Source of the DNA: Scatophagus argus
Taxonomy: Eukaryota > Chordata > Actinopteri > Scatophagidae
Length of the DNA stretch: 64,000 bases
Reading direction: 5' to 3'
Assembly (NCBI RefSeq): GCF_020382885.2
Contig: NC_058506.1
Span: 22,592,318-22,656,317 of the forward strand
Positions 1-64,000 of this stretch are shown here, piece after piece (the first letter of the stretch is position 1; every line of letters starts with the position of its first letter). The notes beneath the pieces are model-generated. The model saw nothing but the letters and a program-made list of their open reading frames with translations. It was not told the DNA's origin and did not search any database. A program made the translations under genes and the position numbers.

Positions 1-942
1 ACACAATGCAAAGCACTTGTTCTTATGAAACATTTCATATAAGAATTTTCTTATCTCTTTAGACTGCACCCCATAAATAATGGTGTTAAGGCTGCCAGGG
101 ACAATCACAAACAAAATGGTGGCAAGTTTTCTGTAGTCTGCGTATTGAGGGAAACGATGCAGAATAATGACAATAAATCCACTGATCAACATGATCAGAT
201 ACACAACCAAGTGAGTGCTGCAGGTCTTCAAGGCTTTCTTGTTCACAGACTTGTTTTTACCACTCATGCAGACCATTGTTATCTTAGCATATGTGAGAAT
301 TGTGCTGCCTATAGAGGCGGCTTTCAACACTACAGTATAAGTGAGACCATAGACGTTATTGATCAACACACTCTCACAGGAGAGCTTAAACAGGGAAGCA
401 TTGTCACAGAAAGGATTCATGATCACAGTCCTGCATCGGTTGAGACGTATGGTCAGACCGAGCAGAATCCCCACCAAAACGAAGGCCACTCCCCAAGCAG
501 CAACTGTCAGCTTAATCACCATTTTGGTGGTCATTATGGAAGCATAGTGCAGTGGATTGCAAATGGCCACGTATCTGTCATAGGCCATAATCATGAGCAC
601 AGTTTGGGAAGTTGTACCAAACAAGTGTGAAATGAAAGCTTGGACCACACATTGATAATAAGTGATGAGACGCTGAGATGGAGGCACTAAAATATCCGCA
701 AGCAAACGGGGCACAATATTAGTACTACCAATCATGTCACTGACTGACAGGTTGCAGAAAATGACATACATAGGCTGGTGAAGGTTCTTGTCAATCAAAA
801 TTATAATTGAAATGCCTATATTCAGAGCCATTATAACAATGTAGGCAATGAGGAAAAAGAAAAAAACAGGGTACATGGAATCCTTTGAGACCTTTAACCC
901 TTCTATCTGAAGTATGAAGCTGTTGTACGTGTAGTTTTCCAT
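1..942 (-). CDS. olfactory receptor, tandem copy 1 (3' end outside window)
   Basis: Seven-transmembrane odorant receptor of olfactory sensory neurons, signalling through a G protein. The ATG is at 942-940 and the frame stays open to base 1; by alignment with the next copy the stop lies about 8 bases beyond the window. It has an N-glycosylation site at Asn3, the class I-like motif PMYVIFCNLSVSD in TM2, MAYDRYVAICNPLHY at the end of TM3, three extracellular-loop-2 cysteines, KALKTCSTHL before TM6 and NTIIYG in TM7. Two residues stand out: Gln97 beside the conserved TM3 Cys98, where all other copies have Glu, and Phe178 in loop 2, shared with copy 7. No disruption is visible. Upstream lie the shared leader intron and promoter block. 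Fish class I (delta-like) is the likely subgroup, but this is inferred from motifs only. Confidence 0.95.
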   Translation of the reverse strand, partial: MENYTYNSFILQIEGLKVSKDSMYPVFFFFLIAYIVIMALNIGISIIILIDKNLHQPMYVIFCNLSVSDMIGSTNIVPRLLADILVPPSQRLITYYQCVVQAFISHLFGTTSQTVLMIMAYDRYVAICNPLHYASIMTTKMVIKLTVAAWGVAFVLVGILLGLTIRLNRCRTVIMNPFCDNASLFKLSCESVLINNVYGLTYTVVLKAASIGSTILTYAKITMVCMSGKNKSVNKKALKTCSTHLVVYLIMLISGFIVIILHRFPQYADYRKLATILFVIVPGSLNTIIYGVQSKEIRKFLYEMFHKNKCFALC

Positions 943-945
943 CAG

Positions 946-1345
946 CCTGAAATAACAAGTAGAACAATATCCTGTCAGCGTTAGGATACTGACAAAGTCT
1001 TGGCAATCTAGATATCAGAGATACTTGATGTATTAAAAGACAACAGTGGCTGAACAGCAAACACAAACTCTTCTGTTAGAAATGTTCCACAAATAATGTA
1101 AAGATAGCAGCTTGCTTGTAATACATCAATACCTGTTTGTGACACCCGTCTTGTCTGATCACTGGAAGCAGTTAGTACTGAGCAGCAGCAGATAAGGTCT
1201 CAAACCTTTTTTTAAAGAAGCAACGTCAGGGGACTCACTTAGCATTAGGTAATGTGTGATGTAACATCAAGGTATCAGTGTCGTGGCCACAGAAGTGTCA
1301 ATAAGTAGCAATACTCTCACAAAGTTTAAGAATACATCTCATCAA
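946..1345 (-). promoter_or_regulatory. leader exon, leader intron and promoter block of OR copy 1
   Basis: Reading the minus strand, a pyrimidine-rich acceptor (TTGTTATTTCAG) at 958-947 precedes the GCTG-ATG start, with a CTAAC branch-point-like motif further upstream. A donor AACAG|GTATTG has its GT at 1132-1131, giving a 186 bp leader intron (947-1132). The putative non-coding exon runs from 1133 to about 1190. A degenerate TATA box (TTTAAA) lies near 1210. A conserved block containing ACTCACTTAGCATTAGG follows upstream. All parts recur before the other seven copies. Transcript evidence is lacking, so the exon model is inferred. Confidence 0.65.
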
Positions 1346-1379
1346 TTTACCCTTCAGAGTTTGATTTCACATGTTTACC

Positions 1380-1655
1380 CTTATCTTTCCCTTATCTCTT
1401 ATTTTTTTCTATGGCTCACGTACATGTAGTGGTGATTTTGTTTTTCATCATGGCAGCAAAACACTGCGACTTTCTGATTTACCCTAAATTTGGTAATAAG
1501 GATGGAAAAAATAAACTAAATCAACCTGGGAGTTTTCTTAAGTGTTATGCTAACATTTTTGAACAAAAAACAATGTTTTTCATGGATTTTGTTATGAATA
1601 AATATAAATACAGTTGTTTGAACTCATCACAATCAAAAGTACAAAGACACATTAT
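1380..1655. other. AT-rich stretch, no gene seen
   Basis: AT-rich sequence between the OR promoter block and the Ty3 fossil piece. It recurs in unit B (about 7485-7760) and in part upstream of OR copy 4 (20705-20890). The short frames it holds show no recognisable protein. It may be flank of the adjoining fossil. Confidence 0.5.
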
Positions 1656-2262
1656 AGTGCTGATTCTCTTGAACGGTCCACTTCATTCAAGGAAGTGGCA
1701 GAGGTAGTTTTGTCCTACATTTTTCTTTTAAGTGGTTTCCCAAGGGATGTGGTGTCCGATTGGAGTTCCCAGTTTGTCTCTCTATTCTGGAAATCATCCT
1801 GCTCTTCTTTTTGGTGCCAGTGTCAGCCTCTTTGCCAGTTTTCACCGCCAGTACAACAGCCAAACTGAACATCTTCATCAGAGGTCAGAGACCAGCATGT
1901 AGTAGCTCATCTCCCACAACCCAACTTCCTGGAGCTAACATCTTGGTCAGATATTCTCACAACAGACTGTCTTGTTCTTCTACTGGTCTCTCCCCCTGAT
2001 GCTTATGGCAATCAACCACCTTTGTTCCCTGTCCTGACAGAGGAGGTTAGTGTACCGTCCGCTCTGACCTTGGTTTGTCGCTGCACCTGAGTGTGGGTGC
2101 AACAAGTGCTTCTCGGGAGGTTGGCACATCACACGAAGATGGTGGACCACTGACGAAGCCAACTCTTTCCTGTCGAGCCAGCCAGAGTGTATGGCTGTCC
2201 ACTCAAGACCTTCCCTTTGTGTGGCATCCTGTGAGTCACCTCTTTACTTTGTGGGTAAGGTA
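1656..2262 (+). mobile_element. Ty3/gypsy LTR-retrotransposon fossil, integrase region
   Basis: Translated pieces match the end of a Ty3/gypsy integrase: a GFPRDVVSD stretch, a HRQYNSQTE stretch and, further on, VWLSTQDLP. It is a decayed fragment with several breaks and no LTRs. The same fragment occurs in unit B and upstream of OR copy 4, so it was inserted before those OR copies separated. Confidence 0.8.
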
Positions 2263-2274
2263 ATCTTTTCCAAA

Positions 2275-3335
2275 TTTTTTCATCCATTTCCACTGCTACA
2301 TGGGTGACACCCAGCTCTGAATGAACAGAGTCCTGTGCAGAGGGTGGGAGGCGTGTGGCAGAGCTCCGACTGGTACTGGAAATCGGACATATAGAGTGTG
2401 AACAGGACCGGGAAGAGCACTGTTCCCTGAGGTGCTCCGGTGCTGCTCAGCAGGATTTCAGACATGCAGCCACCCAGCCTAACAAACTGCGGTCTCTCTG
2501 AGAGGTAGTCCACAATCCAGGAGATCAGGTGTGAGTCCACTCTCATTCTGTGCAACTTGTCTCTCAGAACAGCGGGCTGGATGGTGTTGAAAGCGCCGGA
2601 GAAGTCGAAGAACATGGTCTTCACCGCGCTGCTCCTGTTATCCAGGTGAGAGTGGGCCTTGCGCAGCAGGTACAGGATGGCGCCGCCCACCCCTACCTTT
2701 GCCTGATAGGCAAACTGCAGGGGGTCCTGGGTGTGCCAGGCCTGGGGTCTAAGGTGGTGGAGAATCAGCTGTTCCAGTGTCTTCATCAGGTGTGACTTTA
2801 GGGCCACCGGTCTGAAGTCGTCGGGCTGTCTCGGGTATGGCTTCTTGGGGACTGGGACAAGACAGGATGTCTTCCACAGGGTTGGAACCTTACCCTGGTG
2901 AATGCTCATGTTGAAGACCTGCTGGAGGGGCTTCTCCAGTTCCATAGCACAGGCCTTGAGCATTCTCGGGCACACCTTGTCGGGACTGGCTGCCTTGCTG
3001 GGGTGGAGTTTCTTCAGCTCCCTGCTGACCTGGTAACAAGTGATGTTGATGGGGGCTGCGTCTGTGTCCTGGCGTTGGGGGGTGAGTATCGAGTGGATTG
3101 AGGGGGAAGGGGACCCATTAGCATGGGGATGGGTGTTGAGCGGTTTGAGAGGGGAATGGCGTAGACTCGCCACTAGCAGCTCCGCGTCTCTGCTACAGCT
3201 CATCTCCTTCACAGCTACATGCCCAGGGTTGCACCATCGGTTGTTCACGTACACTGTGAGTCCCCCTCCTTCCTTCTTACTGCTGTGTTTCCCTGGAGTT
3301 GGAGAAGCTTCTCCCTTGAATAAACAAGGATACAT
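2275..3335 (-). mobile_element. CR1/L2/Rex1-type LINE fragment (reverse transcriptase)
   Basis: The minus strand encodes part of a Jockey-superfamily LINE ORF2. Visible are GKVPTLWKTSCLVPVPKK before the RT core, RT motif A as FDFSGAFNTIQ and motif B as GAPQGTV. The piece stops soon after LFTLYMSDF, before the catalytic xxDD box, so it is truncated at both ends and cannot be active. An open frame of 392 codons (3458-2280) runs through it but begins in flanking DNA. The clade within the superfamily was not resolved. Confidence 0.85.
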
Positions 3336-3674
3336 CAGAATCAGAATTCCTTTATTAATCCCTGGAGGGAAATTCTTGATACCACTTGATACCACTGCTT
3401 CTTTGCCTTTCCACTTGCACCATATAGATATGGGATAGGATAGATAAAATTTATACACTTACACAATGTGATTGTGTACAAAAAGATGAAAAAACACAAT
3501 TGTTTGGGAAGAGATGGACAGAGCTACTGGAGAGGCTGAAGTCAACGGCTTTCATATAACTCCCTTAAACTAAACATTATTTTATTATCAACACCACAAC
3601 TGATGAGATATCACTAAATTCTCAGTGCATTTTCTAAATTATTTGTTAACATAGTTACTGTGGTTGGACTGTGG

Positions 3675-3948
3675 TTGCACTGTTTACTTCACCCACTTGC
3701 ACTATACTCCACCCTGCACTCACTTCTCACATCTCACTTTTGGACTACCTCCAGAAACATATTTATTTTACTTATCTTATTTTATTTTGTGTTACCTTGT
3801 TCTATTTTATTTTATTTTTATTTTATTCTTCTATTATATGTTACTTGTTACGTTCTATGTATGCACCAACCACCAAGACAAATTCCTAGTAATGTGAAAC
3901 CTCTTCCCTTACAATGGCAATAAAGTCTTTCTGATTTCTGATTTCTGA
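3675..3948 (+). mobile_element. LINE 3' end with TGATTTC tail
   Basis: A GC-poor, T-rich segment ends in AATGGCAATAAAGTC followed by short tandem copies of CTGATTT. Short 3'-terminal repeats of this kind are typical of CR1/L2-group LINEs. It interrupts OR flank that continues uninterrupted near 26560 upstream of OR copy 6, which supports insertion. No coding part remains. Confidence 0.6.
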
Positions 3949-5123
3949 TGTGAAAGGGAGTTTCAGACCACATTAACCTTCTATCAGTACTCAGACAGGA
4001 AGCATACAGCTGAGTATAAGTGACTCTAGAAGATCTAGCTAGCTAAAGTTAGCAATATGCTTCTGTACCAAAGCCCTTCAGAAATCTCTTGACCCCTCAG
4101 CCAAGAGATTCAGCAAATATTAGCTATGAATATTGGCTATATACTGTAAGCTGTGTTTCAGGAAGCTAGTTTCAGTTTCTCGCCAGCTTTGTGCCACCTG
4201 GCTAGGTTTGCAAGCTACCTAATTTAGTTAATATTTTGATGCCTGTAGGTAATGCAATGTTAACTTTGTGAGAGATTGAGAAGACAGGCCATGTGGTAAC
4301 AAATTGTTGTTCCCAAGTTACATTTTACTTGTGATAAACAATGATGGCACAGGCCATAACAGAGCTTTCTACCTACTATTTAACTTTATGTTACATCAAC
4401 GTTAGCTAATATCAGTTTGGACATAAACGCTAGTGTAACACGATGCTGTACCACTTCCTTAACTGGGTGAGAGAGCTACAGATGTGACAGTAGAGAGAGG
4501 AGACTGAGTAAAGCGCCTCCACTTGCATAAAAAATGTACGTGTAAATAGGCGTTACGTTCAGACTGCTTAGTTTGAGTGTGAATACACAGTTGCAGATCA
4601 GATAGGCTGTATAACTTGACATAGTCCTGGCACTTGGTGTTTTGAGCTCCTTTCTCTCTCTCTCAATCACTCAGTCTTTCCCACACTCAGGGTGAGATAC
4701 TTTACAGGTGTTATTGCTGTTGGACTTGACTCAGCTTCCAACAACAAAGCTGGTCAAACTTTTTTAATCAAAATGTTCCACAAATAATGTAAAAATAGCA
4801 GCAATAACACATGTAAAGTTAAACATCTTTACATGTTGTCTTACATGGCATCTTTACATGTTCTGACTATATTTAGGAACCATAAAAATGTATTTTTTGT
4901 GCTTGTAATACATCAACACATATTTCTGACATCCATCTTTTTTTGTCACTAGAAGCAGTTCATATTGACTAGCAGCAGATCAGGTGTCATACTTATTTTA
5001 TAGATGCAGTCTTTAGTTTTAAGTTTAAGAATACATCTCATCCACTTCCCCCTACAAGGAACAATTTTACGCATTTCCAACAACAATTTTCCTTATCCCA
5101 TATTTTATTCTATGGCTCACATA
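3949..5123. other. non-coding OR flank, no gene seen
   Basis: No gene is recognised. Much of it (about 3950-4500) is homologous to 26570-27090 downstream of OR copy 6 and, in shorter pieces, to 18150-18330 and 38935-39190. It is therefore part of the older duplicated OR intergenic DNA. Confidence 0.6.
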
Positions 5124-5243
5124 CAGTATGGACAAATGTATTGGGACAGTTGACCATTTTCACAAAGTGAATTCTAAATTAATAGATATTCCTATGGAGA
5201 TGGTCCCTCCTTTGCAGTTATAACAGTTTCCATTCTTCTGAGA
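5124..5243. mobile_element. Tc1-like transposon end fragment
   Basis: Begins with ACAGTATGGACAAATGTATTG, close to the terminal sequence of teleost Tc1-like elements, and ends in TATAACAGTTTCCATTCTTC before being cut by LINE sequence. No transposase frame remains. Confidence 0.5.
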
Positions 5244-6027
5244 CTGACAACACTGACGCCCTGTACAGAAAGGGCCAGAGCAGACTCTTCCTGCTCAGGA
5301 AGCTGAGGGCCTTTGGAATACAGGATGCACTGCTCAGGAGCTTTTATGACTCTGTGTTGACATGAGCCATCTTTTATGGTGTGGTCTGCTGGAAAGGCAG
5401 CATCTCTGCCCGGGACAAAAAGAGGCTGGACAGACTGGTGAGGAGGGCCGCCTCAGTCCTGGGCTGCCCCCTGGACTCGGTGGACGAGGTGGGTGACAGG
5501 AGGACGATATCCAAGCTGTCGTCCATGCTGGAGACCCCCTCCCACCCCATGCAGGACACTCTGACAGCACTGGGCAGCTCCTTCAGTGACAGACTGCTAC
5601 ACCCGCTCTGTGTGGAGGAGGTACCACCGCTCCTTCCTGCCCCCTGCTGTCAGACTCCACAACAAGTACAGCTGATAGACTGGACATTTAAGCTGTTGAA
5701 TGTGTTAACAATAAATCATGTGCAATAATGGGACAAATGGTCACACCAGACCTACAATAATACATGTGTAATTGTGCAATAATCCTTACTCATGTAACAC
5801 TACTACAAGGATTAGTACCTACATACTTAGTCCCTGAAACAAATCTGTACAATAATCAATCCATCCACTAATCATAACTTGAGGGACTCTAGTGTAAATA
5901 GTCTTTTTCTTTTCTGTACTGTGTACAGCTGCAGGTACTTGTTTCCTGTGTATTTATTCTTTCTGAATGCTCATCCTTCCCTTTAAGCTTGCATGCTTTG
6001 CACCCTCTCCTGTTTGCTGCTGTAATC
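5240..6027 (+). mobile_element. CR1/L2/Rex1-type LINE, ORF2 C-terminus and 3' UTR
   Basis: The plus strand encodes the C-terminal part of a LINE ORF2 (ARDKKRLDRLVRRAASVLG, then SFSDRLLHPLC) up to about 5728, followed by 3' UTR. The same family lies in opposite orientation at 30576-31860. It is truncated on both sides and directly abuts OR 3' flank at its right end. Confidence 0.8.
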
Positions 6028-6089
6028 AATGGAATCCTGTGCAATCGTTCATCTACAGACATTTATTTACATATTGACAAAGTAGGCTT

Positions 6090-7040
6090 TTATATTTTAC
6101 ACAATGCGAAGCAGTTTTTCCTATGAAACACTTCATGTAAGAATTTTCTTATCTCTTTAGACTGCACCCCATAAATAATGGTGTTAAGGCTGCCAGGGAC
6201 AATCACAAACAGAACAGCGGCAAGTTTTCTATAGTCTGTGTATTGAGGGAAACGATGCAGAATAATGCCAATAAATCCACTGAGCAACATGATCAGATAC
6301 ACAACCAAGTGAGTGCTGCAAGTCTTCAAGGCTTTCTTGTTCAAAGACTTGTTTTTACCACTCACACAGACCATTGTTATCTTAGCATATGTGAGAATTG
6401 TGCTGCCTATAGAGGCGACTTTCAACACTACAGTGAAAGTGAGACCATAGACGTTATTGATCAACACACTCTCACAGGAGAGCTTAAACAGGGAAGCATT
6501 GTCACAGTATGGATTCATGATCACAGTCCTGCATCGGTTGAGACGTATGGTCAGACCGAGCAGAATCCCCACCAAAACGAAGGCCACTCCCCAAGCAGCA
6601 ACTGTCAGCTTAATCACCATTTTGGTGGTCATTATGGAAGCATAGTGCAGTGGATTGCAAATGGCCACGTATCTGTCATAGGCCATAATCATGAGCACAG
6701 TTTGGGAAGTTGTACCAAACAGGTGTGTGATGAAAGCTTGGACCACACATTCATAATAAGTGATGAGACGCTGAGATGGAGGCACTAAAATATCCGCAAG
6801 CAAACGGGGCACAATATTAGTACTACCAATCATGTCACTGACTGACAGGTTGCAGAAAATGACATACATAGGCTGGTGAAGGTTCTTGTCCATCAAAATT
6901 ATAATAGAAATGCCTATATTCAGAGCCATTGTAACAATGTAGGCAATGAGTAAAAAGAAAAAAACAGGGTACATGGAATCCTTTGAGACCTTTAACCCTT
7001 CTATCTGAAGTATGAAGCTGTTGTACGTGTAGTTTTCCAT
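6090..7040 (-). CDS. olfactory receptor, tandem copy 2
   Basis: Complete single-exon OR of 316 residues. TM1 is about residues 25-50, TM2 57-80, TM3 95-120, TM4 140-162, TM5 195-220, TM6 240-262 and TM7 272-292. Key motifs are MAYDRYVAICNPLHY (119-133), loop-2 cysteines at 170, 179 and 189, and NTIIYG in TM7. A possible AATAAA signal lies about 25 bases after the stop (6067-6062). Met50 is shared with copy 8; most other copies have Ile. The start is fixed by alignment of all copies and by the adjacent leader acceptor. It differs from its neighbours at only a few per cent of residues. Confidence 0.97.
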   Translation of the reverse strand: MENYTYNSFILQIEGLKVSKDSMYPVFFFLLIAYIVTMALNIGISIIILMDKNLHQPMYVIFCNLSVSDMIGSTNIVPRLLADILVPPSQRLITYYECVVQAFITHLFGTTSQTVLMIMAYDRYVAICNPLHYASIMTTKMVIKLTVAAWGVAFVLVGILLGLTIRLNRCRTVIMNPYCDNASLFKLSCESVLINNVYGLTFTVVLKVASIGSTILTYAKITMVCVSGKNKSLNKKALKTCSTHLVVYLIMLLSGFIGIILHRFPQYTDYRKLAAVLFVIVPGSLNTIIYGVQSKEIRKFLHEVFHRKNCFALCKI

Positions 7041-7043
7041 CAG

Positions 7044-7440
7044 CCTGAAATAACAAGTAGAACAATATCCTGTCAGTGTTAGGATACTGACAAAGTCTTG
7101 GCAATCTAGATATCAAAGACACTTGATGTATTAAAAGACAACAGTGGCTGAACAGCAAACACAAACTCTTCTGTTAGAAATGTTCCACAAATAATGTAAA
7201 GATAGCAGCTTGCTTGTAATACATCAATACCTGTTTGTGACATCCGTCTTGTCTCATCACTGGAAGCAGTTAGTACTGAGCAGCAGCAGATAAGGTCTCA
7301 AACCTTTTTTTAAAAAAGCAATTTTAACGTCAGGGGACTCACTTAGCATTAGGTAATGTGTGATGTAACATCAAGGTATCAGTGTCGTGGCCACAGAAGT
7401 GTCAATAAGTAGCAATACTCTCACAAAGTTTAAGAATACA
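7044..7440 (-). promoter_or_regulatory. leader exon, intron and promoter block of OR copy 2
   Basis: Acceptor TTCAG ends at 7045 and the donor GT is at 7230-7229, giving a 186 bp leader intron. The putative leader exon starts about 55 bases further up. A TTTAAA box lies near 7308-7313. The ACTCACTTAGCATTAGG block lies at about 7337-7353. Confidence 0.65.
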
Positions 7441-7764
7441 TCTCATCAATTTCCCCTTCAGAGTTTGATTTCACATGTTTACCCTTATCTTTCCCTTATC
7501 TCTTATTTTTTTCTATGGCTCATGTACATGTAGTGGTGATTTTGTTTTTAATCATGGCAGCAAAACACTGCGACTTTCTGATTTACCCTAAATTTGGTAA
7601 TAAGGATGTAAAAAATAAACTAAATCAACCTGGGAGTTTTCTTAAGTGTTATGCTAACATTTTTGAACAAAAAAACAATGTTTTTCATGGATTTTGTTAT
7701 GAATAAATATAAATACAGTTGTTTGAACTCATCACAATCAAAAGTACAAAGACACATTATAGGG

Positions 7765-8367
7765 CTGATTCTCTTGAACGGTCCACTTCATTCAAGGAAG
7801 TGGCAGAGGTAGTTTTGTCCTACATTTTTCTTTTAAGTGGTTTCCCAAGGGATGTGGTGTCCGATTGGAGTTCCCAGTTAGTCTCTCAATTCTGGAAAGC
7901 ATCCTGCTCTTCTTTTTGGTGCCAGTGTCAGCCTCTTTGCCAGTTTTCACCGCCAGTACAACAGCCAAACTGAACATCTTCATCAGAGGTCAGAGACCAG
8001 CATGTAGTAGCTCATCTCCCACAACCCAACTTCCTGGAGCTAACATCTTGGTCAGATATTCTCACAACAGACTGTCTTGTTCTTCTACTGGTCTCTCCCC
8101 CTGATGCTTATGGCAATCAACCACCTTTGTTCCCTGTCCTGACAGAGGAGGTTAGTGTACCGTCCGCTCTGACCTTGGTTTGTCGCTGCACCTGAGTGTG
8201 GGTGCAACAAGTGCTTCTCGGGAGGTTGGCACATCACAAGAAGATGGTGGACCACTGACGAAGCCAACTCTTTCCTGTCGAGCCAGCCAGAGTGTATGGC
8301 TGTCCACTCAAGACCTTCCCTTTGTGTGGCATCCTGTGAGTCACCTCTTTACTTTGTGGGTAAGGTA
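7765..8367 (+). mobile_element. Ty3/gypsy fossil, integrase region (unit B copy)
   Basis: Unit B duplicate of the fossil at 1656-2262. It arose with the segment and is not a separate insertion. Broken, without LTRs. Confidence 0.8.
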
Positions 8368-8379
8368 ATCTTTTCCAAA

Positions 8380-9440
8380 TTTTTTCATCCATTTCCACTG
8401 CTACATGGGTGACACCCAGCTCTGAATGAACAGAGTCCTGTGCGGAGGGTGGGAGGCGTGTGGCAGAGCTCCGACTGGTACTGGAAATCGGACATATAGA
8501 GTGTGAACAGGACCGGGAAGAGCACTGTTCCCTGAGGTGCTCCGGTGCTGCTCAGCAGGGTTTCAGACATGCAGCCACCCAGCCTAACAAACTGCGGTCT
8601 CTCTGAGAGGTAGTCCACAATCCAGGAGATCAGGTGTGAGTCCACTCTCATTCTGTGCAACTTGTCTCTCAGAACAGCGGGCTGGATGGTGTTGAAAGCG
8701 CTGGAGAAGTCGAAGAACTTGGTCTTCACCGCGCTGCTCCTGTTATCCAGGTGAGAGTGGGCCTTGCGCAGCAGGTACAGGATGGCGCCGCCCACCCCTA
8801 CCTTTGCCTGATAGGCAAACTGCAGGGGGTCCTGGGTGTGCCAGGCCTGGGGTCTAAGGTGGTGGAGAATCAGCTGTTCCAGTGTCTTCATCAGGTGTGA
8901 CTTTAGGGCCACCGGTCTGAAGTCGTCGGGCTGTCTCGGGTATGGCTTCTTGGGGACTGGGACAAGACAGGATGTCTTCCACAGGGTTGGAACCTTACCC
9001 TGGTGAATGCTCATGTTGAAGACCTGCTGGAGGGGCTTCTCCAGTTCCATAGCACAGGCCTTGAGCATTCTCGGGCACACCTTGTCGGGACTGGCTGCCT
9101 TGCTGGGGTGGAGTTTCTTCAGCTCCCTGCTGACCTGGTAACAAGTGATGTTGATGGGGGCTGCGTCTGTGTCCTGGCGTTGGGGGGTGAGTATCGAGTG
9201 GATTGAGGGGGAAGGGGACCCATTAGCATGGGGATGGGTGTTGAGCGGTTTGAGAGGGGAATGGCGTAGACTCGCCACTAGCAGCTCCGCGTCTCTGCTA
9301 CAGCTCATCTCCTTCACAGCTACATGCCCAGGGTTGCACCATCGGTTGTTCACGTACACTGTGAGTCCCCCTCCTTCCTTCTTACTGCTGTGTTTCCCTG
9401 GAGTTGGAGAAGCTTCTCCCTTGAATAAACAAGGATACCA
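8380..9440 (-). mobile_element. CR1/L2/Rex1-type LINE fragment (unit B copy)
   Basis: Unit B duplicate of the LINE piece at 2275-3335, again with RT motifs A and B but no catalytic xxDD box. RT motif A reads FDFSSAFNTIQ here, the usual family form, against FDFSGAFNTIQ in unit A. Confidence 0.85.
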
Positions 9441-9721
9441 CTGCTTCTTTGCCTTTCCACTTGCACCATATAGATATGGGATAGGATAGATAAAATTTAT
9501 ACACTTACACAATGTGATTGTGTACAAAAAGATGAAAAAAACACAATTGTTTGGGAAGAGATGGACAGAGCTACTGGAGAGGCTGAAGTCAACGGCTTTC
9601 ATATAACTCCCTTAAACTAAACATTATTTTATTATCAACACCACAACTGATGAGATATCACTAAATTCTCGGTGCATTTTCTAAATTATTTGTTAAAATA
9701 GTTACTGTGGTTGGACTGTGG

Positions 9722-9995
9722 TTGCACTGTTTACCTCACCCACTTGCACTATACTCCACCCTGCACTCACTTCTCACATCTCACTTTTGGACTACCTCCA
9801 GAAACATATTTATTTTACTTATCTTATTTTATTTTGTGTTACCTTATTCTATTTTATTTTATTTTTATTTTATTCTTCTATTATATGTTACTTGTTACGT
9901 TCTATGTGTGCACCAATCACCAAGACAAATTCCTAGTAATGTGAAACCTCTTCACTTACAATGGCAATAAAGTCTTTCTGATTTCTGATTTCTGA
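9722..9995 (+). mobile_element. LINE 3' end with TGATTTC tail (unit B copy)
   Basis: Duplicate of 3675-3948, with the same tandem CTGATTT ending. Confidence 0.6.
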
Positions 9996-11164
9996 TGTGA
10001 AAGGGAGTTTCAGACCACATTAACCTTCTATCAGTACTCAGACAGGAAGCATACAGCTGAGTATAAGTGACTCTAGAAGATCTAGCTAGCTAAAGTTAGC
10101 AATATGCTTCTGTACCAAAGCCCTTCAGAAATCTCTTGACCCCTCAGCCAAGAGATTTAGCAAATATTAGCTATGAATATTGGCTATATACTGTAAGCTG
10201 TGTTTCAGGAAGCTAGTTTCAGTTTCTCGCCAGCTTTGTGCCACCTGGCTAGGTTTGCAAGCTACCTAATTTAGTTAATATTTTGATGCCTGTAGGTAAT
10301 GCAATGTTAACTTTGTGAGAGATTGAGAAGACAGGCCATGTGGTAACAAATTGTTGTTCCCAAGTTACATTTTACTTGTGATAAACAATGATGGCACAGG
10401 CCATAACAGAGCTTTCTACCTACTATTTAACTTTATGTTACATCAACGTTAGCTAATATCAGTTTGGACATAAACGCTAGTGTAACACGATGCTGTACCA
10501 CTTCCTTAACTGGGTGAGAGAGCTACAGATGTGACAGTAGAGAGATCAGACTGAGTAAAGCGCCTCCACTTGCATAAAAAATGTACGTGTAAATAGGCGT
10601 TACGTTCAGACTGCTTAGTTTGAGTGTGAATACACAGTTGCAGATCAGATAGGCTGTATAACTTGACATAGTCCTGGCACTTGGTGTTTTGAGCTCCTTT
10701 CTCTCTCTCTCAATCACTCAGTCTTTCCCACACTCAGGGTGAGATACTTTACAGGTTGCTGTTGGACTTGACTCAGCTTCCAACAACAAAGCTGGTCAAA
10801 CTTTTTTAATCAAAATGTTCCACAAATAATGTAAAAATAGCAGCAATAACACATGTAAAGTTAAACATCTTTACATGTTGTCTTACATGGCATCTTTACA
10901 TGTTCTGACTATATTTAGGAACCATAAAAATGTATGTTTTGTGCTTGTAATACATCAACACATATTTCTGACATCCATCTTTTTTTGTCACTAGAAGCAG
11001 TTCATATTGACTAGCAGCAGATCAGGTGTCATACTTATTTTATAGATGCAGTCTTTAGTTTTAAGTTTAAGAATACATCTCATCCACTTCCCCCTACAAG
11101 GAACAATTTTACACATTTCCAACAACAATTTTCCTTATCCCATATTTTATTCTATGGCTCACAT
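9996..11164. other. non-coding OR flank, no gene seen (unit B copy)
   Basis: Duplicate of 3949-5123. No gene recognised. Confidence 0.6.
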
Positions 11165-11285
11165 ACAGTATGGACAAATGTATTGGGACAGTTGACCATT
11201 TTCACAAAGTGAATTCTAAATTAATAGATATTCCTATGGAGATGGTCCCTCCTTTGCAGTTATAACAGTTTCCATTCTTCTGAGA
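11165..11285. mobile_element. Tc1-like end fragment (unit B copy)
   Basis: Duplicate of 5124-5243, again cut by LINE sequence. Confidence 0.5.
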
Positions 11286-12069
11286 CTGACAACACTGACG
11301 CCCTGTACAGAAAGGGCCAGAGCAGACTCTTCCTGCTCAGGAAGCTGAGGGCCTTTGGAATACAGGATGCACTGCTCAGGAGCTTTTATGACTCTGTGTT
11401 GACATGAGCCATCTTTTATGGTGTGGTCTGCTGGAAAGGCAGCATCTCTGCCCGGGACAAAAAGAGGCTGGACAGACTGGTGAGGCGGGCCGCCTCAGTC
11501 CTGGGCTGCCCCCTGGACTCGGTGGACGAGGTGGGTGACAGGAGGACGATATCCAAGCTGTCGTCCATGCTGGAGACCCCCTCCCACCCCATGCAGGACA
11601 CTCTGACAGCACTGGGCAGCTCCTTCAGTGACAGACTGCTACACCCGCTCTGTGTGGAGGAGGTACCACCGCTCCTTCCTGCCCCCTGCTGTCAGACTCC
11701 ACAACAAGCACAGCTGATAGACTGGACATTTAAGCTGTTGAATGTGTTAACAATAAATCATGTGCAATAATGGGACAAATGGTCACACCAGACCTACAAT
11801 AATACATGTGTAATTGTGCAATAATCCTTACTCATGTAACACTACTACAAGGATTAGTACCTACATACTTAGTCCCTGAAACAAATCTGTACAATAATCA
11901 ATCCATCCACTAATCATAACTTGAGGGACTCTAGTGTAAATAGTCTTTTTCTTTTCTGTACTGTGTACAGCTGCAGGTACTTGTTTCCTGTGTATTTATT
12001 CTTTCTGAATGCTCATCCTTCCCTTTAAGCTTGCATGCTTTGCACCCTCTCCTGTTTGCTGCTGTAATC
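11282..12069 (+). mobile_element. LINE ORF2 C-terminus and 3' UTR (unit B copy)
   Basis: Duplicate of 5240-6027, with the C-terminal frame open over 11423-11770. Confidence 0.8.
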
Positions 12070-12127
12070 AATGGAATCCTGTGCGTTCATCTACAGACAT
12101 TTATTTACATATTGACAAAGTAGGCTT

Positions 12128-13078
12128 TTATATTTTACACAATGCGAAGCAGTTTTTCTTATGAAACATTTCATGTAAGAATTTTCTTATCTCTTTAGAC
12201 TGCACCCCATAAATAATGGTGTTAAGGCTGCCAGGGACAATCACAAACAGAACAGCGGTAAGTTTTCTGTAGTCTGTGTATTGAGGGAAGCGATGCAGAA
12301 TAATGCCAATAAATCCACTGAGCAACATGATCAGATACACAACCAAGTGAGTGCTGCAAGTCTTCAAGGCTTTCTTGTTCAAAGATTTGTTTTTACCACT
12401 CATGCAGACCATTGTTATCTTAGCATATGTGAGAATTGTGCTGCCTATAGAGGCGACTTTCAACACTACAGTGAAAGTGAGACCATAGACGTTATTGATC
12501 AACACACTCTCACAGGACAGCTTAAACAGGGAAGCATTGTCACAGTATGGATTCATGATCACAGTCCTGCATCGGTTGAGACGTATGGTCAGACCGAGCA
12601 GAATCCCCACCAAAACGAAGGCCACTCCCCAAGCAGCAACTGTCAGCTTAATCACCATTTTGGTGGTCATTATGGAAGCATAGTGCAGTGGATTGCAAAT
12701 GGCCACGTATCTGTCATAGGCCATAATCATGAGCACAGTTTGGGATGTTGTACCAAACAAGTGTGAAATGAAAGCTTGGACCACACATTCATAATAAGTG
12801 ATGAGACGCTGAGATGGAGGCACTAAAATATAAGCAAGCAAACGGGGCACAGTATTAGTACAACCAATCATGTCACTGACTGACAGGTTGCAGAAAATGA
12901 CATACATAGGCTGGTGAAGGTTCTTGTCAATCAAAATTATAATTGAAATGCCTATATTCAGAGCCATTGTAACAATGTAGGCAATGAGTAAAAAGAAAAA
13001 AACAGGGTACATGGAATCCTTTGAGACCTTTAACCCTTCTATCTGAAGTATGAAGCTGTTGTACGTGTAGTTTTCCAT
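12128..13078 (-). CDS. olfactory receptor, tandem copy 3
   Basis: Complete 316-residue single-exon OR with all the family motifs of copy 2. Private changes sit in ligand-facing parts: Cys73 and Thr75 in the TM2 stretch (IGCTNTVPRLLAYILV) and Tyr83 where others have Asp. It also has Met226 at the TM5/loop-3 end and Thr274 before TM7. The upstream DNA is homologous to units A and B only to about 13500 and then differs, so this copy marks the right boundary of the recent 6 kb duplication. A possible AATAAA follows the stop closely. Confidence 0.97.
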   Translation of the reverse strand: MENYTYNSFILQIEGLKVSKDSMYPVFFFLLIAYIVTMALNIGISIIILIDKNLHQPMYVIFCNLSVSDMIGCTNTVPRLLAYILVPPSQRLITYYECVVQAFISHLFGTTSQTVLMIMAYDRYVAICNPLHYASIMTTKMVIKLTVAAWGVAFVLVGILLGLTIRLNRCRTVIMNPYCDNASLFKLSCESVLINNVYGLTFTVVLKVASIGSTILTYAKITMVCMSGKNKSLNKKALKTCSTHLVVYLIMLLSGFIGIILHRFPQYTDYRKLTAVLFVIVPGSLNTIIYGVQSKEIRKFLHEMFHKKNCFALCKI

Positions 13079-13081
13079 CAG

Positions 13082-13465
13082 CCTGAAATAACAAGTAGAA
13101 CAATATCCTGTCAGTGTTAGGATACTGACAAAGTCTTGGCAATCTAGATATCAGAGATACTTGATGTATTAAAAGACAACAGTGGCTGAACAGCAAACAC
13201 AAACTCTTCTGTTAGAAATGTTCCACAAATAATGTAAAGATAGCAGCTTGCTTGTAATACATCAATACCTGTTTGTGACATCCGTCTTGTCTCATCACTG
13301 GAAGCAGTTAGTACTGAGCAGCAGCAGATAAGGTCTCATACTTTTTAAAGAAGCAATTTTAGCATCAGGGGACTCACTTAGCATTAGGTAATGTGTGATG
13401 TAACAGTAAGATATCAGTGTCATGGCCACAGAAGTGTCAATAAGCAGCAATACTCTCACAACAGT
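13082..13465 (-). promoter_or_regulatory. leader exon, intron and promoter block of OR copy 3
   Basis: Acceptor TTCAG ends at 13083 and the donor GT is at 13268-13267, giving an intron of 186 bp. A TTTAAA box lies near 13344-13349, with the ACTCACTTAGCATTAGG block upstream (about 13373-13389). Confidence 0.65.
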
Positions 13466-13565
13466 ATGTCTCATCAATTTTCCCCTTTAGAGATTGATTT
13501 CACTTGTATACTATTTTCTTTCCAACAACAGTTACCATTATCTTTTATTTTATTTTATGGGTCAC

Positions 13566-14800
13566 ATACACTATATTGCCACAAGTATTTGCTCATCTCT
13601 CTTTACACGCATATGAATTTAAGTGACATCCTATCCTATTCAGGGATTAATAAGACGTCGGCCCACCCTTTGCACCTATAACAGCTTAACTCTTCTGTGA
13701 AGGCTTTCCACAGGGTTTAGGAGTGTGTTTATGGGAATTTTTAACCACTCTTCCAGAAGTGCATTTGTGAGGTCAGACACTGATGTCGGACGAGAAGACC
13801 TGGCTCACAGTCTTTGCTCTAATTCATCTCAAAGGTGTTCCATCGGTTGATCGATAGATAGATATTTTTTTAAGTTACTTTATTAATTCCAAGCTGGGAA
13901 ATTACTTCTCTGCATCTCACCCATCACTGATTGAAACACACACACACAACATGCAGTGAAACACACAGGAGCAGTGGGCTCCTGCATCAAGTGCCCAAGG
14001 AGCATATATATTGGGGTTAAGTGCCTTCCTCAAGGGCCCATCAGCCAGCTCATGGGGGGACATTATCACTCCACCACACTCAAATTTTTCCTGCCCGTCC
14101 GGTGGGGGAATCGAACCAGCGACCTTCTGGACACAAGCCGCTTCTTCAACCTCTAGGCCACGGCTGCCCCTTTATTGATCCCAGGCTGGGAAATTGCAGA
14201 AGTCAGGACTCTGTGCAGGCCAGTCAAGTTCTTCCACACCAAACTCGCTCATCCATGTCTTTATGAACATTGCTTTGTGGACTGGTGCGCAGTTATGGTG
14301 GAACAGGATGGGGTCATCCCCAAACTCTTCCCACAAAGTTGGGAGCATGGAATTGTCCAAAATCTCTTTGTTTGCTGAAGCATTCAGAGTTCCTGTCACT
14401 GGAACTAAGGGGCCAAGCCTCCTGAAATGCAACCCCACACCATAATCCCCCTCCACCAAACTTCACAATTGGCACAGTACAGTCACACAAGTACCATACT
14501 CCTGGTAACTGCCAAACCCAGACTCGTCCATCAGATTACAAGATGGAGAAGTGGGATTCGTCACTCCAGAGAACGCATCTCCCACTGCTCTAGAGTCCAG
14601 TGGTTACAGGCTTTACATCACTGCATCCGACACTTTGCATTTTACTTTGTGATGCATGGCTTCAATACAGCTGCTTGGCCATGGAAACCCATTCCACGAA
14701 GCTCTCTACGCACTGCTCTTGAGCTGATCTGAAGGCCACATGAACTTTGGAGGTCTGTAGTGATTCACTCTGCAGAAAGTTGGCCTGACCTCTGCGCACT
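13566..14800 (-). mobile_element. Tc1-like DNA transposon, broken copy
   Basis: The left end reads CACTATATTGCCACAAGTATT, matching the terminal inverted repeat of a widespread teleost Tc1 family. The minus strand encodes transposase pieces including GVEELDWPAQSPD, LDNSMLPTLWEEFGDDP and HHNCAPVHKA, which belong to the Tc1/mariner DD34E catalytic domain. The longest open piece is 14459-14172. The frame is shifted elsewhere and the right end is missing, the homology fading near 14800 before the N-terminal domain. A SINE block interrupts it at 13862-14197. It lies just upstream of OR copy 3. Confidence 0.85.
13862..14197 (-). mobile_element. tRNA-derived SINE plus abutting SINE tail
   Basis: On the minus strand the head GGGGCAGCCGTGGCCTAGAG (from 14170) carries an A-box-like TGGCCTAGAGG and a B box GGTTCGATTCC, as in tRNA-derived SINEs. 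The tail TTGGAATTAATAAAGTAACTT ends near 13862. The 27 bases to the right (14171-14197) are the tail of a second SINE of the same family, GGGATCAATAAA, so two copies lie head to tail. Both sit inside the Tc1 element. Confidence 0.8.
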
Positions 14801-15119
14801 ATGTACAACATGAATGCCTCACCAACAGTTGGCTGGCCCAGAGTTTCTCTTACAGAACATTAGAGAGCAGTTACATCATGGCAGCAAAACACGAAAATTC
14901 GTTTAACCTGTCACGTGGCATGAGTTCAAACCTTGACCAAATGCAGCACTTAAAGAACTTCAATTTCTTCCGCTCTTTGATCTTTCTCTTAGTAGGCTAA
15001 TTAGCAAATTCATTGGTGATGTCCATTGTCAAGCACAGAATTACTTTCATTTTGATAAAAATGTTTAACCTATGATATTAAAGCAGAGGGAACAGAAGAG
15101 AGTCAAGAAAAAAATGTGT
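14801..15119. other. no gene seen
   Basis: Intergenic sequence. A short piece (AGTTGGCTGGCCCAGAGTTTC, about 14828) recurs near 20625 upstream of OR copy 4, so it is OR-flank DNA. Nothing else recognised. Confidence 0.4.
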
Positions 15120-15433
15120 TACTTGGGGGTCGTTGGTGGGGTTGGAGCCTGTCCCAGCTGACAACGGGCGAGAGGCGGGGTAAACCCTGGACTGGTTTCC
15201 AATCAATCACAGGGCTGACACAAAGACAGACAATCACATAGGCACACACTCACACCTCAATGCCATGTAGAGTAGCCTACTGTGCATGTTTTTGGCATTG
15301 TGGAAGGAAGCTGGAATACCCGGAGAAAACCCGCGAAGGCATAGGAAGAACATGCAAACTCCGCACAGAAGGACCCAGACCAGGATTCGAATCTGGAACC
15401 CTCTTCCTGTGAGGCAGCAGTGCTCGGGTTAGG
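15120..15433 (+). repeat. dispersed teleost repeat, truncated
   Basis: Matches two other copies in this window (55915-56240 and 56345-56490): GGAGCCTGTCCCAGCTGAC, then GCGAGAGGCGGGGTAAAC, GTGCATGTTTTTGGCATTGT, and GAGAAAACCCGCGAAGG. It resembles the 3' end of an RTE-type LINE, but the family name is uncertain. Its right end holds the first half of the 25-bp direct repeat flanking the next element. Confidence 0.7.
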
Positions 15434-16752
15434 TTAGGTTTGGACGCAGCACCCCGCCAATGAGGGGTGCTCCGGGGGGCACGGGCTCTCGGAGATCCAG
15501 GGACCATGTTGGCTTTTTTTTAAAAAAAATTATTATAAATTTGTTGTATTAAAATTCCCACTAAAACCTTGTAGGTTGGATAAAACCCGTCCAACATGCA
15601 TTGCCATTGGGCCCATGAGCAGGTAAGGCCGCAGGAAATACCTCTTTTATCAATAAGCTCCGATCTCCCAGGGTCTCTCATCCGGACACTATGTTTGGAG
15701 TTGATAAAATATCCGCGAGCTGAGTTCCTTATGGAATACAGGCTGTGAGTTAAAAATAATTATATATGTGTATTTCTATAAAAAGCATCCATCCACATAT
15801 ATATATATATCTCTATATATCTATATACACCCAACCCCCATATCTATATGTACATATACCCATCCATATGTACCCACACCCATACACACAAACATACATA
15901 CATCCATATACACACACACACACACATACACACATATATATATATATAAATACCTACACACATACATATACACATACACATCTATACACATACATATACA
16001 CATATATACATTACAAAAGAGAAGAGGGGGGAATAAATAAATGGATAAAACATTTTTTTTAAAAATTTAAAAGTGGAGGGGTCCCACCTCCCCTATAAAA
16101 TCAAGAGCAAAACACTTTAAGATAAAAATGCACACTTATAATAAAATACATAAAAGTAAGTGCTTAGTATAAAAGTGCCATACAAACATCAAATTAAGTG
16201 CTCAGTTCAATTCATAAAACCAGAGAAACGCATGCATAAAATGTAATACAAAAATATTTAAAATAAGTGTCCATCCTTATGTTAAGAATGTGGGATCTAA
16301 GAAAATAAAATCTGAATCTGAATCAATAAATAAGTAGATAATATATATTAAAAAGATAATATAAAAATAAAAGTAGCAATAAAAACCCTTTTTCCCAGCC
16401 GCACTGTGATTCAGTCAACTTCCTGTGGGAAAGAGGCCCTGGGAGATCAGGAGATCAGTATTACTAATAAATACTAAAAACATACTTTACCAACTGGAAA
16501 TGGATCCCTCAGTTGTACTTTTCATTGAGTCCTGTAGGTTCTATTGTTTTTAAGAGATGGATCCATTTCCTCTCTGCGGCTCGTCTCTGAACAGTGGTCC
16601 AATCCCTATTGCTTTCCAGGCCCATACTCTCAACATTGTGTTGGCCATGGAGTTTAAAATGCTCATACAGGACACTTGTGCCACTCCCATTATTCATTTT
16701 ATAAAGGTGTTGTTTTACTCTAGTTTCTATTTCATGTCTGGTCTCCCCAGCA
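15434..16752 (-). mobile_element. Penelope-like element, 5'-truncated (GIY-YIG end and 3' region)
   Basis: The minus strand from 16752 begins in the middle of a GIY-YIG endonuclease domain: GETRHEIETRVKQHL, then TSVLYEHFKLHG, and ends LKTIEPTGLNEKYN near 16510. A non-coding tail of about 1 kb follows, with TA/CA-rich simple repeat at 15770-16010. The insert is bounded by a perfect 25-bp direct repeat, 15409-15433 and 16753-16777, which includes GCTCGGGTTAGG. The repeat is best read as a target duplication next to telomere-like sequence. It is a different family from the large element at 33869. Confidence 0.75.
15770..16012. repeat. TA/CA/CATA-rich simple repeat
   Basis: Long low-complexity tract of ATAT, CACA and CATACATA steps inside the Penelope-like tail. 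It opens reading frames in several phases that are not genes. Confidence 0.9.
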
Positions 16753-16767
16753 GTGAGGCAGCAGTGC

Positions 16768-16806
16768 TCGGGTTAGGGTTAGGTAGGTAACCCTAACCCT
16801 AACCTA
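16768..16806. repeat. short telomere-like repeat, facing TTAGG and CCCTAA runs
   Basis: Reads GGGTTAGGGTTAGG then GGTAACCCTAACCCTAACC. The vertebrate telomere unit TTAGGG appears in both orientations head to head within 40 bases. It adjoins the Penelope-like insertion. Confidence 0.7.
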
Positions 16807-17699
16807 ATTAAAATCTTTTTGTGTGTGTGTATGTGAGAGAGAGAGAGAGAGAGGGAGAGGTAGGGAGAGGGAGCAACGATGGCAGACAAGGTCACATGAG
16901 TGACGTGTCTCACCGAGTTTAGTATGTTGGCACAAACACAAGGGTTTGAATATAGAGAGTGGGGAACAATGTGGTCTAACACGTGTCCAACAAAGAGATG
17001 GAGCAAACCTGAGTTATGCTACCATGTGATCCCTCATTCAGATGATCGTGGATGTCTGAAGTGTGTTTAAGAGGGTTAGTAAGAGAGGGAAAGGAAAAGA
17101 GGAAGCAGATAAAGCAGAAAGGATCCTAACTATCACTGAGGCGCAATAAACTGGCTTATTTTACTACACCGTAATAAGGCAGGTGACCCGTCCATTGGCA
17201 GGCTTGACACCAGTCCTTCATCTGGTGAGATATCAGTTTATTGGCTGGTCCTGAAAGGCTCAACAAGAAAACACTTGTGCTGAGTGTAAACAAAACAATA
17301 TGCAAATCAGATCTAGCAAACAAGGGACATGGCGGTCGTATAGCAACAATGCAGATAATAGGAACTAACATGCTATCTAAGTCTCTGCCCAGACATGAGC
17401 CTCTTACTTATTGTTGCTCTGATCTGTTGTGAGTGAGTGTTGTTTCAGCACAGTCCTTGACTAAAGCTGGCAGGGCTGTTGTACACTCTTCAGGTGGCCA
17501 CAGTGCGCTGATTTCCTGAATGGGCAGCAGGAAAGCCGCGGAGTCAACTCAGTTGGGAAGAAGGTGTAATCCATTATCTCCTGACGAAGTCTGTTTGTCC
17601 TTCTGTTAATGGGCAAGAAAAGCCGATTTGGTGCTGCTATCTCTTTGGATTCAGGCAAACAAAAAGAAAAAGGAAACAGATGATCTTGTTGCTCGACCA
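16807..17699. other. no gene seen; GA/GT simple repeat
   Basis: Contains GTGTGT and GAGAGA runs at 16818-16870. The remainder, including a small frame at 17461-17766, shows no recognisable protein. Confidence 0.5.
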
Positions 17700-18063
17700 G
17701 TGAGTTAGTCAAAGCTGTCCTCAACAAGAAGAAGGCTGCCTTCAGGAGCAGAGACAGAGAGGCCATGGAGGTAGCACAGCAGGAGGTGAAACACCATGTG
17801 AGGGAAGCTAAAGACAGCTACAGGAGAAAGGTGGAGCAGAAGCTGAAGGAGAACAACATGAGGGAGCTCTGGGAAGGTGTGAGGATCATCACAGGTCACA
17901 ACACAACGACCAGAGCTGTAGGGGGGACAATGGAAAGGATGAATGAACTGAATGACGTCTTCAACATGTTCAACCAGCCTGTGCCACCCCCAGACTCACC
18001 GCAGCCATCTCTCCTTCTTCCCACAACACATCTCTCCCCAGACACCATCAGGCTTTGGAACTC
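17700..18063 (+). mobile_element. LINE fragment, ORF2 linker region
   Basis: The plus strand encodes VLNKKKAAFRSRDREAMEV and QQEVKHHVREAKDSYRRKVE, then TMERMNELNDVFNMFNQP. This is the linker between endonuclease and RT in CR1/L2/Rex1-type LINEs. The RT itself is absent. Confidence 0.75.
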
Positions 18064-18149
18064 CTCACTTGGGGAGGGAGGGATGAATAAATTGAAGTCT
18101 AAGTCAAAGTCTAATTTAGTTAACAAATTGAGGGTTGTTGCTATTGCAG

Positions 18150-18932
18150 TGTCACCTTTGTGAGAGATTGAGAAGACAGGTCATGTGGTGACAAATTGTT
18201 TTACTTGTGATAAGCAATGATGACACAGGCCATAACAGAGTTTTCTACCTACTATATAATTTTATGTTACATCAGCGTTAGCCAATATCAGGTCTGACAT
18301 AAACGCTGGTGTAACACGATGATGGCAATTGGTGTTTTGAGCTCCTCTGTCTCTCAACCGCTCAGTCTTTCCCACACTCACAGTGAGAAACTTGAAGATG
18401 AATAGACATCTATCCTATTTCTGTGTAATTTTAATCACCTTATAAATGGAAACTAGATAGTTTGGCCATATCATAGGATATTAAGCATAACCTTGTGTAA
18501 CTATTTCAAAAACTTGGTTAAAATAATGCCCTTGCTATATGCTGTGTTGATCTAAACATGTGTGTTCTAATGCACTACACAGATTTGACATGAATTTAAT
18601 TCGTGATCCTATACTTTTTACTCTTATAAAACCATAATTGCGAATTTCTGTGAACCCAGATGTGTGCAGATCACAAACTTAAACTGTCCACTGACACCAA
18701 GCAACATACAGCATGTACAATAACAAGTTGGTCTTGACTTAGTTTCCAACAACAAAGCTGGTCATATTGTTAACATATCATGTTTTATCATTTGATCTGT
18801 GACTGCTGTGTGTTCTAAACCTTTGTCTCTACTGCATGTAGAGCTTTAGATTTCTGTATCCATAAACATCAGTGGAATCCTGTGCAGGTGTTCATCTACA
18901 GACATTTATTTACATATTGACAAAGTAAGCTT
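18150..18932. repeat. OR downstream flank shared by copies 4, 5 and 7
   Basis: Closely matches 23220-23749 and, in part, 39190-39728. Shared blocks include TCATAGGATATTAAGCATAACC and GACACCAAGCAACATACAGC. This duplicated 3' flank shows that copies 4, 5 and 7 form a subgroup separate from units A and B. No gene seen. Confidence 0.7.
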
Positions 18933-19883
18933 TCATTTTTTACACAATGTGAAGCATTTTTTCTCATGAAACATTTCATATAAGAATTTTCTTATCTCTT
19001 TGGACTGCACTCCATAAATAATGGTGTTAAGGCTGCCAGGGACAATCACAAACAGAACAGCGGCAAGTTTTCTATAGTCTGCGTATTGAGGGAAGCGATG
19101 CAGAATAATGACAATAAATCCACTGATCAACATGATCAGATACACAACCAGGTGAGTGCTGCAGGTCTTCAAGGCTTTCTTGTTCAAAGACTTGTTTTTA
19201 CCACTCACACAGACCATTGTTATTTTAGCATATGTGAGAATTGTGCTGCCTATAGAGGCGGCTTTCAACACTACAGTGAAAGTGAGACCATAGACGTTAT
19301 TGATCAACACACTCTCACAGGAGAGCTTAAACAGGGAAGCATTGTCACAGTATAGATTCCTGATCACAGTCCTGCATCGGTTGAGACGTATGGTCAGACT
19401 GAGCAGAATCCCCACCAAAACGAAGGCCACTCCCCAAGCAGCAACTGTCAGCTTAATCACCATTTTGGTGGTCATTGTGGAAGCATAGTGCAGTGGATTG
19501 CAAATGGCCACGTATCTGTCATAGGCCATAATCATGAGCACAGTTTGGGATGTTGTACCAAACAAGTGTGAAATGAAAGCTTGGACCACACATTCATAAT
19601 AAGTGATGAGACGCTGAGATGGAGGCACTAAAATATCCGCAAGCAAACGGGGCACAGTATTAGTACTACCAATCATGTCACTGACTGACAGGTTGCAGAA
19701 AATGACATACATAGGCTGGTGAAGGTTCTTGTCAATCAAAATTATAATTGAAATGCCTATATTCAGAGCCATTGTAACAATGTAGGCAATGAGTAAAAAG
19801 AAAAAAACAGGGTACATGGAATCCTTTGAGACCTTTAACCCTTCCATCTGAAGTATGAAGCTGTTGTACGTGTAGTTTTCCAT
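18933..19883 (-). CDS. olfactory receptor, tandem copy 4
   Basis: Complete 316-residue single-exon OR. It shares Met13 and Ser162 with copies 5 and 7. Private or rare residues are Thr136 (CNPLHYASTM), Arg175 and Leu177 in extracellular loop 2 (VIRNLYCDN), and Ala208 in TM5. Val258 and Ala268 near TM6/TM7 are shared with copy 8. All signature motifs are intact. AATAAA lies just past the stop. No sign of decay. Confidence 0.97.
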   Translation of the reverse strand: MENYTYNSFILQMEGLKVSKDSMYPVFFFLLIAYIVTMALNIGISIIILIDKNLHQPMYVIFCNLSVSDMIGSTNTVPRLLADILVPPSQRLITYYECVVQAFISHLFGTTSQTVLMIMAYDRYVAICNPLHYASTMTTKMVIKLTVAAWGVAFVLVGILLSLTIRLNRCRTVIRNLYCDNASLFKLSCESVLINNVYGLTFTVVLKAASIGSTILTYAKITMVCVSGKNKSLNKKALKTCSTHLVVYLIMLISGFIVIILHRFPQYADYRKLAAVLFVIVPGSLNTIIYGVQSKEIRKFLYEMFHEKKCFTLCKK

Positions 19884-19886
19884 CAG

Positions 19887-20290
19887 CCTGAAATAACAAG
19901 TAGAACAATATCCTGTCAGTGTTAGGATACTGACAAAGTCTTGGCAATCTAGATATCAGAGATACTTGATGTATTAAAAGACAACAGTGGCTGAACAGCA
20001 AACACAAACTCTTCTGTTAGAAATGTTCCACAAATAATGTAAAGATAGCAGCTTGCTTGTAATACATCAATACCTGTTTGTGACATCCGTCTTGTCTGAT
20101 CACTGGAAGCAGTTAGTACTGAGCAGCAGCAGATAAGGTTTCAAACCTTTTTTTAAAGAAGCAATTTTAACATCAGGGGACTCACTTAGCATTAGGTAAT
20201 GTGTGATGTAACATCAAGGTATCAGTGTCGTGGCCACAGAAGTGTCAATGAGTAGCAATACTCTCACAAAGTTTAAGAGTATCTCATCAA
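19887..20290 (-). promoter_or_regulatory. leader exon, intron and promoter block of OR copy 4
   Basis: Acceptor TTCAG ends at 19888 and the donor GT is at 20073-20072, giving an intron of 186 bp. A TTTAAA box lies at about 20151-20156 and the conserved ACTCACTTAGCATTAGG block upstream of it. Confidence 0.65.
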
Positions 20291-20299
20291 TTTCCCCTT

Positions 20300-20899
20300 C
20301 AGAGTTTGATTTCACGTTTACCCTTATCTTTCCCTTATCTCTTATTTTATTCTATTTGATTTGAACTCAGCAGCAACATTCTCATGTTACCATACTCACG
20401 ATTCAGGCTGGAATAGCCCTGCTGAGCCTCAAGACCACCAGACTGCTATGGTGTTGATAGACATTGCTGGGCAGCCAAACAGGCTTAAATATAAGTCAGC
20501 TAGCTAACGTTCATTCCCACCAGCTTGATTTTAGCACTTTGTATCACAATTGAAACAAAGATATACATAATTTCACTGTTTCAAGCTGTAGCAATGTTGA
20601 AAACCGTGAACATGAATGCTGCACCAACTGTGGGCTGGCCCAAAGTTTCTCTGGCAGAACATTATAGTTCATAATAAAAGATTTATTAGCAATTAAGCAA
20701 AAATTACGACTTTCTGATTTACCATAAATTTGGTAATAAGGATGGAAAAAATAAACTAAATCAACCTGGGAGTTTTCTTAAGTGTTATGCTAACATTTTT
20801 GAACAAAAAAACAATGTTTTTCATGGATTTTGTTATGAATAAATATAAATACAGTTGTTTGAACTCATCACAATCAAAAGTACAAAGACACATTATAGG
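20300..20899. other. OR upstream flank, shared block, no gene
   Basis: A block around 20390-20600 (AGGCTGGAATAGCCCTGCTG, then CACCAGCTTGATTTTAGCAC) recurs at 25180-25370 upstream of copy 5 and, diverged, at 46690-46830 upstream of copy 8. It is older duplicated OR flank. No protein recognised. Confidence 0.5.
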
Positions 20900-21505
20900 G
20901 CTGATTCTCTTGAACGGTCCACTTCATTCAAGGAAGTGGCAGAGGTAGTTTTGTCCTACATTTTTCTTTTAAGCGGTTTCCCAAGGGATGTGGTGTCAGA
21001 TTGGAGTTCCCAGTTTGTCTCTCAATTCTGGAAAGCATCCTGCTCTTCTTTTTGGTGCCAGTGTCAGCCTCTTTGCCAGTTTTCACCGCCAGTACAACAG
21101 CCAAACTGAACATCTTCATCAGAGGTCAGAGACCAGCATGTAGTAGCTCATCTCCCACAACCCAACTTCCTGGAGCTAACATCTTGGTCAGATATTCTCA
21201 CAACAGACTGTCTTGTTCTTCTACTGGTCTCTCCCCCTGATGCCTATGGCAATCAACCACCTTTGTTCCCTGTCCTGACAGAGGAGGTTAGTGTACCCTC
21301 CGCTCTGACCTTGGTTTGTCGCTGCACCTGAGTGTGGGTGCAACAAGTGCTTCTCGGGAGGTTGGCACATCACAAGAAGATGGTGGACCACTGACGAAGC
21401 CAACTCTTTCCTGTCGAGCCAGCCAGAGTGTATGGCTGTCCACTCAAGACCTTCCCTTTGTGTGGCATCCTGTGAGTCACCTTTTTACTTTGTGGGTCCC
21501 CTTCC
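20900..21505 (+). mobile_element. Ty3/gypsy fossil, integrase region (third copy)
   Basis: Same broken fragment as at 1656-2262 and 7765-8367, in the same position relative to its OR gene. This supports common descent of the OR upstream regions of copies 1, 2 and 4. Confidence 0.8.
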
Positions 21506-21739
21506 TACCTTTACTGTGAGAAACTCAGTAGTTATTAGGCTCAGGGCCCCCAGGTCTTTAGGTCCATGAAAATTCATTTAACCTGTCACGTAGCATGAGT
21601 TCAAACCTTGACCAAATGTGGCACCTAAAGATCTTCAATCCCTTTGGCTCTTTGATCTTTGCCTTAGTAGGAGATTTAGGAATTAGGAGATTCATTGGTG
21701 ATGTCCATTGTCAACCATAGAATTACAGCCCTCCTCTCA

Positions 21740-23185
21740 AAGGGTCATAGCCAACCTCATACTGCAGCGCATCCACCAGTAAGTTGGACATTGTGGTCGC
21801 AACTATATGCTCTCAGTGCAGCGACAAAAGTATTGGATCCCTCAAGCTAACTCAGCTGTAAGGAGAATCATCTCAAATTGCATTGTGTGCAGAAGAATCA
21901 GTGCTAAGACCGGACAACAGAAAATGGCCGACTTGCCTGAGGACAGGTTACTACCTGATGAGGCACCCTTTCCCAATGTGGGGGTCGAATTCTTTGGGCC
22001 ATTTGAGGTCAAACGTGGAAGAACCCTTGTCAAGCAATATGGTGTGATTTTCACCTGCCTCACTGTAAGAGCAGTTCATCTTGAAGTAGCTCACAGTCTG
22101 GATACAGATTCCTGCATTAATGCCATCCGTCGCTTCATATGCAGAAGAGGACAAGTAAAAACCTTACACTCAGACAACGGAACTAACTTTGTTCCTGCAG
22201 AAAAAGAACTGCACAAAGCTGTGGAAAACCTGAATCAGACGAAAATACAAGACACCATGACGGTACGAGGCATCAAGTGGATGTTCAGTACCCCAGCAGC
22301 CTCACACCGAGGTGGCGTATGGGAAAGACAAATCTGGACTGTGAGAAAAGTCTTGAACTCTGTGCTACAGCAACAGTCCTTAGATGACGAAGGAACCCAA
22401 ATGGTCATGTGTGAAGTGGAGACCGTCATCAATAATAGACCAGAAATGCACGCATCAGATGACCCTAATGATGTTGAAGCCTTGACACCTAACCAGCTGT
22501 TGCTTATGAAAACCCAATACCACATTCCACCAGGAGCCTTTGACCAGAACGATCAATATGCACAACGGCGATGGAAACAAGTACAGTATATTGCCAATCT
22601 ATTTTGGACCAGATAACGAGATAATATTTTCCACTCCTTCAGGAGAGACAGAAGTGGCTCACACCACAGAGGAACATGGCTCGAGTGATAGGGACATACT
22701 GGACAGACCTATAAACAAACTGTGCCTGCTGAAACATGCGATGTGAACAGTTTGAGAATGTCAGTTAGAGTGTATACATGTAAAGTACATATAACAGTAT
22801 GATGGATATTATGTTGAATGTTACATGGCTCTACTATTTGATAATATGTGACAGTTGTTCTGCATCTAGCATAAGCAATTAGGGGCTGGAAATGTAAGAG
22901 CCATAATGACAGTGTTCAATAGTTAACTGAAAAATGCTGTAATGCCCCTTGTTGGGTTGATTGCTAGTGATGTCACAGCCACTTGAGCGTCAGTTATAAT
23001 TAAACAGCCTAAGGAGCAACATAGTTTTTTGACGGTCCGTTCATGATTGAATCTTGTAACTTTGTTTTTGTTTATTTAAGTAAAGAGTTTTGAACATAGT
23101 TACCCGGTCAGAAGATTCATTACTACCAGTCAAGCTTATTGCTGAAGGTTTGCTTAATAGTGGCGGTAAAGAAGATTATTAGACA
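21740..23185 (+). mobile_element. BEL/Pao LTR-retrotransposon fossil (integrase and 3' LTR)
   Basis: The plus strand holds a zinc-binding and integrase core of the BEL/Pao type: CIVCRRISAKTG, then LTVRAVHLEVAHSLDTDS, LHSDNGTNF and WMFSTPAASHRGGVWER, with an open stretch over 21807-22616. A purine tract AGGGGCTGGAA precedes a probable 3' LTR at about 22893-23185, starting TGTAAGAGCC and ending AGACA. The 5' half (gag, protease, RT) is missing, so it is an incomplete fossil. It separates OR copies 4 and 5. Confidence 0.8.
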
Positions 23186-23749
23186 AATTGCTGCTACATG
23201 CACAATTGCAGATCAGATAGGTATTTCTGTGTAATTTTATTCACCTTATAAATGGAAACTAGCTAGTCTGGCCATATCATAGGATATTAATCATAACCTT
23301 GTGTAACTATTTCAAAACCTTGGTTAAAATAATGCCCTTGCTATGTATGTGCTGTGTTGATCTAAACGTGTGTTCTAATGCACTACACAGATTTGACATG
23401 AATTTAATTCATGATCCTATACTTTTTACTCTTATGAAACCATAATTGTGAATTTCTGTGAACCCAGATGTGTGCAGATCACAAACTTAAACTGTCCACT
23501 GACACCAAGCAACATACAGCATGTACAATAACAAGTTGGTCTTGACTTAGTTTCCAACAACAAAGCTGGTCATATTGTTAACATATCATGTTTTATCATT
23601 TGATCTGTGACTGTTGTGTGTTCTAAACCTTTGTCTCTACTGCATGTAGAGCTTTAGATTTCTGTATCCATAAACATCAGTGGAATCCTGTGCAGGTGTT
23701 CATCTACAGACATTTATTTACATATTGTCCATATTGCCCAAGCAAGCTT

Positions 23750-24700
23750 TTATTTTTTACACAATGCAAAGCACTTGTTCTTATGAAACATTTCATATAA
23801 GAATTTTCGTATCTCTTTGGACTGCACTCCATAAATAATGGTGTTAAGGCTGCCAGGGACAATCACAAACAAAATGGTGGCAAGTTTTCTATAGTCTGTG
23901 TATTGAGGGAAGCGATGTAGAATAATGCCAATAAATCCACTGATCAACATGATCAGATACACAACCAGGTGAGTGCTGCAAGTCTTCAAGGCTTTCTTGT
24001 TCAAAGACTTGTTTTTACCACTCACACAGACCATTGTTATCTTAGCATATGTGAGAATTGTGCTGCCTATAGAGGCGACTTTCAACACTACAGTGAAAGT
24101 GAGACCATAGACGTTATTGATCAACACACTCTCACAGGACAGCTTAAACAGAGAAGCATTGTCACAGTATAGATTCATGATCACAGTCCTGCATCGGTTG
24201 AGACGTATGGTCAGACTGAGCAGAATCCCCACCAAAACGAAGGCCACTCCCCAAGCAGCAACTGTCAGCTTAATCACCATTTTGGTGGTCATTATGGAAG
24301 CATAGTGCAGTGGATTGCAAATGGCCACGTATCTGTCATAGGCCATAATCATGAGCACAGTTTGGGATGTTGTACCAAACAGGTGTGTGATGAAAGCTTG
24401 GACCACACATTCATAATAAGTGATGAGACGCTGAGATGGAGGCACTAAAATATCCGCAAGCAAACGGGGCACAATATTAGTACTACCAATCATGTCACTG
24501 ACTGACAGGTTGCAGAAAATGACATACATAGGCTGGTGAAGGTTCTTGTCAATCAAAATTATAATTGAAATGCCTATATTCAGAGCCATTGTAACAATGT
24601 AGGCAATGAGTAAAAAGAAAAAAACAGGGTACATGGAATCCTTTGAGACCTTTAACCCTTCCATCTGAAGTATGAAGCTGTTGTACGTGTAGTTTTCCAT
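23750..24700 (-). CDS. olfactory receptor, tandem copy 5
   Basis: Complete 316-residue single-exon OR. It shares Met13 and Ser162 with copy 4 and has Leu177 in extracellular loop 2 (MNLYCDN). The C-terminus FLYEMFHKNKCFALC is identical in its visible part to copy 1. All class motifs and cysteines are present. AATAAA follows the stop. The 3' flank is the one shared with copies 4 and 7. Confidence 0.97.
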   Translation of the reverse strand: MENYTYNSFILQMEGLKVSKDSMYPVFFFLLIAYIVTMALNIGISIIILIDKNLHQPMYVIFCNLSVSDMIGSTNIVPRLLADILVPPSQRLITYYECVVQAFITHLFGTTSQTVLMIMAYDRYVAICNPLHYASIMTTKMVIKLTVAAWGVAFVLVGILLSLTIRLNRCRTVIMNLYCDNASLFKLSCESVLINNVYGLTFTVVLKVASIGSTILTYAKITMVCVSGKNKSLNKKALKTCSTHLVVYLIMLISGFIGIILHRFPQYTDYRKLATILFVIVPGSLNTIIYGVQSKEIRKFLYEMFHKNKCFALCKK

Positions 24701-24703
24701 CAG

Positions 24704-25090
24704 CCTGAAATAACAAGTAGAACAATATCCTGTCAGTGTTAGGATACTGACAAAGTCTTGGCAATCTAGATATCAGAGATACTTGATGTATTAAAAGACA
24801 ACAGTGGCTGAACAGCAAACACAAACTCTTCTGTTAGAAATGTTCCACAAATAATGTAAAGATAGCAGCTTGCTTGTAATACATCAATACCTGTTTGTGA
24901 CACCCGTCTTGTCTGATCACTGGAAGCAGTTAGTACTGAGCAGCAGCAGATAAGGTCTCAAACCTTTTTTAAAGAAGTAATTTTAACATCAGGGGACTCA
25001 CTTAGCATTAGGTAATGTGTGATGTAACATCAAGGTATCAGTGTCGTGGCCACAGAAGTGTCAGTAAGTAGCAATACTCTCACAAAGTTT
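24704..25090 (-). promoter_or_regulatory. leader exon, intron and promoter block of OR copy 5
   Basis: Acceptor TTCAG ends at 24705 and the donor GT is at 24890-24889, giving an intron of 186 bp. A TTTAAA box lies near 24968-24973. Confidence 0.65.
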
Positions 25091-27259
25091 AAGAATACAT
25101 CTCATCAATTTCCCCTTCAGAGTTTGATTTCACATGTTTACCCTTATCCTTCCCTTATCTCTTATTTTTTTCTATGGCTCACGATTCAGGCTGGAATAGC
25201 CCTGCTGAGCCTCAAGACCACCAGACTGCTATGGTGTTGATAGACATTGCGGGGCAGCCAAACAGGCTTAAATATAAGTCAGCTAGCTAACGTTCGTTCC
25301 CACCAGCTTGATTTTAGCACTTTGTATCACGATTGAAACAAAGATATACATAATTTCACTGTTTCAAGCTGTTTTGGGCTGTAGCGATGTTGAAAACTGT
25401 GAAAGCAACATGAAGGCTCAGGGCCCCCAGGTCTTTAGCCCCATGAAGATTCATTTAACCTGTCACATAGCGGGAGTTCAACCTCGACCAAATGCGGCCC
25501 TTTGATCATTCTCTGAGTATGCTAATTAGCAGACTCATTTGTAATGTATATTGTCAAGCACAGAATTACTTTAATTTCCTTAAAGGATTTTAATACAGAT
25601 TGTTTAACAGAAGGAACATAAAAGAGTCAAATTAATGTGTTATATGCAGCATTGTGTTCATTAAAACAACCATCTCTTTCAAGATGAGATTAAGATAAAA
25701 CAAGATTAAGGTGCGTTGTTTATACCTGTACTATTGAATACATAATCTTTCTTTTTCTGTATGGTCACTTGTGGTTCCAGTTTCAGTTTTTGATGGTCCC
25801 ATTGTTGTCTCGGAATTCACCACATTTTTACTCCATCTCGTCTCTGTCTCAAACATAGAAGACGCTGGGTTTTATTTTAAGACCACTCAGCAGAGCTTCT
25901 GGTTGAGTGAACATTGGCGTGATTTGCTGCCACTGCCCACCGCCCTGTCTTTTAACGGCCTCTGTCTCTTAATTGCTTTTTAACTGATTCTGTTTAGTTG
26001 TACTTGGATCTGGATTTGTCTGACTGCCATACAATCTAGATCATACCATGTGTGTGTTTTACTGCAGCACTGTATTTATTCCAGGACGTTGCTCATCCTC
26101 CCCGATGGAAATATATGCATCGTGGATCCCAACGGAGCTTTCACATTGACGAGTCCAACCCTATTCATTCCATCTGAGCATCAGCTTGCCAGCCTTCGAC
26201 ACAAAGTTGACTACAGTGTCTTAGTCAGCCTTGTCAGGGCAGATGACATCCCCGTCAAACACAACCATGACAGCATCACCTTTGTTTGTTCACCACCTGC
26301 ACTTTTACGAGCAAGGGTCTTCTTCTCCAGGATATTACTTACCGTAAGCTTAATCGTTTGACTGAAATGTGGCAACAACCTAATGACTATTCTCAGCTGA
26401 ATGAATCCATTCCTCCTGGGTTTGTTTACATCTGTCAACCTCATGCATCAAGTAACTTTCTTAAATTAAACATTCTTTTGTTATCGTCACCACAACAGAT
26501 GGGACCTCACTAAATTCCAGGTATATTTTGAAATTTTTTGTGAACACAATTACTGTGATTGGATGTGAAGTTTGAGACCACATAAAACTTCTCTCTGTGC
26601 TTAGACATAAAGCTGAGTGAAAGTGGCTTTAGAAGATCCAGCTAGCTAAAGTTAGCAATATGCTTCGATACCGAACCCCTTCAGAAATCTCTTCAACCCT
26701 CAACCAAAGAGACTTTGTGACTATTAGCTATACATATTACATATATACTGAAGGTTATGTTTCAGGGAGGTAGTTTCAATTGCTTGCCAGCTATCTGCCA
26801 CCTGGCTTCGTTTGCAAGCTACCTAATTAACATATTGAGGCTTGTAGCTAATGCAATGTCACCCTTGTCAGAGATTGAGAAGACAGGCCATGTGGTAACA
26901 AATTGTTGTTCCTACTTTGGCTTGTGATGAACAATGATGACACAGGCCATAACAGAGCTTTCTACCCAGTATATATAAAATTACATTACATCAATGTTAG
27001 CTAATATCAGGTCGGACATAAATGCTAGTGTAACATGATGCTGTACCACTTCCTTAACTGGGTGAGAGAGCTACAGATATGACAGTAGAGAGAGAAAATA
27101 TTATGATTTTGTAGTTTTGATCACAATAAAGCTGGTCATATTGTCAGCATGTCTTGTTTTATCATTTGATGTGCGACTGTTGTGTGTTCGAAGTGGAATC
27201 CTGTGTCATTCATTAATCAACAATATCAGCAATAATTTACACATTGACAAAGCAAGCTT
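25091..27259. other. intergenic, no gene recognised
   Basis: 25180-25430 is the OR upstream block also seen near copy 4. 26490-27100 is OR flank homologous to units A and B. The middle (25560-26480) holds small frames, for example 25771-25983 and 26050-26361, with no recognisable domain and no neighbouring exon structure. They are not called as genes. Confidence 0.5.
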
Positions 27260-28210
27260 TTATTTTTTACACAATGCAAAACATTTCTTGTTATGAAATA
27301 TTTCATGTAAGAATTTTCTTATCTCTTTGGACTGCACTCCATAAATAATGGTGTTAAGGCTGCCAGGGACAATCACAAACAGAATGGCGGCAAGTTTTCT
27401 GTAGTCTGTGTATTGAGGGAAGCGATGCAGAATAATGACAACAAACCCACTGATCAACATGATCAGATACACAACCAAGTGAGTGCTGCAGGTCTTCAAG
27501 GCTTTCTTGTTCAAAGACTTGTTTTTACCACTCACACAGACCATTGTTATCTTAGCATATGTGAGAATTGTGCTGCCTATAGAGGCGACTTTCAACACTA
27601 CAGTGTAAGTGAGACCATAGACGTTATTGATCAACACACTCTCACAGGAGAGCTTAAACAGGGAAGCATTGTCACAGTATGGGTTCATGATCACAGTCCT
27701 GCATCGGTTGAGACGTATGGTCAGACTGAGCAGAATCCCCACCAAAACGAAGGCCACTCCCCAAGCAGCAACTGTCAGCTTAATCACCATTTTGGTGGTC
27801 ATTATGGAAGCATAGTGCAGTGGATTGCAAATGGCCACGTATCTGTCATAGGCCATAATCATGAGCACAGTTTGGGATGTTGTACCAAACAGCTGTGTGA
27901 TGAAAGCTTGGACCACACATTCATAATAAGTGATGAGACGCTGAGATGGAGGCACTAAAATATCCGCAAGCAAACGGGGCACAATATGAGTACTACCAAT
28001 CATGTCACTGACTGACAGGTTGCAGAAAATGACATACATAGGCTGGTGAAGGTTCTTGTCAATCAAAATTATAATTGAAATGCCTATATTCAGAGCCATT
28101 GTAACAATGTAGGCAATGAGGAAAAAGAAAAAAACAGGGTACATGTAATCCTTTGAGACCTTTAACCCTTCTATCTGAAGTATGAAGCTGTTGTACGTGT
28201 AGTTTTCCAT
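27260..28210 (-). CDS. olfactory receptor, tandem copy 6
   Basis: Complete 316-residue single-exon OR. Private residues are Tyr22 (SKDYMYP), His75 in TM2 (STHIVPRLL) and Val257 in TM6. Gln105 in TM3 (FITQLFG) is shared with copies 7 and 8, and Tyr202 in TM5 with copy 7. These mark copies 6-8 as a subgroup with a changed TM3. Motifs are intact. Unlike its neighbours it lacks the close AATAAA after the stop and has its own 3' flank. Confidence 0.97.
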   Translation of the reverse strand: MENYTYNSFILQIEGLKVSKDYMYPVFFFFLIAYIVTMALNIGISIIILIDKNLHQPMYVIFCNLSVSDMIGSTHIVPRLLADILVPPSQRLITYYECVVQAFITQLFGTTSQTVLMIMAYDRYVAICNPLHYASIMTTKMVIKLTVAAWGVAFVLVGILLSLTIRLNRCRTVIMNPYCDNASLFKLSCESVLINNVYGLTYTVVLKVASIGSTILTYAKITMVCVSGKNKSLNKKALKTCSTHLVVYLIMLISGFVVIILHRFPQYTDYRKLAAILFVIVPGSLNTIIYGVQSKEIRKFLHEIFHNKKCFALCKK

Positions 28211-28213
28211 CAG

Positions 28214-28660
28214 CCTGAAATAACAAGTAGAACAATATCCTGTCAGTGTTAGGATACTGACAAAGTCTTGGCAATCTAGATATCAAAGATACTTGATGTA
28301 TTAAAAGACAACAGTGGCTGAACAGCAAACACAAACTCTTCTGTTAGAAATGTTCCACAAATAATGTAAAGAAACATGCAATAAAACGTACAATTAACAA
28401 TTTTTACATGTTTTCTCGCAATGTTTGGGTAATATGTAATATGAAATATTGTAATACATCAATACCTGTTTCTGACATCCGTCCTCTCTTGTCACTGGAA
28501 GCAGTTAGTGTTGACCAACAGCAGATAAGGTCTGGTACTTATTTTATAGAAACAATTTTAATGTCTTGGGACTCACTTAGCATTAGGTAATGTGTGATGT
28601 AACAGTAAGACATCAATGTGATGCCTACAGAAATGTTGATAAGCAGTAATAATTAACTAT
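28214..28660 (-). promoter_or_regulatory. leader exon, intron and TATA-box promoter of OR copy 6
   Basis: Acceptor TTCAG ends at 28215 and donor AACAG|GTATTG has its GT at 28465-28464, giving a 251 bp intron that is longer than in copies 1-5. A good TATA box (TATAAAAT on the minus strand) lies at 28549-28542. The conserved ACTCACTTAGCATTAGG block starts about 20 bases upstream of it (28569-28585). Confidence 0.7.
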
Positions 28661-28744
28661 ATGAAGAATATGTCTCAGCTACTTCCCTCTACCAGGATCA
28701 ATTTTGCACATATACTAGTTCATTTTCAACAACAATTTTCCTTA

Positions 28745-28985
28745 TCCATTCATCCATCGGTTTATTTTCTTCCACTTTATCTGGAGCTAGTTCATGGGGG
28801 GCAACAGCTTGAGCAAGGATGCTCAGTTCCTCCAGCTCTTTTTGGTGTTCCCAGGCCAGCTGAGTGACATAGTCCCTCCAGCATCCGAAACAGATCCCTG
28901 AGCCACCTCAACAGGCTCCTTTCAATGTGGAGGAGCAGCAGCTCTACTCCGAGCTCCTCCCCGGTGACAGAGCTCCTCACAATTT
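28745..28985 (-). mobile_element. RTE-type LINE, ORF2 C-terminal fragment
   Basis: The minus strand encodes GEELGVELLLLHIERSLLRW then LRDLFRMLEGL. This matches the conserved C-terminus (LLLRIERSQLRW) of RTE-like LINEs common in fish. Clade assignment rests on this motif only. Truncated on both sides. Confidence 0.65.
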
Positions 28986-30450
28986 AATTCAATTTAATTA
29001 ATTTTTATTTAAAGTGCCAATTCATAACAGAGTTATCTCAAGACACTTTGCAGGTGTGTAAACAACACATTAAAAATAAAAAAAGAAGAGAATCAGAGAA
29101 AAACAGGTCCCAGGGCAAAACCCCACACTGAGTCAGCATTTGGCGGCAGTGGAGAGGAAAAACTTCCTTTTAACAGGCAGAAACCTCCAGCAGAACCAGA
29201 CTCAGTGTAGACGGCCTTCTACTGTGACCGTCTGGGAGGGAGAGGGGGGAGAGGAGAGACCTGGAGATGGAGAGAGACAGGAGAGGGGGGGAGAGGAGAG
29301 ACAGGGAGATGGAGAGAGACAGGAGAGGGGGAGAGGACAGACAGGGAGGATAGAGAGAACAGTGCAGAGCAGGAGCAGCAGGATCCAGGCAGGACCATGG
29401 AGAGGGTTCTGGATCCAACAGCGGTACCAGGCCTCAGGAGGGTGGGGTAGGAGATTCTGGATCCAGCAACATGCTCCAGAAGTGCTGCTGAACAACAGCT
29501 CCGGGGGAGAGGGCGAATTAGTGCTGTACAACTGATGGGACATGATGAGTGAGTCCCCTTGCTCAGAAAGCTCGGTGTGTAATGATCTCCCCCAGCTATC
29601 TAAACCTATAGCAGCATAACTAGGGGTTGGTCCAGGCAGAACCTGGACAGTCTTAAGTATAGGCTTTGTCAAAAAGGGGGATTCTATCTCTCTCTCTCTC
29701 TCTCAACCCAACCGGTCAAGGCAGATGGCCGCCCATCTTGAGCCGGGGTCTGCCGAGGTTTCTGCCCTCTAAAAGGCAGTTTTTCCTCTCCACTGTTGCC
29801 AAGTGCTTGCTCAAGGGGGAATGTTGGGCTCTCTATATTACAATTTACCTGCTCTAATTGGAAAGTGTCATGAGATAACTTTTGTTTTGAATTGATGCTA
29901 TATAAATAAACTGAATTGAAATTGAATTGAAAATTGAATTTTAAGTCTACTCTTAAACATAGAGAGGGTGTGTGCCGCCCTGACTGAGGCTGGTAATTGG
30001 TTCCACAGAAGAGGAGCTTGATAACTGAAGGCCCTGGCTCCATGTCTACATTTGGAGGTTCATGGTATTACCAGTAAGTCTGAATCTAAGGAACACTGAT
30101 ATGGTTCAATAAGATCAGTGATATATGATGGTGCCAGACCATGCACGGCTTTGTAGGTTATGAGGAGGATTTTAATTTCTACTCTAAATTTTACTGGAAG
30201 CCAATGTAGAGAGGCCAGCACAGGTGAAATGTGGTCACACCTCTTAGTCTTAGTCAGAACAGGAGCTGCAGAGTTCTGAATTAGCTGCAGAGTCCCGAGG
30301 GATTTTTTACTGCACCCTGACAAAAGAGGGTTACAGTAATCCAGCCTGAAGGTAACAAAAGCATGGATGAGCTTCTCAGCAGCATCTAAGGGAAGGACAT
30401 GCCTGATTTTTGCGATGTTACGAAGGTGGAAGTACGCCATCCTCGAGACT
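28986..30450 (-). mobile_element. LINE ORF2 C-terminus with long 3' region
   Basis: The minus-strand frame 30440-30060 encodes FVTFRLDYCNPLLSGCSKKS, then LQLIQNSAAPVLTKTKRCDH and LASLHWLPVKFRVEIKILL. This is the typical C-terminus of a Jockey-superfamily LINE ORF2. A 3' UTR-like stretch with purine-rich GGAGAG repeats (29230-29350) and a TTTATTTAAAGTGCC end follows toward 28986. A second 3' UTR piece of a related element is inserted in opposite orientation at 29685-29935. Confidence 0.65.
29685..29935 (+). mobile_element. LINE 3' UTR fragment, inverted relative to its host element
   Basis: Starts in a CTCTCT tract, then AACCCAACCGGTCAAGGCAG and AAGGCAGTTTTTCCTC, ending TATAAATAAACTGAATTGAAA. 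It is the reverse complement of 32945-33215. Confidence 0.7.
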
Positions 30451-30575
30451 CACCCTATGTCTAAGGGAGCAACCCGCCACCCTGTGGAGGAAGCTTATTT
30501 CGGCCATTTGTAGCCGAGATCTCGTTCTTTCGGTCATGACCATAGGTGAGCGCAGGAACGTAGATTAGGATAACA
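30451..30575. other. no gene seen
   Basis: Short GC-richer spacer between two LINE pieces, possibly more LINE 5' sequence. Confidence 0.3.
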
Positions 30576-31860
30576 TAATCCTGTATTAGTCCCATTACTG
30601 GGAACTTACAGTGTTACAGCAGCAAACAGGATATAGAGGGTGCAAAGGATGCAAGAATAAGGATGAGCATTCAAAAAGAATAAATACACAGGAAACAAGT
30701 ACCTGCAGCTGTACACAGTACAGAAAAGAAAAAGACTATTTACACTAGAGTCCCTCAAGTTATGATTAGTGGATGGATTGATTATTGTACCGATTTGTAT
30801 GTATGTATGTACTGATCCTAGTAGTAGTGTTACATAAGTAAGGATTATTGCACAATTATTACTTCACATGTATTATTGCAGGTCTGGCGTGACCATTTGT
30901 CCCATTATTGCACATGATTTATTGTCCAGTTAACACATTCATCAGCTTAAATGTCCAGTCTATCAGCTGTGCTTGTTGTGGAGTCTGACAGCAGGGGGCA
31001 GGAAGGAGCGGCGGTACCTCCTCCACACAGAGTGGGTGTAGCAGTCTGTCACTGAAGGAGCTGCCCAGTGCTGTCAGAGTGTCCTGCATGGGGTGAGAGG
31101 GGGTCTCCAGCATGGACGACAGCTTGGCTATCGTCCTCCTGTCACCCACCTCATCCACTGAGTCCAGGGGGCAACCCAGAACTGAGGGGGCCCTCCTCAC
31201 CAGTCTGTCCAGCCTCTTTTTGTCCCAGGCAGAGATGCTGCCTGCCCAGCAGACCACACCATAAAAAATGGCTCATGCCACCACTGAGTCATAAAAGCTC
31301 CTGAGGAGGCCCTCAGTCTCCTGAGCAGGTAGAGTCTGCTCTGGCCCTTTTTGTACAGGGCGTCCGTGTTGTCAGTCCAGTCCAGTTTATTGTTGAGGTG
31401 AACGCCCAGGTACTTGTAGGAGATGACTCTCTCAATGTCTGTTCCCTGGATGTTCACCAGTGTGGGTGGGGTGTGTTGGCGCCTGCTGAAGTCCACCACC
31501 AGCTCCTTGGTTTTACCCACGTTGATTTGGAGGCGGTTCTCCTGGCACCAACCCACAAACCCCTGGATGAGTTCTCGATACTCCCGGTCGTCTCCGTCCA
31601 TGATGATGCCGACGATCGCAGAGTCATCTGAGAACTTCTGTAGGTGGCAGGTTAGGGTGTTGTACCTGAAATCAGAGGTATAGAGAGTGAACAGAAAGGG
31701 AGCCAGAACTGTTCCCTGTGGTGTACCTGTACTACAGAGAAGCATGTCAGACTCACCACTCTGCATCCTCACATACTGTGGCCTGTTTGTCAGGTAGTCC
31801 ACGGTCCAGGCACTGAGGTGCTCGAGGGTCTTTGTCTTTGTAGTCTTTGTTTGCCACGTT
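30576..31860 (-). mobile_element. CR1/L2/Rex1-type LINE, RT 3' half, C-terminus and 3' UTR
   Basis: The minus strand encodes YLTNRPQYVRMQSGES, TGTPQGTVLAPFLFTLYTSD (RT motif B), the catalytic box in FSDDSAIVG, then ELVVDFSRRQ and YKYLGVHLNNKLDW. A frame change near 31200-31260 leads into KKRLDRLVRRAPSVLG. The 3' UTR extends to about 30576. This copy shares its C-terminal and 3' UTR sequence with the pieces at 5240 and 11282. It is 5'-truncated at a simple repeat. Confidence 0.85.
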
Positions 31861-31949
31861 ATCCACATTATGTGGACAATCGCCATCTTGGCTTCGAGGG
31901 ACACACCCCCCCCCTCCCGCGTCATCCCCCTGCCATCTTGGTCTCCATC

Positions 31950-31954
<5 letters not shown>

Positions 31955-32000
<46 letters not shown>

Positions 32001-32012
32001 TATATATATATG
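31955..32012. repeat. CT then CA/TA simple repeat
   Basis: A run of (TC)n followed by (AC)n and (TA)n, sitting between two LINE fragments. Confidence 0.95.
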
Positions 32013-32049
32013 CACACCCATGTATAGATATACCCTTGCTGCTGTACCT

Positions 32050-32930
32050 GTGTTATCTTCTTTCCATGTCAGAAGACGTGTCAGCAGGATTGAGAAGATC
32101 CCCGAAGTATTCCTTCCACTGTCTGTCAATGTCCCCAGTCAAAGTCAGCAGCTTTCCACTTCCACTGTACACAGTATTGGTAGGGCACTGCTTCCCCCTC
32201 CTGAGGCGCCTGACAGTTTGCCAGAATTTCCTTGGGGCCAACCGATAGTCCTCCTCCATGGCCTCTCTGAACTCTTCCCAGACCCAAGTCTTTGCTTCCA
32301 CAACTGCTCGGGATGCAGCACATCTGGCCTTCCGATACCCATCAGCTGCCTCAGGAGTGCCACAAGCCAGCCAGGCTCGATAGGACCTAGGAAGTAAGGT
32401 ATCCCTTACTTCCGTGTCCACCACTGGGTTCAGGGGTTGCCTCCACGACATGCACCAGAGACCTTACGACCACAGCTCCGAACATCAGCTTCCCCAATGG
32501 AGACAGAGAACATGGTCCACTCGGACTCAATGTCCCTTGCCTCCCTTGAGATCTGGTCGAAGTTCTCCCTGAGGTGTGAGTTGAAGACCCCTCTGACAGA
32601 GGATTCCACCAGACATTCCCAGCAGACCCTCACAGTATGTTTGGTCTGCCAAGTCTGTCCGGATTCCTCCTCCCCAAGCGCATCCAACTCACTAACGGGT
32701 GATGATTGGTTGACAGCTCAGTCCCTCTCTTCACCTGAGTGTCCAAAATATACGGCCAAAGGTCAGATGACATGACCACAAAGTCGATCGTTGACTAGGC
32801 CTATGGTGTCCTGATGCCATATGGACTGATGGACACCCTTATGCATGAACATGGTGTTCATTACAGTCCGTGACAGCCCTTGTGGAGTCCAACCTGAAAT
32901 GACAAAGGGTTTGACTTACTGCTGGCAATG
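32050..32930 (-). mobile_element. RTE-like LINE, endonuclease-RT linker region
   Basis: The minus strand encodes CWECLVESSVRGVFNSHLRE, then AWLACGTPEAADGYRKARC, EEFREAMEEDYRLAPRKFWQ and YSGSGKLLTLTGDIDRQWKE. This is the characteristic region between endonuclease and RT of a LINE abundant in teleosts, likely the same family as the pieces at 28745 and 38438. Frames shift between blocks. The RT is absent. Confidence 0.7.
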
Positions 32931-32944
32931 CGAACCAAGCTCTC

Positions 32945-33215
32945 ACTCGATTCAATTCAATTCAGTTTATTTATATAGCACCAATTCACAACAAAATAAA
33001 TCTCGACACTTTCCAGATAGAGCAGGTCTAGACCCAACTCTTAAATTAAAAATTAAATTATAGTATAGAGAACCCAACAGTCCCCCTTGAGCAAGCACTT
33101 GGCGACAGTGCGAGGAAAAACTGCCTTTTAGAAGGCAGAAACCTCAGTGCAGACCCCGGCTCAAGATGGGCGGCCATCTGCCTTGACCGGTTGGGTTGAG
33201 AGAGAGAGAGAGAGA
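32945..33215 (-). mobile_element. LINE 3' UTR fragment
   Basis: AATTCAGTTTATTTATATAG then a block with CCCCCTTGAGCAAGCACTTG and CCTTGACCGGTTGGGTTGAG, ending in (GA)n. It is the reverse complement of 29685-29935, forming an inverted pair about 3.3 kb apart. Confidence 0.7.
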
Positions 33216-33446
33216 GAGACAGACAAAGAGAGAGGGGAAGAGGGGGGGTGCAGAGATGCATAGCAGCAGTAATAATACCAGAAGTATTGGAACTGTAGAT
33301 GATGATGACAATGAAATATACAGAAGGTACAGTACTATGGTGACAATACAGGCAACAATACAGAGATCGAATGGCCCATAGCAACAGGCCACCTTCCCCG
33401 TATTTCGGTCGATTCCCACACAGGATACTTTGCATTCCTTCCACCA
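33216..33446. other. no gene seen
   Basis: GA-rich start, then sequence with no recognisable protein, leading directly into the OR pseudogene. Confidence 0.4.
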
Positions 33447-33868
33447 CCAGGGACAATCACAAACAGTTTTCTGTAGTCTGTGTACTGAGCGAAGCGATAC
33501 AGAATAATGACAATAAATCCACTGATCTGCATGATCAGATGCACAACCAGGCGAGTGCTGCAGGTCTTCAAGTCTTCCTTGTTCAGACTTGTTTTGCTGC
33601 TCAGATAGACTACTGTTATCTTACCATATGTGAGATCCATGGTGCTTATACAGATGGCTTTTAAAATTACAGTGAAAGTGAGACCATAGACGTTATTGAT
33701 AAATGCACTCTCACAGGAGAGCTTAAACAGGGAAACACTGTCACAGTATGGATTTGTGATCACAGTCCTGTATCAGCTGAGCCATATGGTCAGACTGAGC
33801 AGAATCCCCACCAAAACAAAGGCCACTCCCCAAGCAGCAACTGTCAGCTTAATCACCACTTTGGTGGT
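33447..33868 (-). pseudogene. olfactory receptor pseudogene, 3' portion (TM4 end to TM7)
   Basis: The minus strand still encodes OR pieces close to the intact copies: ITNPYCDSVSLFKLSCES, FINNVYGLTFTVILKA, DLKTCSTRLVVHLIMQISG and IILYRFAQYTDYRK. The NTIIYG part of TM7 and the C-terminus are gone. At least one frame change lies near the TM4/loop-2 boundary, and small deletions occur (for example in the intracellular loop KTSLNKEDLK). At 33868 the gene is cut by a Penelope-like insertion and resumes at 38384. It is more diverged from the eight intact genes than they are from each other, so it is an older copy. Confidence 0.95.
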
Positions 33869-34426
33869 GACACCATCTTACAAAGAGCCCAGAACCAGCT
33901 CCTCAACGAGAGGATACGACAGACCAATTTCACCATAGATGCTCTCCAGACCAAAACTGAAACCAAACCAAATACCAAAAAACAGCTTGCCACCCTTCTA
34001 CCCATCAAAGTGATGGATGAAGTCACCAAACTGACCACAAAAATCCAGACCATTCAACACAACAAGGGCAAGGAGAGACAGAAACTCAAATTTCAAAAAC
34101 TCAAATATGGTTACGCTAGATCCAACAAAACAGACACACACACACGGAGGAGACAGGACCACTCACCTGAATAACAACACATCCAAGAGAAGTGGGTGAA
34201 GAACCTTTCAGACAGGGAATTGACCCTGTCAGAAAAGGATGTGTTGGCTAACGGACTCAACTTTGCCATTTCACCACAACAAATCCCAGTAGTGGACCTC
34301 ATAACAGCCACTGAGTCTGCCATCAAAAACAACAAGCTGACTGAGACTGAAGCTGAACAACTCTGGATGAAGGTCACAACCACCCTCTGCAGTGCTAAGG
34401 TACCCCCATCCAACATTTATATAGAG

Positions 34427-35137
34427 CAGTGCTTCTCAAATAGTGGGGCGCGTGTGACCCTGGGGAACATGCTTTTTTTGCCGTACTAGAATAAAGTGTA
34501 ATTGCACATCCACTACAGTAGTTGGCAGTGGCGCTCTCATTGTCAGAGTGTGCGCAGGGAGTATTAGCTCTATGGTGTAGCGGCTTTTTTGCACCGAGCA
34601 GGCGATATGAAGTGCAGTAAGCGAACCCTTAAGAGACAACATGAAGAAATTTTTAACAGGGATGAGAAGAAAGGCGGAGAGAGACGAAGATAATGAGACA
34701 AAAGTAACTCACTCGAAATCTAAGACGAGGAAATATGACGAAGCATATGTAGCGCTTGGCTTCACTGTGACTACAGTGGGAGACGAGGAAAGACCAGTGT
34801 GTTTACTGTCTAAAAATGTTGGCAGCGGACAGCATGAAGCCAAATAAATTAAGGCGCCACTTGAAGGCATTACATCCCAATCATGCTGATAAGCCGCTGG
34901 AGTTTTTTCAGCCAAAACGTGCCGAATATTGCCAACAATCATCCCGCTTTGTGAATGCTACTTCAGTAAACCAGCGAGAATTGTTAGCATCCTATTATTA
35001 CATATTATTAAATATTATTACATATTATTATTACTATTATTTATAGTCGCGGCGGAGAGTGTGTGTGTGTGGCGGGGGGGGGCGAATTGTTTTCTACTTG
35101 CCGGGGGGGCGCAACAGAAAATAATTGAGAAGCACTG
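34427..35137 (+). mobile_element. hAT transposon, deletion derivative with BED-finger remnant
   Basis: Inverted ends CAGTGCTTCTCAA (34427-34439) and TTGAGAAGCACTG (35125-35137) are perfect over 13 bases. An exact 8-bp target duplication ATATAGAG lies at 34419-34426 and 35138-35145. The interior plus strand keeps the start of a hAT/ZBED-type transposase: MKKFLTGMRRKAERDE at 34641, KYDEAYVALGF, then NKLRRHLKALHPNHADKPLE, typical of a BED zinc finger. Catalytic parts are deleted, so it is non-autonomous. It is inserted in the Penelope-like element. Confidence 0.95.
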
Positions 35138-35444
35138 ATATAGAGGAACGTAAAGCATTAATTTCTTTGCAGAAAGAGCAGGACATTATGATCTTATCAG
35201 CAGACAAAGGAAGATGCACTGTCATTCTCAACACACAGGACTATCACTCCAAAGTGGCTGCCCTCCTCAGCGACACAGCCACATATGAGAAGCTGAAGAG
35301 AGATCCCACCAGCAAATACAAGCAACAGCTAATTAGTTATTTACAAAAACTGGAAAAGGATAAAATAATTAACCGTAAGCTCTACTTCCAGCTCTACCCT
35401 GGAGAGGCCACTCCACGCTTGTATGGACTCCCGAAGATACACAA

Positions 35445-35695
35445 AGATGAAAGTGACATATTTCGTCATTGGAGGGAACTCACTCCAATGAAATTCATGC
35501 TCTGCATTTAACCCACCCACACACACACAGCAAACCCGGGGCAGTGGGCGACCGCGTGCAGCGCCCGGGGAGCAGTGGGGGTTAGGTACCTTGCTCAAGG
35601 GTACCTCGGTCATGGACACCGGGACGGGGAATCGAACCAGCGATCCACCGGTTACGGGTCCGACACCCTAACCGCTGATCCACGAAGGAGTCCCC
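35445..35695 (-). mobile_element. tRNA-derived SINE
   Basis: On the minus strand the head reads GTGGATCAGCGGTTAGGGTG (A-box region), then GGTTCGATTCC (B box), CTTGAGCAAGGTACCTAACC and GGTTAAATGCAGAGC. The tail is TTGGAGTGAGTTCCCTCCAA, a small hairpin. It splits the Penelope RT region. Confidence 0.85.
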
Positions 35696-36377
35696 CTCAG
35701 ACCCATCGTCAGCAGTACAACCTCGGTCACATACAAGGTGGCCAAACACCTGGCCAACATCTTGGTGCCAATAGTGGGACACACTCCTCATCACATCCAC
35801 AACTCCCAGGATTTTGTGAACAAAGTTAAGAAAATCATTATGGACCTAGAGGACACCATGGTCTCCTTTGGTGTCATCTCTTTGTTTACTTGCATCCCCA
35901 CCTCAGAAGCCACACAGATGGTAAGAAGACGCCTTTCACAGGATAACACATTTAATGACAGACACAATCTCTCTCCAGACCACATCTGTGATCTATTGGA
36001 CCTTTGCCTGAACACAACTTACTTTCAGTATAAGGAGAATTTTTACAGACAGAAGCATGGTTGTGCCATCGGATCACCTGTATCTCCCATTGTGGCCAAC
36101 CTTTATATGGAAGAAGTGGAAAGAAGAGCTTTGATATCCTTTCCTGGAACACCTCCCTCCCACTGGTTCAGATATGTGGATGACACTTGGGTCAAGATCA
36201 AGACCCAGGAAGTGAAACGATCCACAGATCACATTAACGCAGTGGACCAAAACATCAAGTTCACACGGGAGGACACCAGTGAATAATGATGATCTGGCCT
36301 TCTTGGACTGTACAGTTCACATTGAGGATAACAGAAGCCTTAATGTGGAAGTATACAGGAAACCCACCCACACAGAC

Positions 36378-36391
36378 TGTCAAGTTTTGGT

Positions 36392-36432
<41 letters not shown>

Positions 36433-37414
36433 CTTCTTTTTATTTGATCCCTCAGTTAATGCTCCACTTGAAAGAGCTTGGTCACACAAGGAACAACTCT
36501 TGACAAGGATTTCCCCTTTTTATGTTTTATTGAACTTTGTTTTGTTGATGAAGGGGTCATTCAGTCATTCAGCAGCAGGTTGAAAACCTTGAACACAAGA
36601 ATAACAAGACATTGCGTTATTTCAAAATCATTAAAATGTAAAATAAAAATCCATGCAGTAAGTACTATTACTAATTACAACTCTTTGAATGCACCAAACT
36701 AGCAATGCCTTAGCATTAAGTCAGCATGTGCTAACAAACCTTTAAGATTTAACCTTAATCACATATAAACAAATACATTTTTTTTTTCAATATTTAACTC
36801 AAGCAAATGAGTAACTCCAGTGACAAAACAAAAGCAAAATTCAAGTAAAGCATCAGCTTTGCTGCTCCAAACAATTGAATAGGCTTGAGCCATTAAAAAC
36901 TGCTTTGTCAAACTTAAAGTGCAGACTACAAACTACTGTAGGCAAACAACAAATTAAGTGGAAATAATCAACTGAAAGTCACTACCATTAAACAAACTAA
37001 GTCAGATGCCCAATGAGGCCAAACATTTTGCATGTGCACATGTGGAGCACATGTTGAGCACAAGTCCATCCATTCCACAACAACAGGTGAGTAATTTAAG
37101 AAAGTCACATCTCCTACCAGTTGCGTTTGACGGTGAACTGAGGGATTTTAGTTTTCTTGGTTTGGTTTGTTTCTTTAAGCTTTTGCTGTCCACAAACTTT
37201 CCTCCTTTGTCTCCCACAGCATGTGTTGAACTGATGGTTAAGATGGCCGTCTCACCGGAAGTTCCTCCTCTTGACAGGAAGTGGTTGGAGTGCTTTGCTG
37301 GTGTTGTTGAACTGATTGACTGCCCCCTGTAGGTCCGGCTGAAGACTTGTTTTGTTTGCAAAGTGAATGAAAGGTTTTTGATGTTTTGGTTGTGCTTTTT
37401 TGTCAGTTGGCGTG
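36378..37414 (-). mobile_element. retrocopy-like insert with 40-nt poly(A), source unknown
   Basis: Inserted in the Penelope-like element between 8-bp repeats ACACAGAC (36370-36377 and 37415-37422). Read on the minus strand it has an open stretch of about 110 codons ending at 37002 (KSLKKQTKPRKLKSLSSPSN; GRRCDFLKLLTCCCGMDGLV), about 560 bases of AT-rich sequence, an AATAAA at 36444-36439 and 40 A residues (36432-36393). This looks like the 3' end of a reverse-transcribed mRNA. Fifteen bases beyond the poly(A) are unexplained. The protein is not recognised and may be non-coding. Confidence 0.6.
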
Positions 37415-38240
37415 ACACAGACCAATACCTACTGTTTGACTGACACCATCCACTGGAACACAAGATGGGAGTCATCAGAACCCTGCATCACAGAGCTGAG
37501 ACAGTCCCCACCAGCTCAGCAGGACAGGTGAAGGAACAACAACACCTCAAGTCAGCCCTAAAAACATGTGGCTACCCCAACTGGGCACTCACCAAAGCCA
37601 CAAAAAGAAGACCCACCAGGATTATCAGAAAAACTAAGAAGAATTTTCAACAACCACGACATCCCGGTCCATTTCAAACCAATGACTACACTGAGACAGA
37701 AACTGGTCCATCCCAAGGACAAAATCCCCAGGGAAAAACAGAGCAATATTATATATTCAGTCCAGTGCAGTGAAGAATACTCTGATCTGTACGTTGGTGA
37801 AACAAAACAACCACTCCACAGGAGAATGGCACAGCACAGGAGAGCCACCTCCACAGGACAAGAATCAGCGGTCCACTTACATCTTAAGGAAAAGGGACAT
37901 TCCTTTGATGACAACGATGTCCACATTCTTGACAGAGAGGACAGGTGGTACGAAAGAGGGGTCAAGGAAGCCATCTATGTTAAGTTGGAAAAACCTTCAC
38001 TTAACAGAGGTGGTGGACTTAGACATCATCTCTCTTGTACCTACAATGCGGTCCTCACAGCCATTAGCCAGTCATTATACTTTGATAGCCAGTCGTTAGA
38101 CACAGAGGGCCATCACTGGCAGTCACGCTACATAGTCAAATTTGCAGGATTATCAGATCCTTTGTTTTACTTAGTTTCACTTAGTCACTCCCACTGAGGG
38201 TGTATATAGGTGTATATATTTGTTCCCCACCAGACAGCTT

Positions 38241-38292
38241 TTTCAGAACTGATGAAGCTGCTTGGATGAGCAGTGAAACGTCTTCAAGTCAA
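38241..38292 (+). ncRNA. hammerhead-ribozyme-like core in the Penelope tail
   Basis: CTGATGA at 38249-38255 is followed by a stem GCTGC/GCAGT (38257-38261 with 38270-38274, loop TTGGATGA) and by GAAACGTC (38275-38282). GAA before the core can pair with TTC after GTC as the start of stem I. Penelope-like elements are known to carry minimal hammerhead ribozymes, with ACGT acting as a very short or dimerising stem III. One extra A precedes stem II, so activity is uncertain. Confidence 0.5.
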
Positions 38293-38383
38293 ATCTTCAC
38301 AAGTCCAGAGGCTTTGCTTTAACTCTTCGAGTGAATATGACCTGGATGACTGAGAATCTCCACAGATATACCATTTTGGTGGT

Positions 38384-38437
38384 CATTATGGCAGCACAGC
38401 ACAGTGGAATGCAAATGGACATGTATCTGCCAAAAGC
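38384..38437 (-). pseudogene. olfactory receptor pseudogene, 5' remnant across the insertion
   Basis: About 54 bases (CATTATGGCAGCACAGCACA onward) continue the OR sequence that stops at 33868. They cover the end of TM3 and CNPLHY-MTT region, on the minus strand. OR similarity ends near 38437 where RTE-like LINE sequence begins, so the first 120 or so codons are lost. Confidence 0.9.
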
Positions 38438-38575
38438 TGGTTTGCTGGAATTTCTTTGGGGCCAACTGAAAGTCTAGCTCTATGGCCTCACCAAACTCCT
38501 CCCACATCAGAGTTTTTGCTTCAGTGACTGACCAAACTGTGCATCATCTGGCCTGCTGATACCTGTCATTTGCAT
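38438..38575 (-). mobile_element. RTE-like LINE scrap
   Basis: The minus strand encodes MWEEFGEAIELDFQLAPKKF, the same block as in 32050-32930. Short and broken. Confidence 0.65.
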
Positions 38576-38689
38576 CTGGAGTTGGACAAACTATGGCTAG
38601 TACAGAAGTCCAATTACTACTGCTATTGCTACTAATTACCATTCGGGTTCAGACCAGGCAGGCCAGTGTAGGCCATCCGTCTGCTCAAC

Positions 38690-38935
38690 AGTGAGCGTTA
38701 ATCTGGACAATCCTACTCCCACCTGCACTAGATGTAAATACTATTCATGTAAATACTGCACATTTTCACTTTTTTAATTTTATTTTGTTTTTATAAGCTT
38801 TCTATTTTACAATATTTAAATTTTACTTACCCATTTTTTGGTAGCAGGGACATAAAGAATTTCACTGCACATTGTACCGTGTATGATTGTGTGTGTGACA
38901 AATAAACCTATCTTGTATCTTGTATCTTGTAGTTT
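38690..38935 (+). mobile_element. LINE 3' UTR with ATCTTGT tail
   Basis: Ends TTTCACTGCACATTGTACCG, then GACAAATAAACCTATCTTGT with tandem ATCTTGT units, as in CR1/L2-group LINEs. No coding part. Confidence 0.65.
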
Positions 38936-39728
38936 CAGTTGTTTGCCAGCTGTTTGTCACCTGGCTAGTTTTGCAAGCTACCTCTTTTACTCAACACTTT
39001 GAGGCTTGTAATGCAGTGTTAACTTTATGAGAGATTGAGAAGACAGGCCATGTGGTGGCTGACAAATTGTTGTTCCTAAGTTACAGAGTTCAGATAGGCT
39101 GTATAACTTGACATAGTCCTGGCACTTGGTGTTTTTGGCTCCTCTCTCTCTCTCAATCGCTCAGTCTCTCCCACACTCAGGGTGAGATACTTGAAGAAAA
39201 GTAGACATCTACTCCACACTCATTCTGTGGAATTTTAATCATCTTATAGATTAAAATTAACTCATTTGGCCATATCATATTAATCATAACCTTGTGTAAC
39301 TTTTTTACAGACTTGGTTGCCTTTTTGCCCTTAAAGTATTGATCCTAATGTGTGTTCTAATAGACTATTTGACAAATAAATTTAATAAATTTAATTCATG
39401 ATCTTGTAGTTTTGACTCTTATTATGACATCATAATCTTTAATTTCTCTGAGCTCAGGTGTGCAGATCACAAACTTAAACTGTCCACTGACACCAAGCAA
39501 CATACAGCATGTACAATAACAAGTTGGTCTTGACTCAGTTTCCAACAACAAAGCTGGTCATATTGTTAACATATCATGTTTTATCATTTGATCTGTGACT
39601 GTTGTGTGTTCTAAACCTTTGTCTCTACTGCATGTAGAGCTTTAGATTTCTGTATCCATAAACATCAGTGGAATCCTGTGCAGGTGTTCATCTACAGACA
39701 TTTATTTACATATTGACAAAGTAAGCTT
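38936..39728. repeat. OR downstream flank (copy 7)
   Basis: Homologous to 18150-18932 and 23220-23749, the flanks of copies 4 and 5, especially over 39465-39728. No gene seen. Confidence 0.7.
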
Positions 39729-40679
39729 TCATTTTTTACACAATGCAAAGCATTTTTTCTTATGAGACATTACATGTAAAAAATTTCGTATCTCTTTGGA
39801 CTGCACTCCATAAATAATGGTGTTAAGGCTGCCAGGGACAATCACAAACAAAATGGCGGCAAGTTTTCTGTAGTCTGTGTATTGAGGGAAGCGATGCAGA
39901 ATAATGACAATAAATCCACTGATCAACATGATCAGATACACAACCAAGTGAGTGCTGCAGGTCTTCAAGGCTTTCTTGTTCAAAGACTTGTTTTTACCAC
40001 TCACACAGACCATTGTTATTTTAGCATATGTGAGAATTGTGCTGCCTATAGAGGCGACTTTCAACACTACAGTATAAGTGAGACCATAGACGTTATTGAT
40101 CAACACACTCTCACAGGAGAGCTTAAACAGGGAAGCATTGTCACAGAAAGGATTCATGATCACAGTCCTGCATCGATTGAGACGTATGGTCAGACTGAGC
40201 AGAATCCCCACCAAAACGAAGGACACTCCCCAAGCAGCAACTGTCAGCTTAATCACCATTTTGGTGGTCATTATGGAAGCATAGTGCAGTGGATTGCAAA
40301 TGGCCACGTATCTGTCATAGGCCATAATCATGAGCACAGTTTGGGAAGTTGTACCAAACAGCTGTGTAATGAAAGCTTGGACCACACATTCATAATAAGT
40401 GATGAGACGCTGAGATGGAGGCACTAAAATATCCGCAAGCAAACGGGGCACAATATTAGTACTACCAATCATGTCACTGACTGACAGGTTGCAGAAAATG
40501 ACATACATAGGCTGGTGAAGGTTCTTGTCAATTAAAATTATAATTGAAATGCCTATATTCAGAGCCATTATAACAATGTAGGCAATGAGTAAAAAGAAAA
40601 AAACAGGGTACATGGAATCCTTTGAGACCTTTAACCCTTCCATCTGAAGTATGAAGCTGTTGTACGTGTAGTTTTCCAT
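39729..40679 (-). CDS. olfactory receptor, tandem copy 7
   Basis: Complete 316-residue single-exon OR. It combines features of two subgroups: Met13 and the 3' flank of copies 4/5, but Gln105, Tyr202 and the TATA promoter of copy 6. Phe178 in loop 2 (MNPFCDN) matches copy 1. Ser153 in TM4 (GVSFVLVG) and the C-terminal RNFLHVMSHKKKCF are private. Such mosaics suggest gene conversion. All core motifs are intact. AATAAA follows the stop closely. Confidence 0.97.
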   Translation of the reverse strand: MENYTYNSFILQMEGLKVSKDSMYPVFFFLLIAYIVIMALNIGISIIILIDKNLHQPMYVIFCNLSVSDMIGSTNIVPRLLADILVPPSQRLITYYECVVQAFITQLFGTTSQTVLMIMAYDRYVAICNPLHYASIMTTKMVIKLTVAAWGVSFVLVGILLSLTIRLNRCRTVIMNPFCDNASLFKLSCESVLINNVYGLTYTVVLKVASIGSTILTYAKITMVCVSGKNKSLNKKALKTCSTHLVVYLIMLISGFIVIILHRFPQYTDYRKLAAILFVIVPGSLNTIIYGVQSKEIRNFLHVMSHKKKCFALCKK

Positions 40680-40682
40680 CAG

Positions 40683-41020
40683 CCTGAAATAACAAGTAGA
40701 ACAATATCCTGTCAGTGTTAGGATACTGACAAAGTCTTGGCAATCTAGATATCAGAGATACTTGATGTATTAAAAGACAACAGTGGCTGAACAGCAAACA
40801 CAAACTCTTCTGTTAGAAATGTTCCACAAATAATGTAAAGATAGCAGTTTGCTTGTAATACATCAATACCTGTTTGTGACATCCGTCTTGTCTCATCACT
40901 GGAAGCAGTTAGTATGAAGTCTCATACTTTTTTATAGAAGCAATTTTAACATCAGGGGACTCACTTGGGATTAGGACATGTGTGATGTAACAGTAAGACA
41001 TCAGTGTCGTGGCCACAAGA
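40683..41020 (-). promoter_or_regulatory. leader exon, intron and TATA-box promoter of OR copy 7
   Basis: Acceptor TTCAG ends at 40684 and the donor GT is at 40869-40868, giving an intron of 186 bp. TATA box TATAAAA lies at 40936-40930. About 15 bases present in other copies (the TACTGAGCAGCAGCAGATAAG part) are shortened here. Confidence 0.65.
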
Positions 41021-41039
41021 ACCCGTCACATCCATTTTC

Positions 41040-41390
41040 CCCTTCAGAGTTCATTTATGATGCATATTACTATGGGGAAAAGGCTGTGGTTGAATCTATG
41101 AGTCCATGTTTTGTATTGCTTCTTAGAGTAAAGCAATTTAACTTCAATTCAATTCAACTTCAATTCAACTGTGATGCAGTACGCCAGGATGCTCGAAATG
41201 GAAGAGCGACAGAATGTCACCAGCCGCTGTTCATTCAGATCATTCCTTTTTAATAGTTTCAGGTAGTGTATGTGTTGCTGAGTTTTTGTCACAGCAGCTG
41301 ACGTTTTGGCAGACCAGATGAGGTTATCAATAATGAGGGCACAAGAAATTTAATGCTCTGAATCCGCTCCACACAGTCGCCATTTATGAA
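41040..41390 (-). mobile_element. probable LINE ORF2 C-terminal scrap
   Basis: Minus-strand sequence (ATTCTGTCGCTCTTCCATTT; CAGCTGCTGTGACAAAAACT) resembles the C-terminal region of CR1/L2-type LINEs such as the one at 48450-50560. Weak and short. Confidence 0.4.
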
Positions 41391-41829
41391 TGAACACCAA
41401 ACTAGAGAGCGAAGAGCTGCTGCACAGTTGGTTGAGGCCAATTCTCAACCTGTTACTCCATTAAATGTATAATGAAGAGATCATTTCACATGCCATTACC
41501 ATAAAACATGTGTTAGAGCGTGTGCGCCCAGACAAAAGACAAGACAACAGGACAAGTGTACCTTCATTTGCTCATCATTCCCAGACACTGAAAATTCCTG
41601 CGTTCCCTCTTCAGCGGGATGCAGTCTCAGTGTAACCGTTTGCCTTACTGTTATTCTCAGGGTCCACGCACTTTTTCAAAATGTGAGGAAACAGAAAGAA
41701 AACTACCTGAAGAGTTTTGTTTTGACATTGTGAGTACCTGGGAGGGCAGGTTCCGTACTATCAGTAACACCAGGCAGACGGGGACTGTGGGTGAGAAGAG
41801 GATGTCGTAGTCGTTGATCTCTCTTTTTT
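41391..41829. other. no gene seen
   Basis: Contains a small plus-strand frame (41619-41810) with no recognisable domain. It may be flank of the adjoining fossil. Confidence 0.4.
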
Positions 41830-43097
41830 CCTGGAGCGGATTCTGTGGTCCAAACAGACAGCAAGAGAAACAAGTTCATTAAGATCAGTAGGCATATCAC
41901 GAATTGTGAGTTCATATTTCAGTTGTTCACTCAATCCTTTTAGAAAAACTCCCTTCAGAGCATCCTCATTCCATCAGGAGTCAGTAGCAATTGAGTTGTC
42001 CACCACGCTTTGGCTCCCTTGTCTCAAACACAAGAGTCGGTTAGAAGCACTTCTGAAATAATCAGGATGATCAAAAACATTATGGAAACGGGTCAAAAAT
42101 TCTTATAGGGAAACAGTTAAATCATTCTGCCTGGAAACTGCCACCTCTGACCAATGTAAAGCTCAGTAATCCAAGAATATAATTTACCTTGGAACAGTCT
42201 GTGGGGAAGGTTAAGGACTGTTGCTTAAACACCGTGAAGCATTGAAGGAGAAACCCCTGACAGCGTTCCAACTCCCCAGTAGGGTGGCGGGTCCAGTCCA
42301 TGAGAGGCTCTGCTCATGGAGAGGGTGATTATCTGGGCAGGAATGGCAGAGTCCGATGAAGCAGTGTGAGCTGGCGGGGAGGCTCCACAGAGATGAGAAA
42401 CCTGATGAAGACGTTCAGTTAAACAAGTAGAAACTGACTGATTACTTACCAAAACAGAAATAATGGCATGGTTGTGGCATCCCAACATGGCACTATGCAC
42501 CGAGACTGCTTGCTAAATGTCAGAACTAGCTGATTCATCCACAGAGTCCATAATATGGACAGATTATTCTGTTGGGTTTTAGAACAAAAGTGGACTCCAA
42601 ATAAGCAGACGAAGGCAGGCAAAAACTAAAGTAAAAGAGTCTTTACTTAGCCGCTCTTTCGAAATACAATCCAAAATCCAAGTAACACAGAAAGGCGGCG
42701 AGTGAGTGTGAGGCTCACAAGAACAGAACAAAATCAATTCAGTCCACAATTCCAGAGAGTATGGTTCCAATCCAAAGGTCTGTCTGCAGTCCAACGCTGG
42801 AGTAGAGCAGAGCAGAGTGGGCAAACCTGGACCAAGAGGTAAATGTTAGATCAAGCAAAAGGATAGAAAGCACAGAAGCAAATCAGAGCCAGGCAAAATA
42901 CCACAGAGTTGACGGTATAATCTGGCGAAGATGGAGAGGGAACGCCAGTCTTAAAAAGGAGGAACAGAGTGGATAATGGACACTGGCGAGGCACAGGTGC
43001 ACAGGTACCACTCCACCCTGCTCCACTTGGACTGGTGAACTGAAAGTCAGACCAATGAGAGGGAGAACAGAAAAATCAAAGAAAACCAAGAGTAACA
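41830..43097 (-). mobile_element. Ty3/gypsy fossil, LTR and gag region
   Basis: A probable LTR at 42570-43097 (TGTTGGG...GAGTAACA as read on the plus strand) is followed on the minus strand by a gag-like region down to about 41830, with TLSMSRASHGLDPPPY and NMNSQFVICLLILMNLFLLL as visible pieces. It is broken in several places and the pol part and second LTR are not seen. Age unknown. Confidence 0.65.
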
Positions 43098-43149
43098 CAG
43101 CACCCCAAGATGATAATCCTAATAGATTACCCTGATTCCTTGCCTTTCG

Positions 43150-43760
43150 GTGCATATTCAGGAGGAAGAATTAACAGTCATTCTGATGGTTTTGGAATGC
43201 ACAAGCGTGTCAGGGTTTCTGACATTAAAAGAGCCATTGTTGGGGGACCTGTGACAACTTCCATTGTGCTGAGATGTGCTCTTCCAGCTATTTTGCTATT
43301 CCCTGATAGGGCAGTAGCTGTGAAGCGCATGGAAGGTTTAGGCCTCCTGACATGATGTGCACAATTAGAGTGCGAGAGCTTCATCTGCTGTTTTCCCTTA
43401 CATAGCAAAGTCATCTGCTTTTCCATGCTGGTGTGTGGAGAAGGGCAGGCATTACACATCATGCCCTCACTCTCTTGTGTTAACTGTTCTCCAACTGTCA
43501 GTAGATAGAAAACTGGCGCTATTCACGATTAAAACATATGCTGCCATTCCATCATGGCATGAGGGCTTTGGGGAGGGATCTGTTTTTGCGCATCCACTAG
43601 AGAAGCTTCTTTTTAAAAGGAGTCCAAAGACAGCAACCTGTAATGCGATCCTTAGCTCCACAGTGAGATTTAACCCTGGTTTTACCAACCTTAGGAAATC
43701 TCCCTTTTTGAGCCGCTGTCACAGATCCTGCTCAAATTTTGTGATTAAACACTGCATGTC
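43150..43760 (+). mobile_element. possible DIRS-like retroelement fossil
   Basis: RKLALFTIKTYAAIPSWHEG and VFAHPLEKLLFKRSPK resemble the start of the tyrosine-recombinase region of DIRS-like elements. Small, broken, and identified from one motif only. It could be something else. Confidence 0.35.
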
Positions 43761-45142
43761 TTTTAACTTTAACCTCAGTTTCTCCATCTTGTCTCAGTTT
43801 CTCCATCTTGTGTTATTAGCAGAGATGATGGAAGCTTGACCATCCTGAGACCAAATTCTACATTGGTGCCAAAAATCATAACCAGTTCTTTCAGATTAAG
43901 AGTTATTTCTTTGGAAGGTTTTTCCCTCCTCCTCACAAGATTAGATGGAAAAAGCATCACATTGTCTTGGTCTGGTGCGTGTAGTGTCTCATTAGGTAGG
44001 TAGGTACAAGGGGAACTGTTTTGCTGTTAGTTACAACTTTGGAACACAAGTCAGTAACTTGGCAATTAGCTTTTGTCATATCAGATGTCTTGTGTGCATG
44101 GTTGACATTATGGCCCCAGGGCAACATAACAGGGTGTCACTAAAATCATGAGAATTCATCTTCCAGAGGCCATAGCTTTTCACCACATTTAATGGTACTG
44201 TGGTGCATATTTTTTGAGATGGAGATGCTCATCCTGACTTGTCTCATAGTGATAACGGAGTGAACTGAAACATTCAAAATTAAACTATTTCTGAAAAAAC
44301 ATGAACTTTTTGTCAAAACACGTGTGTATGTGCAGTACAGTGTGGGAACCTGAGCCTCTGCTGCAGGCCAGTTGCAGAATAAAAAGTCAAATGTGGTGCT
44401 TCTAATAGTCTGTCAACATTCCCATCAACACCTCCTCACACTGAAATAATTCTGAAATCGGATAACTTTTTTAAATATGCGCTTTAAATGCATGCATTTA
44501 AGAACCTGAACATTGCCCACCACATCATATAAATATAAAAAAATATTTATTCTGCAATATTCATCACTGGATCTTGACTGACATGCACAGTTCTGCCAAG
44601 CTAAGTCTAAAACAATGCCTCTTACTGACCCAAATTCATACTCAGTTTTTATATGAATGTTCACAGTGGTGTTGTAATGGATTAATTTCATTAAACAGTG
44701 ATTTATGTACATACCTCTGGGGATACCACCTTTGTCTTTCAAAAAGATGAGGTACCCTTTTCTTTGTTTTCATCGAGTTGCATTGGTGACAGTGATGATG
44801 CCCCTTCTTATAAATAATACACAACTGATCAGAAAATCGAGGTGTAATGAATTTCTTTTAGCCTGTGCACATACATTAGAAGTATAAACTGGCCACTTAC
44901 ACCACTTTCAGTAGTTACTTAAAATAACTAATTGGCTCATCTCAATTTCTGACATCTAAGCTGTTCACACGGACAGAGTCAGTATGTCATGTTCTACCAT
45001 TTGAGTTGTGCTTGTGCTGTATTCCTATGCTGCATGTGCTGCATGTAAAGCTTTAGATTTCTACATTGGTAAATGTCAGTGGATATCACAGAATCCATAT
45101 TACATATCAACAAGGTAAACATTTAAAACATACTGGCTTGCA
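43761..45142. other. no gene seen
   Basis: AT-rich intergenic DNA. Small frames (for example 44425-44742) show no domain. The last 150 bases hold the private 3' flank of OR copy 8. Confidence 0.5.
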
Positions 45143-46069
45143 TTATTTGTAACAAAATATTTTGAATAAAAATGTTCGTATCTCTTTAGACTGCACCCCA
45201 TAAATAATGGTGTTAAGGCTGCCAGGGACAATCACAAACAAAATGGCGGCAAGTTTTCTGTAGTCTGCATATTGAGGGAAGCGATGCAGAATAATGACAA
45301 TAAATCCACTGATCAACATGATCAGATACACAACCAAGTGAGTGCTGCAGGTCTTCAAGGCTTTCTTGTTCAAAGACTTGTTTTTACCACTCACACAGAC
45401 CATTGTTATCTTAGCATATGTGAGAATTGTGCTGCCTATAGAGGCGGCTATCAACACTACAGTGAAAGTGAGACCATAGACGTTATTGATCAACACACTC
45501 TCACAGGAGAGCTTAAACAGGGAAGCATTGTCACAGTATGGGTTCATGATCACAGTCCTGCATCGGTTGAGACGTATGGTCAGACCGAGCAGAATCCCCA
45601 CCAAAACGAAGGCCACTCCCCAAGCAGCAACTGTCAGCTTAATCACCATTTTGGTGGTCATTATGGAAGCATAGTGCAGTGGATTGCAAATGGCCACGTA
45701 TCTGTCATAGGCCATAATCATGAGCACAGTGTGGGAAGTTGTACCAAACAGCTGTGTAATGAAAGCTTGGACCACACATTCATAATAAGTGATGAGACGC
45801 TGAGATGGAGGCACTAAAATATCCGCAAGCAAACGGGGCACAATATTAGTACTACCAATCATGTCACTGACTGACAGGTTGCAGAAAATGACATACATAG
45901 GCTGGTGAAGGTTCTTGTCCATCAAAATTATAATTGAAATGCCTATATTCAGAGCCATTATAACAATGTAGGCAATGAGGAAAAAGAAAAAAACAGGGTA
46001 CATGGAATCCTTTGAGACCTTTAACCCTTCTATCTGAAGTATGAAGCTGTTGTACGTGTAGTTTTCCAT
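45143..46069 (-). CDS. olfactory receptor, tandem copy 8 (divergent tail)
   Basis: Complete single-exon OR of 308 residues, 8 shorter than the others. It matches them closely through about residue 298 (QSKEIR), then ends in TFLFKIFCYK, unrelated to the shared tail FLHEMFHKK and its variants. The 3' flank also changes at this point. His113 in TM3 replaces Gln (TSHTVLMIM), and Ile207-Ala208 lie in TM5 (VVLIAAS). Gln105 groups it with copies 6 and 7, Met50 with copy 2. Motifs are intact. It is the right end of the array. Confidence 0.97.
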   Translation of the reverse strand: MENYTYNSFILQIEGLKVSKDSMYPVFFFFLIAYIVIMALNIGISIIILMDKNLHQPMYVIFCNLSVSDMIGSTNIVPRLLADILVPPSQRLITYYECVVQAFITQLFGTTSHTVLMIMAYDRYVAICNPLHYASIMTTKMVIKLTVAAWGVAFVLVGILLGLTIRLNRCRTVIMNPYCDNASLFKLSCESVLINNVYGLTFTVVLIAASIGSTILTYAKITMVCVSGKNKSLNKKALKTCSTHLVVYLIMLISGFIVIILHRFPQYADYRKLAAILFVIVPGSLNTIIYGVQSKEIRTFLFKIFCYK

Positions 46070-46072
46070 CAG

Positions 46073-46510
46073 CCTGAAATAACAAGTAGAACAATATCCT
46101 GTCAGTGTTAGGATACTAACAAAGTCTTGGCAATCTAGATATCAGAGATACTTGATGTATTAAAAGACAACAGTGGCTGAACAGCAAACACAAACTCTTC
46201 TGTTAGAAATGTTCCACAAATAATGTAAAGATAGCAGCAATAACACATATAACATTAAACATCTTTACATATATTCTGACATTTTTTTAGGAAATTTAAA
46301 AAATCATTTTGTGCTTGTAATACATCAACTGCAGTTTCTGACGTCCGTCTTCTTTTGTCACTGGAAGCAGTTAGTATTGACCAGCAGCAGGTAAGGTCTC
46401 ATTTTATAGATGCAATTCTAACATCAGGGGAGACATCACTTAGCATTAGGTAATGTGTGATGCAACAGTAAGACATAAATGTGATGGCCACAGCAGTGTC
46501 AATAAGCATT
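46073..46510 (-). promoter_or_regulatory. promoter and altered leader of OR copy 8
   Basis: The acceptor TTCAG before GCTG-ATG is intact (ends 46074). The donor found in the other seven copies (AACAG|GTATTG) reads AACTGCAGTTGATG near 46327-46340, so the normal GT is lost and only a weak GTTGAT remains. TATA box TATAAAAT lies at 46409-46402 and the conserved upstream block at about 46437-46460. Confidence 0.6.
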
Positions 46511-47319
46511 AATAATTAAATTAAGAAAATTTAACAATCGTATGTCTCAGCCTCTTCCCCCTAAAATGATCCCTTCCACTCATATACTAACATATTTCCA
46601 ACAACAATTTTACACTCCACTATTTTATTTAAAGACTTACATGCATATGTGCTTTATCTGAGCTCTATTGTAACATCAGCGTGCTAACATACAGTGTATC
46701 CTGGAGTAGCATTATTGCTGGCCAAGGCCACCAGATCGCTAATGGTCTTGGTGTTGATAGACACTGCAGGGCAGTCAAGCAGTCTTTGATGGCAGCTAAA
46801 TTAACCAGCTAACATTTATTGCCACTGGCTGTTGGTTGTAATTCTCCCAAGGACAGTAATACACCCGTCGGGAAAAGGAGGAGGTCAGTGAAAGTGATCG
46901 GTTTAAAGAGCTTGCTACACGAAATCAAACAAGAAACTCAAAACATAACTGCGGCCCAGCAAGAGAACGGAGTGGCGGTTGCATGACTCCAAGTAATGAA
47001 TCGGTTTTATCTAGAATCTACCATGCCAACCACCATCCGATTCCATCCGAGCATGGAATCTCCTAAGCATGCTTGAAACTGGCAAGACAGTACAAGTAAA
47101 AACTGAGATGAGAAACCTAGAATGTCAAGGTTTGATTCCTGTTGACCAGAAGAGGTTCGCCAAAATGTGTATGAGGATGACTGATGCTGGCCAAAATGGC
47201 TCAGAGTGCACTCACTGGACGGGAGGTGTATAGCCCATGAGGACACACACGTCAAATAGAATTGAGACCCATGGTGATAGAATGGGACTGGCCACAGTCG
47301 TGAAGATATCTACTGTGTG
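46511..47319. other. no gene seen
   Basis: 46690-46830 is a diverged version of the OR upstream block near copies 4 and 5. The rest holds no recognisable gene. Confidence 0.45.
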
Positions 47320-47600
47320 AATCATGTTCTTTGACTTTTCCAGTGCTTTCTCACCATTCAACCCTTCATTCTAAGGATAAAGCATCTGGTGATGCATAAG
47401 CACTCCAACACCGCGTCCTGGATCTCAGATTATCTCACTACCTTCATCCATTCTGACAGTATTTAGTCTATACTTCAGTATGTCGGAATGGATGACTGAG
47501 GTTGTGGTAACTGATGCACCTCAAGGAAAGGTTCTGGCACCATCAAAAGTTCTCCAAGACAATGAAGAGGAGTACAGATCAAGAACTTCATCACAACAGC
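47320..47600 (+). mobile_element. LINE RT scrap
   Basis: The plus strand shows IMFFDFSSAFSPFNPSF (RT motif A region) and VTDAPQGKVLAP (motif B region) in different frames. Old, broken CR1/L2-type LINE. Confidence 0.6.
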
Positions 47601-48010
47601 TGCTGGTACACTCCAAGAAGATTAGGCAATTAGTAATAAAACAAAACAACAACAACAACAAAAACAACCAAAGGTTGTCTGGCTTTTACTTTTTTCTTTT
47701 TTACGAACAGCGTTTTCCAGTTTTGAATGCCACCACTAACATTCAATTACCAATGAAACAAAGTGATATATATGATATATACATTTATCAAAAATATCTG
47801 AATATTACAGACAAGCCAAATTTAGACATTCCAGTCATGAGGGTGCCGCTGCTGGAACCGTCACCGTCAGTTTTATCTGTCGAAGACAGACGAAACTTCA
47901 AGGTGTCATCAAAATCTGTAATGTGAAGATATGTGAAAATATGAGAGAATCAGAGAAAACTGAAGCTGCTAAACAGAGTTTTTGATAGTGTGATAGCCAT
48001 TAGACAGCCA
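47601..48010. other. no gene seen
   Basis: Starts with an AAC-rich run at 47641-47672. The frame at 47480-47926 is mostly low-complexity and LINE-derived. Confidence 0.4.
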
Positions 48011-48449
48011 AATACTGTCACTGTTTTGATTTCCTGTTTTATTTTTTAGGATTCCTTTATTTCCTGTTTGTGTTAGTTGTTGGTGTTTTTACTTTCGTTG
48101 ATTGTCTATTGTTTTCACCTGTGTCTCGTTAGCCCTTCCCTCATGTGTATTTATAGACCTGCCCTTTCCATTGTTTGTTGTCAGATCATCTGCGTCCTTG
48201 TGAGTAGCTTTCCAGCAATTTGTCCTTGCGTTAAACCTTCAGTCTAGTTTCTCTTCCTCGTGTTTTTGACTCCTGCCTGTTTTTTTGGACTACCCTTCTG
48301 CCTAGTGTTTTTGTACCTTTGCCTGTGCTGACTGCCTTTTTTGTGTACCGACCTTGGACTGAATGAACCTCCCTGCACGCCTACTTGTCTCTGGTCTGCT
48401 CTGTGGGTCCAAGCCAGTCTGTCTAACCCTGACAGTGCGATCTGACCAT

Positions 48450-50560
48450 CACTATGTCAAAGTGTACTTTATTGTCAAAAATCTATGTAACGGGTTAGCA
48501 CAGAAAATTGAAATTTTGTTTGACCAGTCTTCAATGTGCAGTTAAAAACTAAACATGTAGGTAAGACAGTGACAATAATTACACACACACGCACACACAC
48601 CCATACACATACACCCAAACAAACACACACAGTGTGCAGTAAAAGGACAACATACTGATACAACCATGTACAATAAATACACACACACACACACACACAG
48701 TCACAGCAGCAGTACAGTCAATGGACATACAGGTATGTGCAGTAGTATAGATGCAGTATGTACGGTGCAAAGAGTAAAGTGTGAGTGACGTCATGAAATG
48801 TTCATGGAGTGTTCATCAGTGTGTTGATGAGTCTGATGGCTTGTGGAAAGAAGCTGTTTCTCAGTCTGCTTGTGCGGCACCACATGTTGCGGTAGTGCCT
48901 CCCTGATGGTAGTAGGGAGAACAGTTTATGTGCTGGGTGAGTGGGGTCTTTGATGATGGTCATTGCTCTTCTGGAACAGTGTGAGGTGTAGAGGTCCTGA
49001 ATGGCTGGTAGTGGTGATCTGATGATCTTCTCTGCAGTCCTCACCACCCTCTGTAGTGCCTTCTTGTCTGCAGCTAGACAGCTGCCTGCCAGACAGAGAG
49101 GCTGCTGGTCAGGATGCTCTCGATGGTTTCCCTGTAGAAGATGGTGAGTGCAGATGTGGGGAGGTCAGCTCTTCTCATCCTCCGCAGGAAATGGAGTCGT
49201 GCCTGTGCTTTTTTGACCAGGGAGGTGGTGTTTGTGGTCCACGTGAGGTCTTCTGTGATGTGCACTCCAAGGAACTTTGTGCTTTCCACAGCACTGCCAT
49301 TGATGAAGAGTGGGATGTGTGGTGGTTGTTTTTTCCTGAAGTCCACAGTTATTTCTTTTGTTTTGTTGACGTTGAGTGACAGGTTATTCCTCTCACACCA
49401 GTTGATGAGTTGGTGTACCTCCTCCCTGTATGCTGAGGCCCACCACTGTTGTGTGGTCAGCAAATTTGATGATGTGATTTGTTGCAGATCTGGCACAGCG
49501 CACACATCCTTGTGGAACCCCAGTGTTTATGATGGTGGTCGCTGAGGAGTTGTTTCCGACTCTGACTGTCTGCGGTCTGTTTGTGAGGAAGCCCAGCAGC
49601 CAGTTGCACAGTGGAGTGTTGATGCCTATTGCACTCAGCTTGTTCACCAGATGTTGGGGGATGACAGTGTTGAACGCGGAGCTGAAGTCGATGAACAGCA
49701 ACCGTGCGTGACTGTTTTTGTTCTCCAGGTGAGTCATGCAGAGGTGGAGTGCTGTTGCTATGGCGTCATCAGTGGAGCGCTTGGGGCGGTATGCAAATTG
49801 ATATGGGTCCAGGGTAGTGGGGAGGGTGGATGTAATGTGGGCCTTTACTAGTCTTTCAAAGCACTTCATCATGATGGGAGTGAGTGCTATGGGTCTGTAG
49901 TCGTTTAGTGATGATGCTGGTGACTTCTTTGGTAGTGGTACAATGGTGGTGGCTTTGAAGCTTGCTGGTATGGAGGCTTGGTTCAGAGAGGTGTTGTAGA
50001 TGTCTGTGAGGACGTCAGTGAGTGAGTCTGCACAGTCTCTGAGCACACGCCCGGGAATGTTGTCTGGACCTGCAGCTTTCCTGGGGTTCACCTTGAGTAG
50101 GGTCCTCCTCACGTCTGCTGGGTCCAGTTGAAGTGTTATGTTGTCTGGGCTGACGGGGGCTTTTGTAGGTGTTGTTGTGTTATTATCTTCAAACCGGCTG
50201 AAGAAGGTGTTAAGTGAGTTGAGGAAGTCTGTGTTGTCCTCACACAGTAGGGGGGCTGGCCTGTAGTGACTGACTGGATGCCTTGCCACAGGCGTCTTGG
50301 ATCTTTTGTATCTGTGAAGTGGGAGTTGATTTTCTGTCCATAGGCACGCTTGGCTGCTCTCACGCCCCCGTGCAGGTTGGCCCTGGCTGATTTGAGGGCC
50401 TCCTTGTCCCCAGACTTGAAAGCAGTGTTGCGTGCTCTCAGGAGCTCACGTACCTCCCTGGTAAACCAAGGTTTTTCATTTGCTCTTACTGTAATGTCCT
50501 TGGTGATGGTTACATCTTCCATGCATTTTGTTATGTATCCACTGTATCCAGGACACTAGC
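48450..50560 (-). mobile_element. CR1/L2/Rex1-type LINE, 5'-truncated, nested in Ty3 fossil
   Basis: The minus strand gives a linker (WFTREVRELLRARNTAFKSG), then KATTIVPLPKKSPASSLNDY, RT motif A FIDFSSAFNTVIP, motif B NTGVPQGC, the motif C box altered to FADHTTVVG, and the C-terminus (VNKTKEITVDFRKK; KFLGVHITEDLTW; RLHFLRRMRRADLP). A deletion follows VPQGC. The 3' UTR with CA repeats ends near 48450. Inactive: the second catalytic Asp is His. Confidence 0.88.
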
Positions 50561-51194
50561 AGAAGATAGTGGGTGGAATCAACCTGCTCTGGTCGTTCCC
50601 TTTTTTAATGGGCTTTCAGAGAGCGTAAGGGATTATTTAACCCCACTAGACCTGCCCTTGGAGCTCGACACTCTCGTGTCTCTGGCGTCCAAGATAGACA
50701 GGAGATTGCGGGAACTTGAACGGACAAGGGGACTCCCGTCTGATTCTCAACCAGTTTCCTATCCTTCCCGGGCGTCGTCGCCTAGGTATTCTCCTGCTCC
50801 CGCTTCCTTGGCTTCTACCGACATGGAGAGGGTCTCTGAGGAGCCTATGCAGATTGGACGCACTCAGCTCTCTCCTGAGGAACGCCTGCGCAGATGCAAT
50901 GAGGGCTGATGCATCTACTGCACTCAGATGGGCCTTTTCCTGGTTGCCCTATACGTCGCAGCGGTTCTGCCCGTCAAGGTCCTGTGCAGGTTTGTACCTC
51001 CCTCAGTAAGAACAGATCTTCCCCCAGTTCTCGCAGGTGATTCTTTCCACAGAATCTCTGTCTCTCTGCTCTCATTGATTCTTAACCTCTCCTTTGTTCC
51101 TCTAGACTCCCCCGTGCCTGCCTCAGCTCTAGACGGCCATGTGATGTATCTGGTTACTCACTACACTTCGCCAGTTACAGTTACAGTCACATTA

Positions 51195-51405
51195 AGGCAC
51201 TTAACTCCCCAATATGCTCCCCGGGCGCTTGATGCTGCCCACTGCTCCTGTGTGTGTTTCACTGCATGTAATTTGCCGGGTGTTGCATGTGTGTGTTCAA
51301 CTAAGGATGGGTCAAATGCAGAAGACAAATTCAGTGTGTGTGTGTGTAAAAATATATTTTATATATTTTATACTGTCAATAAAGCTGATTCTTCTTCTTC
51401 TCCGG
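51195..51405 (+). mobile_element. SINE 3' part with TTC tail
   Basis: CCACTGCTCCTGTGTGTGTT, then GGATGGGTCAAATGCAGAAG and a TCAATAAAGCTGATTCTTCT tail. The tRNA-like head is not clear. Inserted in the Ty3 fossil. Confidence 0.65.
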
Positions 51406-51873
51406 CAAGGTTTTGTCATGGAGGGAGGGTTACTGTAAGACGCAGTGCCTGGCAGGCTCCTCTGTTACCACCCTGCAGAGAGTTTCCATCACACCTGTGG
51501 AGCTCAATGAGTTTCCTGATCTGTCCTTTGTACCACCCTGCTACCTGGACCTCAAGCAGGTATTCAGTAAGGCTAAAACAACTTCACTTCCCCCTCGCCG
51601 TCCTTATGATTGTGCCATAGACTTTTTCCCAGGTACCTCGCCTCCTCGTGGGCGTACTCTCTGTCGGGACCTGAACGTCTGGCCATGGAGGACTACATTG
51701 GAGCTTCCCTCAGGGCTGGGATCATCAGGTCTTCTTCCTCACCTGCTAGAGCTTCTTTGTGGGGAAGAAGGACAAGACTCTTCGAACCTGCATCGACTAT
51801 CGGGGCCTTAACAAGATCATGGTAAAGAACTGCTCTGTGGGTCCAAGCCAGTCTGTCTAACCCTGACAAATAC

Positions 51874-52259
51874 ATGATAAAATAACAAAATTAATTATTT
51901 AGCTTTCTTATGAAGGTGAAGGTGTTAATTGATTTTACATGTGTTACAATTGCAGATTTCAGCCATATTTGAGTGAAACAAAAATAAGAACTTTATTTGT
52001 ATTGCACCTTGAAAAACGGATATTATTTTATTTGTAGAGTAAAACATGTTGTCAGAAGTAATAATAATAATAAGGCATTTTATTTATAGGCGCCTTTCTA
52101 GACACTCAAGGTCACCTTACATCGTTAATCATAAAAAACCCACACAATATTTTTTTTCAGTGCTTTGAGCAACAAAAAAATAAATTCTGGTTTCATTATG
52201 TAATCTGTGAAACATCAGTGAAGTGCAAGTGATTAGGCTGAGAAATAAAAACAAAGATT
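51874..52259. other. no gene seen
   Basis: AT-rich, with an AATAAT run near 52062. A stretch ATTTATAGGCGCCTTTCTAG at about 52083 resembles common LINE 3' UTR sequence. Confidence 0.4.
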
Positions 52260-52728
52260 CACTATACAGACAAAAGTATTGGGACACCCCTCCTCATGGA
52301 CCTGTGCCTCAGGGTTTGTTCTCGGCCCCTGACTTCCACTGAAGGGAAATCTTAATGCTTCAGCTCACCAAGACATTTTGGACAATGCTATGCTTCCAAC
52401 TTTGTGGCAACAGTTTGTTGAAGGCCCTTTTCTATTCCAGCATGGCTGAGCCCCAGTGCACAAAGCAAAGCTCCATAAAGACATGGTTGGATGAGTTTGG
52501 TGTGGAAGAACTTGACTGGCCCACACAGAGCCCTGACCTCAACCCCATCCAACAAAATGCTTGTTTCCAAATGATGTTGAAATGATGTTTCCAAAATGTT
52601 GTGGAGAGCCTTCCCAGAAGAGTGGAAGCTGTTAAATCTGCAAAGCTGTTTATGTACAATATTTAGAATGCAATGTCATTAAAGTCCCCATTGGTGTAAT
52701 AGCCGAATACTTTTGTCTATAGAGTGTG
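52260..52728 (+). mobile_element. Tc1-like transposon, internally deleted
   Basis: Inverted ends CACTATACAGACAAAAGTATT and AATACTTTTGTCTATAGAGTG. The interior plus strand keeps the transposase catalytic C-terminal region: TMLCFQLCGNS region, then TWLDEFGVEELDWPTQSPDL, in damaged frame. About 470 bp against 1.2-1.6 kb for a full element, so non-autonomous. Confidence 0.88.
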
Positions 52729-52734
52729 ATGTCC

Positions 52735-52822
52735 TGGGGCAGCAGTTGCCTAGAGGTTGGAGAGACGGCTTGTGACTGGAGGGTCTCCGATTCGATTTCC
52801 CCTAGGTGGGTGTGGTGGAGTG

Positions 52823-52856
<34 letters not shown>

Positions 52857-52995
52857 CCCCCCCATTAGCTGGCTGATGTGCCCTTGAACAAGGTGCCTGA
52901 CATGGCAGCCCCCTGCTCCTGTGTGTTGCATGTGTGTGCGTTTCAATCAGTGATGGGTTAAATGCAGAGAAGCAATTTCTCAGCTTGGGATTAAT
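52735..52995 (+). mobile_element. tRNA-derived SINE
   Basis: Head GGGGCAGCAGTTGCCTAGAG, B-box-like CCGATTCGATTTC, then CCCTTGAACAAGGTGCCTG, GGGTTAAATGCAGAG and a TTGGGATTAATAAAATAAA tail. It contains (AAT)n at 52826-52853. Same family as the copy at 13862-14197. Confidence 0.85.
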
Positions 52996-53212
52996 AAAAT
53001 AAATAAAATTTAAAAATTAAATTTTACATTTGAAAGTGTCTATAGGAGACATTCCAACAAATCAAGGAAGGTGACACGCAGTAACACACAAAGCGATTAT
53101 TGCATAGTTTGCACATTGGACAACTAGACTGTGTGTAACTTAAACATAATCTTTGATTCTGGGATGCGCCACAGCTCTTTAGCAAAGCATCGAGAAAGCT
53201 CAACAACCTCTT
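52996..53212. other. 3' flank of the intron-bearing OR
   Basis: AT-rich, no gene seen. Probably holds the 3' UTR of the gene that ends at 53213. Confidence 0.4.
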
Positions 53213-55029
53213 TCATTTTTTGTGACAGAGTTTTATGCTAAAGTTCTTGGTGATGCTGGTGCGTAGCTCTTTATTGACCAGACCGTAGATAATGGGGTTG
53301 ATGGCTGTTGGAATGATGATAAACATGATGCTGAACAATTTCTTTATATTTTGGGAGACTGAGGGGAACCTGTGATACAAGATTATGACCAGTGAAGACA
53401 CTTCGTACACAACATACACAACAAGGTGACATGCACACGTCCTGAAAGCCTTGCTGTGGATGATGCTGCCACCTCTGCCCTGTTTAACTGAAGCATGCAG
53501 GATTCTAAAGTAGGACAAAGCAATGATCAGGAAGACGCTCGTACTCAAACACCAGGTCATGGACAGGCCTAGAAAAACATACAAAATAAAAAACACTGAA
53601 TCATCCTTTCAGTTCAATATCTTGTGAACCTCCCTCCTCATTCTACCATCTTTTCACTTCGCTTTGCCTCCAACAGGATTATCTGAACGATTCAAATTAA
53701 AAAGGCTAAAAGGCATTTTATTGAATAAATCTGACTGTCTTGTGTCTGCAGATACAACATACACGTGTATTCTCAGAATACAAACTGAATAAGTTCTTGA
53801 TAAAACGCTGTAGGTAGTACTGCGAAGTAGTTGTCGATCATTCACTTGTAAGAAAAGGAAAAGCTGCAGTAAAAACGATGTTCCTTTATAGAACTAAATG
53901 AATGTAATGACCAGTTCACCTCCACAACATACTTACCATAGATATCATTGATGGGGGTGGGACTGCAGGCCAGGTTCAGGATGACACGGTTGCTGCAGTA
54001 GACGTGTTTGATGGTGTTGCCACACAGAGGGACATTGATGTGAAACGCGAAGAGCACAACAATACACAGTAGAGCAGCGAACCAGGCCAGAGCGCAGCAG
54101 GAGTGCAGCCGGGCGGAGGTCATGATGGTGGGATACTTGAGCGGTTTGCACACAGCAATGTACCTGCAGAGGGAAGTAATAACATCAAAACCATCCTGAG
54201 TTTTCCCGTTAAAGATTCGTTGTCACGGGATGTCAGCATGTGGAGCTGTTTGTATTTGCTTCTGAGCTTTTCTTATTTTGACTGTGCGCTCATACAAACA
54301 CATCAGTCCCATTACACGTTGAGCTAGCACGACAACAAACAAGGTGGATGGTGCTACATGATAACACTTATGACTGCGACACAAATTGTGTATAAAGAAG
54401 AGCACTTCTCTTGAAAAATTTTACGTTGATTTACAAACTGACAAATTAAAGGCCTGGGAAATAAAGGATGACCGGACTTTTCAGCATGGTTTTACTTTAA
54501 ACTTTAAAAGACATTCGATCCAGCTGATCGATGCCAGTAAACTGTTGAACGGTTGAAACAGTAACAGTCACTTTCTACCACTGCTGCATAACAGTGGAAG
54601 AGTAGCTTGACTGTGGGACGAATCGTCTTGATGTGCTGGTGTGTTTCGATACCTGTCATAGGCCATCACACCCAGAACAGTCTGCACTGCGGCGCCGTAC
54701 GTGTGCACAGAGAAGGCCTGGGCGACGGCCGTGACATAGGCGATCTTCTTCTGCCCCGTCAGGAAGTGCATCATGAGGCGAGGCAGCACCGCTGTGGCCC
54801 CCAGCAGATCACAGGCTATCAGGTTACAAACCATTACAAACATGGGTCTGTGAAGGTTCTTGTCTGCGATAATGACGGCCGCCACTACGCCATTCCCCAG
54901 CAGCGTGACCATGTAGTCAAACAGAGCCAGGATGAACAGCAAAGAGCCGTAGCCTGGTGGTACGTAGAAGCCCTCGAGCTCAAACACTACAGGCTGTTTG
55001 AGAGGACTCACCATTGTTATGTTCTCCAT
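53213..55029 (-). CDS. olfactory receptor with coding introns (3 exons)
   Basis: Odorant receptor of 319 residues, clearly diverged from the tandem array. Exon 1 is 55029-54653, exon 2 54163-53937, exon 3 53568-53213, in total 960 bases including the stop. Exon 1 has NITMV near the start (N-glycosylation), TM1, HRPMFVMVCNLIACD in TM2 and TM3 to MAYDR. Intron 1 (donor CAG|GTATCG, acceptor CTGCAG) splits the Arg codon of the DRY motif. Exon 2 begins YIAVCKPLKYPTIMTS and ends PINDIYG. Intron 2 (G|GTAAGT, TTTCTAG) splits the following Gly codon. Exon 3 has KAFRTCACHLVVY and NPIIYGLVNKELR. An acceptor TTTCACAG lies 12 bases before the ATG, implying a leader intron. ORs normally have one coding exon. 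Confidence 0.92.
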
Positions 55030-55041
55030 CCAAAGTTCTGT

Positions 55042-55914
55042 GAAAGACAAATAAATCAGTTTTCTCTGAAAGGCGCCTTTTCAGGCGTCAGGATAAGAGG
55101 TTTAGAATTCTAACCACATTTCAATATGTTTGAGTCAGAGCTGACTTTTGTCTTTCTTAAATCTTAAATGAAATAGATCACACAGTGGTACCTGCAGCAG
55201 GACTGGCAAAGGTCTCACAGCAATTCAGTTTACCATCAAATACATAAAAAGGAGAGAAGTCAGCGTATGTCTAATGACCACAACACTGCGAAGGTTCCTA
55301 AAGCGTCCTGTTCCGTCTCATCAGAGCGTCGATGCTCTGACTTGTCCTTGAGAGAGTGTGTTTGCCTTTAATAACCTGCCTTTGTGCTCTGCGCCATCTG
55401 TCACACTCATTCCTACCCACAGTCAGCATTACCATCATCATCATCATCTTCAGCTACCTCAGTAATGCAGCTCATGTCCCAGATTGGCACTGAGATGTTT
55501 GGCTGTGATTTTAACGTAATAACGTCCTGAGAATTTGACTTTATTTCCACCACAGAGAGTTTGATTTTAAACATATAACATATAACATGATAACCGCACA
55601 GAATGATTTAATCTCTGTTACTCAGGATGTTCAGTCTTACCACCTTAGTGTGCGTGTGTGTGTGTGTGTGGATGCGTATTCCTGTAGTTATGGGGACAAA
55701 AATCTGTTTACCATTAAAGAGTAACTAAGCCTCAGAATCTTGACTGGACTTCCACTATCCATGAAATTTGCAAATTGCTTGTAAAACATGAAAGTATCAA
55801 CTTGTGTCATGGACAAAAGCTGCACAATCTGATGGTGTTTTTACAGTCATGAAAGCAACAGGTGACACAGTGGTGGAGACAGGTTGCCTCCAAAACCTCA
55901 CCTGCCTTCAGATC
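55042..55914. other. upstream of the intron-bearing OR, no gene seen
   Basis: Probable promoter and leader region of the OR ending at 53213. Contains ATC and GTGT short repeats (55435-55452, 55650-55672). No leader exon could be fixed. Confidence 0.4.
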
Positions 55915-56240
55915 ATCCATCCATCCATCCATCCATCCATCCATCCATTTTCTATACCGCTTATCCGTGGGGGAGCTGGAGCCTATCCCAGCTGACTATG
56001 GACAAAAGGCGGGGTTCACCCTGGACTGGTCGCCAGTCAATCGCAGGGCCAACACACAAAGACAAACAACCACACACTCTCACACTCACACCTAGGGGGC
56101 AATGTAGAGCAGCCAATTAACCTAATGTGCATGTTTTTGGTATTGTGGGAGGAAGCCGGAGAACCCGGAGAAAACCCACGCAGGCACAGGGAGAACATGC
56201 AAACTCCACATAGAAGGGCCCAGACCGGGATTCAAACCAC
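55915..56240 (+). repeat. dispersed teleost repeat with CATC tail
   Basis: Starts in (CATC)n, then TTTTCTATACCGCTTATCCG, GCGGGGTTCACCCTGGACTG, GTGCATGTTTTTGGTATTGT, and GAAAACCCACGCAGGCACAG. Same family as 15120-15433 and 56345-56490. Confidence 0.85.
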
Positions 56241-56344
56241 CTTCAGATCAGCCACTCACAAAAGACTCACGACAGTCACACACTCACGACAGTAGCAATA
56301 GCCCGTTTCAACCAGTAGGGGACAGTGCCACGCATATTTATAAC

Positions 56345-56490
56345 ATCCATCCATCCATTTTCTATACCGCTTATCCGTCAGGGTCGCGGGGGAGCTGGAG
56401 CCTATCCCAGCTGACTACGGGCGAGAGGCGGGGTTCACCCTGGACTGGTCGCCAGTCAATCGCAGGGCCAACACACAAAGACAGACCATA
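56345..56490 (+). repeat. dispersed teleost repeat, truncated second copy
   Basis: Same start as 55915-56240 (CATC units, then TTTTCTATACCGCTTATCCG) but stops after CACACAAAGACAGAC. The two copies are about 100 bp apart in the same orientation. Confidence 0.85.
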
Positions 56491-58409
56491 TTTATAACAG
56501 AAAAAGGTAAAATTCAAATAGTTCGCACTAAAATGTCAAGATTTGGACCTCAGTAACACTACTAAATATCGTCTGAAATCAAATTGATATTTAAATTGAT
56601 TTTCAGCAGAAAAAAAGTGGTTTAAGGGATCAGTTACTCATTAAATATTAGGGTGAAAAGCTGCCTCAAGGTTAGGCTGAGGTTAGGGTTAGGTTGAAGT
56701 AAGATTAGGATGAGGCAAGTAATGTTTACTGTTATGGTTAAGTGGTGGTTAAGCCTCCAGGAAATGAATGTAAGTCTGTGTAATGTCCTCAGAAGTGATG
56801 GAAACACGACTGTGTGTGTGTGTGTGTGTGTGTGCATGCACTGTGTGCACCTCGAGGCTCCCAGGTGTCTCTTTGACCAGCAGGTTAATAGAATTAAAAG
56901 CTGCAGTGAGGCGTTCAGGGGACGATGGACAGGGAGCTCTCTCTCCCTCTAAAGAGACTCCAGCCTACAGACTGGTCCTCTCCCTTTATCTTCACACTGC
57001 TCTTCCTCTGTACATCTTATCTGAACCGGCAGATGTGTGTTTTCTGGATTCTAGCTCATCCCAAAAGTGCTTTATGTGCTGTGGGGTTGAGGTCATTGCT
57101 CTTTGCTGGCCACTTAACCATTTCTTTATAAAATCATTATCATTCCCAGTTGGTCAAATACAGATGCTTTGTCACACCCTTCATGGGGCTGAGGCTGAAC
57201 CAGGAATCTCAGCCTCTGACCAAAAGTAGCGGGACTAAAAGGCCATGATGTGCTTTATAGAGGAAAAGTCAGTCAGTTACGAACATCCAAAAGTTGTTTG
57301 TGCTCACTGAAGTTTCATGAGAGTGTGTCTGTTAAATGAAACTGTATGTCTGATGTTGAAATGGCAAATGGTGGCACCAGAGGAAAGGTCAGAGTTCACC
57401 TTAACTGTTCTGTAGATGTCCAAAGCAACTTAGTCAGAATCTGGCCAGTAGTTAAGTTTTGCTAAGTTGAAAATCAGGAGCCAGCAGTTTGTTATGCACT
57501 AAGAGCGATGTGAGTCCCTGTACATCCCAGGAGCTTTCATTACCTGAAAAACATCTATTAGTGGTCCTCTTTGTTCCCAGAGGGCTAATTACCATCAGGA
57601 ACTGTTAATAAGTGTTTTGTTAGCGAGCAGCTCACAGTGGACCTCATTAATGATCAGAAACATTAACCCTCATTACTGTCTGCTGTGGCAACTGGAACAC
57701 ACAGTGATGAAACTAGTGAACCACCAGGGGGCAGTGTAGTCCCCTGAGCTTTCACCAAGTAACAGTTTATAGTTTTTGCAACTTTGGTTAACTGTTCACT
57801 ACACTACTACTAAGTTTTACAAAACTCTGATGTTCAAGAGCACAGTTACCTTCTTACCTCTGGTTAAAGAATTCTGATTACATTTACTGGCACCCTGACA
57901 TACACTGAAAGAAGCTGCTTTGGTGTTTGTGCTCATTACTGACTTCATGCATGATCTTCCATCATTTAATGTCACTTGCACTTGTATGATTTTTAGTGGA
58001 GTGACAATAACACACAAAAAAATATTCTCACCCGTTAATGCATTGCCCTCCCCAGTAAAGCAGTTTGCCCAACACTGTTCACAGACTGTGGATATGTTTT
58101 TATTTTTGTTTTATACAACACGTGACTAGGATTAAAACAATCGATCGAGTAACTCGCTTCCACTTAACTACAATACATTGCATTCTTATTTATTGTTACT
58201 TACACAAAACACTGTGAACTGTTGATGTGTGGATCACCAGTCAGTTCACATATTGATGGTAACTGTGGTTAATCCATAGATCAGGTGGGCCAAGTCATAA
58301 GACCTAACACTCTGATTAATGAAGGTGGAGAGAATTCACATTCACTCACTCCTTCAAGTTTGGAGTAAAGTAGTAATCTACATACAAATGAAGCTGGTTC
58401 ATAAAAATG

Positions 58410-58451
<42 letters not shown>

Positions 58452-58898
58452 CCCTCTGCTGCAGACCAACCAGACTGCAGTCTAACTGTCAGACATACTG
58501 TATGTTTTTCTTTCTGTTTGTTCGCCCTCTGCATCATTTTTTAATGAAAGCATGCATCAGTTAGCAATATTCTGACAGTGTGATATAATTCACAAAATTA
58601 TGTACGATTGTATGATATTCCTCACCTATCAAAACCCCCAAAAAGTCCTGTGTTGCTTCTCGATTTCTCACTTCTCTCCAAATAAAATAATATTAATTAG
58701 GTAGATTAGTGACATTTGTGCGTTTGTCTCTGCAAAACCTTCAGTGAACCTCAGTAAACAAAGTTGTTTTAATAAGAAAACTTTAGTGTACTTCATGTCA
58801 TTGACAGTGTTTCGTCAACATGTTCTCCAACAAATGTTCAACACCACACAGACAGGATATATAACAAGTAGTTACTGTGATTCTGGTTTTTGCATACT
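56491..58898. other. intergenic, no gene seen
   Basis: Mostly low-repeat DNA between the OR and the acetylcholine receptor gene. Holds a (TG)n run at 56811-56834. Small frames show no domain. Confidence 0.5.
58411..58450 (+). repeat. CAG microsatellite, 13 units
   Basis: Uninterrupted (CAG)13. No gene context is visible, so the Ser, Ala and Cys runs it creates in three frames are not proteins. Confidence 0.97.
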
Positions 58899-58902
58899 TT
58901 AA

Positions 58903-59182
58903 AGGGACAGTTCACCTGCAGTGCTGTTTATCCTTCTAGATAGGAGTAGCACATTTTTAGACACATCAACTGCAGAGATGTCTGCCTTCTCTTGAATGTA
59001 ATGGAGCTAGATGGACCATGACGTGTGGTGAGAAGGAGAAACAGCAACGTCTCTTTCCCGAAATCATGACGCAGTATGTCAAGATAATCCACAGATCTTA
59101 CTGTGAACACTTTCATTTACTTTCTTTTCTTATCACAGCGCATAAGGAAATTATGGTGATGATTTTGAGGTGAACTGTCCCT
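58903..59182. mobile_element. MITE with perfect 15-bp inverted ends and TTAA target
   Basis: Ends AGGGACAGTTCACCT and AGGTGAACTGTCCCT are exact inverted repeats, flanked by TTAA on both sides (58899-58902 and 59183-59186). TTAA targets with AGGG ends point to the Kolobok/T2-type group. 280 bp, no coding capacity. Confidence 0.88.
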
Positions 59183-59186
59183 TTAA

Positions 59187-60411
59187 GACTACAAACACTG
59201 CAGATGATCGGAAAGTGCGTTGGTTTGTTTAGGTTAATAAGTGTGTTTCGCTTCAATATCTCTTGAATTTGATCATCAAGATCGCAAGTTCTGATCGGCA
59301 TATTTTACAGTTTCAAAACAAACAAAATTGTTTACTCTTTTCTAAACAGACAACATATTCTGTCTAAGTTTCATGAATGCAGATAAACTGACTGTACATA
59401 AATCTGGTCAACATGAGAGCTCACAAAGTGAAGCCCAATCATCCGTTTCGCCCCCTGGTGGCTGACTCCAGTACAGCTTTAAACCTCTCCATGTTAGCAC
59501 ATGGGACATGAGCAATTAATTATTTGATGTTATAAAGAGGAGTTGAAATGTCATGACTGAGAGCTAAATGCTGTTCCTGATTGGCTCAGATGGGTTCAGT
59601 TCCACCTGCTGATCACTACTGCTCAGACTCTGGCTCCAAATGACATCACCAGAACAAGATGGCAGCACCCATATCTGGGTTATTCTGACTTCATTTTTGT
59701 ACAGTCGTCACAAAAAACAAAACAAAATAAAACAATAAAACACTCAAAATGTATTTAAAAATGTGGCAAACATTCAGAGTTACAATGACAGGTGTGTGTG
59801 TGTGTGTGTGAGTGTTTGTGTGTTCATGTGAGACTTTGTGTTAGATTCATGTGTGACAGAAAAATATGCATTTCACACAAATTTGAGTGAAGTTGTGCAC
59901 TTGAAATAAAAATGTGTGGTTTGTGAGTTCATTTCATGTTCATGTTCAGACATCAGAAACAAAACAGACGACAGAGACCCTCTAAGAGCCTCTGAAATCT
60001 TACTTTTATCTTTTATCTCATCTTCTTTTGCAGCTTTTCTTGCATGAAGCTATGGCGCGCATTGAAATTCCACATGTTGGCACGTCTCCATTCAAGCGGC
60101 ACTCAGACATTGTTCAGGTGGAGGTGAATGTGAGTCCCAGTCTGAATGTTGGGAAGATATTGGGAGAGTGTTTCCTACTCATCTACTCTACTATAAATTC
60201 AGGTGGAACTCATTGTTTGCAAAGATAACACAAAGTAGGATATGCTGTACAAAACATGGTGGAGTAACCACTTGAACAGAACTGCTCGAACGGTGATGTT
60301 CAAATAGTTACTCGAACAGAACTGTTATTGTTCACTTGGTTCAACAGAATGACTTTAGATTTCGGACTTAACAAGTTAAACCACCTCATTCACCCTGCTA
60401 TGTGATCTCCA
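59187..60411. other. 3' flank of the acetylcholine receptor gene, no gene seen
   Basis: Holds a (GT)n run at 59791-59812. The distal part probably includes the 3' UTR of the gene ending at 60412. No further coding region recognised. Confidence 0.5.
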
Positions 60412-62649
60412 TCAGATGGCTTTTCCCAGGATGAGGATGCTCATGAAGAAGACCATGATGAAGAAGAGCCACATGAAGAAGCGATCCATGACCTTGGCGA
60501 CCTTCCTCCACTCCCCGATGCGCAGCTGGGCGGCTCGCTGCTCCTGGTACGAGCTGGCAATGTAGTCAATGTTCCTGCGCAGTCCCTGGTGCTGACACAC
60601 ACACTGCGTTTTCACCAGGATCTCCGTCATGTTCTGTCTGGCTCTGCCTCCCTCTTCACCTCCTACGCCTTTCTTCTCCTCAGCATGCTCTTCTCCTCCT
60701 CCACAGGCTCTGTTTGACTCCACTTTATGTCCTCCAGCAGCTCCTTCCTCCTCGGAGTGGTTGATGGTCACGAACAGATCCTCCGTCCAGTCCGAATCGC
60801 GGCCCAGCTTCAGAGACTCCCCATCCTCCTCCGCTCTCCCTCCCCACGCCTGTCCATTCACATCCCAGTTTGCTCCTCTGGTGTTGCTGCCATTGGCTGA
60901 CGGGGCTTCAGACTCCTCCTGTGACAGAGGTTGTTTCGTGGACGAGGTCCCGCCAAGGCAGTTCTCACCAACCTCATAGACAAAGCAGATGCGGGCGAGG
61001 TAGTTGAGGATGAAGCGCTCGGCCCACGGTGGGACGGGACGAGCCTCGGGACCGCAGTGGTGGATGTTCATGATGAAGATGGTGAGCGCTGTAGATGCAG
61101 TCACCATCGTCATGGTAGCAATGTAGTACTTTCCTGTTTAAAAAGGAATTCAAATGTTATTTGACCTTCAGAATGCACGTATGAGAGGTTGTATGTTTCA
61201 GTTCACAAGCTGTGATACTGACATTGTTGTCAGGTGTGTATGATGCTGTCAGAGACGCAGCCACCTTCAGTCAGCTTCTCACTCAAAAAGTCTGGGAAAC
61301 TGACAGTCCTGGAATTAAATCCTTTTCCATGTGAACTGAGCCATCAATGAGAGGAGCTGACTGGCTGCGTCGTTGCTAGTGTCAAAGCTTCTCGTGAATC
61401 GGACAGCTCTGAAGGAGAACCCAGGCTCATAATGATGATCTCCATGTTTCAGCCTTCAAATAATGTGACCATATTTGATCCCTTTGATTAAACGGAACTA
61501 CTTTGTTTTCTATATCAGTGTTTTCTGAACAGATGTACAACCTGAACAAGAGTTAAACATCAGGTATTTGTCTTCTCACCTATGAGTGGGACGCTCTCGG
61601 AGGGCGGCATGCTCTCCGCCACCAGCAACTGAAACACGGTGAGGGCCAGCAGCACTGTGACACCCAGAGAGACTTTTTCACCTGAGTCAGCCGGCAGGTA
61701 GAATCCCAGAGGAGCCAGAAAGGAGATCATCATGCAGGGGATGAGGAGGTTGAAGATGTAGAAGGAGGCACGTCTCTTTAGAAGCAGGGTGAACGTGATG
61801 TCTGGGTACGGATCTGAACAGCATCCATACAAGATGACGTTCTTCTTGGCTGGCATGCCCAGAACCTGTCAGACAGAGAAGTTCATTTTGTCGAAGGGCT
61901 CAGTTCAGCAGTGGGGCCTTTTTGTGGACACAAGGTAACCACTCACCTCCCACTCCACATTGGGGACAAAGTCAGAAAGGTCAGCGCTGTCCAAGGCATT
62001 GAACAAGTCCATCTGGTTGCCGTTGTGAGTCCAGGAGCCGAAGGTCAGATGGCACTCCTGCTCATCAAAGGGGAAGAAGGCCACGTCCACGGAGCAGGAG
62101 CTTTTGGTGATGGCTGGCTGGTCCCACATGACCTGACCGTCGTTACGAACAACCACGTTGGTCTCCATTGAGCTGGAGAACTCATCGTCTGCGCTGTGGG
62201 GAAGGTGGAGGAAGTCGTGTGAAGGCAGGGAGAGGAAAGAGGAAGAGGAGGGAGATTTCCTGCCCAGCCTACCTGTTATACAGGACGATATCTGGTCTCC
62301 ACACGTAGCTGCTCGGTATGCGGATGGTGTCGAGGCCATCATAGTCCTCCTTCTTCCAGGTGAGGTAGGCGTCCATCCACACCTGCCGGACCCACAGGTA
62401 GGTGGTCAGGATCTGGTTGCGCTCATCCTGGTGAGAGGGCACAAACACATCAGCGCAGACATGAACACACACAGCATGAACATGAGGATGTGTTTATGGT
62501 TACCATGTCGATGATCTGGGAGAGGGTGATCTGCAGTGTGACGTTGATGATGTGGTCAGTGTCCTCCACAGGTCGCAAAGCGTTGGTGTAGTTGGAGAAC
62601 AAGTCATTCATCAGCTTCTGAGCATAGCGACCGTGAGCCGCCAAGTAAA
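60412..62649 (-). CDS. chrna10: nicotinic acetylcholine receptor subunit, alpha10-type (exons 2 onward)
   Basis: Ligand-gated cation channel subunit of the alpha9/alpha10 family. Exons are 62649-62504, 62427-62273, 62193-61947, 61865-61580 and 61133-60412, all with GT-AG borders and consistent phases. Visible in order are [10 protein letters not shown] and [16 protein letters not shown], the Cys-loop [15 protein letters not shown], the alpha-type vicinal cysteines in [12 protein letters not shown]1 ([16 protein letters not shown]), TM2 ([19 protein letters not shown]), TM3 ([18 protein letters not shown]), a long acidic, Gly-rich cytoplasmic loop and TM4 ([18 protein letters not shown]). The fused 155-base second exon fits alpha9/10 structure. 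[13 protein letters not shown] and [13 protein letters not shown] favour alpha10 over alpha9. The first exon (signal peptide) was not found and may lie beyond the window. Confidence 0.9.
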
Positions 62650-63763
62650 CTGAGGAGCAGAGAAACAGAGACAGGAAGTCTGCTTATTTAGCCCTGAGAG
62701 ATCTCACAATTTTGTAGTGTGTCAAATTTATTTTTCTTAAATCTATAATTAATACTGTGTTTCTGTTATGCACATACTAAAACTTTAAAAGTTTAGAGTG
62801 TGTGAGGGCTTTAAAATTATGATGGAAGAGTATGGTGGCCATTCACATGCTCAATTATGTCCCATGTTGCAGCAGTTTTGGGGTTGATTTGGTTCAAACG
62901 CCATTTAAAAACAACACATTAAGGCACCAAGTCCTCAGGAAACACCGCAGAAAATCCATGCTGTGATTTGGTGTGATTTGGTGTTGGACATGTCAGTTTC
63001 CTGTTGGACGTCCTGATGTTCCTGCTCCTCAGAGGACTAACACGTCGGATTTGATGACCTTCTCGTCAGAACAGCCTTGACATCGTTAGCTCCACTACAG
63101 GTGAGACTCTTGCAATGGCCCTGTGTTTTAATCTTTCGTCTTTACCAAATCATTTTACTCGCTTTCTTAATAATACTTTAATTTCCTTTTATTCACTTAA
63201 GTCATCTTTAAACATCTTCCTCACAGATGACACGTTTGGCCCATTTTGACTTCCCAAACGTGAATGTTAGTCTGATATGTGAAGTGTGTATGCAGTCTTT
63301 AATCGTGAAATGTCTGCCAGCAGTCAGTCCATCTCATAGAAACACTCTGAACACACACACACACGCAAACACACACACACAAACCACATTTCCCAGCTCA
63401 ATTAACCTGGTGATCACGTCAGGTTTTAATCAGAGTCTGCAGAACTGCAGCAGATAAATCCTTCAAATCCTGTCACAGCTGATGGTGATGATGATGATGT
63501 GCCACTGCTGTATCTATGAAGGTATATTTAAATCTTTTCCTCTTTTATTTTCACATTTCTATGTCATTACCACTACGTGCATCATCAATAGTTTAATTCA
63601 GTTTTACTTTTAGTCTGTATTCAGGTCTGAACTTGATTTCAGTGTGACTTATATAAGTTTGTCTGAATCTGAACTGAAGTTTGGATGTTAAGTCGTGGAG
63701 GAAGAGCTTCATGCACCTACAAGATAAAAGAATTCAGTTCAGCTGTCACACTTCACAATCCCA

Positions 63764-63820
<57 letters not shown>

Positions 63821-64000
63821 CTCAGCTCGGAGGAACGCTGGAAACTGACCCACCAAAACCTCCTAACTAGATGAGATCTGCAGAGCAGGACCGTATGTTA
63901 TGCACTCCTGAGTCCATATCAGATAAACGAGCCGCAGCTCAGAGCAGATCAAACCACACGTTTAGTCCAACCATATAAGTAAAGAAAGAGCCGACGCTCG
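62650..64000. other. no gene seen; intron or 5' flank of chrna10
   Basis: Probable first intron of the receptor gene. A search of the minus strand for a short signal-peptide exon ending in the right phase found no convincing candidate. Contains CA repeats near 63352. Confidence 0.45.
63767..63817. repeat. TG microsatellite, about 25 units
   Basis: Uninterrupted (TG)n of about 51 bases. Confidence 0.97.

Follow-up and report, generated by a model that had tools for sequence, protein, structure and literature searches.

The closest described counterparts of the gene reported here are olfactory receptor (OR) genes of cichlid fishes. In the survey by Azzouzi et al. (2014), the 507 complete cichlid ORs included 46 whose coding region is divided into two to four exons (PMC4122780). 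Table 7 of that survey gives all six family I genes three coding exons, in agreement with its main text, and Table 8 omits family I. In five of these six genes GAC.AG precedes the first intron, which is in phase 2; NyeORs.I079 deviates at both introns. In BurORs.I076 and TilORs.I129 this intron lies at codon 125, and the second intron follows ATC.TAT at codon 201. According to the same text and tables, the cichlid introns were called from sequence, without transcripts, families were delimited by at least 40% amino-acid identity to their members, and stickleback, medaka and Tetraodon genes were also assigned to subfamily I1 (Table 3 of the survey; PMC4122780).

Published accounts of other fishes, as far as the texts cited describe them, include 28 OR genes with 2-5 coding exons in Sillago sihama (PMC10093537) and transcript-supported introns in four ORs of Coilia nasus (PMC5387026), and two- or three-exon OR and TAAR genes have been described as rare (PMC10869828). 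On the contrary side, an older review presents OR coding regions as free of introns (PMC3308321), and Alioto and Ngai (2005) reported that the vast majority of ORs are uninterrupted (PMC1325023). A three-exon OR structure is rare but already in print. Since split fish ORs have been published, the gene described below is a further case and not a novelty. An earlier note on this DNA had held that introns occur in only a minority of fish ORs, which agrees with the proportion in the cichlid survey (PMC4122780).

We analysed a stretch of 64,000 nucleotides, hereafter the window (contig C14, positions 22592318-22656317, in a genome of 570,666,677 bases and 48 contigs). What it contains, together with the published parallels, points to a teleost. 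The features of the three-exon OR that it contains are collected in Table 1. The joined exons amount, as the earlier note had claimed, to 320 codons (960 nt including the stop), and the 319 residues are encoded without any stop or frameshift. The exon junctions given in that note, 54653/54163 and 53937/53568, are exact to the base. Its placement of the introns was likewise correct: intron 1 lies inside the Arg codon of the DRY motif (MAYDRY), and intron 2 at the Tyr-Gly step before TM5, inside the Gly codon that follows Tyr 201. An unspliced reading of the gene was rejected because of in-frame stops in both introns.

Table 1. Features of the three-exon OR gene in window coordinates (a slash marks a splice border)
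Feature	Position (strand)	Description	Basis
Coding exon 1	54653..55029 (-)	377 nt; from ATG to second base of the DRY Arg codon	translation, splice reading, splice-pair scan
Intron 1	54164..54652 (-)	489 nt; phase 2; CAG/GTATCG ... CTGCAG/G; in-frame stops if retained	
Coding exon 2	53937..54163 (-)	227 nt; from remainder of DRY to Tyr-Gly step ahead of TM5	splice-pair scan
Intron 2	53569..53936 (-)	368 nt; phase 1; ATG/GTAAGT ... TTCTAG/G	splice-pair scan
Coding exon 3	53213..53568 (-)	356 nt including TGA	translation, splice-pair scan
Candidate 3' splice site of a 5'-UTR intron (TTTATTTGTCTTTCACAG)	55038..55055 (-)	ATG 8 bases downstream	read from sequence

Splice borders were compared with an HMM trained on 45 of the genome's intronless ORs, GT-AG pairs being scored for one intron while the other was held fixed. 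For intron 1, 25 donors in 54800-54450 combined with 18 acceptors in 54450-54050 gave 450 pairs. The frame stayed open in 19 of these, and the proposed pair ranked first with 281.0 bits, versus 265.5 for the next. For intron 2, 700 pairs were formed from 25 donors in 54050-53750 and 28 acceptors in 53750-53450. The frame was kept in 70 of them, and the proposed pair again came first (281.0 versus 276.5). The GT-AG borders named in the earlier note thus outscored every other pair tried. The letters beyond GT and AG were not used in choosing the pairs, yet they look canonical, reading CAG/GTATCG...CTCTGCAG/G for intron 1 (the acceptor side is also given as CTTCCCTCTGCAG/G) and ATG/GTAAGT...TTTTTCTAG/G for intron 2. 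These results confirmed that the split of this OR into three coding exons is real and beyond chance.

The resulting structure is that of cichlid family I, whose genes, as tabulated, likewise have three coding exons, interrupted in the DRY codon and again ahead of TM5 (regions IN 2 and OUT2 or OUT2-TM5; PMC4122780). Both codon numbers (125 and 201) and both last codons are shared with two of the six tabulated genes, BurORs.I076 and TilORs.I129, whereas the other four deviate from the three-exon OR in a codon number or a last codon. Unlike the second intron of the three-exon OR, which is in phase 1 by the GT-AG rule, that of the two matching genes is listed in phase 0 in Table 7 of the survey. 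Since a G stands on either side of intron 2, the spliced product is the same under either phase; a genuine one-base offset between the three-exon OR and the cichlid genes may also exist. A further difference concerns the EC1 and EC2 cysteines, which that survey reports in every complete cichlid OR, whereas the three-exon OR has Ala at position 101. The three-exon OR is most likely the counterpart of cichlid family I, an assignment made from intron positions. If the host is not a cichlid, the matching positions suggest that both introns predate its split from cichlids.

The origin of the introns was addressed with a tree of 50 rows, comprising the three-exon OR, 45 intronless ORs of the genome (left after 71 were thinned at 85% identity), three further ORs (human or consensus), and a melanocortin-4-type receptor (L030) as outgroup. 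The three-exon OR and the outgroup both form long branches. The three-exon OR fell within the ORs, where its sister clade consists of five intronless ORs, among them the cluster present in the window (support 99/93). This sister position favours gain and, by our own count on the best tree, one gain of each intron is needed, versus three losses of each under retention. We consider it highly probable that the gene is a protein-coding teleost OR with three coding exons, most likely of the family I type, whose spliceosomal introns were gained in one OR lineage.

A DRY intron is by itself no proof of recent gain, since many non-OR GPCRs share one from fishes through mammals, as described in PMC3151243. 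The intron in DRY could accordingly be a relic, inherited from an ancient class A GPCR intron that survived here and was lost from the other vertebrate ORs, in which case the lineage of the three-exon OR would be the outgroup to the intronless OR radiation. A tree with such a basal placement (the 48 other ORs together versus the three-exon OR with the outgroup) was not rejected by the AU test (p 0.118), which is weak here because the outgroup is one long branch, and in the amphioxus survey, as cited, 15 of 50 full-length ORs were not predicted to be intronless (PMC2764704). We nevertheless regard a relic as improbable: in the best tree the gene groups with intronless ORs, the count of losses is three times that of gains, and the same DRY site is described as gaining introns anew in fish melanocortin receptors (PMC3151243).

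These melanocortin receptors offer a parallel for intron 1 that supports gain. In the account given in PMC3151243, fish MC2R and MC5R gained a DRY intron at a MAG/R proto-splice site, and novel introns are also noted in P2Y receptors and CHRM3. As in the three-exon OR, the MC2R and MC5R intron lies in DRY in phase 2 ('phase c') with GT-AG borders; unlike it, these genes are not olfactory receptors, and the passages describing them mention no counterpart of the Tyr-Gly intron. The three-exon OR reads CAG/G at intron 1; of the 71 intronless ORs compared, 54 also have CAG directly ahead of this point, so the site is common. The site of intron 2, ATG/G, does not fit the MAG/R rule. Under the gain reading, one OR lineage would have parted from its intronless relatives and then acquired two ordinary spliceosomal introns, the first landing in the CAG/R proto-splice site offered by DRY codons. 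The three-exon OR extends to olfactory receptors the set of fish GPCRs that carry an intron at this DRY site, which may serve as a natural test of intron-gain locations.

We compared both introns by blastn with 314,063 bases (some overlapping) and found no source for them in these sequences. Besides self-matches, only one hit was returned, a 45-base match of intron 1 at 29066-29110 (76%, E 0.036), and an origin as repeats was rejected within the sequences compared. An origin by local duplication was also rejected, as comparison of the introns with the gene gave, besides self, only matches of 8-18 bases. Thirteen stretches in viral contigs fit a sequence pattern, of which tblastn confirmed none as relatives, and a literature search that combined 'DRY motif' with 'phase 2 intron' and 'rhodopsin' found no paper.

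DRY codons were also counted by alignment column in the 71 intronless ORs. The Arg codon was AGA in 51/71, AGG in 4/71 and CGN in 16/71, compared with 286 AGA and 176 AGG at Arg positions elsewhere in these genes (Fisher p 9e-7, for genes that are related and not independent). Because AGG followed by TAY creates the donor-like AGGTAY, the scarcity of AGG in DRY can be read as selection against cryptic splicing, which is one reading of this codon bias.

The spliced product matched the Pfam profile 7tm_4 (olfactory receptor) with 157 bits (cut-off 27) over profile positions 5-278 of 280. Among the best 60 of 184 matches in a PDB search, the 13 at the top, with E between 5.6e-43 and 2.8e-33, were olfactory receptors or consensus ORs, and non-OR GPCRs began at 7e-9. 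For comparison within the genome we used 71 distinct full-length OR frames from sampled loci, a subset of the genome's ORs, retained at E <= 1e-20 with at least 240 residues aligned to the three-exon OR; shorter frames were left out. Thinned to 46, this set defined 26 near-invariant positions (LHxP, DRY, the ECL2 cysteines, NPxxY and others), 24 of which are kept in the three-exon OR. When each of the 46 intronless ORs was tested against the rest, 0 to 4 mismatches were found at 22 to 29 positions.

The two exceptions in the three-exon OR are I130V and C101A. Residue 101 (window 54727-54729) is Cys in 71/71 of the other ORs compared and Ala here, so that 'perfect OR motifs', as the earlier note put it, is too strong. 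We take position 101 to be the site of the TM3 cysteine that in GPCRs usually forms a disulfide with extracellular loop 2; cysteines 173, 182 and 192 are retained. The TM3 cysteine is a near-universal trait of ORs, not a defining one. Since the profile and 24 of the 26 positions fit, we regard the gene as an atypical member of the OR family. The missing TM3 cysteine is the single feature that we cannot explain, and it marks the product as a candidate whose extracellular fold may differ from that of other ORs.

About as improbable as a relic intron is a recently dead OR with two insertions that lie by chance at splice-like borders: the lost cysteine and the lack of any similarly split gene among 137 family matches in the genome would suit it, whereas the intact run of 319 codons, a mismatch count of two, inside the range of the 46 intronless ORs, the canonical letters of the top-scoring borders and the matching intron positions of cichlid ORs already in print (as tabulated in PMC4122780) all speak against it. 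The interpretation of the locus in the earlier note, an OR whose coding region is split by two introns, is supported. From its sequence we infer that the gene is transcribed and that splicing yields an intact 319-residue receptor, with a putative role in odorant detection in the olfactory epithelium.

The 137 family matches came from a search of the genome in which 138 of 286 candidates were scored and the table was read by eye, so further split ORs may have been missed. Unbroken matches covering about 250 or more profile positions numbered 132, one of them with three internal stops. The remaining five were the three exons of the three-exon OR, C14:23264977 (L029) and C18:12829302 (L030). At the first of these two loci (C14:23264000-23267000) an OR is spread over two overlapping frames, and it is probably a frameshifted pseudogene; the second, the outgroup of our tree, is closest to the melanocortin-4 receptor. 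Methods that assume a single coding exon see the three-exon OR as three fragments, as this search did, and OR repertoires counted in that way can therefore miss it. The gene is a good case for annotation.

Eight intronless OR copies and a fragment (33335-33772) occupy positions 1-46141 (-) of the window, the first copy being cut at the window edge. The copies belong to the OR family and share the strand of the three-exon OR; unlike it, each copy is a single open frame of 332-340 codons from stop to stop, without an intron. Their identity to the three-exon OR is 35.5-37.1% over 316-324 aligned residues. Among themselves the eight copies are 95.9-98.0% identical in nucleotides (28 pairs) and represent a recent tandem expansion. 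Frames between the copies resemble, by eye, LINE reverse transcriptase.

On the other side of the three-exon OR, exons of a nicotinic acetylcholine receptor subunit were recognized at window 60412-62405 (-). The closest PDB match of one piece (61560-61868) is alpha-7, although it presumably resembles alpha-9/10. In humans CHRNA10 is located close to the class I ORs, so synteny may be worth checking.
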